Positions 1-64,000 of a stretch of 64,000 nt of DNA are shown one piece after another (position 1 is the first letter of the stretch; each line of letters begins with the position of its first letter). The stretch comes from Arenimonas caeni. Lineage in GTDB: Bacteria; Pseudomonadota; Gammaproteobacteria; Xanthomonadales; Xanthomonadaceae. The notes under the pieces are model-generated. The model had not been told where the DNA came from. It saw only the letters and a list, made by a program, of their open reading frames with translations, and did not search any database. The position numbers and the translations under genes are program-made. The stretch lies in NCBI RefSeq assembly GCF_003024235.1, contig NZ_KZ679090.1:62001-126000 (forward strand), read 5' to 3'.

Positions 1-171
1 GGCTTCCTGAGCGGTGCCTACGAGGAACTGGAGGAGGACATCCCGGCCGTCGTTGAGGAGTTCTACCCGGAGGCCACCGCGGGCGACGCTTCAGCAGAAC
101 CTCGGCAGGCGAGCCCCGTGAACCTCACGGGCCGGCTGCAGGAAAAGGTCGCCCGGATCGGGGCGGGATAA
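1..171 (+). CDS. C-terminal fragment of an unidentified protein
   Basis: An open frame enters from the left edge in frame 1 and stops at TAA 169-171. The 56 visible residues are acidic in the first half (several EE pairs) and basic at the end (LQEKVARIGAG). No domain is recognisable. The stop lies 18 nt before the next gene, which has its own Shine-Dalgarno, so the two are probably co-transcribed. Its place beside RadC, relaxase and AlpA-type genes suggests a mobile-element gene, but function cannot be assigned from this fragment. Confidence 0.55.
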   Translation, partial: GFLSGAYEELEEDIPAVVEEFYPEATAGDASAEPRQASPVNLTGRLQEKVARIGAG

Positions 172-189
172 GCAACCAAGGAGAAGGCA

Positions 190-387
190 ATGATGTTTCG
201 ACTGATTGGCGGCGCCGTGGTCTACGGCTTCGCCCTGTACGGCGTGGCCGCGTTCCTGGACCGCCCGAGGGTGAAGGTGTTCCTCGCCCAGGGCAGGCAG
301 GGGCGTGGCACCCGCGGAGAAACGCATGAGACGCGCCAGGACGCGTCTTCGGAAGAGTCTGCGACCAGCTCCGCGACCGGCGACTGA
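190..387 (+). CDS. small single-span membrane protein, unknown function
   Basis: A 65-residue product starts at ATG 190, preceded by AAGGAGAAGGCA, a strong Shine-Dalgarno at good spacing. Residues 4-22 are hydrophobic and look like one N-terminal membrane segment or uncleaved signal anchor. The rest is a polar tail rich in R, E, S and T. It follows the preceding partial gene closely and is followed by a UUCG-loop terminator. The family is not recognised; small membrane proteins of this kind are common in conjugative or mobilisable elements. Real on the basis of RBS and spacing, function unknown. Confidence 0.5.
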   Translation: MMFRLIGGAVVYGFALYGVAAFLDRPRVKVFLAQGRQGRGTRGETHETRQDASSEESATSSATGD

Positions 388-445
388 CGCGCTCATACAG
401 GCGCGTGTACAGGCCTGTCAGGGGCCGTGCGATGCATGACACAAC

Positions 446-470
446 AGGGGCGCTTCGGCGCCCCTTTCTA
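446..470 (+). terminator. UUCG-loop intrinsic terminator
   Basis: An 8-bp perfect stem, AGGGGCGC/GCGCCCCT, closes a TTCG tetraloop (454-457) and is followed by TTTCT. It lies between the small membrane protein gene and the radC start at 490, so it probably ends the upstream transcript. Confidence 0.6.
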
Positions 471-489
471 CTCACAGGGAGACAAGCAC

Positions 490-993
490 ATGTCCATTGA
501 CTGCAACAACCGCACGGCGCTGTTTGTGCGGGGCGGACGCAGCCGTTACTCACCTGCTTCGCCTGAGCAGATCGTGGAGGCGGCACGACGGGTCATCGAC
601 CAGAGGGTGCCGGCGGGTACACCGTTCAAGGATCCCGAGATTGCCCGGACGTTCTTCCGGGACAAGCTGGCCGGCCTTGAGCGTGAGGTCTTCGCCGCAG
701 CATTCCTCGACACCCGTCACCGACTGATCGAGTACGTGGAACTGTTCCACGGGACCATCGATGGCGCTGAGGTGCATCCGAGGGAGGTGGTGAAGAAGGC
801 CATCGCGTGCAATGCGGCTGCGGTGCTGTTCAGTCACAACCATCCGTCGGGGGAAGTGGAGCCGTCGCCTGCTGACCGGGCGGTTACCGCGCGCCTGAAA
901 CAGGCGCTGGTACTGGTTGATGTCAGGGTACTAGACCACGTCATCGTGGGTGGCAATGACACGCTGAGCATGGCGTCTCGCGGACTTCTTTGA
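490..993 (+). CDS. RadC-family JAB-domain protein
   Basis: A 167-residue protein consists of the JAB/MPN-like domain of RadC. The metal motif H116-N-H118-P-S-G with D129 downstream, and an upstream conserved Glu near residue 66, are all present, so the metallo-site is intact. It lacks the N-terminal helix-hairpin-helix part of chromosomal RadC (about 220 residues), as is usual for the short RadC proteins on plasmids and integrative elements. The start at 490 is chosen because AGGGAGACAAGCAC precedes it; the upstream in-frame ATG at 427 would read through the terminator at 446-470. The biochemical role of element-borne RadC proteins is unsettled; proteolytic or antirestriction-linked roles have been suggested. 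Confidence 0.85.
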   Translation: MSIDCNNRTALFVRGGRSRYSPASPEQIVEAARRVIDQRVPAGTPFKDPEIARTFFRDKLAGLEREVFAAAFLDTRHRLIEYVELFHGTIDGAEVHPREVVKKAIACNAAAVLFSHNHPSGEVEPSPADRAVTARLKQALVLVDVRVLDHVIVGGNDTLSMASRGLL

Positions 994-1012
994 CTGGTCG
1001 GGAGCCAGTCCT

Positions 1013-1038
1013 CGCATTAGGGGTTCGCCCCTAATGCG
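1013..1038. terminator. 11-bp stem with TTCG loop downstream of radC
   Basis: CGCATTAGGGG pairs perfectly with CCCCTAATGCG around a TTCG loop, 20 nt after the radC stop. The T-run (1058-1065) is about 20 nt further on, so this is either a terminator with a displaced U-tract or an mRNA-stabilising hairpin. Confidence 0.5.
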
Positions 1039-1244
1039 GGGCGATAGCTGTGGGTACTTTTTTTTCGTTGAAACCATTGGGAGATGCTTTTCTGGGCGGC
1101 TTCATGCACGACACAGCAGCTCACCGTCCTATCCGCCCTAGGGTCGAACACCTCCTTGCAACTCGGCCCTGATGTCGAGCGCGTGCTTCAGGAAGAGGAG
1201 TGTGTTGTCAGTGAACTATCGATCACAGGAGTGAAACCCTGTGT

Positions 1245-1252
1245 AAAAAAAT
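1245..1252. repeat. Left copy of the 8-bp IS target duplication
   Basis: AAAAAAAT directly abuts the left terminal repeat of the ISL3-type element and is identical to the 8 bp on the other side at 2565-2572. Confidence 0.88.
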
Positions 1253-2564
1253 GGTTCTTCACCCAAGTCCGGGGAATGCCGCCCGAATCTTCAGGAAGAA
1301 GTAGGCGTCGTCCCGGTAGCCGTAGGCCACCCGCTTGATGACCTTGATCTTGTTGTTGATGCCTTCGACCAGGTTGGTGCCCAAGGGCCAGCGGCAGTGG
1401 GCCAGGATGCCGGCCAGGTAGGGCTCGATGCGGCGAACGAAGGCCCGCAGTGGCTCCAGCCCACTGCGCAGGGCCCGGCGTTTCCAGCTTTTCCAGGCTT
1501 TCCTGGCCCAGGCTTCGGATCGGTAGTCCCAGAGCGCTTTGAGGTCATCCTTGAGCAGGTAGGTCGTCAACAGCGCCTTGTTGGCCGCCAGCAGTTCCTC
1601 CAGCCGCACGACCTGATCCCGCGGCACGTTTTCACGGTTACGCAGCAGCAGCCAGCGCGACGTCTTCACCACCCGCCGGGCTGGCTTGTCGCCCCTGAGT
1701 CGGTTGGCTTCATCCACCCGCACCCGGTCGATCACCTCGCGGCCGTACTTGGCCACGACGTGGAACAGGTCGTAGACCACCTCGGCGTTCGGGCAGTGCG
1801 CCCGCACTTCCAGGTCAAAAGCCGTGCTCATGTCCATGGCCACGGCCCGGATCTGGGCACAGCGATCAGGACCAAGGAGTTCAAAGAAAGGCCGAATGTC
1901 GGCCCTGGACCGACCCCGCCCCACCCACAGCACCCGCTTGCGCTCGGGATCAACGATCACCGTGGCATAGCGGTGGCCCTTTTGAATGGCGAACTCGTCC
2001 ATGGCCAGCAACCGCACCCCGTCCAGATCCGGCGGGCCCAGCGTGCGTTCCAGGTGCCGGAAATCGATCGCCTTGACCGTCTTCCAGTCCAGCCCGAACC
2101 ACCGGGCCGCGTGCCGAACCGACGTCCCGGCGCACAGCCGGGCCACGCTCTCGGCCAAGCGCCGGGTCACCCGGGCATGGGGGTCGAGCCACTCAAGCCG
2201 CTCCAGCCGTGGCCCGCAGCGCGGGCAGGCCAGGCGCAGACGCGGCACCACCAACTCCACCGTGTGCTCGAACAGCGGCAGGTCCCGGACCCGGCGCACG
2301 GTCTGGTCGTGAATGGCCGCCACCGGCTGGTCACAGCCTGAGCACCGGCGCTGCGCGCCCTCGTCGGGGACCAGCTCCAGCACGACCCAAGACTGGCCGC
2401 TCCGCTGCTCCTGACGCCAATCATCCACGCGATAACCCACCCAGCCACCCAGCTGGGCAATACAATCCCCGTCGGCCACGGCCGACCCCCGGTTTGTTGT
2501 CTAGACAACTACAAACTACCCGGGTCGGCCGTGTGCCACTCTCCCCTCAGTTGGGAGAAGAACC
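1253..2564 (-). mobile_element. Complete ISL3-family insertion sequence with 8-bp target duplication
   Basis: The 1312-bp element is bounded by imperfect terminal inverted repeats that begin GGTTCTTCACCCAAGT on the left and, read inward from the right end, GGTTCTTCTCCCAACT. The same 8 bp, AAAAAAAT, flanks it at 1245-1252 and 2565-2572. ISL3-family elements are known for 8-bp target duplications. It holds one full-length transposase gene. The perfect duplication and intact gene suggest a recent, possibly still active, insertion into an A-run between radC and the relaxase gene. Confidence 0.93.
1259..2479 (-). CDS. ISL3-family transposase
   Basis: A 406-residue DDE transposase of typical ISL3 length. 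The N-terminal zinc-finger region shows C46-x2-C49 and a later CPRCG pair. A helix-turn-helix region follows (VKAIDFRHL). The catalytic part includes DEFAIQKGHRYA around residue 160, the AVAMDMSTAF and YDLFHVV segments, and the C-terminal GTNLVEGINNKIK with the catalytic Glu. No frameshift or stop interrupts it. The start is a GTG at 2479. The stop codon lies inside the left terminal inverted repeat, as is common in compact IS elements. Confidence 0.93.
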   Translation of the reverse strand: MADGDCIAQLGGWVGYRVDDWRQEQRSGQSWVVLELVPDEGAQRRCSGCDQPVAAIHDQTVRRVRDLPLFEHTVELVVPRLRLACPRCGPRLERLEWLDPHARVTRRLAESVARLCAGTSVRHAARWFGLDWKTVKAIDFRHLERTLGPPDLDGVRLLAMDEFAIQKGHRYATVIVDPERKRVLWVGRGRSRADIRPFFELLGPDRCAQIRAVAMDMSTAFDLEVRAHCPNAEVVYDLFHVVAKYGREVIDRVRVDEANRLRGDKPARRVVKTSRWLLLRNRENVPRDQVVRLEELLAANKALLTTYLLKDDLKALWDYRSEAWARKAWKSWKRRALRSGLEPLRAFVRRIEPYLAGILAHCRWPLGTNLVEGINNKIKVIKRVAYGYRDDAYFFLKIRAAFPGLG

Positions 2565-2572
2565 AAAAAAAT
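2565..2572. repeat. Right copy of the 8-bp IS target duplication
   Basis: AAAAAAAT directly follows the right terminal repeat of the ISL3-type element, matching 1245-1252. Confidence 0.88.
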
Positions 2573-2727
2573 ACGGGAAGAGCACTACCTTGTGAGTGAA
2601 GTGTTGGTGGTCGAGTAGGAAGGGTGGTTTGAGTAGGAGGATTCTCTCTCTTTATAGGGGGGGGGTGGCTCTACGCGCACTTACCGTTTCCTCACACGTG
2701 ACGCATCTACTCGCTCATAACCAGTCG

Positions 2728-2754
2728 AAGGTCGATGGCCAACCCATCGACCTT
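2728..2754. other. Candidate oriT hairpin upstream of relaxase
   Basis: An 11-bp perfect inverted repeat, AAGGTCGATGG/CCATCGACCTT, with a 5-nt loop (CCAAC) lies 35 bp upstream of the relaxase start. Relaxase genes of mobilisable elements commonly sit next to an oriT with such a hairpin beside the nick site. No nick sequence is recognised, so this is inference from position and structure. Confidence 0.45.
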
Positions 2755-2789
2755 TGTAATTTCTTAGTTCGGGAAAGGGTAGTGCTCAG

Positions 2790-3566
2790 ATGGCCAGCTT
2801 TCACTTCGAAATCAAGTCAGGAAAAAAGGGGCGTGCCACTGGGCACGCGGATTACATCACTAGGCAAGGTGTCCACAGGAAGCACGGCGACCTGCTGTTC
2901 TCCGGCAGCGGGAACATGCCCTCGTTCGCACAGGACAGTCCGAAATCGTTCTGGCCGCCAGCGGATCGGTTTGAGCGCGCCAATGCCGCGGTTTACAGGG
3001 AGTACATCATCGCCTTGCCGCGAGGCTTGACGGTGGATCAGCTGCGCGCTTTGGTGGACGACATGATCCCAGGGTTGGTAGGGGATAGGCCGTACCAGTA
3101 CGCATTGCACTCGCCAGAGTCATCGATTGACGGCGGAGAGAACCCGCACCTCCACCTGATGTACTCGGATCGTGCTCCGGACGGCATTGATCGTTCACCG
3201 CAGCAGTACTTTGCAAGATACAACCCTGATCACCCAGAGAAGGGGGGTTGCAAGAAGCTGAGCGGTGGACGTAATCGAATACAGCTTCGTGACGAGGTGA
3301 TCGCGAAGCGTCGCCATGTGGCAAACGTCCAGAACGCGCATCTGGCGCTTAATGGAAGGAGTGACTTCGTGGACCACCGATCCCTGCAAGAGCAGGGGGT
3401 GGACCGAGCCCCGGAGCGCCACCTTGGGCCGGCCAGGATCAGCGGTATGTCAGAGGACGATGTGCGGCAGCTCAGGGAGGCTCGGGTGAGCCGGGAGACG
3501 CCGGACCCCTCGGCCACTTCCGGCCTCGGGTTGACGCTGGGGGATTGCGTAACGACATCCGGATGA
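2790..3566 (+). CDS. Short MobA/MobL-type relaxase
   Basis: A 258-residue protein with the features of MobA/MobL (MOBQ-like) relaxases. The N-terminal strand (FHFEIKSGKKG) is followed by HADYITR with Tyr22 as a candidate nucleophile. The metal-binding ENPHLHLMYSDR (H120, H122) and the downstream DGIDRSP, YNPDHPEKGG and LSGGRNRIQLRD segments follow. The C-terminal DHRSLQEQGVDR-x-PERHLGP block is also typical. It ends soon after this block, so no primase or helicase extension is present. It would nick oriT and pilot the element's DNA through a helper conjugation system, since no type IV secretion genes are visible here. ATG 2790 has a weak AAAGGG upstream. Confidence 0.75.
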   Translation: MASFHFEIKSGKKGRATGHADYITRQGVHRKHGDLLFSGSGNMPSFAQDSPKSFWPPADRFERANAAVYREYIIALPRGLTVDQLRALVDDMIPGLVGDRPYQYALHSPESSIDGGENPHLHLMYSDRAPDGIDRSPQQYFARYNPDHPEKGGCKKLSGGRNRIQLRDEVIAKRRHVANVQNAHLALNGRSDFVDHRSLQEQGVDRAPERHLGPARISGMSEDDVRQLREARVSRETPDPSATSGLGLTLGDCVTTSG

Positions 3567-3584
3567 GCTGTTCTTGACGATGGA

Positions 3585-3622
3585 CCCCCCGAAATCCGCT
3601 AGCTCTAGCGGATTTCGGAGGG
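3585..3622. terminator. Bidirectional hairpin between convergent genes
   Basis: A 14-bp perfect inverted repeat (CCGAAATCCGCTAG/CTAGCGGATTTCGG, centre CT), continuing after one mismatch into C-run/G-run pairing, lies exactly between the relaxase stop (3566) and the stop of the leftward ATPase gene (3634). This position suits a shared terminator. Confidence 0.5.
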
Positions 3623-3633
3623 GGGGGTAGGCA

Positions 3634-4950
3634 TCAGACGCCGGGGTAAACCGGGCGCAATGACCTAAGGACGATGTGCTCGCCGCCTCCCGACCTAACC
3701 CTCTGGATTCGCCCTTGGGCCTCCAGCACGTCCAACAGCGGCTCATACACCCTCGGGTCGCGCAGCGAGTTCGGGCCTACCTGGCCAATCAGGCTCTTCG
3801 GAAAGCGGCCCGTGGTGGGCGGCACGGCGTTTCGAAAACGGCGGTCAATCCAGCCGTTCAGCAGCTCGACTCTAGAGATCATGCTTCCCTCCGAGCCGAG
3901 GTTTGCCATGTAGTGCCAGGAGAACATCTCCACCAGAACGATGGCGGCCCAGAATGTCGAGGGGCTGACTGGACCTTGGAAGCCCTCGAACACGTGCAGC
4001 AGCACGGCGATCCGTACGGCGTTCTCCGCAAGCTTGAGGGCATGCTCCGGCTCGGATTCGAAGTGCCCATGTTCGTACGTCAGCTGGATCCGGCCCTTAG
4101 CGTACGACACCCGCAGTTCCTCCGCCTCGGCGCTCAGGGGCGGAGCCAGGCGCTCAAAGTCCTCCGTGTCTGCCGCCCAGATGCCTTTCTCCAGCAGGGA
4201 GATAAGGCGGGCCATGAATGCGGCCTTCTCCGGTAACGAACCCTGCACCCCGCGAACCAGATCCTCCGAGGGGGTGGGTGGCGTCGCCACCACGAGGAAC
4301 CGGGCTAGAAAGCCTGACGTCTTCAAGGCGCGTCCGTAACGGCTCATCACCTCATCAAGCAGCCCTGGGTGGATCAGGGCCAGGGTCGTCAGGCGCGCGT
4401 TCCGAAGCGACACGTTGCCATGCTTGATGGTGCTGCTCCTGATGGGTTCGCCAGACCACGCGTTATTGAGCGCGCTGGAATCTCTTCTCAAGACGCTCTC
4501 CATCAACTGCTTTGCCTCGTAGGAGAGCAGGAAACTAGTGGGAAGTGCCTTCATCGACTGGTACAAGGCAGCGGGCGTTACCTTGTTGAAGATGAACGCT
4601 CGCCCCCGGAAGAGGTCCGTTCGTGACGCCTCGAAGTCTTCGATCGCCTTTAGGAAGTACTCGGCGAAGGAGGATTTTCCTCCCGACGAGTTGCCAACCC
4701 CCAGCATGTACAGCGAGACCGGTCGACGACCTTGGGGGGTCACCATGTCGACCTGGCTCTGCAGGGCAACCGACAGCGCGCCAAGTGCACTGAAGTAGCC
4801 TAGCTCCATCGGCCACCGTGTCGCGGCGTGAAACTCAGTGACTGCGGCTTGGAAAAGAGGCAAAGGCAGGCGGCCCGGCTCCACCGGCAGGTTGTTCGGT
4901 CCTGTGAACAGGAAGGATCTCGGAGGGTCTCTAAACTTGGGGTTGATCAT
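3634..4950 (-). CDS. DUF3987-like P-loop protein of a mobile element
   Basis: A 438-residue protein. A P-loop-like GVGNSSGGKSS lies about residues 85-95 and is followed by AEYFLKAIEDFE. Later segments (LLSYEAKQLMESV, RNARLTTLALIHPGLLDEVM) resemble the DUF3987 family, ATPase-like proteins found next to primases or replicating in place of them on plasmids and integrative elements. A C-terminal winged-helix-like part (RVYEPLLDVLEAQGRI) closes it. It overlaps the upstream gene by 4 nt (ATGA-type), so it is translationally coupled. Probable role in element replication or maintenance; family assignment is by motif reading only. Confidence 0.6.
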   Translation of the reverse strand: MINPKFRDPPRSFLFTGPNNLPVEPGRLPLPLFQAAVTEFHAATRWPMELGYFSALGALSVALQSQVDMVTPQGRRPVSLYMLGVGNSSGGKSSFAEYFLKAIEDFEASRTDLFRGRAFIFNKVTPAALYQSMKALPTSFLLSYEAKQLMESVLRRDSSALNNAWSGEPIRSSTIKHGNVSLRNARLTTLALIHPGLLDEVMSRYGRALKTSGFLARFLVVATPPTPSEDLVRGVQGSLPEKAAFMARLISLLEKGIWAADTEDFERLAPPLSAEAEELRVSYAKGRIQLTYEHGHFESEPEHALKLAENAVRIAVLLHVFEGFQGPVSPSTFWAAIVLVEMFSWHYMANLGSEGSMISRVELLNGWIDRRFRNAVPPTTGRFPKSLIGQVGPNSLRDPRVYEPLLDVLEAQGRIQRVRSGGGEHIVLRSLRPVYPGV

Positions 4951-5372
4951 GCGCGATCCTCCCCCAGTTCATCCTGGGTGAGCCCCGGAAAGCTCGCAGC
5001 TGAAACGGGCAGGTCACCTCGTTGGAGGGCACTCGCGCCTTGGAGCGGCGACTTGGCTGCCTTCGTGGCGCCGCGGGTAGTCAACGAGGTGCCGGAGGTG
5101 TCGCAGGGCGGCTCGCCGGAGTACTTCCGGAGCAACTCCTTGAAACGCGTAGGACTGAGCTTGACACCGTGGTTGGCCAGAACGGCAAGGATGTCGCGCT
5201 GGGTGACCTTCTCGGCGATCAGTCGCTGAATGTCCGGGTACAACCCCGCAAACGCTTGTTCCTTGCCGTGGGTCGGCTTGGGCTTGAGCAGGAGCAGCTG
5301 TTCGCGGATGGAATCGATCGGGGAAATCGGAGTGGTCGCTTTACGGGTGTTCCCGGGGGTGGTGTTGGTCAT
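4947..5372 (-). CDS. Element-borne small protein of unknown function
   Basis: A 141-residue protein starting at ATG 5372, preceded by AAGGAGACCGGCC (strong Shine-Dalgarno), which argues against the longer open frame to 5540. The central part (PDIQRLIAEKVTQRDILAVLANHGVKL followed by TRFKELLRKY, written here as two pieces) reads like a helix-turn-helix segment similar to plasmid-borne putative DNA-binding proteins. Both ends are low-complexity, rich in T, P and S. It lies between the AlpA-type regulator and the DUF3987-like gene and overlaps the latter. Function unknown; a DNA-binding accessory role is a guess. Confidence 0.5.
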   Translation of the reverse strand: MTNTTPGNTRKATTPISPIDSIREQLLLLKPKPTHGKEQAFAGLYPDIQRLIAEKVTQRDILAVLANHGVKLSPTRFKELLRKYSGEPPCDTSGTSLTTRGATKAAKSPLQGASALQRGDLPVSAASFPGLTQDELGEDRA

Positions 5373-5383
5373 GGCCGGTCTCC

Positions 5384-5704
5384 TTAGGCGACGGCCCGGG
5401 CAAGGGACTTCGCCTCGAGGTAGGCGATGACCTCCCAGGCCCACCAGACCGACGGAGAGCGACGGGACTTGCCCAACTTGAACGGCCTCGGAGCTTCCGG
5501 ATCGAAGCTGGGGTCGTTCGGGTTCAGCCGGGCGTACCACGCGCTGCGGCTCAGTCCCGACAGGTAAAGGACCTCAGGCAAGCGAAGGCCCCGGCGAAGG
5601 CTCAGGTCGCTAATCGAGGACAGGTGCGCGACGGGACCAGCGGACTCCTTGCGGGCTTCCGAGAGTCGGCTGTGGGACGCATTGGAAATGTTCGTGGTGA
5701 TCAT
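5384..5704 (-). CDS. AlpA-family DNA-binding regulator / excisionase-like
   Basis: A 106-residue protein. The C-terminal two thirds match the AlpA/MerR-like winged-helix fold: LRLPEVLYLSGLSRSAWYARL, then a basic wing (FKLGKSRRSPSVWWAWEV) and the closing helix AYLEAKS. AlpA proteins act as regulators or excisionases for integrated elements. The start at 5704 follows AAAGGAAAGCAC. It is the first gene of a leftward operon with the unknown protein and the DUF3987-like gene, with a 12-nt gap to the next. Confidence 0.8.
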   Translation of the reverse strand: MITTNISNASHSRLSEARKESAGPVAHLSSISDLSLRRGLRLPEVLYLSGLSRSAWYARLNPNDPSFDPEAPRPFKLGKSRRSPSVWWAWEVIAYLEAKSLARAVA

Positions 5705-5829
5705 GTGCTTTCCTTTCGATGGCCTGCCGGCGTCATTGCCGGCAGTGATCGGAAAGCTACGGACGGTGGCGGACGAGCGAATCAGCCCCCGGCGGGAGCT
5801 GTTGACGACTTAACCGGGATATGGCTGGG

Positions 5830-6774
5830 TCAAGAGTCTGGCTCGGGATCCGCCTTGGAGACGCGAGTCGTCAGCGTAAAGCCATCGGCACGCACACTGA
5901 TGATCTCCAATGAGGGCGCAGCGCTAGGCTCCGGACCTTCAGGCTCACCGGGGTGATGCGCTTTCGGGAGTGGTTCGGCCCGATCTTTGCCCGCCTTGCG
6001 CTGGCTGAATTGTGCGAACCGTCGCGAGATCTCGGGGTACGGCCCGTTGGGCAGAGCCCAGTCGCGCGTCAAGGCTTCGATGCGCTGCAGGGCTTGGAAC
6101 CGCCGTTCACTATTTGGCAAAGCTTTGTCGATCTTCGCCTTGTCTGCATACTCGAATAGAAACTCCTCTATCTCTCCTTCCTTGTCACATATCCGCTGGT
6201 AAACCATCTCTCGCGCCTCGGCGATGCTTCTTGGGTTCCGATTCTTTGCGACCCAATCAAGTGCGCCGAGAACCATGCCGCGTGCAACCTCCGTCACTTC
6301 AGCATTCTTCTCGGCGCGCTTTCGCGCTTGGGCCATTAGCTCGGATTCCGTCGAGTTCAATCCAAGGTGGTAGTAAGCAATGGCAATCAAGTGCCATGCT
6401 CGATCCGGGATCGGCGACGTCAATGAACGCTCGGCCTCTTGAAGGTAGATTGCCGAGATCAATAGCCCTTTGAAGGGAAAGGACGATGAATCCTTCCAGC
6501 CGCGGGGGATTGTGCTGCCCATGATGATGGAGACACGCAAGTGTTCGGCCCACGAGAGAGCTGGCGACGGCTCCTGCAAATCAAGCAGCTCCTTCGCGAG
6601 GTCCCACAGCTCGGGTACATCGTAGTCCATAGCGCATTGATCCCAGAGTGCCATCGCGCTACCGATGAGCGTTTCTGGATCAACCGCTCGTTGGCCTAGC
6701 TGCTCGTAGATAAAGTACGACGCGGGCTCATCGACACGCTTGCCTTCTGTGATGCTCAAATCTCTTGTCTCCAA
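5830..6774 (-). CDS. Unrecognised cytoplasmic protein, 314 residues
   Basis: The product is mostly helical in appearance (LWDLAKELLDLQ, AWHLIAIAYYHLGL, repeated Ala/Glu-rich stretches), reminiscent of TPR-like repeats, with no signal peptide or membrane segment. The C-terminal 60 residues are rich in P, E and K and are probably disordered. It sits upstream of and in the same orientation as the AlpA operon, with a 125-nt gap. Codon use is closer to the AT-richer neighbours than to the chromosome. No family recognised. Confidence 0.55.
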   Translation of the reverse strand: METRDLSITEGKRVDEPASYFIYEQLGQRAVDPETLIGSAMALWDQCAMDYDVPELWDLAKELLDLQEPSPALSWAEHLRVSIIMGSTIPRGWKDSSSFPFKGLLISAIYLQEAERSLTSPIPDRAWHLIAIAYYHLGLNSTESELMAQARKRAEKNAEVTEVARGMVLGALDWVAKNRNPRSIAEAREMVYQRICDKEGEIEEFLFEYADKAKIDKALPNSERRFQALQRIEALTRDWALPNGPYPEISRRFAQFSQRKAGKDRAEPLPKAHHPGEPEGPEPSAAPSLEIISVRADGFTLTTRVSKADPEPDS

Positions 6775-7849
6775 GGGTTCGATTACGCAGCAAGAATAAT
6801 GGCGTCTTGTACTTGGCCAGCACTCAGCAGGCTAATTAAGCTACTGGAAAATAGGTCCGAGTAACCGAGTTGAATCAAAGAAATGCTCTTCGTGTAGCAA
6901 GGAGTAGATTGTGGGCGATTGAGCGAATTCTCTGAGCAATAATAAACGACGCACCTTCTGATTCACGCCCCACGCGCAATTGAATAGCGATACCGATACC
7001 GTCTCAACTTCAATTCATCCCCTATCGTCGAAATGACCGGCATGAGGCCCGGACTATACGGCTGCGAAATGACCTGGACTCAGGATGGGCCGGGAGCTCA
7101 GGTGTTTGCGGAGACATCCGAATCCATCCGCATCACCTGCATTATTTGCCAGCGGTCGCTGAAGCAGCAGTCCGCCATTGCCTTCGCCCCTTTCTATGGC
7201 CGAGGGTGGTCGCCTCTTCTCGACGGGATAAAAACCTCAGCTCTTCAAATGCGACTTCTAGCAGGAAATTCCGAGTGCTCAATGGTGTGCACGGTGACTT
7301 CAGTGGCTACCGCGGCCACAGAATCCGGCACCTGGTAGCGAATGGCGGTCTCATTGGAAGATCCAAAATTCCTAGAGGCTTGGTGCGGCAAAGCCGCAAT
7401 TGCGTGGCTCCCAGTGACGCGGCACTCAGGTGCCTGCCCGGATACGCCGAGCAGTTAAGCGCTGGAGGGAGCTTGGGGCGCCCCTGGAAACTGGCTGCGC
7501 ATGCGGCTGGCACTGTCGACTGCTTGTAGGAGAGCGACTGGTTGGTACCTTCCTGACCTTAATGCCCTGATCCCTAATCGTCTCGTTGGCAGGCATTCAA
7601 GCGACTTAGGCGCTCTCAGGAGCATTGGATATCCCTCTACGCTCCCGTTCTTGCGCGAGACGCCCGCGACATTGCTCGACCCAGCCAAAAACAGGGAGTG
7701 GTCAAGGGAGCTTCATCACGTTCGACTGGTGCAGGCCGGATTGATCGGGTCCTTATGCAAGTGGTACCCTCGACCGCGGCGTATGCCGCGCTACGTGCTC
7801 AGGGCGAAGAAAGGTGTGCGGCAATTGCCATGGCAAGCGAGGGGCTCAC
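6775..7849. other. 1.07-kb stretch without a supported gene
   Basis: This AT-richer stretch separates the mobilisation genes from the methyltransferase gene. Open frames at 7033-7338 and 7501-7875 exist but have no convincing Shine-Dalgarno, no recognisable domain and poor codon structure. No tRNA, array or long inverted repeat was seen. It may hold the promoter of the methyltransferase gene or degraded mobile-element sequence. Confidence 0.5.
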
Positions 7850-9022
7850 ATGAAGAAGAAGGGTGGTCGCAGTAGTTCGAAGGAAGGCCAAACAAAGACA
7901 CATGCCGCCACTGCGATCGACATCGCGTGTGTCGATTTGTTTTGCGGAGCCGGTGGACTGACACGAGGTCTCATAGACGCAGGCATTCGAGTCGTGGCGG
8001 GCGCTGACCTTGATACTGCTTGTAAACATCCGTTTGAGACCAACAATGGGAGTGCTTTCTACGCCATTGATGTGACGAGCCTAAATGCGTCGGACTTGGC
8101 CTCTTGGTTCGGCGATGCCCAGGTACGCATGTTGGCTGGCTGCGCGCCGTGCCAGCCTTTCTCAAGCTACTCGCAACGCTACGAAACCGTCGGTACCGAG
8201 CGCTGGGGATTGCTTAACCAGTTTGCGCGCTTGGTGCGGGAATCAAGGCCCGATATTGTGACGATGGAGAACGTTCCGACCGTGACCAAGCACTCGGTGT
8301 TTGGAGATTTTGTATCCACGCTGAAAGTTCAGGGATACGAGGTCTGGTTCGATGTAATTGACTGCGCTGATTATGGTCTCCCCCAGCGTCGGCGTCGTAC
8401 CGTTCTAATTGCTTCGCGATTTGGCGAAATTAAACTTACCCCCCCATCAAATGTGCCAAAGAGAACTGTCGCGGATGCGCTCAAGGGGCTTCCGGTGCTT
8501 CGTCATGGAATGGCCAACAGCAAGGACCCGTTGCATGCAGCTTCAGGGCTGTCAGAGCTTAATTACGAGAGGATCAGGGTCTCAAAGCCGGGCGGTACTT
8601 GGCGTGATTGGCCAAAAGACTTGGTCGCCGACTGCCATAGGAGGGAATCCGGCAAAACGTACTCAGGTGTCTATGGCCGTATGAGGTGGGATGAGCCAGC
8701 GCCGACGCTGACCACGCAGTTCTTCGGCTTTGGAAACGGGAGGTTCGGTCATCCATCGCAGGCTCGTGGTCTATCATTGCGCGAAGGGGCAATTCTTCAA
8801 GGCTTCCCCAAGGACTATTCCTTTGTGCCTGAGGGCGCCAGCATTCAATTCAAGGTGCTTGGCCGCTTAATTGGTAATGCTGTCCCAGTTGATCTTGGGC
8901 GAGTTATTGGCGAAGCCGTCGTTGCGCACGTCCACAAGCACGCCTGCAAAAAGTCTTCGAGAGTGAGTGGCCAGTGTGAGCAAAGTGGCGATGTTCGGCC
9001 GTTAGGGGTTGTCAGTGCCTGA
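7850..9022 (+). CDS. DNA (cytosine-5) methyltransferase
   Basis: A 390-residue m5C methyltransferase with motifs in the usual order: motif I DLFCGAGGLTRG (29-40), motif II acidic (GADLD, 51-55), motif IV GCAPCQPFSSYS with catalytic Cys101, motif VI ENV (140-142), motif VIII YGLPQRRRR (175-183), and motifs IX-X including APTLTTQ, LQGFP and LIGNAVP. The target-recognition region between motifs VIII and IX is short. ATG 7850 is preferred over the 36-nt longer frame because AGGGG precedes it. Codon use is AT-richer than the chromosomal genes. As first gene of a cassette with a GHKL ATPase and an HNH protein, it probably protects self DNA. Confidence 0.93.
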   Translation: MKKKGGRSSSKEGQTKTHAATAIDIACVDLFCGAGGLTRGLIDAGIRVVAGADLDTACKHPFETNNGSAFYAIDVTSLNASDLASWFGDAQVRMLAGCAPCQPFSSYSQRYETVGTERWGLLNQFARLVRESRPDIVTMENVPTVTKHSVFGDFVSTLKVQGYEVWFDVIDCADYGLPQRRRRTVLIASRFGEIKLTPPSNVPKRTVADALKGLPVLRHGMANSKDPLHAASGLSELNYERIRVSKPGGTWRDWPKDLVADCHRRESGKTYSGVYGRMRWDEPAPTLTTQFFGFGNGRFGHPSQARGLSLREGAILQGFPKDYSFVPEGASIQFKVLGRLIGNAVPVDLGRVIGEAVVAHVHKHACKKSSRVSGQCEQSGDVRPLGVVSA

Positions 9023-9579
9023 CGTGCGTTGCCATATCCGGTAGGCGATGTCAGCGCCACGGCAAGGTGCTGGAGCCAGCACTATGCGCGAGGGCGTTGC
9101 TTCCGAGATTGTGCGGCGATTCGAGGTGCGCCAGCTGGTCGTCGTAGAGAATTTGTTTCAAGGGGTCAGCAGAGCGCCGTCAGGTCAGTCCGTTTCGCTT
9201 GCGAAATGATTGGCGCAGAGTGTTGAGCGGTGTCGCGCGGCGCGTCTTGGGAGTAGGGAGTGCGCTCTTGGCATGGCTAGCCGTCGGCAAGGAAGCTTGA
9301 ATGCAGTTGGCATGAGGGCTCTTCTCGGCCGCAAAGGTGCGCAGCGCTATCAAGACGCAACAAGAGAAGTTGTCAGTGTTGCTGCCGCACCAGTCGGTAT
9401 CGAGGGCGCGATGATGAAGCTGCAAGATGCTGGCCGTAATGTCAGGTAGGCTGCGTATACAGTAGGGGCTGGGTCAGTCAGCTTGGGCAGGCCAGCCTCT
9501 GTTGATTCGTCTCTGCCGATGAACGCCTTAGCGCAGCTGCCGCCCAGGAAGAGAATGCCGAAGCAAGGAGGAGCTAGCT
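9023..9579. other. 557-bp gap inside the candidate defence cassette
   Basis: No supported gene lies between the methyltransferase and the ATPase genes. A short open frame at 9210-9449 lacks a ribosome-binding site and any family resemblance. No Vsr-type endonuclease, which often follows Dcm genes, can be read in any frame. The end of the stretch carries the strong Shine-Dalgarno of the ATPase gene (AAGGAGGAG, near 9566-9574). Confidence 0.45.
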
Positions 9580-11001
9580 ATGAAGCTCAGCAATGACACC
9601 GCGAAAGCCGTCCCAACCAAGCAGTTCTTTGTGTCAATGCTGACTCGAGACATAAGTCTTGATGACGCAATTCTCGACCTAATCGACAACTGCCTGGATG
9701 GTGCAATGCGTCTTGCCAATGGCGGAGACGTCGACTACGGGAAGCATCACGTCAAAATAAAGCTTTCCAAGGATCTATTCTCGATTGAGGATAATTGCGG
9801 CGGCATCCCTCGCGAAGTGGCCATCAACTACGCATTCAAGATGGGGCGCGATGCCGACGATAAGCGCGATGCCGACACTGAGACAATCGGAATGTACGGC
9901 GTCGGAATGAAGCGTGCTCTCTTCAAAATGGGGACTGACGCGCTTGTGAAGACGCGGCATGGAGAGGACACATTCGAGGTTCATATCGACTCGAATTGGC
10001 TAAGTGATAAGGAGTGGCGAGAGCTTCCGATCAAGGTGCCTAGCAAGGCTGCTGAAATGCTCGACTATCCAGGCACCTCAATTGTAGTCAAGGATCTGTA
10101 TCCGGGTGTTGCTAAGCACTTCGCAAATGCGGCTTTCATTAATGACGTGGAGACTGCGATCTCTCATCATTTCACCATGTTTTTGCAGCGTGGACTTAGG
10201 ATCGAGCTCAATGGTAGATCGGTGAAGCCGGTTCGCGTGGAGGTGCTCGTTTCGAGGCGAAAGGATGGTCCTGCGCCATACGTCTATCAAAAGACGATTG
10301 ATGGTGTGCTTGTTTCCATAACTGTCGGCCTAAATACCAGCCGTCAGTATGAGGGCGATTCCGACCACGACGAGGTTGGTGACTTTGCAGGCCAGCGTAA
10401 TTCTGCGACTGCCGGTTGGACCGTTCTTTGTAATGACCGCGCTGTAATAGTGGGAGACAAAAGTCGTCTGACGGGCTGGGGTGACGGAATACCGCTCTAC
10501 CATGACCAATTCATAGTCATCACGGGCATCATCGAGTTTCGCGCAAAAGACGCGAAGAAATTGCCTGTGACAACGACAAAGCGCGCGCTGGACACATCGT
10601 CAGATGTCTGGCTTGAGTCTCTGGTCAAGATGAAAGAAGGAATGCGCGTTTGGATCTCCTACACGAATCAGTGGAAGAACCATCCGCGAGAAGATCAATC
10701 CGTTTACTGGTCGGATGCAAAGCCGATGTCACTTAGTCAGGCGATTGAGGCGGTATCTCCGCGCGCCACTAAGAGGAGGGGAAGCGTTGCGCTTGAGTTT
10801 GACCCTCGAAAGATGAAGGGTGTGCTTCCTGAGCCAAAGGAGAGCGCTCCTTCTGGGCGTCGGATCGTCTTCTCTCGACCCGCTGAGGAGGTGCGGCTGG
10901 TTTCGAAGATGCTCTTCGATGATGCAAACGAGAAGCCCGGAATCGTCGGAGACAAATGTTTCGAGATTCAGCTCGTGAAGGCTAGCAGGGTGGAGCGCTG
11001 A
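9580..11001 (+). CDS. GHKL ATPase of MORC/MutL-like type
   Basis: A 473-residue protein with an N-terminal GHKL ATP-binding domain. The N-box is D33-LIDN37-CLDGA (Asp in place of the usual Glu, Mg-binding Asn37 present), motif G1 is D71-NCGG, and G2 is GMYGVGMKRA (104-113). After it comes an S5-like segment ending in LPVTTTKRALDT, where the Lys would contact ATP as in MutL and MORC. The last 110 residues are not recognised. AAGGAGGAGCTAGCT gives a strong start. Iyer, Abhiman and Aravind described MORC-like GHKL ATPases linked to restriction-modification genes, and this fits that class by context. The next gene starts 3 nt after its stop. Confidence 0.85.
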   Translation: MKLSNDTAKAVPTKQFFVSMLTRDISLDDAILDLIDNCLDGAMRLANGGDVDYGKHHVKIKLSKDLFSIEDNCGGIPREVAINYAFKMGRDADDKRDADTETIGMYGVGMKRALFKMGTDALVKTRHGEDTFEVHIDSNWLSDKEWRELPIKVPSKAAEMLDYPGTSIVVKDLYPGVAKHFANAAFINDVETAISHHFTMFLQRGLRIELNGRSVKPVRVEVLVSRRKDGPAPYVYQKTIDGVLVSITVGLNTSRQYEGDSDHDEVGDFAGQRNSATAGWTVLCNDRAVIVGDKSRLTGWGDGIPLYHDQFIVITGIIEFRAKDAKKLPVTTTKRALDTSSDVWLESLVKMKEGMRVWISYTNQWKNHPREDQSVYWSDAKPMSLSQAIEAVSPRATKRRGSVALEFDPRKMKGVLPEPKESAPSGRRIVFSRPAEEVRLVSKMLFDDANEKPGIVGDKCFEIQLVKASRVER

Positions 11002-11004
11002 GGA

Positions 11005-12045
11005 ATGAGCGGCTCTTCATTGCCATATAAGCTTCGTCCAAACAAAGCTGTCGATCGAGAGCTGTTTCTCTCTCTTCTGATGCGATTGGCTCCAAAACTG
11101 GGCCTTGAGAAATACCATTACGTGAGTCTGGGCGGCCCCTTCTTAGAAGACTTTCGGCTCGTTCATTCACGGGTTGGCATCGGCCGCAAGAGGAATGGTC
11201 GCACGGTTGGCAGACTCACCTGCGTTGAGTCTGAGCTGGAGATTCATAAGAGGCAAAAGTTCAATCGACCGTTGGCCGCGATAAGATGCGTCCACTCCAC
11301 TCTCGAAAAGTTCCTAGATCAGACGACCTTCGCGACTCCGGCAATTATTTGGTTTGACTATACGGCGCCTAAAGACATTGCGTCTCAGATTCAGCGGTTC
11401 GCGGCGACCGTAGGTACAGTGCCAGTCGGAAGTGTCTTGCGAGTAACGCTGAATGGAAATCCGACGTCGCTTGGTAGTGGCGGAGAAGAGCCGTCTGGGA
11501 AGGATCTTTCCGTCGAGGTTGATGGAGAGGTGTCATCCGATCGCGCGCAGAAGCCGACGAAGGCCGAGTGGCGTCTGGAAGAGTTCAGGCAGCGATTGGG
11601 CGCGCTCGTGCCTGCCGGAATTGCTCCGGAAGCGATGACGCACAAGAAGTATGGCCCAACGCTGCTTGGAGTGCTGAAGCTTTCAGTCGATAAGCAGGCG
11701 CTAAGTTTCTCAGATCGCCAAGTCGTCTGGGCCCTGGCAACGCATTATGCCGACGAACAGCCCATGGTGACTGCGGCGCTTGTCGTAGCTCCGAAAGGAG
11801 ATTCGGATCTTGAGAAGTTGGTCCGAGGATGGGAGTTCTTTTCGAAGCCGGAAGATCCGCATCGAGTTGAGCTTCCGGCGCTTTCTTCGTTGGAGCGACT
11901 GACGTTGGAGTCAAGCAGTTACGCGCACAGAAGGCTCGGTTTCGATCTTGCGAAGGTTGTAGATTCGAAGCTTGGCACTGATCCAGTCGACAGTTTCAGA
12001 AAGTTCTACAGGCTCTATCCGCACTTCTCCAGGGTGGATCTGTAA
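11005..12045 (+). CDS. Unknown cassette protein with Rossmann-methyltransferase-like motifs
   Basis: A 346-residue soluble protein without an obvious name. Residues 36-50 (KYHYVSLGGPFLEDF) look like strand 1 with a glycine loop, 71-77 (LTCVESE) like strand 2 ending in acidic residues, and 114-122 (IIWFDYTAP) like the motif-IV strand of a class-I methyltransferase. The middle (about 150-200) is charged and probably disordered, and a second folded part begins near 200 (RLGALVP) and includes FSDRQVVWALATHYAD. It could be a degenerate or unusual methyltransferase, or a nucleotide-binding partner of the ATPase. It is tightly coupled to the ATPase gene (TGA, 3 nt, ATG with GAGGA), implying 1:1 function. 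Identity is uncertain. Confidence 0.7.
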   Translation: MSGSSLPYKLRPNKAVDRELFLSLLMRLAPKLGLEKYHYVSLGGPFLEDFRLVHSRVGIGRKRNGRTVGRLTCVESELEIHKRQKFNRPLAAIRCVHSTLEKFLDQTTFATPAIIWFDYTAPKDIASQIQRFAATVGTVPVGSVLRVTLNGNPTSLGSGGEEPSGKDLSVEVDGEVSSDRAQKPTKAEWRLEEFRQRLGALVPAGIAPEAMTHKKYGPTLLGVLKLSVDKQALSFSDRQVVWALATHYADEQPMVTAALVVAPKGDSDLEKLVRGWEFFSKPEDPHRVELPALSSLERLTLESSSYAHRRLGFDLAKVVDSKLGTDPVDSFRKFYRLYPHFSRVDL

Positions 12046-12220
12046 GGCTTGGAGAATCTACGCCGAACGACTGCTGCCGAGGCATCTGGCTAGGTTCTGG
12101 ATGCTATATGCATGTGTTTCCCTCATGAATCGCGTTTCGCGAGTGTCGAATCCGTGATGTTTTCTGAGCCGCAGAGCGCGTGGCAGCTGGGGTCGAACAG
12201 GAGGCGTTGGAGGATGAGTA

Positions 12221-12955
12221 ATGGATCAGCTTCGTGACCTCGCGGACAGCAGGCTCTTTCGTGGATGTGCATATTGCGGAGCGCATCCAAGCACACGAGA
12301 TCATGTCCCATCTAAGGTGTTCTTGGATGAGCCCTTTCCGACTGAGCTTCCTGTGGTTGGTGCCTGCAAGGTATGCAACAGTGGATTTTCTCGGGACGAA
12401 GAGTACGTTGCTTGCCTGGTGGAGTGTGCACTTCTTGGTACCGTTAATCCTGCATTGCATCGTCGAGAGAAGATCGCAGGTATTCTTCGGCGCTCTCCTG
12501 CGCTCCGAGCAAAAATGGCTTCTGCTAGGAGCGAAGTGGAGGGTCAGGTTTCCTTCTCCATTGAGCCGGAAAGGGTCCGAAATGTTGTGCTCAAGTTGGC
12601 AAGAGGACACGCCATGTTCGAGCTCAGCTGGTTTTCGGATCAAGATCCGGTGGCGGCTTGGTGGCATCCTATTGCTCTGTTGAGCCCCGAACAGCGGGAA
12701 GAATTTGAGAATGTGCCTGCCCCTCAGTTATGGGGTGAAATTGGGACGAGGGCCAGCCAGCGGGTTGGTGTGATTCAAGCAAAGCTTGTCGGTCCGACTG
12801 GCGAAGAGCGAGTGATCGACCTCTTGATCAACGATTGGCTGGATGTTCAGCAAGGTCGCTATCGCTATTTGGCAACCGATCAGGATGGACTGATTCGGGT
12901 GAGAATGGTTTTGGGGGAGTACTTGGCTTGCGAGGTGGTGTGGGAGCAGTCGTGA
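12221..12955 (+). CDS. HNH-type zinc nuclease-like protein
   Basis: A 244-residue protein whose first 60 residues carry an HNH-type core: C16-x2-C19, D27-H28-V-P in the first strand, and C49-x2-C52-N53. This is the pattern of four-cysteine HNH proteins with a (D/E)HVP motif. The remainder (residues 60-244) has no recognised domain and may recognise DNA or partner proteins. The start follows GGAGGATGAGTA. It lies 175 nt after the preceding cassette gene in the same direction and is the only candidate nuclease beside the methyltransferase, so it is the likely effector. Confidence 0.72.
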   Translation: MDQLRDLADSRLFRGCAYCGAHPSTRDHVPSKVFLDEPFPTELPVVGACKVCNSGFSRDEEYVACLVECALLGTVNPALHRREKIAGILRRSPALRAKMASARSEVEGQVSFSIEPERVRNVVLKLARGHAMFELSWFSDQDPVAAWWHPIALLSPEQREEFENVPAPQLWGEIGTRASQRVGVIQAKLVGPTGEERVIDLLINDWLDVQQGRYRYLATDQDGLIRVRMVLGEYLACEVVWEQS

Positions 12956-13475
12956 CTTGGTGAGTCGTTTCGGGGTCGGCTGTGAGACCAGAAGGGTGAG
13001 TGCTCGCGGTCGTTATGGTGATTGAATTCCGTCGTGCTGCGACGATCCCTCGCGTTTATGCTCTGTGCTCTCAGTTTGTGGTGCATGCGTACTTGGCGAC
13101 GAGAATGGTAGTCCGTTGAGGTCCGCTTAAGTCCACGTTAGCCTCGGCTGGGTGTGAGTCAAAGTGTGAGGCAACTGAGAAGCTCGCATTCGAAAAGACC
13201 AAGTAGGACAATTGGATAGCCTATCTATTTGGGTGCTGGTGGGCCCACAACTACGTTCGACCAAACTCCCCGAATGGTCGAGTCGGTGCCGTGGCTGGAA
13301 GCGGCATCTGACGCAGGTTGACTGCGGTATGGGCCGTATCCGTAGAAGCCCCCGGCAGTCAAATAGGATCTTTCGCGATTGGCCAAGACCTCGCCCGGCC
13401 CGATCGGCTTGTGTCCTGTCGATTCGCCCGAGTTTTGCCGAAGCGTCCCCCGTGGTCCGGTCTCATCCCGGGGCA
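12956..13475. other. Junction between the accessory region and cydC, no gene
   Basis: Base composition changes here from AT-richer to high GC. Three tandem decamers lie at 13111-13140. I looked for a tRNA gene, which would be a usual integration site, and could not fold one. No supported open frame. Confidence 0.5.
13111..13140. repeat. Three tandem 10-bp repeats, possible integrase arm sites
   Basis: The decamers GTCCGTTGAG, GTCCGCTTAA and GTCCACGTTA follow each other without a gap. All start GTCC and share a pyrimidine-rich to TTA/TGA pattern. Short helical-phase repeats near an island edge suggest arm-type sites for a tyrosine integrase or excisionase, but no integrase gene is in this window. 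Confidence 0.35.
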
Positions 13476-15131
13476 CTAAGAATGCACGAGCGGCCAGCGC
13501 AGTCGTTGCCAGGCTGGAGGCAGCAACTCGGGCGCGTGGGTCACGACGAGGCAACAGCGCTCCTCGAGCCATGGCTGCAGAGTCCGCAGAAGGTGGGCCA
13601 TGACCGCGGCGTCGAGGCCGCGAAAAGGCTCATCGAGGATCATCAGGTCGGGATCCCGGAGCAGAAGGGCCGCCAGTTGAAGCCGCCGCGCCTGCCCGCC
13701 CGAGACACGGGCCCCTCGCGGACCAAGCCGGTACTCCAGACCGTCGCCGGTCTGGCGGAAGACAACATCCAACGCCACAGCGTCCAGAACACGGTGCAAC
13801 GCCTCGTCGCGGACCGAACCAAGGCCAAGACACAAGAACTCCCTTACGGTCAGATCGAGAAGGTTGTCCTCCTGGCCGAGAAAGCCCATACGCGCGTAGC
13901 GGTGAGCGTCGGACAGCCCCATCCAGTCCAGTCCGTCCAAAGTCACCCGCCCCGCAAGCGGTGCGAGCTCGCCCGCGAGCGTCGCCAAAAGACTGCTCTT
14001 TCCGCCCCCGCTGGGGCCGTAGAGGACGCATGGGCGCGAGGGAAGCAAAGTGATCGTCCAAGGCAGCGCGTTCTCGGGCTGATGGCGAGTCAGCAAGCCA
14101 TCGACTACCAACTCGCGCCGCGCGGCGTGACCCGTCGGCGACACCAGTCCATGGGAAGCAAGGTCGGTGCGAGCCTCGGACTCCAGTGCCAACACCCGCC
14201 GCGCCGATGCTTCCGCTTCACCCACCCGCCACCACGCCCCGGGAATTCCCGCAAGCGCCTCTCCAAGCCCGAGCGTCATCAGTGCGACCAGTGCGAGGGA
14301 GGGAGCATCAAGGGTGCCCACGCCCATCGCCACCACGGCGACGAGCCAGAGCCCAACCAAGGCTTGGACGCAGTGCTCGGCGAGCAGCGACCATTGCTCC
14401 TGGTCTCGCTCGCGACGCACGAGCTCGGCGGCCAGGCAATCCAATCGAACACGCCCCAAGTCAGCCTTCCGGTACGCGATTCGCTCGGCCAGCCCGCTGA
14501 AGTGCTCGTGATGGGCGACGCGTAGCATGACGCGGGAAGCCACCAGCGCCTCTCCCCGCTGGCGACCTTTTGCGGCGAACGTGAACGCGGCGATGCCGAT
14601 GGTGGCACCCCCCAGGAAGAGGACCGCGGCCATCGCCGGCGAGCCCCAGTGCGCCATGGCCGCCACGGAAGCCAAGAGGGTCAGCGTCGCCGCAACCAAG
14701 GGGCCCACCACGCGCAAAGGCACGCCATCGAGGGTGTCGATGTCACGCATGAGCCGGGTGACCAGGTCCGCATGGCGCTCGCCGCCCAGTGTTTCCGCCC
14801 ATTGGTGCGCGGGCGTGCCTGCGACGATCGTGAAGAGGCGCACGCGCAGATCGGCGAGCAGGCGAAGCACCGCCGCGTGGCCGACGACGCGCTCGATGTA
14901 TCGGGTGACGGGCTTGACAAGGGCCAGGCCGCGGATCGCCGTGGACGGCGTGAAGATGTTGAGGCCGACCAGCAGTCCCAGGCCCGCCAGCGCGCTCGCC
15001 GCGATGAACCAACCCGACAGCGCGAGCAGCGCCGCCCCTGTGACCCAGGTCAGGGCCAGGCATGCCCATGCCATCAACCATCGGCCCATGCCGGGCCGAT
15101 AGAGATCCCAGAGGTAGCGTGCCGGGCTCAT
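13476..15131 (-). CDS. cydC: CydC, permease/ATPase half of the cysteine/glutathione exporter
   Basis: About 551 residues: an N-terminal six-span transmembrane domain, then an ABC ATPase domain with Walker A GPSGGGKSS, signature VSGGQARRLQLA and Walker B DLMILDEPF. CydDC exports cysteine and glutathione to the periplasm and is needed to assemble cytochrome bd. The ATG at 15131 overlaps the cydD stop (ATGA), which I prefer over the ATG three codons upstream. Last gene of the leftward cydABDC operon. The C terminus (LRWPLVHS) is close to the accessory-region boundary. Confidence 0.92.
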   Translation of the reverse strand: MSPARYLWDLYRPGMGRWLMAWACLALTWVTGAALLALSGWFIAASALAGLGLLVGLNIFTPSTAIRGLALVKPVTRYIERVVGHAAVLRLLADLRVRLFTIVAGTPAHQWAETLGGERHADLVTRLMRDIDTLDGVPLRVVGPLVAATLTLLASVAAMAHWGSPAMAAVLFLGGATIGIAAFTFAAKGRQRGEALVASRVMLRVAHHEHFSGLAERIAYRKADLGRVRLDCLAAELVRRERDQEQWSLLAEHCVQALVGLWLVAVVAMGVGTLDAPSLALVALMTLGLGEALAGIPGAWWRVGEAEASARRVLALESEARTDLASHGLVSPTGHAARRELVVDGLLTRHQPENALPWTITLLPSRPCVLYGPSGGGKSSLLATLAGELAPLAGRVTLDGLDWMGLSDAHRYARMGFLGQEDNLLDLTVREFLCLGLGSVRDEALHRVLDAVALDVVFRQTGDGLEYRLGPRGARVSGGQARRLQLAALLLRDPDLMILDEPFRGLDAAVMAHLLRTLQPWLEERCCLVVTHAPELLPPAWQRLRWPLVHS

Positions 15132-16828
15132 GGCGCGCATCGTGCGTCACCGAGGTCGATGCGGCTGTCGCATCGCCCCAGAACGGCCGGGTCGTGGCTG
15201 GCGATCAGCACGGCCGCGCGCGCCTCGCGTGCCAGTGGAAGGAGTTGGTCGAGGAGCCGGTCTCTCGTCACGTCGTCCAGTGCCGCCGTTGGCTCGTCCA
15301 GGAGCCACAACGGTGCCCCGGACAACAGGGCACGCGCGATGCCGATGCGCTGCGCCTGTCCACCTGAAACCCCGGAGGCCTGCTCGCCTATCACCGTATC
15401 CAGGCCGTGCGGCAGCGCCGGGCAGGCGCTGCCGAGGCCCACGGCGTTGAGGGCCGCAGACAGCTTTGAATCATCCACCTCGTCCTCGCAAGCGAGCTGG
15501 AGGTTGGCTCGGACATCCCCGTGGAAGAGGTGGACGCGCTGGGGTACCCATGCCCATCGGTCGCTTCGTGCGACACGGCCCGCATCAGGGGAGAGGAAGC
15601 CCGCCGCCAGGGCCATTACCGTCGACTTGCCGCTGCCGCTCGGGCCCGCGAGTCCGACGATCTCGCCTTGTCGCAGCCGGAGGCTCAGGCCTTCCAGCAC
15701 CGTGCGCCGTGGCTGGCCGTAGCCAAGGTGCACGTCATCGAAGACCAAGGCCGCCTCGTCACTTGGCCCGGCCAGCGTCACGGGGGACGGTTTGGCAAAC
15801 GGCGCTTGATTTTCGAGGGCCGATAGCGACGAGGCGGCTGCCAGGGCGGCACCGCGCTCGTGGTAAGCCTGCGCGAGTTGGCGCAGGGGCAGGAACCCCT
15901 CAGGCGCCAGCATCAACAGGAAGAAGCCTGCCCATGCGTCGAGGCTTGCGGCCGGGCCGAAGGCGACCAGCCCCAGGAGCGCGAAGCCGACGTAGAGGGC
16001 CACGAGACCAATCGCCAACGCACTGAAGAGCTCGAGGGTGGACGACGACAGGAAGGCCACGCGAAGCACGCGCATCACCAGTTCGCGGTGGCCATGCGCC
16101 GCTTCGCCAACAGCTGAGGCAGACTCCCCCAGGGCACCGACGCGACGCAGCCACGGAAGCGTTTCCAGGCGTTGCAACAGCTCCGCGCCCAGTTGCGCCT
16201 CCCTGGCCTGCTGGGCCTCCTGGACTGACTGCGTCCCCAGCCCGATCAGGACCATGAACAAGGGCACCAAGGGTATCGCGATGAGCAGCAGCAGGCCGGC
16301 GATCCAGTCCTGCGACAGCACGACCACGATCACCGCCAGCGGGAACAGGCGAGCCCATTCCCGGGCTGGCAGGTATCGAGCGAAATACCCGTGCAGCGCA
16401 TCGACCTGATCGAGATGGCGCTGCGCCCACCATGCCGTCGAACCGAGCGCCGCCATTTCGGCTGGGCCCCGCCGTGTGGCGTCTGCGATCAACCGCGAGC
16501 GCACTTCATTGCGCACGCCCGCAGACAGGGCTTGGCCGGCGTGGTCCCGTGCGAGCCCGCCCATGAGCCGCAGCACCACGCCCGCCGCAAGTCCGGACCA
16601 GGTCAGCGCTGACGGCGTCCCGCCGGAGGGCGTGAAAGCCGATACGAGCACAGTTGCTAGATTGCCGTAGAGCAGCAGGACGCCGGCCAAAGCAACCAGC
16701 GCCCCGCCACGCACGCCCCACAGCAGGCGGCGATGCCCGCGGGAAAGGGCATCAAGCCAGCGGGCATCGATCGCCGCGCGGGGCGCGCCCGCGAGCGACT
16801 CGACAGCGGCCTCAGTGGTAGCCGACAC
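15128..16828 (-). CDS. cydD: CydD, partner half of the exporter
   Basis: A 566-residue ABC half-transporter: transmembrane domain over roughly residues 30-330, then an ATPase domain with Walker A GPSGSGKST, signature VSGGQAQRIGIA and Walker B LWLLDEPTAALDD. It forms the heterodimer with CydC. The start overlaps the cydB end by 17 nt and the stop overlaps the cydC start, so all four cyd genes are translationally coupled. Assignment to CydD rather than CydC rests on gene order and the motif set. Confidence 0.92.
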   Translation of the reverse strand: MSATTEAAVESLAGAPRAAIDARWLDALSRGHRRLLWGVRGGALVALAGVLLLYGNLATVLVSAFTPSGGTPSALTWSGLAAGVVLRLMGGLARDHAGQALSAGVRNEVRSRLIADATRRGPAEMAALGSTAWWAQRHLDQVDALHGYFARYLPAREWARLFPLAVIVVVLSQDWIAGLLLLIAIPLVPLFMVLIGLGTQSVQEAQQAREAQLGAELLQRLETLPWLRRVGALGESASAVGEAAHGHRELVMRVLRVAFLSSSTLELFSALAIGLVALYVGFALLGLVAFGPAASLDAWAGFFLLMLAPEGFLPLRQLAQAYHERGAALAAASSLSALENQAPFAKPSPVTLAGPSDEAALVFDDVHLGYGQPRRTVLEGLSLRLRQGEIVGLAGPSGSGKSTVMALAAGFLSPDAGRVARSDRWAWVPQRVHLFHGDVRANLQLACEDEVDDSKLSAALNAVGLGSACPALPHGLDTVIGEQASGVSGGQAQRIGIARALLSGAPLWLLDEPTAALDDVTRDRLLDQLLPLAREARAAVLIASHDPAVLGRCDSRIDLGDARCAP

Positions 16829-17810
16829 CCATCTTCACCTTGCCGCGGAACACGTAGTACGTCCAGGCCGTGTACATCAGCACGAACGGAATGACGAACA
16901 GGACGCCGACGAGGAGGAACAGCTGGCTCTCCGGCGCGGACGCGGCGTCATGGAAGGTGTGGCTCGGCGGCACGACGTAGGGCCATTTGCTGAACAGCAG
17001 GCCCGCGTAGAACAGTCCGAACAGGACGATGGTCCCGATGAACGGCAAGGCTTCACGGCCGCGCGCCAGCCCGCGCCAGACCAGGGCGGCCACCGCGACC
17101 GTGGCGGCCGGCAACAACCAAAGCCAGGAAAGGTTTCCGAACCAGCGGGCGTTTACGTACGCGTCCATCTGCGGCGTCCACACGCTCACCACCACGAAGA
17201 ATCCCATGACGACGGCCAGCAGTCGCAGCGACCAGCGGCGCATCCGTTGCTGCAGTTCGCCCTCGGTCTTGAGAACCAGCCAGGTCGCGCCGAGCAGCGA
17301 GTAGCCCGCAACGAGACCCATGCCCGTCATGACGGTGAACGGGGTCAGCCAGTCGAAAGCACCTCCGACGTAGCGCATGTTCTCGGTCTCGAAGCCCTGG
17401 ATGTAGGCGCCGACCACGGCGCCTTGGGCGAACGTCGCCACCAGCGAACCGCCGGTGAAGGCGAGGTTCCACATCGGCTTGCCTTTCGCCGAGGCCTTGA
17501 AGCGGAACTCGAAGGCGACACCGCGGAAGATCAATCCGGCCAGCAGCAGGAATACGCCGATGTAGAGCGCCGGCAGGAAGACCGCGTAAACGAGCGGAAA
17601 AGCGGCAAGCAATCCGGCGCCACCGAGGATGAGCCAGGTCTCGTTGCCATCCCAGACCGGCGCGACGGAATTCATCATCACGTCGCGCTCGTCTTCGTTG
17701 ACGGCGAACGGAAAGAGCATGCCGACGCCGAGGTCGAAGCCGTCTGCCAGCACGTACATCAGCAGGCCGAAGCCGAGGATGGCCACCCAGACATAAGTGA
17801 AGTCGAACAT
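16812..17810 (-). CDS. cydB: Cytochrome bd-type quinol oxidase subunit II
   Basis: A 332-residue integral membrane protein with about eight or nine spans, beginning FTYVWVAILGFGLLMYVL and containing ADGFDLGVGML and the conserved WDGNETWL. At this length it matches CioB-type subunits (about 335 residues) better than E. coli CydB (379). It pairs with the CydA homologue immediately upstream; the gap between their coding regions is 17 nt. Confidence 0.93.
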   Translation of the reverse strand: MFDFTYVWVAILGFGLLMYVLADGFDLGVGMLFPFAVNEDERDVMMNSVAPVWDGNETWLILGGAGLLAAFPLVYAVFLPALYIGVFLLLAGLIFRGVAFEFRFKASAKGKPMWNLAFTGGSLVATFAQGAVVGAYIQGFETENMRYVGGAFDWLTPFTVMTGMGLVAGYSLLGATWLVLKTEGELQQRMRRWSLRLLAVVMGFFVVVSVWTPQMDAYVNARWFGNLSWLWLLPAATVAVAALVWRGLARGREALPFIGTIVLFGLFYAGLLFSKWPYVVPPSHTFHDAASAPESQLFLLVGVLFVIPFVLMYTAWTYYVFRGKVKMGVGYH

Positions 17811-17827
17811 GGGAAGGTCTCCGGCGA

Positions 17828-19240
17828 TCAGGACTGGAAGAAGGGCGGCGTGGACGACGACTTCGCTTCGATCTCGACGGCGGACAGCGGACGCTTTGGC
17901 CGTCCGCGGTCGTCTCCGTGGGCCGGAAGCTCGGTGATGCCGTGCTGGATCACCTTGCGCAGATAATGGAGCCCGGCGGTGAAGACCACTGCGTAAACCG
18001 CGATGTAGCCGGCCATCGTCAGCAGCACCATCCAGCCCTCCAGGCTGGGCGTTACGGCATCGGTGGCCGTCATGACGCCGTAGATCAGGAAGGGCTGGCG
18101 ACCGATCTCGGTGACGAACCAGCCGGCGAGCACGGCGATGAACGGGGCCGGGATCATCCAGGTCAGCAAGCGAAGGAATCGCGGTGACGAGCGCAACTTG
18201 CCGCTCCAGACGAGCCAGGCGCCCCAGAGGCCGACGAGGATCATCAGCATCCCGATGCCCACCATCACGCGGAAGCTCCAGAAAACCATGGCCACCGGCG
18301 GGCGCTCCTCAGGCGCGAAGTCCTTGAGGCCCTGGACGACGCCGTCGGGATCATGCTTGAGGATGACGCTCGCCAGTTTCGGGATGCCAACCTCGAGGTG
18401 ATTCTCCTCGGCCTGCTGGTCGGGCAGCGCGAACAGCAGCAGCGGCACCTGCCCGCCCGTCTCCCAGTGGCCCTCCATGGCTGCGACCTTGGCCGGCTGG
18501 TGCTCCAGGGTGTTCAGTCCGTGCATGTCGCCGACGAACAGCTGTAGCGGCGCGATGACGGCCAGGAGCACGAGGGTCATCTTGAGCGCGCGCTCAGCTG
18601 ACTCCACCGCGTGGCCGCGCAGCAGGTAGAGCGCCGAGACGCCGGCCACGACGAAGCCACCGGTCAGGAAGGATGCCAGCGCCATGTGGGCGAAGCGGTA
18701 AGGGAAGGAGGGATTGAAGATCGCCTCAGCCCAGCTGGTCACATGGACCATGCCCTCGCGCAGCTCGAAGCCGGTGGGCGTCTGCATCCAGGAGTTCGCG
18801 GACAGGATCCAGAACGACGAGATAAAGGTGCCGATCGCCACCATGTAGGCCGAGAGCAGATGCAAGCCCGGCGGCACCTTGCCCCGCCCGAACAGCAGGA
18901 CGCCCAGGAACGCGGCTTCCAGGAAGAAGGCCGTCACGACCTCATAGGCGAGGATCGGCCCGAGGAAGTTCGACGAGGCGTAGGCAAAGTTGCTCCAGTT
19001 CGTACCGAACTGGAACGCCATCACCAGGCCCGACACCACGCCCATGCCGAAGACAACGGCGAAGACCTTGGTCCAGAAGGCGGCGAGCCGTTCCCAGTGG
19101 GGGCTGCCGGTCTTGAGCGAGATCGTCTCCAGCACCGCGATGTAGCTGGCGAGGCCGATCGTGAAGACCGGGAAGATCGCGTGGAAGGACACGACGAAGG
19201 CGAACTGCAGCCTGGAGAGGAAGACCGGATCGAGATCCAT
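17828..19240 (-). CDS. cydA: Cytochrome bd-type quinol oxidase subunit I, short Q-loop (CioA-like)
   Basis: A 470-residue haem-binding subunit. His20 in FAFVVSFHAIFP corresponds to the high-spin haem ligand of E. coli CydA, and the quinol-side GRQPFLIYG motif is present. The total length is about 50 residues below E. coli CydA, consistent with the short Q-loop class that includes cyanide-insensitive oxidase CioA. The ATG at 19240 begins the conserved DLDPVFLSRLQF N terminus; the open frame extends further upstream but without family resemblance. Oxidases of this type allow respiration when sulfide, cyanide or NO block haem-copper oxidases. Confidence 0.93.
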   Translation of the reverse strand: MDLDPVFLSRLQFAFVVSFHAIFPVFTIGLASYIAVLETISLKTGSPHWERLAAFWTKVFAVVFGMGVVSGLVMAFQFGTNWSNFAYASSNFLGPILAYEVVTAFFLEAAFLGVLLFGRGKVPPGLHLLSAYMVAIGTFISSFWILSANSWMQTPTGFELREGMVHVTSWAEAIFNPSFPYRFAHMALASFLTGGFVVAGVSALYLLRGHAVESAERALKMTLVLLAVIAPLQLFVGDMHGLNTLEHQPAKVAAMEGHWETGGQVPLLLFALPDQQAEENHLEVGIPKLASVILKHDPDGVVQGLKDFAPEERPPVAMVFWSFRVMVGIGMLMILVGLWGAWLVWSGKLRSSPRFLRLLTWMIPAPFIAVLAGWFVTEIGRQPFLIYGVMTATDAVTPSLEGWMVLLTMAGYIAVYAVVFTAGLHYLRKVIQHGITELPAHGDDRGRPKRPLSAVEIEAKSSSTPPFFQS

Positions 19241-19405
19241 AGGTGCGGGCCTGAGACGGGTCGGCGTTCGCCGACCGGGGGTGGATGGGCATCGGATGAC
19301 TGTAACGACCCGGATAAAGGACCGCCGGGCTGGAAGCAAGCCCCGCAAGGCCTTGCGGATCGATACGGCATCACGACAGGGGCTTTATATGAGCATACTC
19401 TTATA

Positions 19406-19419
19406 TTAGTGTTGACTAA
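19406..19419. promoter_or_regulatory. Small inverted repeat in the cydA / rhodanese-remnant divergent region
   Basis: TTAGT-GTTG-ACTAA is a 5-bp inverted repeat in an AT-rich patch (about 19381-19430) between divergent genes, and TTGACT within it could serve as a -35. It is the likeliest control region for both directions, but the site is short. Confidence 0.3.
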
Positions 19420-19444
19420 ACTCAAAAGGGAATAGGTGGGCCAA

Positions 19445-19582
19445 ATGCGTTCCGTACTCCGCAGTCTGTTGGCAGGCTCATCCGGCTCGGCCTCGGTCGA
19501 AGCACCGTTCAAAGCCATCAACGTCAAGGGCGGAATGATCGCGTGGCAACGTGCCGGCCTGCCGATGGAGGGAACACGATGA
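19445..19582 (+). pseudogene. Internally deleted rhodanese remnant
   Basis: A 45-codon frame. The first 20 residues (MRSVLRSLLAGSSGSAS) look like the start of a small rhodanese, and the last 20 (AINVKGGMIAWQRAGLP) are the characteristic C-terminal end of a rhodanese domain. The middle, including the catalytic cysteine loop, is absent, while the two ends remain in frame. It has no catalytic residue and cannot be an active sulfurtransferase. Its TGA overlaps the ATG of the next gene (ATGA), so it may still be translated as a leader that couples translation. Confidence 0.6.
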
Positions 19583-20547
19583 ATACGAAGCGCCTTGAAA
19601 ACAGCCTTGGTCCCGTCCTCGCGCTTGCCTGCGCGCTGGGCGTTGCGTCAGCTCCGGCAAGCGGATCCGCGCCGGCGCCGAACGCCCGGGCCGCAGAAGC
19701 CGCGAAAGCCTTCTCGGCTGAATTGCGCAGCACCTTGGGTGCCGCCATGGCCCAAGGCGGGCCGAGCGCTGGCGTCCGCGTCTGCCATCAAGAGGCTCCC
19801 CGCATCGCAGAACGGGTTTCGGCGGCGCATGGCGTCCGCCTCGGGCGCGTCGGGGTTCGCTCCCGGCAGCCCGCCAACCGGCTCGAGGGCTGGCAAAAGG
19901 CACTGCTGACAACGTGGCAGTCCTCGCCCCCGGCAGGAACGCCGGCAAGTTGGGCGCCCGTCAGCTCGATCGACCCGCAGGACGGAACGCTGCGCTGGGC
20001 GAAGGCCATCGAAACCGAGGCGGTTTGCTTGGTTTGCCACGGCCCCTCGGTCGAGCCGGGCCTGGCCGAGACCATCCGCCGTCTCTACCCCGATGATCCT
20101 GCCGTCGGCTTCGAACCCGGTAGCCTGCGCGGCCTGTTGTGGGTGGAGGTGGATCCGGCGAAGCCAGCCACGGTGACTTCTCCCGACGCGCGTCGGGTGA
20201 TCCTCATGAGCGAGGCACAATCGGCCGCCTTGCGTCGTCAGATGCGCGCCCACCTGGAGCGGATCGAAGGCACGATGCTGGCCCTCGGCCACGACGATGC
20301 GCAATCCGCCGGGACACTCCTAGCCCAGGGCGCTGCTGGTGGGGGGCAGTCGGGCGGAGAGGATTTCCGCTCAGCCTTGCCTGAGGGTTGGTCGCGCTTC
20401 GCGCGGCCGATGCACGTTGCGCTGGGCCAAGCCTCCGAGGCGGCCGCCGCCGGGGACGTGCCCCGGACGCTCCGACATCTGGGCGAAGCGGTTGGCCATT
20501 GCAATGCCTGCCATGCGACCTACCGCGTCGAGGCCCGGGAGCCCTGA
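19579..20547 (+). CDS. Exported di-haem protein: DUF3365 domain plus cytochrome c'-like tail
   Basis: A 322-residue protein with a signal-peptide-like N terminus (hydrophobic about residues 10-28). A Tll0287/DUF3365-like haem domain carries C150-x2-C153-H154 (CLVCHG). The C-terminal CNACHATYR (308-316) is the haem-attachment motif typical of cytochrome c'. Two haem sites in one chain suggest a periplasmic redox or gas/NO sensor. The start at 19579 is preferred because it overlaps the preceding remnant's stop and gives a clean signal peptide. It is divergent from cydABDC, and shared control is plausible. Confidence 0.75.
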   Translation: MNTKRLENSLGPVLALACALGVASAPASGSAPAPNARAAEAAKAFSAELRSTLGAAMAQGGPSAGVRVCHQEAPRIAERVSAAHGVRLGRVGVRSRQPANRLEGWQKALLTTWQSSPPAGTPASWAPVSSIDPQDGTLRWAKAIETEAVCLVCHGPSVEPGLAETIRRLYPDDPAVGFEPGSLRGLLWVEVDPAKPATVTSPDARRVILMSEAQSAALRRQMRAHLERIEGTMLALGHDDAQSAGTLLAQGAAGGGQSGGEDFRSALPEGWSRFARPMHVALGQASEAAAAGDVPRTLRHLGEAVGHCNACHATYRVEAREP

Positions 20548-20594
20548 TTCGCGGACCCCAGGCCAGGAGATGCGGGCCTTCGTTCTCCCTGGGT

Positions 20595-21737
20595 TCAAAG
20601 AATCCAATCCGGGCGCAACAGCAGTATCAGCGATAGCGCCAACATCACCAGGCCACTGATCATCTTCAGAGCGCGTCCGCTGAGTTCCCCCATCTTTCCG
20701 CTCGACAATGCCACGACCGCAATGCCGACCATAAGCGCATCATCGATCACGTACGCGGCAATGTAGAGCCCGATATACCCGTAGTGCGCGGCAGGGCTGA
20801 CCGCCTGCTCGGACAGGACAGCCGTATAGATAGCGGGCAGGCCGGCGGTACACAGCAATTCAACGAAATTCACCAAAACCGCAAGCACCGCGACCGCGAT
20901 CATCGACATCGCCAGCGAAGGGGCCTGGATGACACGCCGGGCCCGCGCATAGATGCCCGGCTTCGCTGCTGCAGGAATAGAGAGCGAAAGACCTCGACCG
21001 AAAGCCACGAAGTCCTTCAGGTTGATTACGGCGATGACCAATGCAACCGCGGCCAGAAGGAGGCGAACGGATTCACTGAAGCCGACCGCAAGGAATATGT
21101 TCAACCACGCGGCCATGAAGGCGTAGTAGACCGCGCCGCTGACGATGACGAAGGTGCCAGCGATCAGCGCCATGCGCCTGCGGTTGCGCAGCCGCACGAG
21201 CAGGGACAGCAGGAACAGTAAGACCCACATCGCACAAGGGTTGAAGCCGTCTACCAGCCCCAGGCCGATCGTGAAAAGCGGCAAGCCGATATTCTCGATG
21301 TTCAGCGTCCCGAGCCAGCCAGCGTCCACTTCGTTGTCGCGATTGGCTGCGCCGTCCAGCAGCGTGCGCAGCCTCTGGCCGGTATGCGCAGCGTCGTCGA
21401 AACCAACGACCACTTCGTCGCCGATGACGAAGGTGGGGACGCCCGGGGGCCACACGCCCGCGCGATCGGACAAGGCAAGCAGACGCTCGGATGCCTCGGC
21501 ATCACGATCGACTTGATGCCGGCGGACAACCAGTTCGGGGCGCTCCCTTTGAAGTTCCGCGAGAAACTGCTTTGCATTGGCGCAGTGCGGACAACCTTCG
21601 CGAACGTAGACCTCGATATCCGGCGCGCGCTGCGCGGAGTCCGGGGCATTGTCCTGCGCGTGCAAGGACGCCGAAAGCGCCGCAAGAAGAAAAATCAAAA
21701 GCAGGGTGGCGGTGCGCACGGCCAGGGCGCTGCGCAT
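20595..21737 (-). CDS. Membrane thiol protein: glutaredoxin-like domain plus CcdA-like membrane domain
   Basis: A 380-residue protein. Residues 1-27 form a signal peptide. A glutaredoxin-like periplasmic domain follows with C49-P-H-C52 and the cis-Pro segment GVPTF. From about residue 160 there are six or seven membrane spans with GFNPCAMW and ELLCTAGLP, the two cysteine motifs typical of CcdA/DsbD membrane domains. It probably moves reducing equivalents across the membrane for periplasmic thiols. ATG 21737 is chosen because it starts the signal peptide; the longer frame is an overlap with dps. Confidence 0.8.
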   Translation of the reverse strand: MRSALAVRTATLLLIFLLAALSASLHAQDNAPDSAQRAPDIEVYVREGCPHCANAKQFLAELQRERPELVVRRHQVDRDAEASERLLALSDRAGVWPPGVPTFVIGDEVVVGFDDAAHTGQRLRTLLDGAANRDNEVDAGWLGTLNIENIGLPLFTIGLGLVDGFNPCAMWVLLFLLSLLVRLRNRRRMALIAGTFVIVSGAVYYAFMAAWLNIFLAVGFSESVRLLLAAVALVIAVINLKDFVAFGRGLSLSIPAAAKPGIYARARRVIQAPSLAMSMIAVAVLAVLVNFVELLCTAGLPAIYTAVLSEQAVSPAAHYGYIGLYIAAYVIDDALMVGIAVVALSSGKMGELSGRALKMISGLVMLALSLILLLRPDWIL

Positions 21738-21748
21738 CGGCGGCAAGA

Positions 21749-22258
21749 TCAGTGCTCGAGCATGCTGCGCAGCATCCAGGCTGTCTTCTCGTGAACGGCT
21801 AGGCGCTGGGTGGCGATGTCGGCGGTCGGCTGGTCGTCGGCCTTGTCGGCCAGCGGCAGCAGCGCCCGCGCGGTGCGCGCCGTGGCTTCCTGCGCGCGCA
21901 CCAGGTGGCGCAGCATGTCGTCGGCCGAAGGCACGCCCTCCACTTCGCTGAAGGTCGCCAGGCCCGCGAACTGCCGGTAGGTGCCCGGCGCCGGGAAGCC
22001 CAGCGCGCGGATGCGCTCGGCGATGTCGTCGAGCGCGTTCCACTGCTCGGTGTACTGGCCCATGAACATCATGTGCAGGCCGTTGAACTGCGGGCCGGTG
22101 ACGTTCCAGTGGAAGTTGTGCGTCATCAGGTAGAGCGTGTAGCTGTCGGCGAGCAGCACCGACAGGCCCTGCGCCAGCGCCTTGCGGTCCTTCTCGCCGA
22201 TGCCGATGTCGATCGCCGGGCCCTTGGCCTTCTTCGCGGGTTTGTCCTGCTTTGCCAT
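21749..22258 (-). CDS. dps: Dps-family ferritin-like DNA protection protein
   Basis: A 169-residue four-helix protein with the Dps ferroxidase signature HNFHWNVTGPQF and the downstream WNALDDIAERIRALG. The N terminus is short and lysine-rich (AKQDKPAKKAK), the type of tail that binds DNA. A strong AAGGAGAACCGAC lies before ATG 22258. It would store iron and remove peroxide. It sits 11 nt upstream of the glutaredoxin/CcdA-like gene and next to ZIP, peroxiredoxin and oxyR-like genes, forming an oxidative-stress neighbourhood. Confidence 0.93.
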   Translation of the reverse strand: MAKQDKPAKKAKGPAIDIGIGEKDRKALAQGLSVLLADSYTLYLMTHNFHWNVTGPQFNGLHMMFMGQYTEQWNALDDIAERIRALGFPAPGTYRQFAGLATFSEVEGVPSADDMLRHLVRAQEATARTARALLPLADKADDQPTADIATQRLAVHEKTAWMLRSMLEH

Positions 22259-22286
22259 GTCGGTTCTCCTTGGTGGCGGGCTGCGC

Positions 22287-23213
22287 TCAGCCCAGGCTGG
22301 TGTCGAGGAACATCATCAGTGCGAATCCGGCCATCAGCCCGAGCGTGGCGGGCGTCTGGTGGCCGTTGCGGTGCGTTTCGGGAATGACTTCGTGGGAAAC
22401 GACGAAGACCATCGCCCCCGCGGCGAGCGCCAGCCCGATCGGATACGCCAGCGCGAAACCGCTGGAGAGGCCCACGCCGAGCAACGCGCCCACCGGTTCC
22501 ATCAGGCCGCTCGCCACCGCCACGGCCACCGAGCGCCCAGCCGGAAAACCCGCGGCACGCATGGCCAAAGCCACGGCCAGCCCTTCCGGGATGTCCTGCA
22601 GGGAAATCGCCGCGGCCACCGGCAGGCCCACCGACAGGTCGCCCTGCGAGAAAGCAACGCCGATGGCCATGCCCTCGGGCAGGTTGTGCAGCGCGATCGC
22701 GAACACGAACAGCCAGATCCGGCCGCAATAGGCGTGGCCGGGACCGCAGGGGCCGGTCTTGTCGTGCTCGTGCGGGGTGAAGGCGTCCAGGCCCAGCATC
22801 AGCATCACGCCCAGCGCGATGCCCAGCACCACCACCAGCCCGGCGCCCGGGCCCTCGCCGAGCAAAGCCGAGGCGGATTCCAGGCTGGGCAAGAGAAGGG
22901 AAAAGGCCGAGGCGGCGAGCATCATGCCGGCCGCGAAACCCAGCAGGCTGTCTTCGATGGCCTGCGGCAGGCCACGCATCGCCAAGGCCGGCAAGGCGCC
23001 GATGGCCGTGGCGGCGAACCCCGCGGTGCCACCCCACAGCGCCATCGACACGCCGGCGCCGCCGCCCGTCTCCAGCAGGTTGGCCAGGCTCTGCAGCAGC
23101 AGCCACAGCGACACCGTCGCCGCGACCAGCAGGCCGGCCGCGGCCCAGGCGTGTTCGCGCGCGTGCCGGAGAACGATCGTCTTCCACGCGATGCCGGGCA
23201 CATGCACCTGCAA
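22287..23213 (-). CDS. ZIP-family divalent metal transporter
   Basis: A 308-residue integral membrane protein with the ZIP fold: eight spans, a histidine-bearing loop (DAFTPHEHDK) between spans III and IV, HNLPEGMAIGVAFSQGD in span IV and QDIPEGLAVALA in span V, the two metal-binding helices. It likely imports zinc or iron. The start is taken as TTG 23213 because AAGGAGG lies six nt upstream; the ATG at 23249 has no comparable site. Confidence 0.85.
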   Translation of the reverse strand: MQVHVPGIAWKTIVLRHAREHAWAAAGLLVAATVSLWLLLQSLANLLETGGGAGVSMALWGGTAGFAATAIGALPALAMRGLPQAIEDSLLGFAAGMMLAASAFSLLLPSLESASALLGEGPGAGLVVVLGIALGVMLMLGLDAFTPHEHDKTGPCGPGHAYCGRIWLFVFAIALHNLPEGMAIGVAFSQGDLSVGLPVAAAISLQDIPEGLAVALAMRAAGFPAGRSVAVAVASGLMEPVGALLGVGLSSGFALAYPIGLALAAGAMVFVVSHEVIPETHRNGHQTPATLGLMAGFALMMFLDTSLG

Positions 23214-23330
23214 GCGGAACCTCCTTGGGGCGGCCGTGGCTGGGATCATACCCAGCCCCGTATGCGTCGCACTATCGCAGCGGGCCCGCGGCAGGGTTCG
23301 CCTGTCCGCGGGCCCGGGCTTGCTCCTGGA

Positions 23331-24056
23331 TCAGCCGAGCGACTTCATCGAGAAGTACCAGTCGGTCGTCTCCAGGCCTTCCTTCAGGCGCGCGTCGACT
23401 TCCTTGACGGTCTTGGGCGCACCGGCCAGCACCTTGTCACCCGGCTGCCAGCCTTCCGGCGTGGCGACGCCGTTGGCGAGGCTGGTCTGCAGGCCGCGCA
23501 CCAGGCGCAGGATCTCGGCCACGGAACGGCCGTTGGTCATCGGGTAGTACACCATCGCGCGCAGGATGCCCTGCGGGTCGACGATGAAGGTGGCGCGCAC
23601 CGCCGACGTGTCGGACGCACCCGGGTGGATCATGCCGTAGGCGCGGGCCACGTTCATCGACAGGTCCTCGATGATCGGGAACGGGATCTCGACTCCGAAC
23701 TTCTCCTTGATGTTGCCCACCCAGGCCAGGTGCGAGTAGATCGAGTCGATCGACAGGCCCAGCAGCTCGCAGTTGGCGTCGGCGAAATCACCCGCGGCCC
23801 TGGCGAAGGCGGTGAACTCGGTGGTGCAGACCGGGGTGAAGTCGGCCGGGTGCGAGAACAGCACCAGCCACTTGCCGCGGTAGTCCTCGAGCGAACGGTC
23901 GCCGTGGGTGGTCTTGGCCTTGAAGGCGGGCGCCGGCTCGTTGATGCGCGGCAGGCCATAGGCCGGCTGCGGCGCGGCGAACACGGCTTCGACGGTGGCG
24001 GCGGGGGCGGCGGCCTTGTCGGCGACCGGAAGGACGTTGGAATCGGTGCAGCTCAT
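23331..24056 (-). CDS. Peroxiredoxin, Prx6/1-Cys type
   Basis: A 241-residue thioredoxin-fold peroxidase. The peroxidatic Cys77 lies in HPADFTPVCTTEF. The long C-terminal arm (ending ETTDWYFSMKSLG) matches the Prx6 group rather than AhpC. The first 35 residues are an extra Ala-rich stretch. AAAGGAGAAACACC precedes ATG 24056. It lies 28 nt upstream of the hydrolase gene's end in the same direction, so hydrolase and peroxiredoxin form one leftward unit divergent from the oxyR-like gene. Confidence 0.9.
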   Translation of the reverse strand: MSCTDSNVLPVADKAAAPAATVEAVFAAPQPAYGLPRINEPAPAFKAKTTHGDRSLEDYRGKWLVLFSHPADFTPVCTTEFTAFARAAGDFADANCELLGLSIDSIYSHLAWVGNIKEKFGVEIPFPIIEDLSMNVARAYGMIHPGASDTSAVRATFIVDPQGILRAMVYYPMTNGRSVAEILRLVRGLQTSLANGVATPEGWQPGDKVLAGAPKTVKEVDARLKEGLETTDWYFSMKSLG

Positions 24057-24084
24057 GGTGTTTCTCCTTTGGGGGTGCGTGGGT

Positions 24085-24996
24085 TCAGAGCGAATCGAGC
24101 GGAACCTTCAGGTAACGGGTGCCGTTGTCCTCGGGTTCCGGGAGGGTGCCGGCTTTCATGTTCACTTGCAGGGACGGGATGATCAGGCGGGGCATGGCCA
24201 GGGTGGCGTCGCGGGCCTGGCGCAGCGCCACGAAGCTGTCCTCGTCCATGCCGTCGCGGACGTGGATGTTGCGGGCGCGCTGTTCGGCCACCGTGCTTTC
24301 CCAGCGGATCTCGCGACCGCCGGTGCCGTAGTCGTGGCACATGAACAGGCGGGTGGCCGCGGGCAGCGCCAGCACGCGTCGCATCGAGCGGTACAGCACG
24401 CGGGCGTCCCCGCCGGGGAAATCGGCGCGGGCCGAGCCGGAGTCGGGCATGAACAGGGTGTCGCCGACGAAGGCCGCGTCGCCGATGACGTGGGTCATGC
24501 AGGCCGGCGTGTGGCCCGGCGTATGCAGCGCCACCGCCTGCAAGCGGCCGATGGCGTAGGTGTCGCCGTCGTCGAACAGCCGGTCGAACTGGCTGCCGTC
24601 GCGGCGGAAGCGGGTGCCTTCGTTGAATACCTTGCCGAAGGTTTCCTGCACCACGGTGATGTTCTCGCCGATGCCGATGCGGCCGCCGAGCTCCTCCTTC
24701 AGGTACGGCGCGGCCGAGAGGTGGTCGGCGTGCACGTGCGTTTCCACCAGCCACTCGACTCGCAGGCCGCGCTCGCGCACGTGGCGGATGATGGCGTCGG
24801 CCGACGCGTAGTCGATGTGGCCGGAGGCGTAATCGAAGTCCAGCACCGGGTCGATGATGGCGCAGGCGTCGCTGTCCGGGTCCCTCACCACGTAGCTGAT
24901 GGTGTTGGTGGCCGGGTCGAAGAAGGGGGTCACGTCCGGCGCCGGGCCGGCGGGCAGGCCCTTGGGCAGGGGCGGGTGGTTCCTGGTCGTTTCCAT
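24085..24996 (-). CDS. Metallo-beta-lactamase-fold persulfide dioxygenase-like hydrolase (ETHE1/Blh type)
   Basis: A 303-residue MBL-fold enzyme with THVHADHLSAAPYLKEE (HxHxDH metal site), HTPGHTPA and the FVGDTLFMPDSG loop. ETHE1 and Blh proteins show this arrangement and oxidise glutathione persulfide to sulfite. The start at 24996 has AAGGAG nine nt upstream; an upstream in-frame ATG at 25035 has none. It is divergent from the oxyR-like gene and co-directional with the peroxiredoxin. Sulfite from it could be handled by the nearby TauE exporter and the molybdoenzyme operon. Confidence 0.85.
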   Translation of the reverse strand: METTRNHPPLPKGLPAGPAPDVTPFFDPATNTISYVVRDPDSDACAIIDPVLDFDYASGHIDYASADAIIRHVRERGLRVEWLVETHVHADHLSAAPYLKEELGGRIGIGENITVVQETFGKVFNEGTRFRRDGSQFDRLFDDGDTYAIGRLQAVALHTPGHTPACMTHVIGDAAFVGDTLFMPDSGSARADFPGGDARVLYRSMRRVLALPAATRLFMCHDYGTGGREIRWESTVAEQRARNIHVRDGMDEDSFVALRQARDATLAMPRLIIPSLQVNMKAGTLPEPEDNGTRYLKVPLDSL

Positions 24997-25049
24997 CGGG
25001 CTGCTCCTTGGGTAGAGCGTTTCGTTGGAGGCCAATCTAGGCGCTTGAT

Positions 25050-25070
25050 CTATTCAATGGAAATGAATAG
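25050..25070. promoter_or_regulatory. Candidate LysR/OxyR operator
   Basis: CTATTCA-N7-TGAATAG is a perfect 7-bp inverted repeat in the divergent gap between the hydrolase and oxyR-like genes, where a LysR-type regulator would bind its own and the target promoter. Its CTAT/ATAG half-sites recall OxyR boxes. Confidence 0.5.
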
Positions 25071-25102
25071 TTTTGAATCCTGTATTCGGAAAAAGCGAAC
25101 AC

Positions 25103-26056
25103 ATGAAACCCCTGCCCAGCCTCCGCCACCTTGAGTACCTGGCCGCGCTGGACGAGCACGGCCACTTCGGGCGGGCGGCGGCGGCCTGCGGCGCGTCCCA
25201 GTCGGCATTCAGTGCCGGGATCGCGGAACTTGAGCAGCAACTGGGGGTGCGGATCGCCGAGCGCGATCGCCGCCACGTGCTGGTCACCGCGGCAGGCAGG
25301 CGGTTGGCCGCAAGGGGGCGCGCCCTGCTGGCCGATGCGCGCGCACTGGTGGAAATGGCCGGCGCGGAGGCGCGACCGATGTCAGGGGAGGTCGGGCTGG
25401 GCAGCATCCCCACCATCGCGCCCTTCGTCATGCCCCGGCTGATGCCTGCGCTCCGCAAACGCTTCCCGGAGCTGGACCTGATGCTGCGCGAGGACAAGAC
25501 GCCCGCACTGCTCGAGCAACTGGCCCAGGGTCGCCTGGACTTGCTGCTGATCGCGTTCCCCTACGAAACCCCCGGCTGCGAGACGATGATGCTCTTTCGC
25601 GACGCCTACCTTTTCGCCTGCGATCGCGCCAGCCCGATGGCGGCCGTCGAGGCGGTCAGGTCGCGCGACATCCGCTCGCAATCACTGATGCTTCTCGAGC
25701 CAGGCCATTGCCTGCACAGCCACGCCCTGCCCGTCGTGGAAGCGGCGGCCAGTGCGCCGGAGGCGACCTTCTCGGCCACCAGCCTCCAGACGCTGGTGGC
25801 GATGGTGGCCGTCGGGATGGGCACCACGCTGCTGCCACAGCTGGCGGTGGACGCCGGCCTGCTCGAGGGCAGTCAGGTCGTCACCCGGCCCCTGGGCTAC
25901 GAGGGCGGCAAGCGCACCATCGGCCTGGCCTGGCGCCGCAACAGCGCCCGCGCCGCCGAGTTCCGCAAGCTCGGGGAAGCCATTCAGTCCTGGGCAAACT
26001 CGAGTGGCGTGGGGGAGCCGCTGGCCGGGCTTGCGCAAAGTATTCGTAAAGGCTAA
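25103..26056 (+). CDS. OxyR-like LysR regulator lacking the resolving cysteine
   Basis: A 317-residue LysR-type regulator with N-terminal HTH (RHLEYLAALDEHGHFGRAA) and an OxyR-type effector domain. The sensing motif LLEPGHCLHSHAL has Cys203, equivalent to C199 of E. coli OxyR. Nine residues later, where C208 should be, there is Val212. It could sense peroxide through one cysteine or with another partner thiol, or control other signals. ATG 25103 is chosen by alignment to the OxyR N terminus. Divergent from a peroxiredoxin unit, which supports peroxide control. Confidence 0.87.
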   Translation: MKPLPSLRHLEYLAALDEHGHFGRAAAACGASQSAFSAGIAELEQQLGVRIAERDRRHVLVTAAGRRLAARGRALLADARALVEMAGAEARPMSGEVGLGSIPTIAPFVMPRLMPALRKRFPELDLMLREDKTPALLEQLAQGRLDLLLIAFPYETPGCETMMLFRDAYLFACDRASPMAAVEAVRSRDIRSQSLMLLEPGHCLHSHALPVVEAAASAPEATFSATSLQTLVAMVAVGMGTTLLPQLAVDAGLLEGSQVVTRPLGYEGGKRTIGLAWRRNSARAAEFRKLGEAIQSWANSSGVGEPLAGLAQSIRKG

Positions 26057-26072
26057 ATTAGATATATCTAAT
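26057..26072. promoter_or_regulatory. 16-bp perfect palindrome upstream of the exporter gene
   Basis: ATTAGATATATCTAAT is a perfect palindrome starting right after the oxyR-like stop codon and 57 bp before the exporter start. It is markedly AT-rich against a GC-rich background. Such AT-rich palindromes are typical operators of ArsR-family sulfide sensors (BigR/SqrR), whose regulons include TauE/SafE and Blh. No such regulator gene is in this window. Confidence 0.5.
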
Positions 26073-26129
26073 CCATAGCCTGCCCGGAGTCCCAATGCAG
26101 CTGGCCCGCGCCACCCATCGGAGCCGCCC

Positions 26130-26906
26130 ATGATCTGGCTCGCCCTCCTGGGCGCGGTCGCCATTGGTTTGTCGCTGGGCCTTTTGGGCTCCGGCGGCTC
26201 CATCCTCACCGTGCCGGTGCTGGTCTACCTGGTGGGCCAGCCCGAGAAGATTGCCATCGCCGGATCCCTGGCAATCGTCGGTGGCGTGGCCCTGGCCGGC
26301 GCCATCCCCTGGACGCTCAAGCGCGAGGTGGATTGGCGCAGCGTGGTCTGGTTCGGCATTCCCGGCATGGCCGGCACCTGGCTGGGCGCGGCGGTTTCGC
26401 CCTGGATCCCCGGGCCGGTGCAGCTGTTCCTGTTCGCGCTGGTGATGCTGATGGCGGCCTGGATGATGTTCCGGCCGGCGAAGGTGCGCCCCGAGGGCTA
26501 CGTCCACGTGCCGCGCTCGCGCACCCTGATCATCCTCGACGGCCTGGGTGTGGGCGTGCTCACCGGCCTGGTCGGCGTGGGCGGTGGCTTCCTCATCCTG
26601 CCGGCGCTGGTGCTGCTGGGTGGCCTGGCGATGCACCGCGCCATCGGCACCAGCCTGTGGATCATCGCGCTCAAGTCCTTCAGCGGCTTCGCCAAGTACG
26701 TCAGCGTGCTCGGCGCCGCCGGCATGGTGCTCGATTGGCGCCTGATCGGCATTTTCACCGCGGTCGGCGCCGGCGGCAGCCTGGTCGGCCAGCAGCTCGC
26801 CGGCCGACTTCCGCAGCAGCAGCTCAAGAAGGTCTTCTCGGTGTTCCTGGTGCTGATGGGCGTCTTCATCATCATCCGCACCGCCCCCGGGATGCTGGCG
26901 GGCTGA
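26130..26906 (+). CDS. TauE/SafE-family sulfite/sulfur-anion exporter
   Basis: A 258-residue membrane protein with two four-span halves. The signature [19 protein letters not shown] in the second half and the related [15 protein letters not shown] in the first show the internal repeat typical of TauE/SafE. It is likely an exporter of sulfite or a related organosulfur anion. GGAG precedes ATG 26130. It follows the 16-bp palindrome and lies near a persulfide dioxygenase-like gene, which supports a sulfite detoxification role. Confidence 0.87.
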
Positions 26907-26936
26907 TCCGGTCGTTTCCTTTCGCACGGAGCTGGC

Positions 26937-27557
26937 ATGGCCAATCAAGACTTCTGGGAATCACGCTACGCAGAGCCCGGCTTCGCTTACGGGGCCGAAC
27001 CCAATCAATGGGTCGTTGCCTGCGAGCCGCGCCTCCCGCAGGCGGCGCGGGTCCTGTTGCCCGGCGACGGCGAGGGTCGCAACAGCGTCTACCTGGCGAA
27101 ACAAGGCCATCGGGTGACATCGCTCGACATGGCGGCTGCCGGCTTGCACAAGGCGGCCGTGCTTGCACACGATGCCGGAGTAAACCTCGATCTGGTGCAG
27201 GCGGACCTGGCCAACTGGCGTCCGGAGCCAGCCGTGTATGACGCGGTGGTTCTGGTTTTCCTGCACCTGCCGCCGGCGATCAGGCAGCGCGTGCATTCGG
27301 CGATGGTCGATGCCCTCAGGCCCGGTGGCTGCCTGGTGCTCGAGGGCTTCGACCGGGCGCAACTCGGCTTGCCGAGCGGCGGCCCGCGCGATCCGGACTG
27401 GTTGTTCGACCCCGAGATGCTTCGGCTCGACTTCCGGGGGCTCGAGGCCGAGGTGCTTGGGCAGGCGGCGGTGGAGCTGGACGAAGGGCCGTTCCATCAA
27501 GGGATTGCGCGCGTAGTGCGGGGGTTCTGGCGCAAACCCATCGGGGCCGGAGGCTGA
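26937..27557 (+). CDS. Class-I SAM-dependent methyltransferase
   Basis: A 206-residue protein with a methyltransferase fold: motif [13 protein letters not shown] near residues 39-50, acidic end of strand 2 in VTSLDMA, and the motif IV region [12 protein letters not shown]. The N-terminal [14 protein letters not shown] resembles tellurite/thiopurine-type methyltransferases (TehB-like), but the substrate cannot be fixed. It starts 31 nt after the exporter gene ends and may share its transcript. Confidence 0.8.
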
Positions 27558-27626
27558 CGGCGGCGGGTCGTCCCCCGCCAGTCGGGCATACTTGGCAGGT
27601 ACTGGAATTCCCTCCCGGAGTGTCCT

Positions 27627-28235
27627 TTGCCGTCACTGATAAGCAAGCTCGCCACCACCCTCGGCCTGCCGCGCTCGAAGCGCCTGTTCGACGGCGACGA
27701 TGCGATGTTCAAGCGCACCGTCCGCAAGGACCTGGTGTATGCCGAGTACGGCTGCGGCGCTTCCACCATCTGGGTGGCGCGCCATGTGGGCTGCCGCATC
27801 CTCAGCGTCGACACCGCCAAGCCCTGGGTCGAGATCGTCAGGAAGGAATGCACCGGCGTCGATGGCCTGTCCATCCACCACTGCGACCTCGGGCCCGTGG
27901 GAAAGTGGGGCCGACCAGTCAGTTACGAAAAGGCCTCAGCCTTTCCCGAGTACACCGACTGGATCTGGAACCAGGACGTGCAGCCCGACGTGGTGCTGGT
28001 GGACGGGCGTTTCCGCGTCTGCTGCTTCCTCACCAGCCTGCTGCGGGCGCGCGAGGGCACCCGCATCCTGTTCGACGACTACACCGACCGCCCGCACTAC
28101 CAGGTGGTCGAGCAGTACCTGCCGCGCAGCGAAACCGATGGCCGCCAGGCCCTGTTCGTGGTGCCGGCGCGCGAAACGCTCGACCTCGACGGCATCCGCC
28201 AGGCCATCGAGCGCTTCCGCTACGTGATGGACTAG
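27627..28235 (+). CDS. Methyltransferase-like Rossmann protein, substrate unknown
   Basis: A 202-residue protein starting at TTG 27627 behind CGGAG. Strand 1 and glycine loop are visible in YAEYGCGASTIWVAR, strand 2 in RILSVDTAK, and the motif IV-like PDVVLVDGRFR, arranged as in methyltransferase-like proteins of the FkbM/O-methyltransferase type. No membrane or signal segment. A possible -10 (CATACT, 27586-27591) lies upstream. Not named further. Confidence 0.65.
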   Translation: MPSLISKLATTLGLPRSKRLFDGDDAMFKRTVRKDLVYAEYGCGASTIWVARHVGCRILSVDTAKPWVEIVRKECTGVDGLSIHHCDLGPVGKWGRPVSYEKASAFPEYTDWIWNQDVQPDVVLVDGRFRVCCFLTSLLRAREGTRILFDDYTDRPHYQVVEQYLPRSETDGRQALFVVPARETLDLDGIRQAIERFRYVMD

Positions 28236-28322
28236 CAGCCCGCCGCGGGCCGACCCGGCACCGACGCATTCCCGTCATGCACGGGCCCTAGCCTTGCCGG
28301 TCTGCTTCCACGGAGATCGGAC

Positions 28323-29285
28323 ATGCGGCATCGGGGATGGATCGCGCTGGGCGCGTTGGTGATGGTATTGGCGGCTTGCGGCGAGGCGCCGCCGGAGCAA
28401 GCCGCCGCTGCCCCCGCGTCCGCGGCGCCAGCCGCCGCAGCGCCGTCCCTGCCCGCCGCCACCGACGAGGCGGGCCTGCGCGCCGCCGCCTCGCGCGCGC
28501 TGGCCGAGCAGCGCCTCTACGCCCCAGCCGGCGACAACGCCATCGAGCTCTACCTGGCCGTGCGCGCGCTGGCGCCGGCCGACGCCGATGTCGAGACCGC
28601 GCTGCTCGAACTGCTGCCGTACGCGGTGATCGGCAGCGAACAGGCCATCGCCCGCGGCAATTTCGACGAAGCCCGCCGCCTGCTGGACCTGGCGCAGCGC
28701 ACCGACGAGGCGCTGCCCGCCCTGGCGCGCCTGCGCGAACAGCTGGTGGCCGCGCAGCAGGAAGCCGCCCAGGCCGCGGAGCGTGCGGCACGCGAGCAGG
28801 AGGAGGCTGCGCGTCGCGAGGAAGCCCAGCGCCTGGCCGCGGCGGCCACCGAAACCGCGGCGCCACCTGCGGCGGCCCCGGCCGTGCCCGCCGCTACCCA
28901 GGCCGCCGCCGCCCCAGCCACGCCTTCCGTGCCGACGGCGGCCGTGCCGGTGCCCTCACCGGCCAACGCGGCGCCTGCGGTGGCCGCCAACCCGCCACCT
29001 GCCGCCCCGCGCCCGGCCGCCACGCCACTGCCTCAGCTACTCAGCGCCCCGCAGCCGCGCTACCCGCCGCTGGCCCTGCGCCGCAGGATCGAGGGTGAGG
29101 TGGTGCTGGAACTGCGCATCGAGGCCGACGGCCGGGTCAGCGCCACCCGCGTGCTGTCGGCCAACCCGCCGGGTCTGTTCGACGAGGCCGCACAGGCCGC
29201 CGCCAGCCGCTACCGATTCGAGGCCGGGCAGGCCGCGATCACCACCCGCCAGGTCGTGCGCTTCCGTCTGCCGAAGGCCGGCTGA
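28323..29285 (+). CDS. Lipoprotein with a TonB C-terminal domain
   Basis: A 320-residue protein. A lipobox (LAAC, Cys19) follows a short hydrophobic signal. A helical, Ala/Glu-rich middle (about 45-190, partly coiled coil) is followed by a long Pro/Ala linker and a C-terminal TonB-type domain beginning PQPRYPPLAL and continuing RRIEGEVVLELRIEADG. Lipidation rather than an N-terminal transmembrane helix is unusual for TonB, so it may not couple to ExbBD. It precedes the Fur-boxed hemP, which fits an iron-uptake setting. Confidence 0.75.
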   Translation: MRHRGWIALGALVMVLAACGEAPPEQAAAAPASAAPAAAAPSLPAATDEAGLRAAASRALAEQRLYAPAGDNAIELYLAVRALAPADADVETALLELLPYAVIGSEQAIARGNFDEARRLLDLAQRTDEALPALARLREQLVAAQQEAAQAAERAAREQEEAARREEAQRLAAAATETAAPPAAAPAVPAATQAAAAPATPSVPTAAVPVPSPANAAPAVAANPPPAAPRPAATPLPQLLSAPQPRYPPLALRRRIEGEVVLELRIEADGRVSATRVLSANPPGLFDEAAQAAASRYRFEAGQAAITTRQVVRFRLPKAG

Positions 29286-29294
29286 CACCGGTGG

Positions 29295-29323
29295 TTGACA
29301 CGCAAATGCGAATCATTATCATC
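29295..29323 (+). promoter_or_regulatory. Fur-box promoter of hemP
   Basis: TTGACA (29295-29300) and TATCAT (29317-29322) are separated by 16 nt. A Fur-like sequence at 29302-29320, ending GAATCATTATC, matches 15 of 19 positions of the classical GATAATGATAATCATTATC box and overlaps the -10, so iron-bound Fur would block transcription. Confidence 0.7.
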
Positions 29324-29352
29324 AAAGCCGAGCCCCCACCCAGGACCCGGCC

Positions 29353-29523
29353 ATGCACGACGCACGCCTCCAACCCGCCCCGACCCCGGCGCGCCCGGCG
29401 CCCGCCACCGACTTCGACAGCCGCGAGCTGATGCGCGGCACCCGCGAAGTGCTGATCCGCCACGGCGACCAGGTCTATCGCCTGCGCCACACGCGCAACG
29501 ACAAGCTCATCCTGGTCAAGTGA
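29353..29523 (+). CDS. hemP: Hemin uptake protein HemP
   Basis: A 56-residue protein that was too short for routine ORF lists. It carries the family core SRELMRGTREVLIRHG followed by DQVYRLRHTRNDKLILVK, which is nearly the whole HemP signature. The upstream Fur box and promoter support it. HemP is a small regulator or accessory factor of haem uptake; here no haem receptor follows, and the next genes encode an ABC-2 type exporter. Confidence 0.88.
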   Translation: MHDARLQPAPTPARPAPATDFDSRELMRGTREVLIRHGDQVYRLRHTRNDKLILVK

Positions 29524-29580
29524 GCGCCCACGCCGCGCAAGCTGGCTAGAATGCCGGCTGGACCAGCGGCAGGGGCGCAC

Positions 29581-30441
29581 GTGATCCACATCGAGGGTTT
29601 GTCTTTCGGCTACCGCAAGACGCGGCTTTACGACGGCTTCCAGCTGCGGCTCGACCAGCCCGGCGTCTACGGCCTGTTCGGACGCAACGGCAGCGGCAAG
29701 TCGACCCTGCTCAAGCTGCTGGCGGGCCTGCTGTTCCCGCAGGCCGGCCGGGTGAGCGTGCAGGGCCACGAACCCCGCCATCGCGACCCGCGCCTGCTGG
29801 CGCAAGTGATGCTGGTGCCCGAGGAGTTCCATCTCCCCGACCTCAGCCCCGAGGCGCTGCGCCGCACCCATGCGGCCTTTTATCCGCGCTTTTCGCGCGA
29901 GGCCTTCGGCGAATACCTCGACGTGTTCGAACTCGAGCGCGACCGCCGCTTCGGCGAAATGAGCCTCGGCCAGAAGAAGAAAGCCGTGATGGCCTTCGCC
30001 CTGGCCAGCTTCACCCCGGTGCTGCTGCTCGACGAGCCCACCAACGGGCTCGACATCGTCGGCCGCGACCAGTTCAAGGCCATCATCGCCCGCCCCGAAC
30101 ACCGCGAGCGCATCGTCGTCATCAGCACCCACCAGGCGCACGACCTCGAGCGCATCCTCGGCCATGTGCTGTTCGTCGATGCCGCGAAGCTGGCGCTGTC
30201 GGCGCCGATGCCGGCGCTGGCGCGCGCGCTGAGCATGGGCGTCGCCGACGACGACGCGGCCCTGGCCGGGGTCGAGGGCCTGATCTACCACGAGCAGATG
30301 GGCACGCAGCGCCCCTACGTGGCGCGCAACCGCGGCGACGCGCCGGGCAGCGTGCATCTGGAGCTGCTTTACAAGGCGCTGAGCCTGAACAAGGCCGGCG
30401 TGCTCGACGCCATGCGCCAGGCGGAGGTGGCCCATGTTTGA
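29581..30441 (+). CDS. ABC transporter ATP-binding subunit
   Basis: A 286-residue ATPase if GTG 29581 is used; AGGGG stands before it. A 30-nt longer frame begins at ATG 29551 inside a -10-like TAGAAT. Walker A GRNGSGKSTLLK, signature MSLGQKKK and Walker B VLLLDEPTNGLD are present. Together with the overlapping membrane gene it forms an ABC-2-type exporter. The substrate is unknown. Spacing from hemP is 57 nt, so the Fur promoter might read into it. Confidence 0.85.
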   Translation: MIHIEGLSFGYRKTRLYDGFQLRLDQPGVYGLFGRNGSGKSTLLKLLAGLLFPQAGRVSVQGHEPRHRDPRLLAQVMLVPEEFHLPDLSPEALRRTHAAFYPRFSREAFGEYLDVFELERDRRFGEMSLGQKKKAVMAFALASFTPVLLLDEPTNGLDIVGRDQFKAIIARPEHRERIVVISTHQAHDLERILGHVLFVDAAKLALSAPMPALARALSMGVADDDAALAGVEGLIYHEQMGTQRPYVARNRGDAPGSVHLELLYKALSLNKAGVLDAMRQAEVAHV

Positions 30442-31240
30442 GCCGGCGCGTTTCCTCCGCCTCGCGCGCGCCCAGTGGGCCGAGCAGTGGCGCAGCTGGG
30501 GTTGGTTCCTGGGCATCGGCATCATCGTGCACTTCGTGGTGCTGCTGCTCCTGCTTTTCAGCGGCGACAAGGGCTATCGCAGCTTCCACGCCGCCGCGCA
30601 GATCGGCATCTTCTACGCCGGGCTGTTCATCACCGGAACGATCTTCGCGGGGCGCTACTTCAGTGGCATGGCGCGGCGCGAATCGGCCGGCTTGCTGCTG
30701 ATGCGGCCGGCGTCAGCCTTCGAGAAGTGGCTGCTGGCCCTGCTGGTGGTTGCGGTGGCGTACCCGCTGGCCTACGCCCTGGCCTTCCAGATCTGCAACC
30801 TGCCGGCCGCGCTCTACGCGGGGGCCAAGGTGGCTGCCGACATTGCCGCCGGCGCCGAGGACACCCGTCCCTACATGGCCGACTGGGGGCGCTACGAACC
30901 GGTGTTTCCCTGGCAGGTGTTCGAAAGCCGCGGGGCCTTCCTGAACGCGGTGCTGTGGCTGGGCACCCTCCAGGGCTTCGCCCTGCTGGGCAGCGTGTAC
31001 TTCCGCACGATGCCCTTCCTCAAGACGATCGTCGCGGGCTTCGTGCTGATGCTCCTGCTCATTTTCGTCACGGCCATGGGCGGAGACGGTGACGTGTTCC
31101 TGTCGTGGTGGACACCCGGCATGCGCGAGAGGGCGACCGAAGGCCTGGTCCCGATACTGATCCCGCTGGCCTGGTTCGCGGTGCCCGCGCTGACCTGGCT
31201 CGCCTCGCTGTTCGCCTTGCGCGAGAGGCAGGTCGCATGA
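30434..31240 (+). CDS. ABC-2-type permease subunit
   Basis: A 268-residue membrane protein with about six spans, starting 8 nt inside the end of the ATPase gene. The first span follows AEQWRSWGWF, and later spans cluster at the two ends around a soluble loop (DTRPYMADWGRYEP). This is the usual layout for an ABC-2 permease. It overlaps the next gene by ATGA, so all three are coupled. Confidence 0.8.
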   Translation: MFEPARFLRLARAQWAEQWRSWGWFLGIGIIVHFVVLLLLLFSGDKGYRSFHAAAQIGIFYAGLFITGTIFAGRYFSGMARRESAGLLLMRPASAFEKWLLALLVVAVAYPLAYALAFQICNLPAALYAGAKVAADIAAGAEDTRPYMADWGRYEPVFPWQVFESRGAFLNAVLWLGTLQGFALLGSVYFRTMPFLKTIVAGFVLMLLLIFVTAMGGDGDVFLSWWTPGMRERATEGLVPILIPLAWFAVPALTWLASLFALRERQVA

Positions 31241-31989
31241 TGCCGCGCACCCTGGTTTGTTTCGGCCTGGCCCTGGTCGTGCTGGTGGCGGCCCTGGTGC
31301 TGCCCGATCCGCCGCCTGCCGCGCCCGTAACGCGCGGAGTGCTCGACCTCGAAGGCATTCGCGAGGTCGAGATCCAGGCGCCCGGCGGGGTGGGCGTCGT
31401 GCTGCGCAACGACGCCACGCCCGGCTTCGAGCTGTTCGATCCTGACCAGGCAGTGACGCAGCGAAGGGACGGTGACCGACTGGTGCTGGCCTCCCCGTCG
31501 TCGGGCCAATTCGACTTGCAGGTACGGCTGCCCACGAGCGTCCGGACGCTGATCGTTCCCGGCGCGCGCATCACCTCCGCCGCAAAGACGGAAAGCCTGC
31601 AGGTGCAGACGACCGGTGCCATCTTCTGGGGCGGTGATGCGGCCGAGCTGCACATCCAGGACCTGCGCCCGGCCGTCGCCCCGGGCCAAGCCTCCGCCGA
31701 ACAACCCGAATCGGTCAGCCTCGCGGCTGCGGTGGCAACCAACGAGGATTGCCTGGGTGAGTGCGGCAAGGTGGTGGCCATCGAGTCAGGCCACATCGGC
31801 AGGCTCGAAGTGGACCTGCGCCGCGGCGGGCTGGGTATCAACCTCCCCAGCCAGGTCGGCGAAGCACGCCTGCGGCTGGGCCCGAAGGCCTGGTTCACGC
31901 TCGGTCCCTCGCGCAGCCTGGACCATATCCACATCCAGCAAGATGGCACGGCGGAGCCGGACGCCGCCGCCGGGGAAAGCACCGAATGA
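31237..31989 (+). CDS. Exported protein of the ABC operon, unknown
   Basis: A 250-residue protein with an N-terminal hydrophobic anchor (TLVCFGLALVVLVAALV). The rest is beta-rich (VRLPTSVRTLIVPGARIT, SGHIGRLEVDLRRGGLG), similar in look to the DUF4097-type putative adhesins. It may be a periplasmic partner of the exporter. Stop and next start overlap (ATGA). Confidence 0.6.
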   Translation: MMPRTLVCFGLALVVLVAALVLPDPPPAAPVTRGVLDLEGIREVEIQAPGGVGVVLRNDATPGFELFDPDQAVTQRRDGDRLVLASPSSGQFDLQVRLPTSVRTLIVPGARITSAAKTESLQVQTTGAIFWGGDAAELHIQDLRPAVAPGQASAEQPESVSLAAAVATNEDCLGECGKVVAIESGHIGRLEVDLRRGGLGINLPSQVGEARLRLGPKAWFTLGPSRSLDHIHIQQDGTAEPDAAAGESTE

Positions 31990-32657
31990 GCCTGCTCGAC
32001 TGCGTTGAAAAAACCACCGGCCCCGCACCGGCCTGGTCCATCCTCTGGCTGCATGGCCTGGGCGCCGACGGCCACGATTTCGAGCCGATCGTGCCCGAGC
32101 TGCTGCGGCCGGGCTGGCCGGCGCTGCGCTTCGTGTTCCCGCACGCGCCGGTGCGGCCGGTGACGCTCAACAACGGCCTGCCGATGCGGGCCTGGTACGA
32201 CCTCAAGAACCTCGACCTCGACCAGCGCGCCGACGAAACCGGCGTGCGCCAGTCCATCGCCCAGGTCGAGGCCCTGATCGCCCGCGAGAACGAACGCGGC
32301 GTGCCCAGCGAGCGCATCGTGCTGGCCGGCTTCTCCCAGGGCGGCGCCATCGCCCTGGCCGCGGGCGTGCGCCGCGAGGCCCCGCTGGCGGCCCTGGTTG
32401 GCCTGTCCACCTACCTGCCGATGGGCTCGACCACGGCGGCCGAAGCCACGCCGCAGGGCCTGCGCACGCCGGTGTTCATGGCCCACGGCAGCCACGACCC
32501 GGTGGTGCCGGAGGGTTTCGGCGCCCGCAGCCGCGACCAGCTGCGGTCGCTGGGCGTGGCCGTGGACTGGCACACCTACCCGATGCCGCACAGCGTCTGC
32601 GCCGAGGAAGTGCGCGACCTGGCCGGCTGGCTGGGCCAGCGCTTCCAGGCCGGCTGA
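31986..32657 (+). CDS. Phospholipase/carboxylesterase-family alpha/beta hydrolase
   Basis: A 223-residue hydrolase with [11 protein letters not shown] near the N terminus, nucleophile elbow GFSQGG around Ser117, and ending Asp/His segments HGSHDPVVP and PMPHSVC. This matches the small carboxylesterase/lysophospholipase family (about 220 residues). It overlaps the upstream gene by 4 nt and may be transcribed with the ABC genes. Confidence 0.9.
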
Positions 32658-32677
32658 GCCGGCCGCCCCGGCTGGGG

Positions 32678-32683
32678 CATACT
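32678..32683 (+). promoter_or_regulatory. -10 box 6 nt before the response regulator ATG
   Basis: CATACT ends 6 nt before ATG 32690, so transcription should start at or next to the A of the start codon. No Shine-Dalgarno is present, which points to a leaderless mRNA. Confidence 0.5.
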
Positions 32684-32689
32684 TCGCCC

Positions 32690-33421
32690 ATGAAGCTCCT
32701 GATCGTCGACGACGAACCGCTGGCCAGGCAGCGCCTGGCCGCGCTGGTGTCGGAGCTCGGCGGCCACGTGGTGGCCGGCGAGGCCGGCAACGGCCGCGAG
32801 GCGGTGGAGCAGGCCGAGGCCCTGGGCGTCGACGGCGTGCTGCTGGACATCTCGATGCCGGTGATGGACGGGCTCGAGGCCGCGCACCACCTGGCCGCGC
32901 TGCGGCCGCCGCCGGCGGTCATCTTCTGCACCGCCTACGACCAGCACGCGCTGGCCGCCTTCGAAGCCGCGGCCGTCGACTACCTGGTCAAGCCCGTGCG
33001 CAAGGAGCGCCTGGCCGAGGCGCTGGAGCGCGCGCGCCGGCATCGCAGCGCACAGCAGCTGCCGGCCCTGCCCGGCGCGGCGGAGCGCCGCCGCAGCCAC
33101 CTCAGCGCGCGCCTGCGCGGCAGCCTGCGGCTGATCCCGGTCGAGGACATCCGCTACCTGCAGGCCGAGGAAAAATACGTGGTCGTGCACCACGCCCGCG
33201 GCGAAGACCTGATCGAGGAGTCGCTCAAGTCGCTCGAGCTCGAATTCGCCGACCGCTTCATCCGCATCCACCGCAACTGCCTGGTCGCCGCCGACGAGTT
33301 CGCCGAGCTGCGCCGCGGCACCGACGGCCAGGTGCGGGCCATACTTCGCAACTCCGACGCCGCGCTCGAGGTCAGCCGCCGCAGCCTGCCCGCGCTTCGC
33401 GAACGACTGAAACACCTCTAG
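32690..33421 (+). CDS. LytTR-family response regulator (AlgR/LytR type)
   Basis: A 243-residue protein: receiver domain with D7-D8, phosphoacceptor D53 in [11 protein letters not shown], and K in DYLVKPV; then a LytTR DNA-binding domain from about residue 140 ([29 protein letters not shown]). No sensor kinase gene is next to it, so its partner must lie elsewhere. The gene appears leaderless. It is followed by hemC after 8 nt, an arrangement seen for AlgR in pseudomonads and xanthomonads. Confidence 0.9.
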
Positions 33422-33429
33422 GGGGAAAC

Positions 33430-34338
33430 ATGGAACACATCCGGCTGGCCACGCGCGAGAGCGCACTCGCGCTCTGGCAGACCGAACACGTGGCCGCGCG
33501 CCTGCGCGAAGCCCACCCGGGCCTCGAGGTCGAACTGGTGCCCATGACCACGCGCGGCGACCAGGTGCTGGACCAGCCGCTGGCCGAGATCGGCGGCAAG
33601 GGCCTGTTCCTGAAGGAACTCGAGGTGGCGATGCTCGAGGGCCGCGCCGACGCCGCCGTGCACTCGCTCAAGGATGTGCCGATGGAGCTCGAGGGCCCGT
33701 TCGAGCTGGCCGCGGTGCTCGAGCGCGCCGACCCCTTCGATGCCTTCGTCTCGAACCGCTTCGCGGCGCTCGAGGAACTGCCTTTCGGCGCCCGCGTCGG
33801 TACGTCTTCGCTGCGCCGGCAGGCCCTGCTGCGCGCGCACCGTCCCGACCTCGCGCTGCTCGACCTGCGCGGCAACGTCAACACCCGCCTGGCCAAGCTC
33901 GACGCCGGCGACTACGACGCCATCGTGCTGGCCTGCGCCGGTCTCGAACGCCTGGGCCTGGGCGCGCGCATCCGCGAGCGCCTGCAGGCGCCGCGTTTCA
34001 TTCCGGCGGCCGCGCAGGGCGCGGTGGCGGTGGAGATCCGCGCCGGCGACGAGGCCACGCGCGCGCTGTTCGCGCCGCTCGACCACGAGGCCACGCGCCT
34101 GTGCACCCGCGCCGAGCGCGCCATGACGCGCCTGCTCGGCGGCAGCTGCCGGGTGCCGATCGCGGCCTACGCCACGATCAGCAAGGACCGGATCTCGCTC
34201 GAGGGATTGGTGGGCGACGCGAAGTCGGGGCAGACCGTGCGCGGCTACGCCAGCGGTCCGCTGTCGGAGCCGGAGAAGCTGGGCGAGCAGGTGGCCGACA
34301 TGCTGGTCGCCCGCGGCGCCGACGCGCTGTTGCCCTGA
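33430..34338 (+). CDS. hemC: Hydroxymethylbilane synthase
   Basis: A 302-residue enzyme that joins four porphobilinogens to make hydroxymethylbilane. It starts [15 protein letters not shown], contains the cofactor-binding Cys in [14 protein letters not shown] and the catalytic Asp region [11 protein letters not shown]. Family-typical length. AGGGGGAAAC precedes ATG 33430. Co-directional with the LytTR regulator. Confidence 0.96.
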
Positions 34339-34358
34339 GTCGCGTCGGCCCCGTCTCC

Positions 34359-34376
34359 TGTAGGAGCGCCTTCAGG
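34359..34376 (+). repeat. REP-like repeat, copy 1
   Basis: TGTAGGAGCGCCTTCAGG lies between the convergent ends of hemC and the DmsC-type gene. It matches 17 of 18 positions in the copy inside the molybdoenzyme gene and the first 12 in the copy after ubiE. Xanthomonadales genomes carry such short palindromic repeats. Confidence 0.6.
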
Positions 34377-34381
34377 GTGGC

Positions 34382-35347
34382 TCAGTAGTACGTCATGACC
34401 AGGTGCTTCGCCTCGGCGAAGAACAGCCACCGTTCCACCAGCGCCCCCAGCAGCGACGCCAGCACCGCCAGCGCCAGCACCGGCGTGGCCGCGTCCGGGA
34501 ACACCCAGGCCAGCCAGCAGCAGGCCGCCGGCAGAACGCCGAACAGCAGCACCGCGATCGCCCGCAGCTTGCGCGCATGCTTGCGCGCCAGAACGAAGCC
34601 CATCTCGGTGGTCAGGTAATTGGCTTCCGTGTGCGGCCGTTCGAACACGCTCGCCTCGCGCCCGGCCGGCAGGCCCAGGGCCGAGGCGCGCGTCACCGGC
34701 GCGCGGCGCCGGTCGATCGACCACCAGTAGGCGAGCTTGAGCAGCGCCAGCCCGGCGGCCAGCACGGCCGCCACCGCCAGCAGCTGCGACACCGCCACGC
34801 CACCGGCCAGGCGCTGGCCCAGCAGCATCAGCAGCAGCCCGCACATCAGCGCGAAGCCCAGGTACACCGGCGGCACCAGCACGTGGCGCCAGGCCGGCAC
34901 CGGCCTGAGCGAGGCATAGATCATCGCCGTCGAGAACACCGTGGCCAGGGCCAGCAGCGCCGCGGCGCGGATCGCCCAGCGGGCCTCGTCCGGCAGGCCC
35001 GCGCCCGTGGCCTCGCCGCGCAGCGGCGCCGACAGCCACCAGCACAGCAGCAGCACCGGCACGTACACCGCCACCGCCAGCACGCCCTCGCGCGAAAGCC
35101 AGGAGGTGCGCCACTGGCTGAATGCGCGCCAGGCGCGCTGCGGCTTGCCCAGGTGCCCCAGCGAACTGAGCAGGCCGGCAGTGAACAGGAACGTCGCCGC
35201 GCCGATCAGGCCCAGGAACATCAGCGGCGTGCTGCCCATGAGCGCGCCCGGGCGCTCGAAGGCCAGCAGCAGCATCGTCCAGGCGAGCAGGCCGTAGCCC
35301 GCGCCGGAAAGTGTGGTGAAGAGCAGGACGGAGAAGGCCGGATGCAT
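34382..35347 (-). CDS. DmsC-type membrane anchor subunit
   Basis: A 321-residue protein with eight or nine spans. GHLGKPQRAWRAFSQW and TSWLSREG are signature-like for the DmsC family, which anchors the molybdoenzyme and Fe-S subunits and exchanges electrons with the quinone pool. It begins 1 nt after the Fe-S gene stop. Last gene of the leftward molybdoenzyme operon. Confidence 0.85.
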   Translation of the reverse strand: MHPAFSVLLFTTLSGAGYGLLAWTMLLLAFERPGALMGSTPLMFLGLIGAATFLFTAGLLSSLGHLGKPQRAWRAFSQWRTSWLSREGVLAVAVYVPVLLLCWWLSAPLRGEATGAGLPDEARWAIRAAALLALATVFSTAMIYASLRPVPAWRHVLVPPVYLGFALMCGLLLMLLGQRLAGGVAVSQLLAVAAVLAAGLALLKLAYWWSIDRRRAPVTRASALGLPAGREASVFERPHTEANYLTTEMGFVLARKHARKLRAIAVLLFGVLPAACCWLAWVFPDAATPVLALAVLASLLGALVERWLFFAEAKHLVMTYY

Positions 35348-35348
35348 G

Positions 35349-36098
35349 TCAGCGGCTCAGGGCGCGGTCGAGCCAGCGCAGCAGGGGGTTGAGTTGCGTG
35401 GTGTCGAGCCGCTCGGCGGCGGGCGCGTCGGCTTCGCCGGACGGCCCGGCGCGGCGCGGCCGCTGCGGCAGGTAGCGATTCACCGGCGCGTAGCCCAGCT
35501 CAGGCATCAGCGGAACGCCGCCGCGTTCGGCCACCAGCCGCGAGACGTCCGAGTCGGGGTCGCCGAGGTCGCCGAAGTGCCGGGCGCGCGTCGGGCAGGC
35601 CTGCACGCAGGCCGGCTGGCGCTGCGCCTCGGGGATGGACTCGTTGTAGATGCGGTCCACGCACAGCGTGCATTTCTTCATCACACCCTCGACCGCGCTG
35701 TACTCGCGCGCGCCGTAGGGGCAGGCCCAGCTGCACAGCTTGCAGCCGATGCACTTGTCCTCGTCCACCAGCACGATGCCGTCCTCGGCGCGCTTGAAGC
35801 TGGCGCCGGTCGGGCAGACCGTGACGCAGGCCGGCGTCTCGCAGTGCAGGCAGCTGCGCGGGAAGTGCAGGGTGGTGGCGGGCTGGTCGCCGGTGGCCGC
35901 GACCTCGTAGCTGTGCACGCGGTTGAACCACACGCCGCTCGGGTCCTTGCCGTAGGGCCGCTCGTCGGTGAGCGGGCCGGCGATGCCGCCGGCGTTCCAC
36001 TCCTTGCAGCTCACCGCGCAGGCGTGGCAGCCGACGCAGGTGTCGAGGTCGATCACCAGGCCGAGCTTCTTCTTTCCGGGGGCGGGCAGGGCGGTCAT
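35349..36098 (-). CDS. Four-cluster ferredoxin-like Fe-S subunit (DmsB-type)
   Basis: A 249-residue protein with four cysteine clusters: C-x2-C-x2-C-x3-C in DTCVGCHACAVSCKEWN, SCLHCETPACVTVCPTG, DKCIGCKLCSWACPYG, and KKCTLCVDRI with CVQACPTRA. This is the PsrB/DmsB-type electron-transfer chain. It has no signal peptide. It sits 1 nt from the upstream SLC13 gene. Confidence 0.9.
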   Translation of the reverse strand: MTALPAPGKKKLGLVIDLDTCVGCHACAVSCKEWNAGGIAGPLTDERPYGKDPSGVWFNRVHSYEVAATGDQPATTLHFPRSCLHCETPACVTVCPTGASFKRAEDGIVLVDEDKCIGCKLCSWACPYGAREYSAVEGVMKKCTLCVDRIYNESIPEAQRQPACVQACPTRARHFGDLGDPDSDVSRLVAERGGVPLMPELGYAPVNRYLPQRPRRAGPSGEADAPAAERLDTTQLNPLLRWLDRALSR

Positions 36099-36099
36099 G

Positions 36100-37878
36100 T
36101 CAGAAGGGGAAGAACTTCGGGATCAGGTACACGGCCAGGCCCCAGAACAGCAGGTTGAGCGGCATGCCGATCCTGATGAAGTCCATGAAGCGGTAGTTGC
36201 CGGCGTTGTACACCATTGTGTTGGTCTGGTAGCCCACGGGCGTGGCGAAGCTGGTGGAGGCGGCGAACAGCACCGCCACGAGGAAGGGTGTCGGGCTCAC
36301 GCCCAGGCTAACCGCGGTGGAAAAGGCGATCGGCGTGATCAGCACGGCGGCGGCGTTGTTGCTCATCAGCTCGGTCAGCAGCGAGGTGATCAGGTACACC
36401 GCCGCCAGCACCGCCAGCGGGCCGAGGCCGCCGACCCAGTGCACCGAGAAGTCGGCGATGCCCTGGGCCAGCCCGGACTTCTGCATCGCGATGCCCAGCG
36501 GCAGCACGCCGGCCAGCAGCACGATCACGCGCCAGTCCACGGCCTGGTAGGCCTGGTCGTTGCCGATGCAGCGCGTGGCCACCAGGGCGATGCCGCCGAG
36601 GATGGACGAGGCCACGATCGGCAGCCAGCCCAGCGCCGCCACGCCGACCGCGGCAGCCATGATGCCCACCGCCAGCAGCGCCTTGCTGCGCGGCGGCTCG
36701 GCGTCGTCGCGCTCGTTGAGCACCACCAGGTTCTGGTTCGCGCGGAAGGCGTCGACCTCGGTGCGCGGGCACAGCAGAAGCATTACGTCGCCGACGTTGA
36801 GGCTGACGTCGCGGATCTGCTCGCGCAGCACTTCGCCGCGGCGGTGCAGGGCAAGCACGGTGGCGTTGTAGTTCCACTGGAAGTCCAGCTCGCGCAGGCT
36901 GCGCCCGGCCAGGCGCGCGCCGGGCGCGACCATCACCTCCAGCAGCACCTGGGCGGCGTCGCCGTCCTCGCCGGTGAACTGGCTGTCCTGCAGCTGGAAC
37001 TCCGGCTCGAGCTCGAGCTTGGCCTCGTCCTTGAGCGCCTTGAGCTTGGTCCAGTCGCCGCGCACCAGCAGCACGTCGCCCTCGCGCAGCCTCTCCGCGC
37101 GCGGCGCCCAGTGCTTCTCGGTGCCGCGCAGCAGCTCGAGCACGTAGACCTTGTGGCGCTCGGCCAGCTGCGAGGCGGAGACGGAATGGCCGATCAGCGG
37201 CGAATCCGGCATCACCCGCAGCTCGGTGATGTACTTGCCCAGCTCGTAGGTCTCGGTCAGCGGCGTCGGCGGATGGTGCGGCAGCAGCCAGCGCCGGAAC
37301 AGCATCAGGTAGACGAAGCCCACGGCCATCGTGACCAGGCCCAGCGGCGCGAAGTCGAACAGCCCGAAGCCCGGGTGGCCCAGGTCCTTGGCCATCGAGT
37401 TGACCAGCAGGTTGGTCGAGGTGCCGATCAGGGTGCAGACACCGCCCATCTGCGCCGCGTAGGACATCGGGATGAGCACCTGTGAAGGCGAGCTGCGGTT
37501 CGCGGCCGTGGCCGCCAGCACCATCGGCAGGAACACCGCCACCGCCGCCGTGTTGTTGACGAAGGCCGAGATCGGCCCGACCACGACCAGGATCAGCAGC
37601 AGGAACAGCCAGGGCCTGCGCACGCGCCCGAACAGCCGGCCGATGGAGAGCAGCGCGCCGGTATGCGCCAGGCCGGCGCTGAGCACGAACATCGCCGCCA
37701 CCGTGATGGTGGCCTCGCTGGAGAAACCCGACAGCGCCTCGGCCGGGTTCACCAGGCCCAGCACCAGCAGGCTGGCCAGCACCAGCATGGCCACCACGTC
37801 CACCGGCAGCTTCTCGGTGACGAACAGCGCCACCGCACCCACCAGCACCAGCAGCGTCAGGATGGCATCCATTTCCAT
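36100..37878 (-). CDS. SLC13-family permease with two TrkA-C domains
   Basis: A 592-residue membrane protein. N-terminal spans ([21 protein letters not shown] in two parts) are followed by a cytoplasmic central pair of TrkA-C domains (about 205-370: [45 protein letters not shown]) and C-terminal spans with [18 protein letters not shown]13/DASS permeases of this layout move sulfate, dicarboxylates or other anions. It starts 2 nt after the molybdoenzyme gene's stop, sits between subunits of one complex, and so likely moves the substrate or product. Confidence 0.87.
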
Positions 37879-37880
37879 CG

Positions 37881-40730
37881 TCAGCGTTTCCTGAATCCGG
37901 CGCCGTAGCGCAGCGGGGCATTGTCCGGGTTGTCGCCCAGGGGCGCGAACCGGGGCGCGACCTCGTCCACGCCCGTGGCCTTGTGGATGGCCACGCGCAG
38001 GTCGAACCAGGCGGCCTGGCCGGTCACCGGGTCGGCGTTGGCGTAGCCGCCGTCGGGCAGCTGGTCGGAGATCAGGTGGTTGAGCAGGAAGCCCTTGCTG
38101 GCTTCGGGCGCGTCCGCCGACAGCCGCCAGGCGCCGCGGCGCTTGCCGATCGCGTTCCAGGTCCAGACGGTGTCGGGCTGCACATTGCCGGCGAGCTTGC
38201 ACTGCACGGTGATGCGGCCGTTGTGCGAGTCCACGTGCACCCAGTCCTCGTCGGCCAGGCCGTGCCGGGCCGCGGTGTCGGGGTGCAGGTAGAGGTAGTT
38301 GCGCGCGGTGATCTGGCGCAGCCAGGCGTTCTGCGAACCCCAGGCGTGGTACATGAAGGGCGGGCGCTGGGTGACGGCGCTGAGCGGGTACTGCTTCAGA
38401 TCGAGCTGGCTGCCCTCGAAGGGCTCGTACCACAGCGGCAGCGGGTCGAAGTAGGTGGCCACGCGTTCGCGCTCGGCCTCGGGCGGCTGCACCGGGCCGT
38501 GGCCGCGGGCCGCGAGGCGGAATTTCTGCAGCGTTTCCGAATACAGCTGCAGCACCACCGGCTCGGCCCTGGCGATGAAACCCATCGAATGCGACCACTG
38601 CAGGTAGTCGCGGTTGGCCATCTTGAAGTAGCGGCCGGCGGCGGGCACCTCGGCGCTCCAGAAGCCGCCGTTGGCGCGGTAGTGCCCGAGCTGGTCCGGA
38701 TTGGGCGCGCCCTTGCCGTGCTGGCTGCCGCCGCCGCGCCAGCCGGCCAGCAGGCCGACGCCGGGCGCGCGTTCGTGGTTGACGATGTAGTCGGCGTAAT
38801 CGCGGTAGCGCGGCGTGCCGTCGTCCTTGAGCAGGGCCGGCAGGCCGATGCGCGCACCGAGCTCGAGCAGCACGTCCTGGAAGCCGCGCACGTCGCGGCC
38901 CTCGCGCTGCGTGGCCGCGTCGAGCACCGGGTGGCGCATGGCGTCGGCGGCGCGGTCGGCGTCGGAAATCGGCCGGTCGAGCAGCGAGATCGCGTCGAAG
39001 CGCTCGAGGTAGGTGGTGTCGGGCAGCACCAGGTCGGCGTAGGCCACCATCTCGCTGGCGTAGGCGTCCGAGTAGATGATCCTCGGGATCCGGTACTGGC
39101 CCGAGGCATCCTTGTCGGTGAGCCAGCGCATGGTCTCGGCGGTGTTCATGGCCGAGTTCCAGCTCATGTTGGCCATGAACATCAGCAGCACGTCCACCGG
39201 CTTGGGGTCGGCCGCCCAGGCGTTGCGGATGACCGTGTGCATCATGCCGTGCACGGCCAGCGGGTAGCGCCAGGAATAGGCGTGGTCGAGGCGCCGTGGC
39301 TGGCCGTCGGCGTCCACCAGCAGGTCCTCGGGGCCGTGGATGAAGCCCAGCGGCGCGGCGTCGAGCGCGCCGTTGGCCTGGCGCGCCTTGCCGGGCCGGT
39401 TCGCCGGCGGCACCGGCCGCGGGAAAGGCGGCTGGTAGCGGAAGCTGCCCGGCGTGTCGACCGCGCCCAGCAGCAGCTGCAGCAGGTGCAGCGCGCGACA
39501 GGTGTGGAAGCCGTTGGAGTGCGCGCTGATGCCGCGCATGGCGTGGAAGGCCACGCCGCGGCCGACCATGCGCTCGTGGCGTACGCCGTGCGCGTCGGTC
39601 CAGGGCTGCTCGATGACCACCGGCTCGTCGAAGGCCGCCGCGGCGATCTCCTGCGCCAGCCGGCGGATGGTGGCGGCGGGCACGCCGCAGCGTTCGGCCA
39701 CGGCCTCCGGCGCGTACTTCGGGTCGAGGTAGCGCTCCGCGACGAGGTGGAACACCGGGCGCGCGCGGCGGCCGTCGGGCAGGGTGACTCCGCCGACGAT
39801 GGCGGGGCGGATGCCCGTCGCATCCGCTGGCGCCGGACCCCCTGAAGGCGCTCCTGCAAGATCTCGGTTCCAGCACAGCGCGCGCCCTTCGGCGTCGCGC
39901 GCGAACAAGCCGTCGTCGGCGCCGCCCGGGTTGTCGACCACCAGCCAGTGCGCGTTGGTGTAGCGCACCAGGTAGTCGAGGTCGACGCGGTCGGCCCGGA
40001 GCAGTTCGTGGATGAGCGAGAACACCAGCAGGCCGTCGGTGCCCGGCCGGATGCCGATCCACTCGTCGGCGATCGCGCCGTAGCCGCTGCGCACCGGGTT
40101 CACCGCCACCACTTTGGCGCCGCGCTGCTTGAGGTGGCCCAGGCCCAGCTTGATCGGGTTCGAGTCGTGGTCTTCGGCCACGCCCCAGAGCACCAGGTAC
40201 TTCGTGTGCTCCCAATCGGGCTCGCCGAACTCCCAGAAACTGCCGCCCAGGGTGTACAGGCCGCCGGCGGCCATGTTCACCGAGCAAAAGCCGCCGTGCG
40301 CGGCGTAGTTGATGGTGCCGTACTGCTGCGCCCACCAGCCGGTGAGAGCCTGGCTCTGGTCGCGGCCGGTGAAGAAGGCCAGGCGGTCGGGGTCGCGTTC
40401 GCGGGCCTCGCGCAGCCAGCCGGCCGCGAGTTCCAGCGCCTCGTCCCAGGAAATCTCCTCGAAACGGTTCTCGCCGCGCTCGCCGACGCGCTTCATGGGC
40501 TTGTCCAGCCGCGCCGGCGAATAGTGCTGCATGATGCCGGCCGAACCCTTGGCGCAGAGCACGCCGCGGTTGACCGGGTGGGCCGGGTTGCCCTCGATGT
40601 AGCGCACCTTGCCTTCGCGCAGGTGCACGTTGATGCCGCAGCGGCAGGCGCACATGTAACAGGTCGTCTGCCGGACCTGGTCGCCCACGGGCTGCTGCAG
40701 ATTCAGGTCTGGCTCGCGCATGGCGGGCAT
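37881..40730 (-). CDS. Molybdopterin oxidoreductase catalytic subunit, SoeA/Psr-like
   Basis: A 949-residue catalytic subunit. The N-terminal Fe4S4 site is C24-x2-C27-x3-C31-x27-C59. GGFCSVN (147-153) lies near the place of the Mo-ligating residue, and the C-terminal molydopterin dinucleotide-binding part includes HPDTAARHGL and NDVVWTWNA-like segments (QPDTVWTWNAIGK). There is no twin-arginine signal, so it is cytoplasmic, as is known for SoeABC sulfite dehydrogenase; polysulfide or thiosulfate reductase homologues are usually exported. Together with the Fe-S and DmsC-type genes it forms a three-subunit complex. A REP-like piece codes residues 291-298. ATG 40721 is an alternative start. Confidence 0.75.
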   Translation of the reverse strand: MPAMREPDLNLQQPVGDQVRQTTCYMCACRCGINVHLREGKVRYIEGNPAHPVNRGVLCAKGSAGIMQHYSPARLDKPMKRVGERGENRFEEISWDEALELAAGWLREARERDPDRLAFFTGRDQSQALTGWWAQQYGTINYAAHGGFCSVNMAAGGLYTLGGSFWEFGEPDWEHTKYLVLWGVAEDHDSNPIKLGLGHLKQRGAKVVAVNPVRSGYGAIADEWIGIRPGTDGLLVFSLIHELLRADRVDLDYLVRYTNAHWLVVDNPGGADDGLFARDAEGRALCWNRDLAGAPSGGPAPADATGIRPAIVGGVTLPDGRRARPVFHLVAERYLDPKYAPEAVAERCGVPAATIRRLAQEIAAAAFDEPVVIEQPWTDAHGVRHERMVGRGVAFHAMRGISAHSNGFHTCRALHLLQLLLGAVDTPGSFRYQPPFPRPVPPANRPGKARQANGALDAAPLGFIHGPEDLLVDADGQPRRLDHAYSWRYPLAVHGMMHTVIRNAWAADPKPVDVLLMFMANMSWNSAMNTAETMRWLTDKDASGQYRIPRIIYSDAYASEMVAYADLVLPDTTYLERFDAISLLDRPISDADRAADAMRHPVLDAATQREGRDVRGFQDVLLELGARIGLPALLKDDGTPRYRDYADYIVNHERAPGVGLLAGWRGGGSQHGKGAPNPDQLGHYRANGGFWSAEVPAAGRYFKMANRDYLQWSHSMGFIARAEPVVLQLYSETLQKFRLAARGHGPVQPPEAERERVATYFDPLPLWYEPFEGSQLDLKQYPLSAVTQRPPFMYHAWGSQNAWLRQITARNYLYLHPDTAARHGLADEDWVHVDSHNGRITVQCKLAGNVQPDTVWTWNAIGKRRGAWRLSADAPEASKGFLLNHLISDQLPDGGYANADPVTGQAAWFDLRVAIHKATGVDEVAPRFAPLGDNPDNAPLRYGAGFRKR
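39841..39858 (-). repeat. REP-like repeat inside the molybdoenzyme gene
   Basis: On the minus strand this reads TGCAGGAGCGCCTTCAGG, 17 of 18 identical to the intergenic copy at 34359-34376. It lies within the coding frame, encoding LAGAPSGG, without breaking it. Confidence 0.6.
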
Positions 40731-40798
40731 TGTGCCAGTGGCGGGCCGGGGGCAGGAACTGCCATCCTAGGTGCCTGCCCGCGTCACCCGGAATTCCC

Positions 40799-41767
40799 AT
40801 GGACCGCTACGAGCGCATCCTCGCCCTGCACCGCAGCCTCAAGACCGCCCGCTACCCGGTGCCGATCCGCAGCCTGATGGAGGAACTGGGCTGCTCGCGC
40901 GCCACCCTTTACCGCGACATCGCCTTCCTGCGCGATGCGCTGGGCGCGCCGGTCGAGAGCGAGGGCGAGGGCAGCATCCGCTACGAAACCAAGGAAGCCG
41001 AGCGCTTCGAGCTGCCCGGCCTGTGGCTCAACTCCGACGAGCTGCACGCGCTGCTGGCCGCCCACCAGCTGCTCGACCGCACCGGCCAGGGCGTGCTGTC
41101 GAGCGCGCTGGCGCCGCTCAAGGGCCGCATCGAATCGCTGCTGGCCCAGCAGGCCGGCGGCAAGCGCTGGCCGGTGGAGCGCGTGCGCGTGATCGCCTCC
41201 GGCGTGCGCCGGCGCGACGAGCTGGCCTTCCGGCTGGTGGCCAGCGCCGTGCTCGAGCGCCGGCAGCTGGAGTTCGACTACCTGGCGCGTTCGACCAACG
41301 AGCGCACCCACCGCAAGGTCTCGCCGCAGCGGCTCACCCATTACAAGGACAACTGGTACCTCGACGCCTTCGACCACGAGCGCGAGGCGCTGCGCAGTTT
41401 TTCGGTCGACCGCATCCAGCATGCCCGCCTGCTCGAGGCCGCCGCCCGCGACCTGCCCGACGAGGAGCTCAACCAGCACCTGGCCTCGAGCTACGGCATT
41501 TTCTCGGGCACGCCCAAGGGCACGGCCGTGATCGTGTTCTCGGCCAAGGCCGCGCGCTGGGTTTCCGACGAGCACTGGCACAGCAAGCAGGAGGGCCGCT
41601 TCCTGCCCGATGGCCGCTACGAGCTGCGCCTGCCCTACAGCAATGCCAAGGAGCTGCTGATGGACGTGCTGCGCTATGGCGCCGACGCCGAGGTGATGGA
41701 GCCGCAGGCGCTGCGCGCCCAGGCGCGCACGATGCTGCAGCTGGCGCTGTCGGCCTATGAACGCTGA
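40799..41767 (+). CDS. WYL-domain transcriptional regulator (YafY/PafC type)
   Basis: A 322-residue regulator: N-terminal helix-turn-helix (SLMEELGCSRATLYRDI), central domain, WYL domain around residues 165-215 (LTHYKDNWYLDAFDHERE) and a C-terminal extension. It is divergent from the molybdoenzyme operon with a 68-nt gap, so it may control it, though this is only positional. It overlaps the patatin gene by 11 nt. Confidence 0.9.
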   Translation: MDRYERILALHRSLKTARYPVPIRSLMEELGCSRATLYRDIAFLRDALGAPVESEGEGSIRYETKEAERFELPGLWLNSDELHALLAAHQLLDRTGQGVLSSALAPLKGRIESLLAQQAGGKRWPVERVRVIASGVRRRDELAFRLVASAVLERRQLEFDYLARSTNERTHRKVSPQRLTHYKDNWYLDAFDHEREALRSFSVDRIQHARLLEAAARDLPDEELNQHLASSYGIFSGTPKGTAVIVFSAKAARWVSDEHWHSKQEGRFLPDGRYELRLPYSNAKELLMDVLRYGADAEVMEPQALRAQARTMLQLALSAYER

Positions 41768-42722
41768 ATCGCCGCGCCAGGAGGTGGCGCCGGGCAAGCG
41801 CGTGGCGCTGGTGCTGGGCGCCGGCGGCGCCCGCGGCATCGCCCACGTCGGCGTCATCCAGGCCCTGGAGGCGCGCGGCTACCAGGTCGCCGGCATCGCC
41901 GGCGCCTCGATGGGTGCGCTGGTGGGCGGCATCTACGCCGCCGGCCGGCTGAAGGAGTACACCGACTGGGCCTGCGCGCTCGAGCGCACCGACGTGCTGC
42001 GCCTGCTCGACTTCGTCTATGGCTACCCGGGCCTGATCCGCGGCGAACGCGTGATCGCCGCGCTGCGCGAGCTGGTGGGCGACCACCTGATCGAGGACCT
42101 GCCGATCCCCTACACCGCGGTGGCCACCGACCTGGCCAGCCAGCGCGAGGTGTGGCTGACGCGCGGCAAGCTGTTCGACGCCATCCGCGCCTCTATCGCC
42201 ATCCCGATGGTCTTCACCCCGGCGCAGTTCGAGGGCCGCGAGCTGGTGGACGGCGGCCTGCTGGCCCCAGTGCCGATCGCCGCGACGCGGCAGATGCGCG
42301 TGGACCGCGTGATCGCCGTGGACGTCAACGGCCCGGCACCCTGGGCCAACCCGGCCCTGGCGCCGCGTGCCGAAGAGGCCGAGGCCGGGCACGGCGAGGA
42401 AGAGGAGGCGCCCGAGCCGGGCGGCGATGCGCCCGATGGCCTGCGCGAACGCATGGCTTCGATCTGGGACTCGATCACTGCCTCGGTGACGCCGGCGCGT
42501 ACCGGCAAGCACAAGAGCCGCGGCGTGATGGACCTGATGTCGCGCTCGCTCGACACCATGCAGGCGCACATGTCCCGCGTGCAGCTGGCCCAGGACCCGC
42601 CCGACCTGCTGATCCAGCTCTCGCGCGAATCGGCCACCTTCTACGAGTTCTGGCGCGCCCGCGAGCTGGTCGAGCGCGGCCGCGCCGCCGCCGAGAAGGC
42701 GCTCGACGCCGCCGGGCTCTGA
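41757..42722 (+). CDS. Patatin-like phospholipase (RssA-like)
   Basis: A 321-residue protein: oxyanion-hole motif GAGGARGIAH (21-30), nucleophile Ser51 in GIAGASMGALVGG, and the catalytic Asp in VDGGLLAPVP. A charged linker (EEAEAGHGEEEE) precedes the C-terminal helical part. No signal peptide, so cytoplasmic. It overlaps the WYL regulator by 11 nt and converges on the lipocalin gene with a 4-nt gap. Confidence 0.92.
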   Translation: MNAESPRQEVAPGKRVALVLGAGGARGIAHVGVIQALEARGYQVAGIAGASMGALVGGIYAAGRLKEYTDWACALERTDVLRLLDFVYGYPGLIRGERVIAALRELVGDHLIEDLPIPYTAVATDLASQREVWLTRGKLFDAIRASIAIPMVFTPAQFEGRELVDGGLLAPVPIAATRQMRVDRVIAVDVNGPAPWANPALAPRAEEAEAGHGEEEEAPEPGGDAPDGLRERMASIWDSITASVTPARTGKHKSRGVMDLMSRSLDTMQAHMSRVQLAQDPPDLLIQLSRESATFYEFWRARELVERGRAAAEKALDAAGL

Positions 42723-42726
42723 GCCC

Positions 42727-43284
42727 TTACTGGAAACCCGGCTGCCCGGCCTGTTCCGGCCGCTGCGGCACGCGCAGGATGGTTTCGGGGTCGTAGCCCC
42801 AGTCGGCGAAGCGCGCGCGCAGGCGCAGGTAGAGCGCTTCGTCCATGGTCTGCTCGCGGCCGAAGATCCAGGCCAGGCGGCGCTTGGGGTGGCCGATCAG
42901 CGCCCAGGAATAATCCGGCGCCACTTCCATCACCAGCAGGTCGGCCTTCACCAGGCCACGCCAGAAGGCGATGCGCCAGTGCGCGTTGTTGCTGCCGGGC
43001 AGTACGGTGGCCACGCCGGCCATCGACTTCTCGGGCTTGTCGAACGCCTTGCGGTAGACATAGGTGTTGCTGATGCGGCCGTCCTCGCGCAGCGCGTAGA
43101 CGTCGGCCGTGGCGACCTTGCCGCGCTCGGCGAAGTAGGGGACGTTGGCGATCACCCACCAGCGGCCCATGTAGCGCTCGAGGTCGACGCTGGCTTCGGT
43201 GCGGAGCGGCGGCATGTTGGTTCCTCCGGTGCTGGCGCAGCCGGCCAGCAGGGCCAGCAGCACGATGGTGGCGAGGCGGCGCAT
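42727..43284 (-). CDS. Outer-membrane lipocalin (Blc-like)
   Basis: A 185-residue lipoprotein: lipobox LLAGC (Cys16) after a hydrophobic signal, then the lipocalin start YMGRWWVIANVPYF (GxW motif) and the C-terminal TILRVPQRPEQ. Bacterial Blc binds fatty acids or lysophospholipids at the outer membrane. Standard length. No close partner gene. Confidence 0.93.
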   Translation of the reverse strand: MRRLATIVLLALLAGCASTGGTNMPPLRTEASVDLERYMGRWWVIANVPYFAERGKVATADVYALREDGRISNTYVYRKAFDKPEKSMAGVATVLPGSNNAHWRIAFWRGLVKADLLVMEVAPDYSWALIGHPKRRLAWIFGREQTMDEALYLRLRARFADWGYDPETILRVPQRPEQAGQPGFQ

Positions 43285-43412
43285 GGTCGGCTCCCGGGTT
43301 GTCGAGGCCGCCAGCCTGCGGGAAGCGCGCTGAAGGTGGCGTCAAACCGGCGTCTCGGTCCCTGAGACAGGGGCGCGGCAACCTGCCTGCAAGCCCAACG
43401 CAGGACACGCCC

Positions 43413-43730
43413 ATGCCCCGTTTCCGCCCCGAAGCCCCCGCCGTCGATCCCGTGCTTTCGAAGCTGCTGTGGCAGGCCCTGGGCCTGGCGCTGCTGGCCG
43501 TGGTCCTGCCCCCGCTCACCTTCGGCCAGGCCCTGCTGGGCCCGGCCGCCAGCTTCTGGCTGCCGGCCTTGCCGGCCCTGGCCCTGCTCACGCTGCACCG
43601 CCGGTTCCTGGCGACGGCGTGGCGTGCGCACCTCGTCCGCGCCACGCCACGCCGCCGCCAGCGTTTTGCCGCGCGGGCGGCCCGTCCGGTCAGTCGCGCA
43701 CGCCGAGCCGCTTACGCTCGAGCCGCCTGA
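43413..43730 (+). CDS. Small membrane protein, unknown
   Basis: A 105-residue protein with two hydrophobic stretches (about 21-34 and 44-58) and an Arg/Ala-rich C terminus. CAGGACACGCCC precedes ATG 43413. The end overlaps the RimK-like gene's end by 41 nt on the opposite strand. No family known; it may be a real small protein. Confidence 0.4.
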   Translation: MPRFRPEAPAVDPVLSKLLWQALGLALLAVVLPPLTFGQALLGPAASFWLPALPALALLTLHRRFLATAWRAHLVRATPRRRQRFAARAARPVSRARRAAYARAA

Positions 43731-45177
43731 GGAACCCGGTCATGATCCGCCGGTACAGGTCCTCGCCCAGGTAGGCGTCCTCGACGCCGGCGTCGATGCT
43801 GGGGTTGTCGTTGACCTCGATGACCACCGTGCGGTCCTTCACCACCTTCAGGTCGACGCCGTAGAGGCCGTTGCCGATGGCGTTGCTGGCGCGGGTGGCC
43901 AGGCGCACCACCTCGGACGGCGCCTCGCGCACGGGCAGGGTCTTGAAGCCGCCCGAGCGCACGGTGCCGGGCTTGGCGCCATGGTCGTAGATCTGCCAGT
44001 GCCCGCGCGACATGAAGTACTGGCAGGCATACAGCGGCTCGCCGTCGAGCACGCCGATGCGCCAGTCGAATTCGGTGGGCACGAACTCCTGGGCCAGCAG
44101 CAGCGCGGTCTGCTGGAACAGCAGCTCGGCCGCCGACTTCAGTTCTTCAGGCGTCGACACCTTGTGGATGCCGCGCGAGAAGCTGCCGTCGGGGATCTTG
44201 AGCACCAGCGGCAGGCCCAGCAGCCCGGGCAGGTCGGCGAGTTTGCGGGCGTCGTCGCGGAACACGATCTCGGTGCGCGGCGTCGGCAGCTTGCGGCTGC
44301 GCAGGCGGTCGTGCAGGTAGATCTTGTTGGTGCAGCGCAGGATCGACTGCGGGTCGTCGATCACCACCATGTCCTCGCGCTCGGCGCGATGCGCGAAGCG
44401 GTAGGTGTGGTTGTCCACCGCCGTGGTCTCGCGGATGAACAGGCCGTCGTACTCGGCCAGCCGCGTGAAGTCGCGCTTTCCGATCGGGTCGACCTCGATA
44501 TCGAGTTCCTTCCCGGCCTCGATGAAGCGCTTGAGCGCCTTCTTGTTCGACGGCGGCATGGGTTCGGCCGGGTCCTGCAGCATGGCCAGGTCGTAGCGGT
44601 ACTTGCGCCGCGCCCGCGGCTTGCGCCAGAGCTTCTTGCTGAAGGCGTCGAGCGCGTCGGCGAAGGCGGTTTCCTGGTCGTCGGTGAGCGTGTGCAGGCT
44701 GGCCGGCTTGATCGCGGCGATCTGCCACACCCGCTGGCGCTCGAACTCGATGCGCAGCACCGGGCAGGGGAAGGTTTCGAACACCTGCTGGGCCAGGTCC
44801 TCGAGCGGCGTGTAATGGGTGCGCCCGAAATACACCAGCAGGCCGAAGTCGCTGGCGTCGCGCGAACCCTCGGGCAGGAACTTGCCCAGCCGGGCGTTGA
44901 GGTCCTCGATGTCCAGGCCGTAGAGCGAGCGCCGGCGCAGGTCGTTGATGGTGCGCACGCTCGGGATCACCTTGTGCCCGCGCGCCTCGGCCAGCAGCGA
45001 CACGTAGTAGCCCGTGCCCATGTACTTGTAGCTGCGGCACAGGTTGATCACCTGGGTGCGCTCGCCCTCGGCGCCCACGTCGCCGCGCAGGTAGTCGGCG
45101 GCGGCCACCACGTTGTCCGACGGATAAAAAGCGCCCCAGTCGGCGGGCTTCTCAACGACGATGACGAGGCGGCTCAT
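43690..45177 (-). CDS. RimK-like ATP-grasp ligase with N-terminal RLAN-type domain
   Basis: A 495-residue protein. The first half (VEKPADWGAFYPSDNVVAA, KYMGTGYYVSLLAEARGHKV) matches the RimK-associated N-terminal domain. The second half is an ATP-grasp domain: KIYLHDRLRSRKLPTPRTE, LPLVLKIPDGSFSRGIHKV, AQEFVPTEFDWRIGVLDGE, and the Mg-binding EVNDNPSIDAG. The family forms amide bonds with a peptide or amino acid carboxylate; the exact product is unknown. Divergent from a GNAT gene, an association seen for this subfamily. Confidence 0.87.
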   Translation of the reverse strand: MSRLVIVVEKPADWGAFYPSDNVVAAADYLRGDVGAEGERTQVINLCRSYKYMGTGYYVSLLAEARGHKVIPSVRTINDLRRRSLYGLDIEDLNARLGKFLPEGSRDASDFGLLVYFGRTHYTPLEDLAQQVFETFPCPVLRIEFERQRVWQIAAIKPASLHTLTDDQETAFADALDAFSKKLWRKPRARRKYRYDLAMLQDPAEPMPPSNKKALKRFIEAGKELDIEVDPIGKRDFTRLAEYDGLFIRETTAVDNHTYRFAHRAEREDMVVIDDPQSILRCTNKIYLHDRLRSRKLPTPRTEIVFRDDARKLADLPGLLGLPLVLKIPDGSFSRGIHKVSTPEELKSAAELLFQQTALLLAQEFVPTEFDWRIGVLDGEPLYACQYFMSRGHWQIYDHGAKPGTVRSGGFKTLPVREAPSEVVRLATRASNAIGNGLYGVDLKVVKDRTVVIEVNDNPSIDAGVEDAYLGEDLYRRIMTGFLRRLERKRLGVRD

Positions 45178-45231
45178 GGCGGCGGGGCGGGGGCGATGGC
45201 GCGAAGCATGAGCCTTCCCCGCCGGCTTGGA

Positions 45232-45237
45232 TAGACT
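45232..45237 (+). promoter_or_regulatory. -10 box 6 nt before the acetyltransferase ATG
   Basis: TAGACT ends 6 nt before ATG 45244, and no Shine-Dalgarno is visible, so the mRNA is likely leaderless. Confidence 0.45.
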
Positions 45238-45243
45238 GCCGCC

Positions 45244-45729
45244 ATGCCAAGCCCCGCGCGCCTGCGAGACGCCCGTCCAGACGACCTTCCGGCCCTGCTG
45301 GCGCTGGAGGCCGGCTTCCCCGGCGACCGGCTTTCCGCGCGGCAGTTCCGCCACCACCTGGGCAACCCGCGGGCGCGGCTCCGGGTCGCGGCGGCGGGTG
45401 GGCGCCTGCTCGGTTACCACCTGGTGCTGCTGCGCCAGGGCAGCGCCTGGGCCCGCCTGTACTCGATCGCCGTCGACCCGGCCGCGCGCGGCCAGGGCCT
45501 GGGCCGTCGCCTGCTGGCCGACGCCGGGCGCCAGGCCGCTGCCGCCGGCCGCACGGGCCTGCGCCTCGAGGTCCGCCAGGACAACCGCGCCGCCGCGGCC
45601 CTGTACGAGGCCGCCGGCTACCACCGCGTCGCCGCCCTTCCGGCCTACTACGAGGACGGCGCCCCCGGCTGGCGCTACGCCAGGACCATGACCAAAGGCC
45701 TACGGAAGCTTAACGAGCGGCCGTGCTAG
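45244..45729 (+). CDS. GNAT-family N-acetyltransferase (RimI-like)
   Basis: A 161-residue GNAT protein. The acetyl-CoA-binding motif is VDPAARGQGLGRRLL (residues about 79-93), and the C-terminal RQDNRAAAALYEAAGYHRVA is typical of RimI-type enzymes. Divergent from the RimK-like gene with a 66-nt gap; the pair may modify the same peptide or protein. Confidence 0.88.
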   Translation: MPSPARLRDARPDDLPALLALEAGFPGDRLSARQFRHHLGNPRARLRVAAAGGRLLGYHLVLLRQGSAWARLYSIAVDPAARGQGLGRRLLADAGRQAAAAGRTGLRLEVRQDNRAAAALYEAAGYHRVAALPAYYEDGAPGWRYARTMTKGLRKLNERPC

Positions 45730-45765
45730 CGTCGGTGGCTTGTGCCACTTATCGGGGAAACCTCC

Positions 45766-47874
45766 ATGCGTCCCACCGCCCTGGCCTGGCTCGTCGCCGG
45801 CGCCCTTTCCGCCACTGCACCCGCGTTTGCCACCGAACCCGCCGCGATGAACGAAGATCCCTATCTCTGGCTCGAGGACGTCGAAGGCGAGAAGGCCCTG
45901 GACTGGGTGCGCGCGCGCAACGCCGTGTCCACGGAGAAGCTGGGCGGCGACCCGCGCTTCGAGCAGGTGCGCGCGGACCTGCTGGAGATCCTCGACTCCA
46001 ACGCCCGCATCCCCTACGTGGGCAAGATGGGCGGCTACTACTACAACTTCTGGCGCGACAAGCTCAATCCGCAGGGCGTCTGGCGCCGCACCACGCTCGA
46101 GGAGTACCGCAAGGACGAGCCGAAGTGGGAGGTGCTGCTCGACATCGACGCGCTCGGCAAGGCCGAGGGCGTGAACTGGGTCTGGGCCGGCGCCGACTGC
46201 CTGCGCCCCGACTACGACCGCTGCCTGATCGACCTCAGCCGCGGCGGCGCCGACGCCACCGTCACCCGCGAGTTCGACGTCTCCGACAAGGCCTTCGTCG
46301 AGGGCGGCTTCAGCCGGCCCGAGGCCAAGGGCCAGGTGAACTGGATCGACATCGACACCGTCTACGTGAGCACCGACTTCGGCGACGGCTCGATGACCGA
46401 CTCGGGCTACCCGCGCATCGCCAAGGAGTGGAAGCGCGGCACGCCGCTGTCCGAGGCCCGCACGATCTTCGAAGGCCAGGCCAGCGACATCTCGGTCGGC
46501 GCCTACCGCGACGACACCCCGGGCTGGGAGCGTGACTTCGTCTACCGCGGCCTGACCTTCTACACCAACGAGCTCTACCTGCGCGGCGAGGGCGACAAGC
46601 TCACCAAGCTCGACCTGCCCGACGGCGCCCAGAAGGGCGTTTTCCGCGAGTGGCTGAGCGTCGAGCTGCGCCAGCCTTGGGCGGTCGGCGGCAAGGAGCA
46701 CCCGGCCGGTTCGCTGCTGGCGATCAAACTCGACGCCTTCATGGCCGGCAGCCGCGACTTCGACGTGCTGTTCGAGCCCACCGACAACACCTCGCTGGCC
46801 AGCGCCGGCGCCACCAGGGACTACTACTTCATCAACGTCCTCGAGGACGTCAAGAACCGCATCTACGTACTCACCCCGGGCGAAGACGGCTGGAAGAAGG
46901 AGCCGCTGGTGGGTGCGCCGCAGTTCGGCACCGTGGGCATCAGCGCGGTGGACGCGGATGAGTCCAACGCCTACTTCATGACCGTGGCCGACTACCTCAC
47001 CCCGACCTCGCTGCTGATGGGCGAGATCGGCAAGCAGCCCGAGGTGCTCAAGCAGCTGCCGGCCTTCTTCGACGCCTCGCCGTACCGCATCGAACAGCAC
47101 TTCGCCACCAGCAAGGACGGCACCCGCGTGCCGTACTTCATGGTCTCGCGCAAGGACCTCAAGCTCGACGGCGACAACCCGACCCTGCTCTATGGCTACG
47201 GCGGCTTCGAGGTTTCGATGACCCCGGGCTATTCCGCGGGCGTGGGCAAGGCCTGGCTGGCCGACGGCGGCGTCTACGTGGTGGCCAACATCCGCGGCGG
47301 CGGCGAGTACGGCCCGCGCTGGCACCAGGCCGCGCTCAAGGCCAACCGCAACAAGGCCTACGAAGATTTCGCGGCGGTGGCCGAGGACCTCATCGCCCGC
47401 AAGGTCACGCAGCCCAAGCGCCTGGGCATCCAGGGCGGCAGCAACGGCGGCCTGCTGATGGGCAACATGACGGTGATGTACCCGCAGCTGTTCGGCGCCG
47501 TGGTCTGCCAGGTGCCGCTGCTGGACATGAAGCGCTACCACCTGCTGCTGGCGGGCGCGTCCTGGATGGCCGAGTACGGCGACCCGGACAAGCCGGAAGA
47601 GTGGGAGTTCCTGCGCAAGTACTCGCCGTACCAGAACGTCGCCAGGGACGTGGACTACCCGCCGGTGCTGTTCACCACCTCCACCCGCGACGACCGCGTC
47701 CATCCGGGCCACGCCCGCAAGATGATGGCGCTGATGGAAGCGCAGGGCCACGACGTCACCTACTACGAGAACATCGAGGGTGGCCACGGCGGCGCCGCCA
47801 ACAACGCCCAGTCGGCCACCATGGGCGCGCTGGCCTACACCTTCCTCAAGCAGAAGCTCTTCGAGGGCAAGTGA
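45766..47874 (+). CDS. Exported prolyl oligopeptidase-family peptidase (S9A)
   Basis: A 702-residue serine peptidase. The signal peptide ends near APAFA, then the mature start DPYLWLEDVEGEKALDWVRARN (in pieces) is typical of POP proteins. A beta-propeller is followed by the hydrolase domain with nucleophile GGSNGGLLMG, Asp in STRDDRVHPGHA and His in EGGHGG. It cleaves peptides after Pro in the periplasm. ATG 45766 is chosen because it starts the signal peptide; a GTG 24 nt upstream is an alternative. The next, related, gene begins 1 nt after its stop. Confidence 0.93.
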   Translation: MRPTALAWLVAGALSATAPAFATEPAAMNEDPYLWLEDVEGEKALDWVRARNAVSTEKLGGDPRFEQVRADLLEILDSNARIPYVGKMGGYYYNFWRDKLNPQGVWRRTTLEEYRKDEPKWEVLLDIDALGKAEGVNWVWAGADCLRPDYDRCLIDLSRGGADATVTREFDVSDKAFVEGGFSRPEAKGQVNWIDIDTVYVSTDFGDGSMTDSGYPRIAKEWKRGTPLSEARTIFEGQASDISVGAYRDDTPGWERDFVYRGLTFYTNELYLRGEGDKLTKLDLPDGAQKGVFREWLSVELRQPWAVGGKEHPAGSLLAIKLDAFMAGSRDFDVLFEPTDNTSLASAGATRDYYFINVLEDVKNRIYVLTPGEDGWKKEPLVGAPQFGTVGISAVDADESNAYFMTVADYLTPTSLLMGEIGKQPEVLKQLPAFFDASPYRIEQHFATSKDGTRVPYFMVSRKDLKLDGDNPTLLYGYGGFEVSMTPGYSAGVGKAWLADGGVYVVANIRGGGEYGPRWHQAALKANRNKAYEDFAAVAEDLIARKVTQPKRLGIQGGSNGGLLMGNMTVMYPQLFGAVVCQVPLLDMKRYHLLLAGASWMAEYGDPDKPEEWEFLRKYSPYQNVARDVDYPPVLFTTSTRDDRVHPGHARKMMALMEAQGHDVTYYENIEGGHGGAANNAQSATMGALAYTFLKQKLFEGK

Positions 47875-47875
47875 C

Positions 47876-50047
47876 ATGAAACTCCGCCTGCTTCCCATCG
47901 CCGCGGCCTTCCTGGCCGCCTCGCTGGCCGGCTGCGCCAGCACGCCGCCGCCGCAGCCGGCCGCGCCGGAGCCGACCCTCGCGCTCGGCGAGCTCGCAGG
48001 CGCCCCGGTGGCGCAGCCGCGCCCGTTCCTGGTCACCGCGCCGCACGGCGCGGCGCGCCAGGACGAGTACTACTGGCTGCGCGACGACACCCGCAAGGAC
48101 CCGGACGTGCTGTCCTACCTCAACGCCGAGAACGCCTACACCGACAAGGTGCTGGCGCCGCTCGAAGGCCTGGAGGAAACGCTCTACCAGGAGCTGGTGG
48201 GCCGGGTGAAGCAGGACGACTCGAGCGTTCCCTACATCGAGGACGGCTACTGGTACTACACGCGCTACGAGACCGGGAAGGAGTACCCGATCCACGCCCG
48301 CCGCCAGGGCACGATGGACGCGCCCGAGCAGGTGCTGTTCGACGTGAACCAGATGGCCGAGGGCAAGAACTTCTTCCAGCTCGGCAACTACGAGGTGAGC
48401 CCGGATGGCCGGCTCGCGGCCTTCGCCTCCGATGAAGTGGGCCGCCGCCAGATGGTCATCCAGGTCAAGGACCTGGCCACGGGCGAGGTGCTGGCCGATC
48501 GCATCACCGGCGCCGCGGCCGCGCTGATGTGGGGCAACGACAACCGCACGCTCTACTACATCGAGAACGACCCGACCACGCTGCTGGGCAAGCGCGTCAG
48601 GCGCCACGTGCTGGGCACGCCGGCGTCGGCCGACCGGGTGGTCTACGAGGAGGCCGACGACACCTTCTACATGGGCATCGGCCGCACCCGCTCCGACCAG
48701 TACCTGTGCATCGGCGTCGAGAGCACGGTGTCGTCGGAACTGCGCTGCACCGAGGCCGATGCGCCGGGCGAGTTCAGGGTGCTGGCGCCGCGCCAGCGCG
48801 ACTTCGAATATTCGGCCGACCACCTCAACGGCCGCTGGGTGATCAGCACCAACTGGGACGCCACCAACTTCCGCGTCATGACCCTGGCCGACGGCCAGGC
48901 CTGGGGCGATCGCGGGCTCTGGAAGGAGATGATCCCGCACTCGCAGGACGTGCTGATCTCGGGCGTCACCCTGTTCAACGATTTCATCGCCGTGTCCGAG
49001 CGAAGCGGCGGCCTGCAGCGCATCCGCATCCGCGACTGGGACGGCAGGCGCGACGAGTTCGTCAAGGCCGACGAGAGCGCGTACGCGATGGGCATGTCGG
49101 TGAACGCCGAGCCGGGCACCGACTGGCTGCGCTACACCTACACCTCGCTGACCACGCCGGCGACCACCTACGAGCTCGACACCCGCACCGGCGAGCGCCG
49201 CATGCTCAAGGAGCAGCCGGTGCTGGGCGGCTTCGACAAGGCCAACTACGTCACCGAGCGCCTGTGGGCCACGGCCCGCGACGGCACGAAGGTGCCGGTG
49301 TCGGTGCTCTACCGCAAGGGCTTCGTGAAGGACGGCACGGCGGCGCTGTACCAGTACAGCTACGGCTCCTACGGCAGCAGCAGCGACCCGGGCTTCAACG
49401 CCAACGTCATCAGCCTGGTCGACCGCGGCGCGGTCTACGCCGTGGCGCACATCCGCGGCGGGCAGGAGATGGGCCGGCAGTGGTACGAGGACGGCAAGCT
49501 GCTCAACAAGGTCAACACCTTCACCGACTTCATCGACGTCACCGACTTCCTGGTGGCGGAAGGTTACGCCGCCGAGGGCCGCGTGGCGGCGATGGGCGGC
49601 AGCGCCGGCGGCCTGCTGATGGGCGCGGTGGCGAACATGGCGCCCGACCGCTACGCCGCCATCGTTGCGCACGTGCCCTTCGTGGACGTGGTGACGACGA
49701 TGCTCGACGAGTCGATCCCGCTCACCACCAACGAGTTCGACGAGTGGGGCAATCCCAAGGACCCGGTGTACTACGAGTACATGCTGTCCTACTCGCCCTA
49801 CGACCAGGTGAGCGCCCAGGCCTACCCGCCGCTGCTGGTGACCACCGGCCTGTGGGACAGCCAGGTGCAGTACTTCGAGCCGGCCAAGTGGGTTACCCGC
49901 CTGCGCGCCACCAAGACCGACGCCAACCCGCTGCTGCTGCGCACCAACATGGAAGCCGGCCACGGCGGCAGGTCGGGTCGTTTCCAGCGCTACCGCGAGC
50001 GCGCCGAAGAGTACGCCTTCGTCCTGCACCACCTCGGCCTTCGCTGA
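47876..50047 (+). CDS. Prolyl oligopeptidase-family lipoprotein (PtrB-like)
   Basis: A 723-residue peptidase related to the upstream one. The N terminus is a lipoprotein signal (ASLAGC, Cys19). The mature region (RQDEYYWLRDDTRKDPDVL) and domains resemble oligopeptidase B. The hydrolase domain has GGSAGGLLMG, GLWDSQVQYFEPAKW with the Asp and EAGHGG with the His. It is coupled to the gene upstream (1-nt gap), giving a tandem pair, one secreted and one membrane-tethered. Confidence 0.92.
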   Translation: MKLRLLPIAAAFLAASLAGCASTPPPQPAAPEPTLALGELAGAPVAQPRPFLVTAPHGAARQDEYYWLRDDTRKDPDVLSYLNAENAYTDKVLAPLEGLEETLYQELVGRVKQDDSSVPYIEDGYWYYTRYETGKEYPIHARRQGTMDAPEQVLFDVNQMAEGKNFFQLGNYEVSPDGRLAAFASDEVGRRQMVIQVKDLATGEVLADRITGAAAALMWGNDNRTLYYIENDPTTLLGKRVRRHVLGTPASADRVVYEEADDTFYMGIGRTRSDQYLCIGVESTVSSELRCTEADAPGEFRVLAPRQRDFEYSADHLNGRWVISTNWDATNFRVMTLADGQAWGDRGLWKEMIPHSQDVLISGVTLFNDFIAVSERSGGLQRIRIRDWDGRRDEFVKADESAYAMGMSVNAEPGTDWLRYTYTSLTTPATTYELDTRTGERRMLKEQPVLGGFDKANYVTERLWATARDGTKVPVSVLYRKGFVKDGTAALYQYSYGSYGSSSDPGFNANVISLVDRGAVYAVAHIRGGQEMGRQWYEDGKLLNKVNTFTDFIDVTDFLVAEGYAAEGRVAAMGGSAGGLLMGAVANMAPDRYAAIVAHVPFVDVVTTMLDESIPLTTNEFDEWGNPKDPVYYEYMLSYSPYDQVSAQAYPPLLVTTGLWDSQVQYFEPAKWVTRLRATKTDANPLLLRTNMEAGHGGRSGRFQRYRERAEEYAFVLHHLGLR

Positions 50048-50057
50048 AGCCAAAGAA

Positions 50058-50101
50058 AGGGGGTCAGGTTCACTTTCCCATGGGAAAGTGAACCTGACCC
50101 C
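50058..50101. repeat. 44-bp perfect palindrome between convergent genes
   Basis: The two 22-nt arms (GGGGGTCAGGTTCACTTTCC and two more bases, and their reverse complement) meet at CCATGG without mismatch. It lies between the ends of the peptidase and a leftward gene. It could form an exceptionally strong terminator hairpin and looks like a dispersed repeat of the kind seen in Xanthomonadales. Confidence 0.85.
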
Positions 50102-50113
50102 CTTTCCTGTTCC

Positions 50114-50779
50114 TCACCACCCGGCCTGCTGGAGCAGCAGTTCGGTGCGGGGATCGGCGGGGGTGGCGACGAGGCCGCCCTGGGGGTTGAGGGAGACGGT
50201 GAAGCGGGCACCGTCGATCATCGGCAGGTAGGCGGCGCTGCCCCAGCGCGCGTCGGCGATCGGCAGGCCCGCCAGCCACTGCTGGCGGAACTCCCAGAAG
50301 TCCCAGCCTTCGCGCAGGTCGTGCACGCTGCGCTCGGCGCTGTGCTCCTGCGCCGGCTCGGCATAACGGCCCGACAGCCGCTCGAAGCGATAGACCGGGG
50401 CCAGCCCGGACAGCTGGGCCGGCAGGGTCCAGCGGATCACGCGGGCATCGAGCTGCCACTGGTCGCCGCGCAGTTCCAGCACCCGTGGCGGCGCGTCGCC
50501 CAGCACCAGGGTTGCTTCGAAATGCTGGCTGCCCAGCTGGCGCAGCTCGATCGAGGCCACCGGCACATCGGCCACCAGCCAGTGGTACTGCCTGAGCAGC
50601 ACGCCGGTGCCGGCGATCAGCAGGGCCAGCGACAGCAGCAGCGCCCCCAGGGCCCGCCCGGTCCAGCCACGGCGCGGCTGCGGGCGCAGCGTGCGCTTGC
50701 GCCGCCGGGGCAGCCAGGGCAGCAGCCCGGCCGCGGCCAGCGCCAGCGCAACGGCGAACAATCCGCCCGAAAGCGTCAT
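50114..50779 (-). CDS. Membrane protein, unknown function
   Basis: A 221-residue protein with two N-terminal spans (about 5-20 and 45-65), an RRRKR turn between them, then a soluble part of about 150 residues with many Trp and Arg ([18 protein letters not shown]). GGAGGT, five nt before ATG 50779, fixes the start. It sits divergent to lptM. Similar proteins occur in xanthomonads but I cannot name a family. Confidence 0.6.
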
Positions 50780-50813
50780 CCCGACCTCCATTCGCTGTGG
50801 TCCTGCCCCGGAC

Positions 50814-50819
50814 TATACT
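50814..50819 (+). promoter_or_regulatory. -10 box 6 nt before lptM ATG
   Basis: TATACT, a near-consensus -10, ends 6 nt before ATG 50826, with no Shine-Dalgarno between, implying a leaderless transcript for the lptM-dapF operon. Confidence 0.55.
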
Positions 50820-50825
50820 CGCCGC

Positions 50826-50939
50826 ATGAAAACCTCTCGTGTGCTGATGCTCTTGCTCGCCGTGTTCCTGGCCGCCGCCTGCGGCAACAAGGGCGACCTC
50901 GTGCGTCCTGGCCAGGCCGGGGTCGCCGCCGCGCCATGA
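50826..50939 (+). CDS. lptM: LptM (YifL) small lipoprotein
   Basis: A 37-residue lipoprotein with lipobox LAAAC and then GNKGDL, the hallmark of LptM, which assists maturation of the LptD/E lipopolysaccharide translocon. It overlaps dapF by ATGA, the usual arrangement (lptM-dapF-DUF484-xerC) in gammaproteobacteria. Confidence 0.85.
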
Positions 50940-51790
50940 GCGCCGGCAGGGCCCTGCGCTTTTCCAAGATGCACGGCGCGGGCAACGACTTCGTCGTGCT
51001 CGACCTGCGCGGCGGCCGCGACGCGCCCGGGCCGGCGCTGGCACGCAGGCTGGCCGACCGCCATGCCGGCGTCGGCTGCGACCAGCTGCTGACCATCGAG
51101 GACAGCGCCTTCCCCGACTGCCTGGCCCGCTACCGCATCTGGAACGCCGACGGCACGCCGGCCAGCCAGTGCGGCAACGGCGCCCGCTGCGTCGCCGCCT
51201 GGCTGCGTCGCGAGGGCGTGGCCATGTCGCCGCGCTTCCGCCTCGACAGCCCGGCCGGCCCGGTGCAGGCCGAAGCCTTGGGCGCCGGCCGCTATGCGAT
51301 CGACATGGGGCCCCCGCGCCTGGCGCCGGCCGCCATTCCCTTCCGCGCCGAAGCCGAAGCCGTCGAATACCGCCTGCCGCTGGACGGCGGCGAAGTGGCC
51401 TTCGGCGCGGTCTCGATGGGCAACCCGCACGCGGTCATCGAAGTCGCTGACGTCGCCGCCGCGCCCGTGGCCCGCCTGGGTCCCGCGCTGCAGGCCCGGC
51501 CGGAATTCCCCGAGGGCGTGAACGTCGGCTTCGCCCAGGTGCTGGCGCCCGACCGCATCCGCCTGCGCGTGTTCGAGCGCGGCGCCGGCGAAACCCTGGC
51601 CTGCGGCAGTGGCGCCTGCGCCGCCGTGGTGGCGCTGGTGCGCCGGGGCCGCCTGGCCCGACACGCCTTCGTCGAGCTGCCCGGCGGCACGCTCGAGATC
51701 ACCTGGCCCGCCGACGACGCCTCCGTCGTCATGGCCGGCCCCACCGCCTTCGTGTTCGAGGGCGAACTGCTGTTGGAGCAACCCGAATGA
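50936..51790 (+). CDS. dapF: Diaminopimelate epimerase
   Basis: A 284-residue epimerase with the two catalytic cysteines in QCGNGARC and LACGSGACA, and N-terminal [15 protein letters not shown]. It makes meso-diaminopimelate for lysine and peptidoglycan. Overlaps lptM and the DUF484 gene. Confidence 0.96.
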
Positions 51791-52464
51791 TGGACGACAA
51801 GACCGAGCGCCTCGGCGCCCACGAAGTCGCGGCCTTCCTGCGCCGCCACCCGAAGTTCCTGGCCCAGTTCCCGGACCTGGCGGTGTCGCTGGTGGTGCCG
51901 AAGGAAGAAGGGCAGGCCGCGTCGCTGGCCAGCTACCAGCTCGACGTGCTGCGCGACAAGAACCGCGAGCTCACCCGGCGCCTGAACGAGCTGTTCGCCA
52001 ACGCCCAGGAAAACGAGCGCCTCACGGTGCGCACCCACCAGCTGGGGCTGGCGCTGATGCGCGCCAATGGTCCGGCCGAAACCCTGCAGACCATGGTGGC
52101 GGTGCTGGGCGAAGACTTCCGCGGCGAGCTGGTGCGGGTGGTGCTGTTCGAGCCGGTGCCGGGCCTGGAAGCCGACTGGCTGCAGGTGGTGCCGGCTGCC
52201 GACGCGGCGCTCAGGCCGTTCAAGGATTTCCTGGCCGCCGGCGAACCGCTCACCGGCCGCCTCAACCAGGACAAGCTGTCCCTGCTGTTCGGCGAGCGCG
52301 CCGGCGACGCCGCCTCGGCGGTGCTGCTGCCGCTGCCGGGCCTGGGCATGCTGGCCGTTGGCAGCTCCGACGCCAACCGCTTCTTCCCGGGCATGGGCAC
52401 GCTGTTCCTGCGGCTGATGGCCGAGTCGCTGGTCACCGCCCTGGGCCGGCGCCCGCGCGACTGA
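51787..52464 (+). CDS. DUF484-family protein
   Basis: A 225-residue cytoplasmic protein with the DUF484 start [19 protein letters not shown], a helical linker ([16 protein letters not shown]) and a GAF-like C-terminal domain ([19 protein letters not shown]). Function unknown; conserved between dapF and xerC in many gammaproteobacteria. Overlaps dapF by 4 nt. Confidence 0.92.
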
Positions 52465-52466
52465 GC

Positions 52467-53366
52467 ATGGCCGGCGAACCGACGCTGCAGCCGGAGGTCG
52501 ACGCCTTCCTGGCGTGGCTGGCGGTCGAGCGCCGGATGTCGCCGCACACGCTGTCGGCCTACCGCCGCGACCTGGCCGACCTGGCCGGCTGGATGCGCGA
52601 CGGCGGCCTCGACGACTGGTCGCGCCTGCGCCAGGAAGCGCTGCGCACCTACGTGGCCGGCGCGCACCGGCGCGGGCTGTCGGGCAAGAGCCTGCAGCGG
52701 CGCCTGTCGGCGATCCGCAGCTTCTACGGCTGGCTGGGCCGCGAACGCGGCAGCGAACTCAACCCGGCGCTCGGCCTGCGCGCGCCCAAGGCGCCGCGCA
52801 AGCTGCCGCAGGTGCTCGACGCCGACGAGGCCGCGCGCCTGGTCGAAGTCCCCACCGAGGCGCCGCTGGGCCTGCGCGACCGGGCCATGCTCGAGCTGTT
52901 CTATTCCTCGGGCCTGCGCCTGAGCGAGCTGTGCGGCCTGCGCTGGCGCGCGCTCGACCTGGCCGAGGGCCTGGTGACGGTGGTGGGCAAGGGTGGCAAG
53001 ACCCGCCTGGTGCCGGTGGGCAGCCACGCGCGCGCCGCGCTCGAGGCCTGGCGCGAGGAGAGCAAACCCCCGGCCGATGCGCCCGTGTTCCCGGGCCGCG
53101 CCGGCGGGCCAATCAGCCCGCGCACGGTGCAGGCCCGCCTGCGCGAACTGGCCCTGCGCCAGGGCCTGTTCAAGCGCGTGCACCCGCACCTGCTGCGCCA
53201 CAGCTTCGCCAGCCACGTGCTCGAGTCCAGCGGCGACCTGCGCGGCGTGCAGGAGCTGCTCGGCCACGCCGACATCGCCACCACCCAGATCTACACCCAC
53301 CTCGACTTCCAGCACCTGGCCAAGGTCTACGACGCCGCCCATCCCCGCGCCCGGCGCAAGAAGTAG
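52467..53366 (+). CDS. xerC: Tyrosine recombinase XerC
   Basis: A 299-residue recombinase: core-binding domain with RRMSPHTLSAYRRDL, catalytic domain with Arg in GLRLSELCGL, Lys in VGKGGKTR, HLLRHSFASH, and the nucleophile Tyr in IYTHLD. With XerD it resolves chromosome dimers at dif. It starts 2 nt after the DUF484 gene. Confidence 0.95.
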   Translation: MAGEPTLQPEVDAFLAWLAVERRMSPHTLSAYRRDLADLAGWMRDGGLDDWSRLRQEALRTYVAGAHRRGLSGKSLQRRLSAIRSFYGWLGRERGSELNPALGLRAPKAPRKLPQVLDADEAARLVEVPTEAPLGLRDRAMLELFYSSGLRLSELCGLRWRALDLAEGLVTVVGKGGKTRLVPVGSHARAALEAWREESKPPADAPVFPGRAGGPISPRTVQARLRELALRQGLFKRVHPHLLRHSFASHVLESSGDLRGVQELLGHADIATTQIYTHLDFQHLAKVYDAAHPRARRKK

Positions 53367-53378
53367 CTGCTATTCCTT

Positions 53379-53446
53379 GGCCCTTCGGCCGGATGGCATG
53401 GAGGGAGGCGGCGGCGCCACCGACCAATCCAACCGGCCGGAGGGCC
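53379..53446. terminator. Interrupted inverted repeat after xerC
   Basis: GGCCCTTCGGCCGG (53379-53392) and CCGGCCGGAGGGCC (53433-53446) pair in 13 of 14 positions across a 40-nt loop, 12 bp beyond the xerC stop. The first arm also contains CGAAGG-like internal pairing. It could end the dapF-xerC transcript before the hslVU promoter. Confidence 0.3.
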
Positions 53447-53462
53447 GACGGAACCCCCGCGG

Positions 53463-53490
53463 CTTGTAAGCTGGCCGGGCGGCCCCATTT
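53463..53490 (+). promoter_or_regulatory. Sigma-32 (heat-shock) promoter of hslVU
   Basis: CTTGTAA (53463-53469), 13 nt spacer, and CCCCATTT (53483-53490) closely match the RpoH consensus CTTGAAA-N11-16-CCCCATnT. It lies 21 nt before the hslV start, so hslVU should be heat induced. Confidence 0.8.
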
Positions 53491-53511
53491 CGGTAATTCA
53501 GCCTCCCGGGA

Positions 53512-54057
53512 ATGCCCATGGACCCCAACGTATTCCACGCCACCACCATCCTGTCGGTCCGCCGCAACGGCAAGGTCGTCGTCGCCGGCGACGGCCAGGT
53601 GACCCTTGGCCACACCGTGATGAAAGGCAACGCCCGCAAGGTGCGCAAGCTGGCCGGCGGCAAGGTGATCGCCGGTTTCGCCGGCGCCGCGGCCGACGCC
53701 TTCACGCTGCAGGAACTGTTCGAAGCCACGCTCGAGCGGCACGGTGGCCAGCTCGTGCGCGCCGCCGTCGAGATGGCGCGTGAATGGCGCACCGACCGCC
53801 GCTTCGGCAAGCTCGAGGCCCTGCTGGCGGTGGCCGACGCCGAAACCTCGCTGGTCATCTCCGGCACCGGCGACGTGATCGAGCCCGAGGACGGCATCAT
53901 CGCGATCGGCTCCGGCGGCCCCTACGCCCTGGCCGCGGCGCGCGCCCTCATGCAGCACAGCGAGCTCGACGCCCGCGCCATCGCCGAGGCGGCGCTCAAC
54001 GTCGCCGGCGACATCTGCATTTACACGAACCGAAACCTCGTCATCGAGGAACTGTGA
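53512..54057 (+). CDS. hslV: HslV peptidase subunit of the HslUV protease
   Basis: A 181-residue subunit, [20 protein letters not shown] containing the N-terminal catalytic Thr after removal of the first 10 or so residues. [15 protein letters not shown] and [14 protein letters not shown] are family blocks. The short N-terminal extension is normal for Xanthomonadales. ATG 53518 is an alternative start. Overlaps hslU by one base (TGATG). Confidence 0.96.
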
Positions 54058-55394
54058 TGTCCGAACTGACCCCCCGCGAAATAGTCGGCGAACTCGACCG
54101 CTACATCATCGGCCAGGCGGGCGCCAAGCGCGCCGTGGCCATCGCGCTGCGCAACCGCTGGCGGCGCATGCAGCTCGATCCCTCGCTGCGCGACGAGGTG
54201 ATGCCCAAGAACATCCTGATGATCGGCCCCACCGGCGTCGGCAAGACCGAGATCGCCCGGCGCCTGGCGGCGCTTGCGAACGCGCCGTTCGTGAAGGTCG
54301 AGGCCACGCGCTTCACCGAGGTCGGCTACGTCGGCAAGGACGTCGAGCAGATCATCCGCGACCTCGCCGACGGCGCGGTGAAGATGTTCCGCGAGCAGGC
54401 CAAGCAGCGCGTGCGCACCCAGGCCGAGGAGCGCGCGGAGGACCGCATGCTCGACGTCCTGCTGCCACGCCGCCGCGGCCCCGGCTTCGCCATCGAGGTC
54501 GGTGCCGACGGCGAGAACGAGACCCGCAACAAGCTGCGCCGCCAACTGCGCGCCGGCGACTTCGACGATCGCGAGATCGAACTCGAGCTGGCGCCGCCGA
54601 TGGCCGGCGGCATGGACATCATGACCCCGCCGGGCATGGAGGAAATGGGCCAGCAGCTGCGCCATATGTTCCAGAGCCTCGGCGGCGGCAAGTCGCAGAA
54701 GCGCACGCTGACCATCAGGGCGGCGCGTCCGATGCTGATCGAGGAGGAGGCCGCCAAGCTGGTCAACGAGGAGGAGATCCGCGCCCAGGCCGTGGCGGCC
54801 TGCGAGCAGAACGGCATCGTCTTCATCGACGAGATCGACAAGGTCGCGCGCCGACAGGACGTGCAGGGCGGCGACGTGAGCCGCGAGGGCGTGCAGCGCG
54901 ACCTGCTGCCGCTGGTCGAGGGCAGTACGGTCAGCACCAAGTACGGCACCATCAAGACCGACCACATCCTGTTCATCGCCTCGGGCGCCTTCCACCTGGC
55001 CAAGCCGTCCGACCTGATCCCGGAGCTGCAGGGCCGCTTCCCGATCCGCGTCGAGCTGGGTGCGCTCAGCCGCGAGGACTTCAAGCGCATCCTGACCGAG
55101 CCCAAGAACGCGCTGGTGCGCCAGTACATGGCGCTGCTGGCCACCGAGGGCGTGAACATCGGCTTCGACGAAAGCGCCATCGACCGGCTCGCCGAGATCG
55201 CCTTCCTGGTCAACGAGCGGCAGGAGAACATCGGCGCCCGGCGCCTGCACACCGTGCTCGAGAAGCTGCTCGAGAAGCTCAGCTTCGAGGCCCCCGACAA
55301 GGGCGGCCTGTCGCTGATGATCGACCGCGCCATGGTCGACGGGCAGCTCGGCGACGCGGTACAGGACCCGGACCTGAGCCGGTACATCCTGTGA
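54057..55394 (+). CDS. hslU: HslU ATPase subunit of the HslUV protease
   Basis: A 445-residue AAA+ unfoldase: Walker [11 protein letters not shown], pore-loop region [10 protein letters not shown]-domain (about 110-230), Walker [10 protein letters not shown], and C-terminal PDLSRYIL that docks in HslV. Together with HslV it degrades heat-damaged proteins. Overlaps hslV and the DUF971 gene. Confidence 0.97.
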
Positions 55395-55741
55395 GCCTGC
55401 GCCCGACCGACCTGGTCTTGCACCGCGCCTCGCACGCGCTCGAAGTGGCTTTCGAGGACGGCCGGCGCTTCCGGCTGCCCTGCGAGTACCTGCGGGTCGA
55501 GTCGCCCAGCGCCGAGGTGCAGGGCCACGGCCCGGGCCAGAAGGTGCTGGTGGCCGGCAAGCGCGACGTGAACATCCGCGCCATCGAGCCGGTCGGCAAC
55601 TACGCCGTGCTGCTGCGCTTCGACGATGGCCACGAGAGCGGCCTGTTCAGCTGGAACCTGCTGGCGACCCTGGGCGAGGAGTACGAAACGCGCTGGGCCG
55701 CCTACCTGGCCGCCCTCGAGGCCGCCGGCCTGGCCCGCTGA
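55391..55741 (+). CDS. DUF971 (GBBH-like N-terminal) protein
   Basis: A 116-residue protein starting at GTG 55391, overlapping the hslU stop. It shows the DUF971 pattern [20 protein letters not shown] ... [21 protein letters not shown], written here as separate parts. Such proteins are small zinc- or ligand-binding accessory proteins with no assigned role; they occur between hslU and ubiE in this lineage. Confidence 0.9.
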
Positions 55742-55760
55742 CCTCCGGCAAGGACTGGAT

Positions 55761-56117
55761 TCAGCCCAGCAGCTCCAGAAGACGTTCCGTCGGCCGCCCG
55801 ATCACCGCCCGGTCACCCACTTCCAGCACCGGTCGCTCGATCAGCCGCGGGTGCGCGGCCAGCAGGGCCGCCCATTCGTCCGCCGTACGGTGGTCGTCGG
55901 CCGCCAGGCCCAGGGCCCGGGCCTCGTCCTCCTTGAACCGCACCAGCTGGCGCGGGTCCCCGCCCAGCCGGGCCAGCAGGGCGGCGACCGCGGCCGGGGA
56001 GGGCGGCTGGCCCAGGTAATCGACCACCTCGGCCACCACGCCGCGCCCACGCAGCAGTTCCATGGCCTCGCGCGACTTGCTGCAGCGCGGGTTGTGCCAG
56101 ATTCGTATCGGTTCCAT
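55761..56117 (-). CDS. ArsC/Spx-family arsenate reductase-like protein
   Basis: A 118-residue thioredoxin-fold protein with Cys12 in [11 protein letters not shown] and the C-terminal arginine region [15 protein letters not shown], as in ArsC and YfgD. It probably reduces arsenate or acts as a YfgD-like protein; no ars operon is present nearby. Divergent from ubiE with a 20-nt gap. Confidence 0.88.
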
Positions 56118-56125
56118 CGGCCAAT

Positions 56126-56131
56126 TATACT
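56126..56131 (+). promoter_or_regulatory. -10 box 6 nt before ubiE ATG
   Basis: TATACT ends 6 nt before ATG 56138 without a Shine-Dalgarno, implying a leaderless ubiE mRNA. Confidence 0.5.
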
Positions 56132-56137
56132 TGCCCG

Positions 56138-56896
56138 ATGGACGACAAGGCCCCGCAGGACACCACCCACTTCGGCTTTCGCGACGTGCCGGTGGCCGAG
56201 AAGAAGAAGCTCGTCGGCGAGGTCTTCAGTTCGGTCGCGCGCCAGTACGACCTGATGAACGACCTGATGTCGCTCGGCATCCACCGGGTGTGGAAGCGCT
56301 ACTTCGTCGGCACCTCGGGCGTGAAGCGCGGCGACCGGGTGCTCGACCTGGCCGGCGGCACCGGCGACATCGCCGCCCTGCTGCACGAGCGCGTCGGCGA
56401 GACCGGTTCGGTGGTGCTCGGCGACATCAATGCGCAGATGCTCGGCGTCGGCCGCGACCGGCTCACCGACCGCGGCCTGGTCCGCGGCCTCGAGTACGTG
56501 CAGCTCAACGCCGAGGCCCTGCCGTTCCCCGACGCCAGCTTCGACCTGGTCACCATCGCCTTCGGCCTGCGCAACGTCACCGACAAGGCCAAGGCGCTGG
56601 GCGAGATGCACCGCGTGCTCAGGGTCGGCGGCCGCGCGCTGGTGCTGGAGTTCTCCGAGGTCAAGCCGGCGTGGTTCCGTCCGGTCTACGACTTCCACTC
56701 CTTCCAGGTGCTGCCGCGCCTGGGCAAGCTGTTCGCCAACGACGCCGGCAGCTACCAGTACCTGGCCGAGTCGATCCGCAAGCACCCGCCGCAGGACGAG
56801 CTCAAGGCCATGATGGAAACCGCCGGCTTCGGCCGCTGCGACTACCGCAACCTCAGCGCCGGCATCTGCGCCATCCACTCCGGCTACAAGCTGTAG
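56138..56896 (+). CDS. ubiE: Ubiquinone/menaquinone biosynthesis C-methyltransferase
   Basis: A 252-residue SAM-dependent methyltransferase with [30 protein letters not shown], the glycine loop [12 protein letters not shown] and the C-terminal [11 protein letters not shown], all family-typical. It C-methylates the quinone ring in ubiquinone synthesis. Its stop TAG falls within a REP-like hairpin. Confidence 0.96.
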
Positions 56897-56916
56897 GAGC
56901 GCCGGGAGGCGCTCCT
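56895..56916. terminator. REP-like hairpin between ubiE and the PilB-type gene
   Basis: AGGAGCGCC (56895-56903) pairs perfectly with GGCGCTCCT (56908-56916) around GGGA. It begins at the ubiE stop codon and shares TGTAGGAGCGCC with the repeat after hemC. It may act as a shared terminator for the convergent genes. Confidence 0.5.
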
Positions 56917-56926
56917 TCGGGGTGGC

Positions 56927-58603
56927 TCAGTCGGCGCGCACGCGCCAGGCCTCGGAGAGCGAGATCAGGCCTTCCCGGGCCAGGCTCACCGCGGCCTGGG
57001 TCAGCGGCACCATGCCGTCCTCGATGGCGGCGGCGTGGATCTGGTCGGCCTCGGCGCCGGGCACGATCAGCGACTGGATGCGCGGCGACACCACCATCAG
57101 TTCGTACACCGCCCGGCGCTTGAACACGCCCAGGCCGTCGCAGTGCGAGCAGCCGCGGCCCTTGTGGAAGACCTCGTCCGGGCGCACGCCCAGGCTGGCC
57201 CGGATATGCGGATCGACGTCCTCGACGTCCTGGCAGTGCTTGCAGGTCAGGCGCACCAGCCGCTGCGACATCACCGCCAGCAGCGACGCGCGCAGCAGGT
57301 AGGCCTCCACGCCCAGGTCGAGCAGGCGGGTGACCGTGGTGGCCGCCGTATTGGTGTGCAGGGTCGAGAGCAGCAGGTGGCCGGTGAGCGCGCTTTCGAC
57401 GGCGATGCCGGCGGTCTCGTGGTCGCGGATCTCGCCGACCATGATCACGTCCGGGTCGTGGCGCAGGAAGTTGCGCATCGCGCTGGCGAAGGTGAACTGC
57501 GCCGCGCGATTGACCTGCATCTGCTGGATCTCGTCGATGTAGAACTCGACCGGGTCCTCGATGGTCAGGATGTTGATGCGCTGCTTGCGCAGCTCCAGCA
57601 GCATTGCGTAGAGCGTGGTGGACTTGCCGCAGCCGGTCGGGCCGGTGGTGAGGAACATGCCGTGGCTGCGGCTCATCACGTCTTCGATGCGGCGCCGGTC
57701 GCTCTCGCTCAGGCCCAGCTGGTCGATGTCCCAGAGACCTTCCTTGGTGTCGAGCAGTCGCACCACCACGCTTTCGCCGAACACCGCCGGCAGCACCGAG
57801 ATACGCAGGTCCACCGCGCGGCCGTCGTCGAGCACGAAGGTGGTGCGGCCGTCCTGCGGCTTGCGGTGCTCGGCCAGGTTCATCGCGCCAAGCACCTTGA
57901 TGCGGCTGCTCACCGCCGGGTGCAGGCTGCTCATGATCCGCCGCACCGGCACCATCTCGTCGTCGATGCGATAGAGCACGTCGGTGCCGTGCTCGCCCGG
58001 GCGCAGGTGGATGTCGGAGGCGCGCCGGGCCACGGCCTCGGCGATCAGCCCGTGCACGATGCGCACGACCGGCTTCTCGCGCGACAGGCGCTGGGCCTCC
58101 TGCTCGGTGGTCTCGGTGATGGCGCCGCTGGGGTCCACGCCCAGCTGGCGGGCGATGTCGCGGTCCTCGACCTGGTCGTAGTGGCGGGCGATGGCCTCGC
58201 GGATGTCCCGCGGGGTGGCCAGCACCGCCTGCACGCGCTGGCGGGACAGGAAGTCGAGCGTGGTCAGCGCCTCGGCGTTGCCGGGGTCCTCCATGGCCAC
58301 GGCGACGTTGCCGCCGCGCACCAGCAGCGGCACGGCGCGCAGGCGGCGGGCCACCTCCGGGCGGATCAGCGCCGTCGCGGTGCCATCGGGCGGCAGGTTG
58401 GACAGGCGGGCCAGCGGCACCCCCAGCGACGCGGCCTGCCGGTAATGCGCCTCGGCGCAGTCGTCGCCCAGGGCCAGCCACTGGTCCGGTGTGAGGGTGC
58501 CGGTGTCGTGGTTCCACGCTGCGCCGGTCTGGGACAGCTCAAGCCAGCGCGCCAGGTCCTTGGCTTCGGTGATCAGGTGCGGGGACGAGGCAATCGCGGA
58601 CAT
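56927..58603 (-). CDS. GspE/PilB-type secretion ATPase
   Basis: A 558-residue ATPase: N-terminal MshEN-like domain, Walker A TGPTGCGKSTTLY, Asp box TIEDPVEFYI, Walker B VGEIRDHETAGIA, His box LSTLHTNTA and a tetracysteine zinc site CKHC ... CSHC. It powers type II secretion or type IV pilus assembly; no other pilus or secretion genes are in the window. ATG 58603 has AGGTGA before it. It converges with ubiE. Confidence 0.92.
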   Translation of the reverse strand: MSAIASSPHLITEAKDLARWLELSQTGAAWNHDTGTLTPDQWLALGDDCAEAHYRQAASLGVPLARLSNLPPDGTATALIRPEVARRLRAVPLLVRGGNVAVAMEDPGNAEALTTLDFLSRQRVQAVLATPRDIREAIARHYDQVEDRDIARQLGVDPSGAITETTEQEAQRLSREKPVVRIVHGLIAEAVARRASDIHLRPGEHGTDVLYRIDDEMVPVRRIMSSLHPAVSSRIKVLGAMNLAEHRKPQDGRTTFVLDDGRAVDLRISVLPAVFGESVVVRLLDTKEGLWDIDQLGLSESDRRRIEDVMSRSHGMFLTTGPTGCGKSTTLYAMLLELRKQRINILTIEDPVEFYIDEIQQMQVNRAAQFTFASAMRNFLRHDPDVIMVGEIRDHETAGIAVESALTGHLLLSTLHTNTAATTVTRLLDLGVEAYLLRASLLAVMSQRLVRLTCKHCQDVEDVDPHIRASLGVRPDEVFHKGRGCSHCDGLGVFKRRAVYELMVVSPRIQSLIVPGAEADQIHAAAIEDGMVPLTQAAVSLAREGLISLSEAWRVRAD

Positions 58604-58745
58604 GGGCTTCACCTGGGTGGTCTGGGGCCAGTATGGATCAGTCGGCGCGGCGGGACTTGAGCCAGGTCACCTTTCACGCCCCCGGGCCGGGGCGGGGCGG
58701 GGCGGCTGGGATAGAATCGGGTCATCCCGACGTACGGACAACCCC

Positions 58746-60626
58746 ATGCGCCTGACCAGCCTGCTGCTCACCCTGCTGCTGTCCCTGCCGGCCTTCGCCC
58801 AGGCCGACCGGCTCGTCGACGAGCATTCCTACGCCGACCCGTCCAGGGTCCGCATCAGCCACCTCGAGCTCGACCTGGCGGTGGACTTCGACCAGCGCCA
58901 GCTGGCCGGCACCGCCACGCTCGACCTGCAGTGGGCCGACCCGGACGCGCGCGAGCTGGTGCTCGACACCCGCGACCTGGCCATCAGCCGCGTCGAGGGC
59001 CGCAGCGGCAAGCGCAAGTGGCGCGAGCTGGAGTTCGCGCTGGCCGACGCCGACGAGCGCTTCGGCAACAAGCTCAGCATCGGCCTGCCGCGCCAGTACG
59101 CCCAGGTGCGCATCCACTACGCCACCTCGCCGGAGGCTTCGGGCCTGCAGTGGCTGGCGCCCGGCATGACCGCCGGCGGCAAGACGCCCTTCATGTTCAG
59201 CCAGTCGCAGGCCATCCACGCCCGCAGCTGGGTGCCGCTGCAGGACACGCCCTCGGTGCGCTTCACCTACACCGCGCGCATCCGCACCCCGGCCGACGTG
59301 ATGGCGCTGATGAGCGCCGACAACGACCCGGCCGCCGAGCGTGACGGCGACTACCGCTTCAACATGCCGCAGGCCATCCCCAGCTACCTGATGGCCATCG
59401 CCGCCGGCGACCTGGTGTTCAAGCCGATCTCCGGCCGCGCCGGCGTCTGGGCCGAGCCGCAGACGGTGGACCGCGCGGTGAAGGAGTTCGAAGACACCGA
59501 GAAGATGATCGAGGTGACCGAGTCGCTCTACGGCCCCTACCGCTGGGAGCGCTACGACCTGCTGATCCTGCCGCCGTCCTTTCCCTTCGGCGGCATGGAG
59601 AACCCGCGCCTGAGCTTCATCACGCCCACCGTGATCGCCGGCGACAAGTCGCTGGTGTCGCTGATCGCGCACGAGCTGGCGCATTCGTGGTCGGGCAACC
59701 TGGTCACCAACGCCACCTGGAAGGACATGTGGCTCAACGAGGGCTTCACCAGCTACGTGGAGAACCGCATCGTCGAGGCGCTGTACGGCAAGGAGCGCGC
59801 CGACATGGAGTTCGTCAACAGCCGCAACGGCCTGCTCGAGGAAATGAAGCTGGTGCCGGCGCCGCAGCAGGTGCTGATGCTGCCCGCGCGCGAAGGTTCG
59901 GACCCCGAGGAAGCGCTGGGCGCGGTGGCCTACGACAAGGGCGCCTGGTTCCTGCAGTTCCTCGAGCAGCGCTTCGGCCGCGAGGCCTTCGACCCCTTCC
60001 TGCGCGCCTGGTTCGACCAGCACGCCTTCCAGAGCGCCACCAGCGAGCAGTTCCTGGCCTTCCTCGAGGCCGAACTGATGGCCACGGTCCCGGGCAAGGT
60101 GACGCGCGAGGAGGTGATGGCCTGGCTGACCGAACCCGGCATCCCGGAGTACGCCCCGCGCATCGAGTCGCCGCGGCTGGCGGCCGTCGACCAGGCCCGC
60201 GCCGACTGGCTGGGCGACCGCAAGGCCGCCCGCGAGTTGGCCACCGCGGCCTGGACCACGCAGGAATGGGTGTATTTCCTCGAAGGCCTGCCGCCCACGC
60301 TCGAGGCCGAGCGCATGGTCGAGCTCGACCAGGCCTTCCGCTTCACCGGCACCGCCAATGGCGAGCTCGCCCAGCGCTGGTATCCGCTCAGCGAGCGCAG
60401 CCAGTACTTCGAGGCGCGCCCGGCGATGTCGCTGTTCCTGCGCAAGATCGGCCGTCGCAAGCTGATCATGCCCACCTATGAAGCGCTGGCCGCCACCGAC
60501 GACGGCCTGGCCTTCGCCACCCAGATCTTCGCGATGGCGCGGCCGGGCTACCACCCGATCACCACCGCCTCGGTGGAGGCCCTGCTGGCCAAGGCCCGCG
60601 CCGCGCTGGAAGCCGCGCCGCAGTGA
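58746..60626 (+). CDS. Exported M1-family metallopeptidase
   Basis: A 626-residue zinc peptidase with a signal peptide (LTSLLLTLLLSLPAFAQA), substrate motif FGGMENPRLSF, zinc motif HELAHSW and the third ligand Glu in NEGFTSYVE. Its C-terminal helical part resembles leukotriene A4 hydrolase-type enzymes. It would act in the periplasm as an aminopeptidase. A possible -10 (TAGAAT) is near 58713. Overlaps the next gene by 4 nt. Confidence 0.93.
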   Translation: MRLTSLLLTLLLSLPAFAQADRLVDEHSYADPSRVRISHLELDLAVDFDQRQLAGTATLDLQWADPDARELVLDTRDLAISRVEGRSGKRKWRELEFALADADERFGNKLSIGLPRQYAQVRIHYATSPEASGLQWLAPGMTAGGKTPFMFSQSQAIHARSWVPLQDTPSVRFTYTARIRTPADVMALMSADNDPAAERDGDYRFNMPQAIPSYLMAIAAGDLVFKPISGRAGVWAEPQTVDRAVKEFEDTEKMIEVTESLYGPYRWERYDLLILPPSFPFGGMENPRLSFITPTVIAGDKSLVSLIAHELAHSWSGNLVTNATWKDMWLNEGFTSYVENRIVEALYGKERADMEFVNSRNGLLEEMKLVPAPQQVLMLPAREGSDPEEALGAVAYDKGAWFLQFLEQRFGREAFDPFLRAWFDQHAFQSATSEQFLAFLEAELMATVPGKVTREEVMAWLTEPGIPEYAPRIESPRLAAVDQARADWLGDRKAARELATAAWTTQEWVYFLEGLPPTLEAERMVELDQAFRFTGTANGELAQRWYPLSERSQYFEARPAMSLFLRKIGRRKLIMPTYEALAATDDGLAFATQIFAMARPGYHPITTASVEALLAKARAALEAAPQ

Positions 60627-61570
60627 GCCGCCGGCGCAGCGCGCGGCCCGCCTGGTGGCTGCGCGCCGGCGCCGCGGGGCTGGCCGTGGCCGGCCTCGGG
60701 GTCGCGGTGGCGCGGCCCGAATACGTGCTCGAGGCCGAATTCGCCCGCCAGCGCTGGCTGGCGGGCGCCAGTGAAACCACTTTCCAGGTCGCCGGCCATC
60801 GCTGGGCGGCCGTGCAGGCGGGCCCGGCGGACGCGCCGTTGGTGCTGCTGGTGCATGGGTTCACCGGCAGCAAGGAGAACTGGCTGCCGATGACGCGCGA
60901 ACTCGCGCGCGGGCACCGCGTGCTGGCGGTGGACCTGCCCGGCTGGGGCGACAGCGAGCGGCTGGCCGGCGGCGACTACGGCCCATCGGCCCAGGCCGCG
61001 CGCCTGGCCGAGTTCATCGCCGCGCTGCCGCAGTCGCCGCAGCTGGTGGTCGGGCATTCGATGGGAGGGCAGATCGTCGGCCTGATGGCGGCGCGCAACC
61101 CCGGCATCGCGCCGCGGCTGGTGCTGATGTCGGCGGCCGGCGTGCGCTTCGACGAGAACGCTTTCGCCAGCGCCGTGCTGGCCGGCGAGAACCCGTTCCA
61201 GGTGACCAACCGCGCCGAGCTCAAGCGCTACCTGGGCATCGTGTTCGCCGAACCGCCCTTCGTGCCCTGGCCGGCCAGCGCGGCGCTGGTGAGCCGCCGG
61301 CGCGCCGACGCCGAGTTCGAGCAGCGCGTGCTCGACGGCATCGGCCGCGGCCCGGAGGCCTTCGCGCTGGAGGAGGAGCTGGGTGCGATCACCGCGCCCA
61401 GCCTGCTGCTGTGGTGCCGCGACGACCGCGTCATCGACGCCAGCGCCGCCGACGTCTTCGCCGCCGGCCTGCGCGACAGCCGCACCGTGCTGCTCAACGG
61501 TTGCGGCCACATGCCCATGATGGCCCAGCCCCGCCAGGTCGCCGACACGCTCGCCGGCTTCCTGCGCTGA
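60623..61570 (+). CDS. Alpha/beta-fold hydrolase
   Basis: A 315-residue hydrolase starting at GTG 60623. The first ~27 residues are a positively charged, hydrophobic anchor. Catalytic motifs are HGFTGSKENW, GHSMGGQ (nucleophile), and RDDRVID with GCGHMP. Of the lipase/esterase or monoacylglycerol lipase type; substrate unknown. Coupled to the M1 peptidase gene (GTGA overlap). Confidence 0.9.
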   Translation: MSRRRSARPAWWLRAGAAGLAVAGLGVAVARPEYVLEAEFARQRWLAGASETTFQVAGHRWAAVQAGPADAPLVLLVHGFTGSKENWLPMTRELARGHRVLAVDLPGWGDSERLAGGDYGPSAQAARLAEFIAALPQSPQLVVGHSMGGQIVGLMAARNPGIAPRLVLMSAAGVRFDENAFASAVLAGENPFQVTNRAELKRYLGIVFAEPPFVPWPASAALVSRRRADAEFEQRVLDGIGRGPEAFALEEELGAITAPSLLLWCRDDRVIDASAADVFAAGLRDSRTVLLNGCGHMPMMAQPRQVADTLAGFLR

Positions 61571-61602
61571 CCCCATTGACCAGCCCAACGCAAGGGACCG
61601 CC

Positions 61603-62244
61603 ATGGTGCCAGGCATCGAAACCCTCCAGGACCCGGGCGCGGACCGGCCCGTGGCGTTCGCCAGGCTGGCGCCGCCGGCGCCGATGCTGCCGGCGCTGCA
61701 GGCCGAGGTCGCGGCGCTGCTCGGGCGCGAGTGGATCGCCCACGTGAACCAGCGCGACTATCGCGGTGGCTGGGACGTCCTGCCCCTGCGCTGCCAGCGC
61801 CAGCATGCGCAGGCGCATCCGGTGCTGCAGGGCTTTGCGATTGCCGGGGGCGACGAGTGGCAGGACCTGCCGGTGCTCGATCAATGCCCCGCCATCCGCG
61901 ACGTGCTGGCGGGGCTGCACTGCCCGCTGCGGGCGGCGCGACTGATGCGCCTGCGTCCCGGTGCCGAGATCCTGCCGCACCGCGACCGCGACATCGAGCT
62001 GGACGACGGCCAGGCGCGGCTGCACGTTCCGGTGTTCACAAGCCCCGACGTGAGCTTCCAGGTCGCCGGGCTGCCGATGGCCATGGCGGCGGGCGAGCTG
62101 TGGTACTTCAATGCCGCGCTCGAACACGCCGTGCGCAACGACGGGCGCGACGACCGGATCCACCTCGTGGTCGACTGCCTGGCCAACACTTGGCTGCATG
62201 CGGCCATTGCCGCCGGGCAGCCGGTGTACGCCCCGGCGAACTGA
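61603..62244 (+). CDS. Aspartyl/asparaginyl beta-hydroxylase-family dioxygenase
   Basis: A 213-residue 2-oxoglutarate/Fe(II) dioxygenase-like protein. The iron site is read in LPHRDRDIELDDG (His and Asp) and LEHAVRNDG (distal His), with RIHLVVD for 2-oxoglutarate binding. The family hydroxylates peptidyl or small-molecule substrates. It starts 32 nt after the hydrolase gene and ends 2 nt before a sulfotransferase gene. Confidence 0.85.
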   Translation: MVPGIETLQDPGADRPVAFARLAPPAPMLPALQAEVAALLGREWIAHVNQRDYRGGWDVLPLRCQRQHAQAHPVLQGFAIAGGDEWQDLPVLDQCPAIRDVLAGLHCPLRAARLMRLRPGAEILPHRDRDIELDDGQARLHVPVFTSPDVSFQVAGLPMAMAAGELWYFNAALEHAVRNDGRDDRIHLVVDCLANTWLHAAIAAGQPVYAPAN

Positions 62245-62246
62245 GC

Positions 62247-63383
62247 ATGGAGATCGCAAGGGCCTACCAGGCCTTGGTGGCTTCGACGGACGGTGCGCAG
62301 GACTGCCTGTCCGCGCCCGACATGGCCACCTTCCTGCAGTGCCTGCGCCGCCTGCCCGGATGGGCCGCGGCCGGCGACGCGGATTTGTTCGCCGCGCTGG
62401 AGAACGGCAACCGGCAGATGTCGGGCCTGCCGGCTTCGGCGCTGGCGGGCCGCTGGTTCCCTGCGTCCTACCGGCACGCCGACCGCAGCCTGGCCTGGTG
62501 CCTGCCCGACGGCCCGCCCACCGAGCCCTTCCTCGACGAATACCTGCAGCGCTGCCGTGCCGGCGCGCCGGCACGCAGCCTCGTGCGCCCGCGCACGCCG
62601 CTGCCGGCCCCGGGCGGGCTGGCGGTCGAGCCGGCCGGCTTCATCTTCCATCTCTCGCGCTGCGGCTCGACCCTGGTTTCCGGCGCACTGTCGGAGCTCG
62701 ATGACACCGTGGTGGTGTCGGAGTCGCCCGTGCTCGGCGAGTGGGTGCTCGCCGCCGGCGACGACGAGGCGCTTCATCGCGCGCACCTGCCGGGCCTGCT
62801 GGCGCTGCATGCCGCCTGCTTCGGCCCACGCCGCCTGGTGGTGAAGTGGAACGCCTGGGACCTGTTCGCCTGGCCGGCGATCCGGCGGGTGTTTCCCGAC
62901 GTGCCCTGCCTGTTGCTCCATCGCGACCCGGTCGAGATCCTGGCGTCGCATGCCCGGAGCGCGGGCCGGCACATGGCCCTTGATCCCTCGCTGGCCGCGC
63001 TGGATCCGGTGTTCGCCCCGCCGTCGGCGGGGGGCGACCTGACCGCTGCCCGCATCGCGGTGCTCGGCCGGCTGATGGAGGCGATGCTTGCCGCTGCCGC
63101 CTCGCCGGGCACGCTGGCAATCGATTACGCCCGGCTCGACGACGAGGGCCTGCGCACGGTCTGCCGCCATTTCGGGCTCGAGGCCGGTCCGGCGGCACAG
63201 GGCCGGATCGCCGCGCGTCGCGCGCGCCACTCGAAGGACCCGGCCACCCCCTACATCCCCGACGCCACGCGCAAACAGGCCTGGTTCGATCCCGCCACGC
63301 GCGACCGCATCACCCGGGCCCTCGGCCCCCTCCACGAGGAACTGGGGCTTGGCTCGGTCCTGCACCGCGATGCCGGCGAATGA
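62247..63383 (+). CDS. Sulfotransferase-like protein
   Basis: A 378-residue protein. The first ~110 residues resemble no clear domain. A sulfotransferase domain then starts with FIFHLSRCGSTLVSGAL (5'-phosphosulfate loop) and contains the 3'-phosphate site LLLHRDPVEILASHARS. It would transfer sulfate from PAPS. It is 2 nt downstream of the hydroxylase gene, so the pair may hydroxylate and sulfate one substrate. Ends in an intrinsic terminator. Confidence 0.85.
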   Translation: MEIARAYQALVASTDGAQDCLSAPDMATFLQCLRRLPGWAAAGDADLFAALENGNRQMSGLPASALAGRWFPASYRHADRSLAWCLPDGPPTEPFLDEYLQRCRAGAPARSLVRPRTPLPAPGGLAVEPAGFIFHLSRCGSTLVSGALSELDDTVVVSESPVLGEWVLAAGDDEALHRAHLPGLLALHAACFGPRRLVVKWNAWDLFAWPAIRRVFPDVPCLLLHRDPVEILASHARSAGRHMALDPSLAALDPVFAPPSAGGDLTAARIAVLGRLMEAMLAAAASPGTLAIDYARLDDEGLRTVCRHFGLEAGPAAQGRIAARRARHSKDPATPYIPDATRKQAWFDPATRDRITRALGPLHEELGLGSVLHRDAGE

Positions 63384-63411
63384 AAAAGGCCGCCCGGGGG
63401 CGGCCTTTTTC
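63383..63411. terminator. Intrinsic terminator after the sulfotransferase gene
   Basis: AAAAAGGCCGCC and GGCGGCCTTTTT pair around CGGG, followed by TTTTT. It serves both the sulfotransferase gene and the convergent peptidase gene (stop 63429). Confidence 0.87.
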
Positions 63412-63428
63412 CTTGCCGTGCGGCGAAG

Positions 63429-64000
63429 TCACTCGCCGGCGCGGGCCGCGTCGCGGGCTGCCTTGAAGGCGTTGCCCTCGACGTAGTTCGGCCAGGCTTC
63501 GCTGCCGGCCAGCTCGCGGCCGACGCCGTAGAGCGCCTGCAGGTCCTGCACGACGCCGCGCAGGTCCCACTCGGGATCGAACTCGTCGGCGGGCTTGTGG
63601 TAGGCGATGCTGCCATAGCGTGCCTGCACGTCGCGGCCGTAGTCCTTGCCCAGCTCGACGTGGTCGATGCCGCCCTTGGCATAAAGCGCCGGCACGCCGT
63701 ACTTGGCGAAGCTGAAGTGGTCGGAGCGGAAGAAGAAGCCCTTCTCCACGCCGTCCTCTTCCACCAGCTCGCGGCCCTGGGCCTCGGCGATCGGACGCAG
63801 CACGTCGTCGAGCTCGCTGTTGCCCAGGCCGATCACCACGAAGTCCTTCGTCGGGCCGACCACGCTCATCGCGTCGAGGTTGACCACGGCCACGGTGTCC
63901 TTGAGCGGGATGGACGGGTTGGCGGCGTAGTACTTCGAGCCCAGCAGGCCCGACTCCTCGAGCGTGACCAGCAGGAACACGACGCTGCGCTCCGGCGCCG
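63429..64000 (-). CDS. M28-family zinc peptidase, C-terminal part (runs off the window)
   Basis: About 190 residues of a peptidase whose start is beyond base 64000. The metal-binding region LLVTLEESGLLGSKYY, the VAVVNLDAMSVV strand and RSDHFSFAKYGVPALY with the catalytic His fit M28/M20-type aminopeptidases. The C-terminal end is complete. Likely an exported peptidase as is typical of the family, but the signal is not visible. Confidence 0.88.
   Translation of the reverse strand, partial: APERSVVFLLVTLEESGLLGSKYYAANPSIPLKDTVAVVNLDAMSVVGPTKDFVVIGLGNSELDDVLRPIAEAQGRELVEEDGVEKGFFFRSDHFSFAKYGVPALYAKGGIDHVELGKDYGRDVQARYGSIAYHKPADEFDPEWDLRGVVQDLQALYGVGRELAGSEAWPNYVEGNAFKAARDAARAGE

Follow-up and report, generated by a model that had tools for sequence, protein, structure and literature searches.

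A C5 DNA methyltransferase, a MORC-type ATPase and a Methyltransf_35 protein as a widespread candidate defence module in bacteria

A C5 DNA methyltransferase and a two-gene unit, in which a MORC-type ATPase is paired with a Methyltransf_35 protein, form a conserved core that occurs alone in prophages and bacterial contigs. This three-gene set has the look of a widespread candidate defence module of bacteria, as yet unnamed. In the window, as we call the whole stretch of 64,000 nucleotides of Arenimonas caeni DNA analyzed here, the locus has in our judgement an even chance of being a MORC-based, modification-linked candidate defence module. An earlier note had proposed a candidate anti-phage cassette of four genes; the association of a MORC ATPase with genes of restriction-modification (R-M) type stands, but the unit consists of three genes. 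The features of the region are the following:

1259-2479: ISL3 transposase gene, left of the cassette
2790..3566, + strand: MobA/MobL relaxase-type gene, mobile-element context (PF03389, E 7.2e-21)
3634..4950, - strand: DUF3987 gene, mobile-element context (PF13148, E 2.7e-41)
5384..5704, - strand: AlpA-like regulator, mobile-element context (PF05930, E 0.0011, 19.2 bits, below the cut-off of 21)
7850..9022 (alternative GTG start at 7814), + strand: C5 cytosine DNA methyltransferase, DrmMII-type (PF00145, PADLOC DrmMII)
9023..9579, no strand: non-coding gap, at the position of vsr-drmD-drmMI in DISARM relatives
9580..11001, + strand: prokaryotic MORC-type GHKL ATPase with S5 domain (PF13589, MORC signature, AF2 fold)
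11005..12045, + strand: Methyltransf_35 partner with SAM-methyltransferase fold (PF20553, AF2 fold)
12046..12220, no strand: spacer, similar over its first 28 nt to the junction of partner and drmA in Nguyenibacter locus L018 (possible scar, weak)
12221..12955, + strand: HNH_5-like putative nuclease, optional neighbour (alignment A8, Pfam on family members)

As had been described from the sequence, the four cassette ORFs are all present, rightward, intact and open, the cassette is richer in AT than its surroundings (GC of 0.53–0.55 for the four genes versus 0.676 for the whole window), and genes of mobile-element context (MobA/MobL, DUF3987 and ISL3 transposase) lie to its left. The count of promoter- and terminator-like sites in 7600-13400 was below the shuffle mean. 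The cassette was not found in 12 sampled relatives of the genus, and an empty-site comparison of the neighbouring ABC-transporter region with the same 12 genomes matched two short fragments and nothing more.

The first protein, read earlier as an m5C methyltransferase, matched PF00145 (E 1.9e-52 in Pfam) at the level of the family; it is a putative sequence-specific DNA methyltransferase, as in type II R-M systems. Its best PADLOC model was DrmMII (PDLC02651, E 3.6e-87), with many other models also matching, and it is 60.6% identical to the C5 enzyme of the Nguyenibacter DISARM locus L018 and 63.7% identical to that of L034. The second protein matched PF13589 (HATPase_c_3, E 1.3e-11 in Pfam) and carries the MORC signature GWTVLCNDRAV (residues 279-289, in the S5 domain; motif GhXhhpXXRhl), which bears out its initial assignment as a GHKL, MORC-like ATPase. 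The pattern was present in 91 of 93 aligned ATPases (L083 and L070 lack it) and in none of 200 shuffled sequences, and residues N37, D71, G75, G107, G109 and K334 were invariant in all 93 rows. The best PDB match of its AF2 model (pLDDT 89.5) was the SMCHD1 ATPase (6mw7, E 2.9e-13), and HSP90 types, MORC2 and MORC3 were matched as well, in line with a GHKL and S5 fold. The general base of GHKL enzymes is usually Glu; since the corresponding N-box position is occupied by Asp in 93/93 rows, the window-type ATPase may hydrolyse ATP slowly or not at all.

Three nucleotides separate the ATPase stop from the start of the third gene, a spacing that agrees with the tight coupling noted before. The product of this gene had been called unknown; it is in fact a second protein with a SAM-methyltransferase fold, as it matched PF20553 (Methyltransf_35, E 6.6e-76, 256 bits versus a cut-off of 27, over residues 1-345 of 346) and class I methyltransferases headed the fold search (Trm1, 3axs, E 1.1e-6) with its AF2 model (pLDDT 92.8). 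On the same fold search, the idea of a hidden nuclease in this protein was rejected. Among the SAM-site residues, D118 was conserved in 101/101 rows and E75 in 97/101, and the family has a conserved basic N-terminus. Structure alignments were made on 85 sequences picked from 101 (A7) and on 76 picked from 93 (A9). Window and Nguyenibacter (L018) share 88% identity in the ATPase and 82% in the partner, and for both genes the dN/dS between the two is approximately 0.03-0.05, with dS saturated; on this comparison, the ATPase-partner pair is under purifying selection.

Co-occurrence was surveyed at 118 loci for which the ATPase had served as the search query; of 239 confirmed genome stretches the 80 best were retained, so that distant relatives are under-sampled; L055 and L085 are contigs that also served as seeds (L015 and L014), as did L002, and one neighbour table omits the L086 ATPase. 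The partner was found in 116/118 loci, in strict adjacency to the ATPase in 115 (it lies outside the distance rule in L034 and is missing from L072 and L093), and a C5 methyltransferase in 108/118. The 10 loci in which no C5 enzyme was detected include five from cyanobacteria, and some of the others are truncated by contig ends. In the reverse direction, a search of 398 Pseudomonadota genomes gave PF20553 in 5, including that of the window, with the ATPase adjacent in all five. Among the 78 non-DISARM distinct loci, 33 have their nearest C5 gene in convergent orientation and 32 have it upstream on the same strand; it lies elsewhere in 5 and is absent in 8. Joint occurrence in other genomes thus holds for the ATPase, the partner and the C5 enzyme, but not for the fourth gene: its family lies near only 7/118 pairs (best 80 of 239 genome stretches), and the order C5-ATPase-partner-HNH was repeated once, in L124. 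The four-gene set was therefore rejected as a unit, and the HNH-type gene is an optional neighbour outside the conserved core.

The fourth protein itself, described earlier as a C4-type HNH protein, does carry the expected CxxC / DH / CxxCN pattern, invariant in the 11 sequences of alignment A8 (the L073 copy, with a stop within the matched range, is out of A8 and kept among the 7 above), and GGAGG stands just upstream of its gene start. The HNH label is nevertheless weak, because the Pfam scan of the window protein was empty and matches of the family to HNH_5 were poor (8/11 members with an E no higher than 10, the best being 1.2e-4). At E below 1e-40 the family was found in 4/398 genomes, including that of the window. 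Four plasmids carry copies without the pair, next to other R-M or defence genes, and two further HNH loci (L179, L180) showed no ATPase-partner pair within about 8 kb; the enrichment of HNH genes near pairs may reflect the clustering of defence genes only.

These observations bear on another reading, a plain type II R-M system in which the C5 enzyme and the HNH protein would form a cognate pair, with the ATPase and the Methyltransf_35 protein as accessories. In the window an HNH_5-like gene, for a putative endonuclease, adjoins the trio. L124 has the same gene order, HNH_2-type and window-type HNH genes lie within 7 kb of 5 and 4, respectively, of the 78 non-DISARM distinct loci, and window-type HNH genes also occur beside C5 genes in the absence of the pair, as in L005, whose C5 enzyme is 51% identical to that of the window. 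However, 49/78 non-DISARM loci had none of the four linked nuclease types. The constancy of the ATPase and its partner, in loci that were found through the ATPase, is likewise unlike that of accessory genes, and we consider the type II reading unlikely.

A relationship overlooked in the earlier reading is that with class 1 DISARM. The ATPase-partner pair lies inside class 1 DISARM in 25/103 distinct loci found through the ATPase, with the order drmMI-ATPase-partner-drmA in 24 of these 25; L057, which shares a cluster and is without drmA, is not counted among them. The pair was found in 0/10 sampled drmA loci, and DISARM therefore does not need it. The window resembles class 1 DISARM loci such as those of Microvirga (L002) and Nguyenibacter (L018) in its DrmMII-type C5 enzyme and in this pair, but no drm gene other than that of the C5 enzyme is present: tblastn of drmA, drmB and drmC against the window was without a match (best E 0.28), as was that of drmD and drmMI (best E 1.1), and drmA is absent from the whole genome (best match of 27% over 74 residues). 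Membership of the window locus in DISARM was rejected on these grounds.

We also considered that the locus could be what is left of a class 1 DISARM operon in decay, no longer working, after the loss of vsr, drmD, drmMI, drmA, drmB and drmC. The window ATPase is sister to that of the full DISARM locus L018 (support 100), within a set of 27 rows of which 24 are DISARM, and a 557-bp non-coding gap takes the place of vsr-drmD-drmMI. The 28 nt that follow the partner resemble the L018 partner-drmA junction; 35/5000 shuffles scored as high and 13/3887 other 28-mers of the window equalled that score, while local alignment of the whole spacer with L018 was not above shuffles (210/500). No remnants of vsr, drmD or drmMI were found in the gap: against drm or vsr proteins its best match had an E of 0.50, and blastn against 34 loci (E up to 1e-3) returned nothing except the last ~15 nt. 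Moreover, none of the four ORFs is broken and their conserved sites are kept, the pair is under purifying selection, and the same clade holds further trios that lack drm genes (L042, L043 and L044), where the one neighbour scanned for each was an ordinary gene (M78/HTH, sulfatase and ThuA, respectively). Identity to L018 drops to 61% for the C5 enzyme, versus 88% for the ATPase, which argues for a mosaic origin. Taken with these points, a DISARM remnant appears very doubtful.

Under the reading as a MORC-based, modification-linked defence module, the C5 enzyme would methylate the host's own sites and mark self, and the ATPase would dimerise on ATP and close as a clamp on incoming DNA without the mark. 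The partner, with its methyltransferase fold and basic N-terminus, would bind with the ATPase and read or modify the target. The MORC/Methyltransf_35 operon would sense unmarked DNA and act on it. The likely DNA cutter in the window would be the HNH_5-like protein, and for DISARM-borne copies the DISARM machinery would take the cutter's place. Copies with no recognised linked nuclease may block DNA by clamping or compaction, by methyl transfer through the partner, or with a nuclease encoded elsewhere. No nuclease type seen in the surveyed loci is conserved with the trio, so that restriction would be a candidate mode of action only. An improbable extension is a restriction-like immunity free of nucleases, in which the C5 enzyme would mark self, the MORC ATPase entrap or compact unmarked DNA, and the Methyltransf_35 protein act as effector or licensing enzyme. 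If no nuclease is needed, this would be a new way of rejecting foreign DNA, a possible bacterial parallel to eukaryotic MORC-mediated silencing, and portable both alone and as a DISARM add-on. DISARM itself is shown to be modular: the ATPase-partner pair is an optional insert there and is also carried on its own elsewhere.

In agreement with the earlier statement that the set was not recognised as a named defence system, PADLOC 2.0 models matched none of the window ATPase, partner and HNH protein (no family with an E of 1 or below), nor the L018 ATPase and partner at 1e-10. Passages of Iyer, Abhiman and Aravind (2008) link prokaryotic MORC proteins to C5 methylases, Vsr, SNF2 helicases and HNH genes (PMC2292703), consistent with the MORC signature and R-M-type neighbours seen in the window. 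The window ATPase shares with those prokaryotic MORC and paraMORC operons the signature motif and the GHKL and S5 fold; the passages that describe them name no Methyltransf_35 partner, however, which is the most constant neighbour here, and infer MORC ATPase function in prokaryotes largely from gene neighbourhood (PMC2292703). In the sections on the Shedu protein VcSduA, of which relatives were once annotated paraMORC3, a GHKL ATPase is similarly proposed to control an anti-phage effector, but its nuclease is fused in a single protein, with E27 as the catalytic Glu (PMC12137116).

The reading as a defence module is also supported by the position of the trio among phage genes. In the P2-like L099 the trio lies between terminase/portal genes and a gpA-type nickase (L102 and L108 have the same gene clusters), and in the lambda-like L100, L110 and L111 it has O/P or CII genes on one side and NinB or Q genes on the other. 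A different reading starts from the 37 surveyed loci whose contigs are viral: protective methyltransferases are common in phages, and the trio could accordingly be a self-protection or gene-regulation module with which mobile elements guard their DNA against restriction by the host or tune their own expression. The pair is also found inside DISARM operons and on bacterial contigs, though, and a MORC ATPase would be superfluous for protective methylation; we hold this reading to be distinctly unlikely. In the Pf phage PfAC20 the trio corresponds to ORF1-3, which encode, in that order, an ATP-binding protein, a hypothetical protein related to Methyltransf_35 and a cytosine methyltransferase, and no HNH gene is annotated in the 8.5 kb covered; its partner is 24% identical to that of the window, and its ATPase 34% identical to that of L102. 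In the section on this phage cargo, the authors counted it as an incomplete R-M system (PMC11878078). The trio is small enough to be cloned and is present in prophages and in E. coli, which makes MORC function directly testable: one version matched in 224 of 5,426 complete E. coli genomes, with at least 80% of the query covered in 172 of them.

All four rightward genes that the earlier note had proposed as an anti-phage cassette were confirmed:

7814 or 7850-9022, + strand: C5 DNA methyltransferase (Pfam DNA_methylase, E 1.9e-52)
9580-11001, + strand: GHKL ATPase (Pfam HATPase_c_3, E 1.3e-11)
11005-12045, + strand: third gene, the partner (Pfam Methyltransf_35 / PF20553, E 6.6e-76)
12221-12955, + strand: HNH_5-like fourth gene (family-level HNH_5 matches)

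Only 3 nt separate the ATPase stop from the start of the partner, which had been taken for an unknown protein and is recognized here as a Methyltransf_35 member. The AT-richness and mobilisation-gene neighbours also held, with a GC content of 0.53-0.55 in the four genes versus 0.676 in the window, and with MobA/MobL, DUF3987 and ISL3 transposase genes (Pfam) to the left, where an AlpA match fell slightly under the Pfam cut-off. The ORF at 5830-6774 (314 aa), between the AlpA-like gene and the cassette, had no Pfam, PADLOC or NCBIfam match at E up to 1. The locus is real and interesting, but the nature of its third gene and its link to DISARM had been missed, and the proposed unit was one gene too wide. 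It would most aptly be grouped, as a variant form, with MORC-linked defence of the restriction-modification type.

Gene co-occurrence was surveyed with an alignment of seven ATPases, scanned against genome contigs and viral contigs (37 loci); together with the Microvirga locus L002 this gave 118 loci (L002, L055 and L085 being also seeds), or 103 distinct ones at 95% ATPase identity. Among these ATPase-found loci, which include the best 80 of 239 confirmed genome stretches, a partner ORF was present in 116 of 118, directly 3' of the ATPase by a strict rule in 115, and a C5 gene was present in 108. No C5 gene was detected in 10 loci, of which five are cyanobacterial and some others end at contig ends. 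In the cyanobacterial pairs of ATPase and partner (L052, L054, L056, L058 and L061), where no C5 gene was detected in the examined DNA, the methyltransferase may be encoded elsewhere, or none may be used. The converse search, for PF20553 in 398 Pseudomonadota genomes, found five genomes, the window's own included, and the ATPase adjoined in all five.

The co-occurrence expected for all four genes stood for these three and failed for the HNH family, whose relatives lie near only 7 of the 118 pairs (L018, a Nguyenibacter class 1 DISARM locus, L019, L039, L063, L073, L097 and L124). The window's fourth protein has no Pfam match of its own; HNH_5 was matched by 8 of 11 aligned family members (best E 1.2e-4), and all 11 share C16, C19, D27, H28, C49, C52 and N53. 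Across 398 genomes the family occurred in 4 at E below 1e-40 (the window's own included) and in 10 at E up to 1e-3. L124 repeats the window's gene order, its HNH protein being 54% and its ATPase 37% identical. Members of the family are also found where there is no pair, namely on four plasmids and at two genome loci (L179, L180), one of which has vsr and C5 matches beside the HNH gene and the other neither. The HNH-type protein is best seen as an optional, putative nuclease.

The suggestion of a MORC-like ATPase was borne out. The available text of Iyer et al. 2008 (PMC2292703) defines the MORC family by a signature motif, which is present in the window ATPase and, in all, in 91 of 93 aligned rows. 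The ATPase model (pLDDT 89.5) matches SMCHD1, HSP90-type and MORC2/3 ATPases. Residue 33, at the position of the usual GHKL N-box catalytic Glu, is Asp, as in all 93 aligned rows. The partner model (pLDDT 92.8) matches class I SAM methyltransferases, with Trm1 first (query TM-score 0.42) and most others among the matches listed at about 0.3. Over 101 aligned rows, no substitution was seen at D118 or at the N-terminal residues Y8, R11, K14 and R18, and position 75 is Glu in 97 and Asp in 4. Comparison with L018 gave dN/dS values of 0.034 (ATPase) and 0.050 (partner), which are rough because dS is near 2.

Among plasmids, the best match is that of Microvirga terrae pR24_2 (ATPase 70.6%, partner 62.9%), which lies within a class 1 DISARM operon in the order C5, vsr, drmD, MmeI-type drmMI, ATPase, 'O-methyltransferase', drmA, DUF1998 protein (drmB) and drmC. 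Class 1 DISARM accounts for 25 of the 103 distinct loci, L057 having been taken out as a false member, and the order drmMI-ATPase-partner-drmA is seen in 24 of the 25, the remaining locus beginning at a contig end. In L018, the drm genes match PADLOC Drm models (for the drmD ORF the top model is labelled DrmA and the second DrmD), and the ATPase and partner match no PADLOC model. A quick-method ATPase tree placed the window sister to L018 (support 100), in a set of 27 rows comprising 24 DISARM loci, 2 compact loci and the window itself.

C5 aside, no drm gene of the pR24_2 operon was found in the window, nor drmA in its genome (best 27% over 74 residues). The C5 enzymes of the window and L018 are only 61% identical, and no trace of a drm gene could be recognised in the 557-bp gap between C5 and ATPase genes (best E 0.50); the window locus therefore looks mosaic. 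The first 28 nt 3' of the partner resemble the L018 partner-drmA junction more than 4,965 of 5,000 shuffles do, a weak hint of an earlier DISARM context; over the whole spacer the likeness was not above shuffles (210 of 500).

Matches to L018 drmA at E up to 1e-50, mostly 36-47% identical, occurred in 10 of 398 genomes. The pair was absent from the fetched flanks (one just 3.4 kb) of all 10, and drmD and drmMI matches both lay beside drmA in four. L181, whose drmA shares 83% identity with the L018 one, has drmMI directly next to drmA, without an intervening pair. The pair is therefore not required by DISARM, nor is DISARM required by the pair. L181 and L018 are closely related class 1 DISARM operons of which only L018 carries the ATPase-Methyltransf_35 insert, and they lend themselves to a comparison of what it adds.

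The trio of C5 enzyme, ATPase and partner also stands alone, in several cases on mobile elements. In the P2-like prophage L099 it is flanked by terminase/portal genes and a gpA-type nickase, at the place that holds old and tin in P2; the gene clusters of L099 recur in L102 and L108. The lambda-like L100, L110 and L111 have the trio with O/P or CII genes on one side and NinB or Q genes on the other. PHROGs searches of 20 genes flanking prophage copies found two HNH genes (L100:3603-4700 and L122:13964-14821) and one phage replication nickase; four had no match, and an unrecognised nuclease may be among them. About 3.8 kb separate the L100 HNH gene, a member of a cluster that occurs in five distinct loci, from the ATPase. 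In the window's clade, L042, L043 and L044 carry the set beside M78/HTH, sulfatase and ThuA genes, respectively (one scanned each), some flanks ending at contig ends. Among 5,426 complete E. coli genomes, 224 have a match to one trio version, which in 172 covers at least 80% of the query; resampling of related strains may inflate these counts. The genes are annotated there as an ATP-binding protein, an O-methyltransferase and a DNA cytosine methyltransferase. In Pf phage PfAC20 the trio is ORF1-3, for which the accessible part of the source paper names only a cytosine methyltransferase, terming the system incomplete (PMC11878078). A literature search reaching few subscription papers found none on Methyltransf_35 / PF20553, and no trio description was recognised among the matches listed for DISARM, MORC, GHKL and O-methyltransferase; with that reach, absence from print is not implied.

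From the composition, linkage, predicted fold, conservation and mobile-element occurrence established directly here, a division of labour can be proposed in which the C5 enzyme would mark self DNA, the ATPase would act as a clamp, the partner would be an effector or licensing enzyme and, at the window locus, the HNH protein would do the cutting. Of the 78 non-DISARM distinct loci, 33 have their nearest C5 gene (200 aa or more) in convergent orientation, which fits a modification unit opposite a restriction-like unit; in 32 it precedes the ATPase on that gene's own strand, as in the window, in 5 it lies elsewhere and in 8 it is absent. Within 7 kb, vsr was found in 22 of these loci, HNH_2-like genes in 5, window-type HNH genes in 4 and the phage HNH cluster in 5; 49 had none of these four types. 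L063 holds two facing ATPase-partner pairs at about 10.0-16.9 kb, with one C5 gene and one HNH gene of the window type between them. On a Sinorhizobium plasmid (L003:7944-13089), transposase-looking ORFs split the ATPase from a shortened partner, and this copy is apparently broken.
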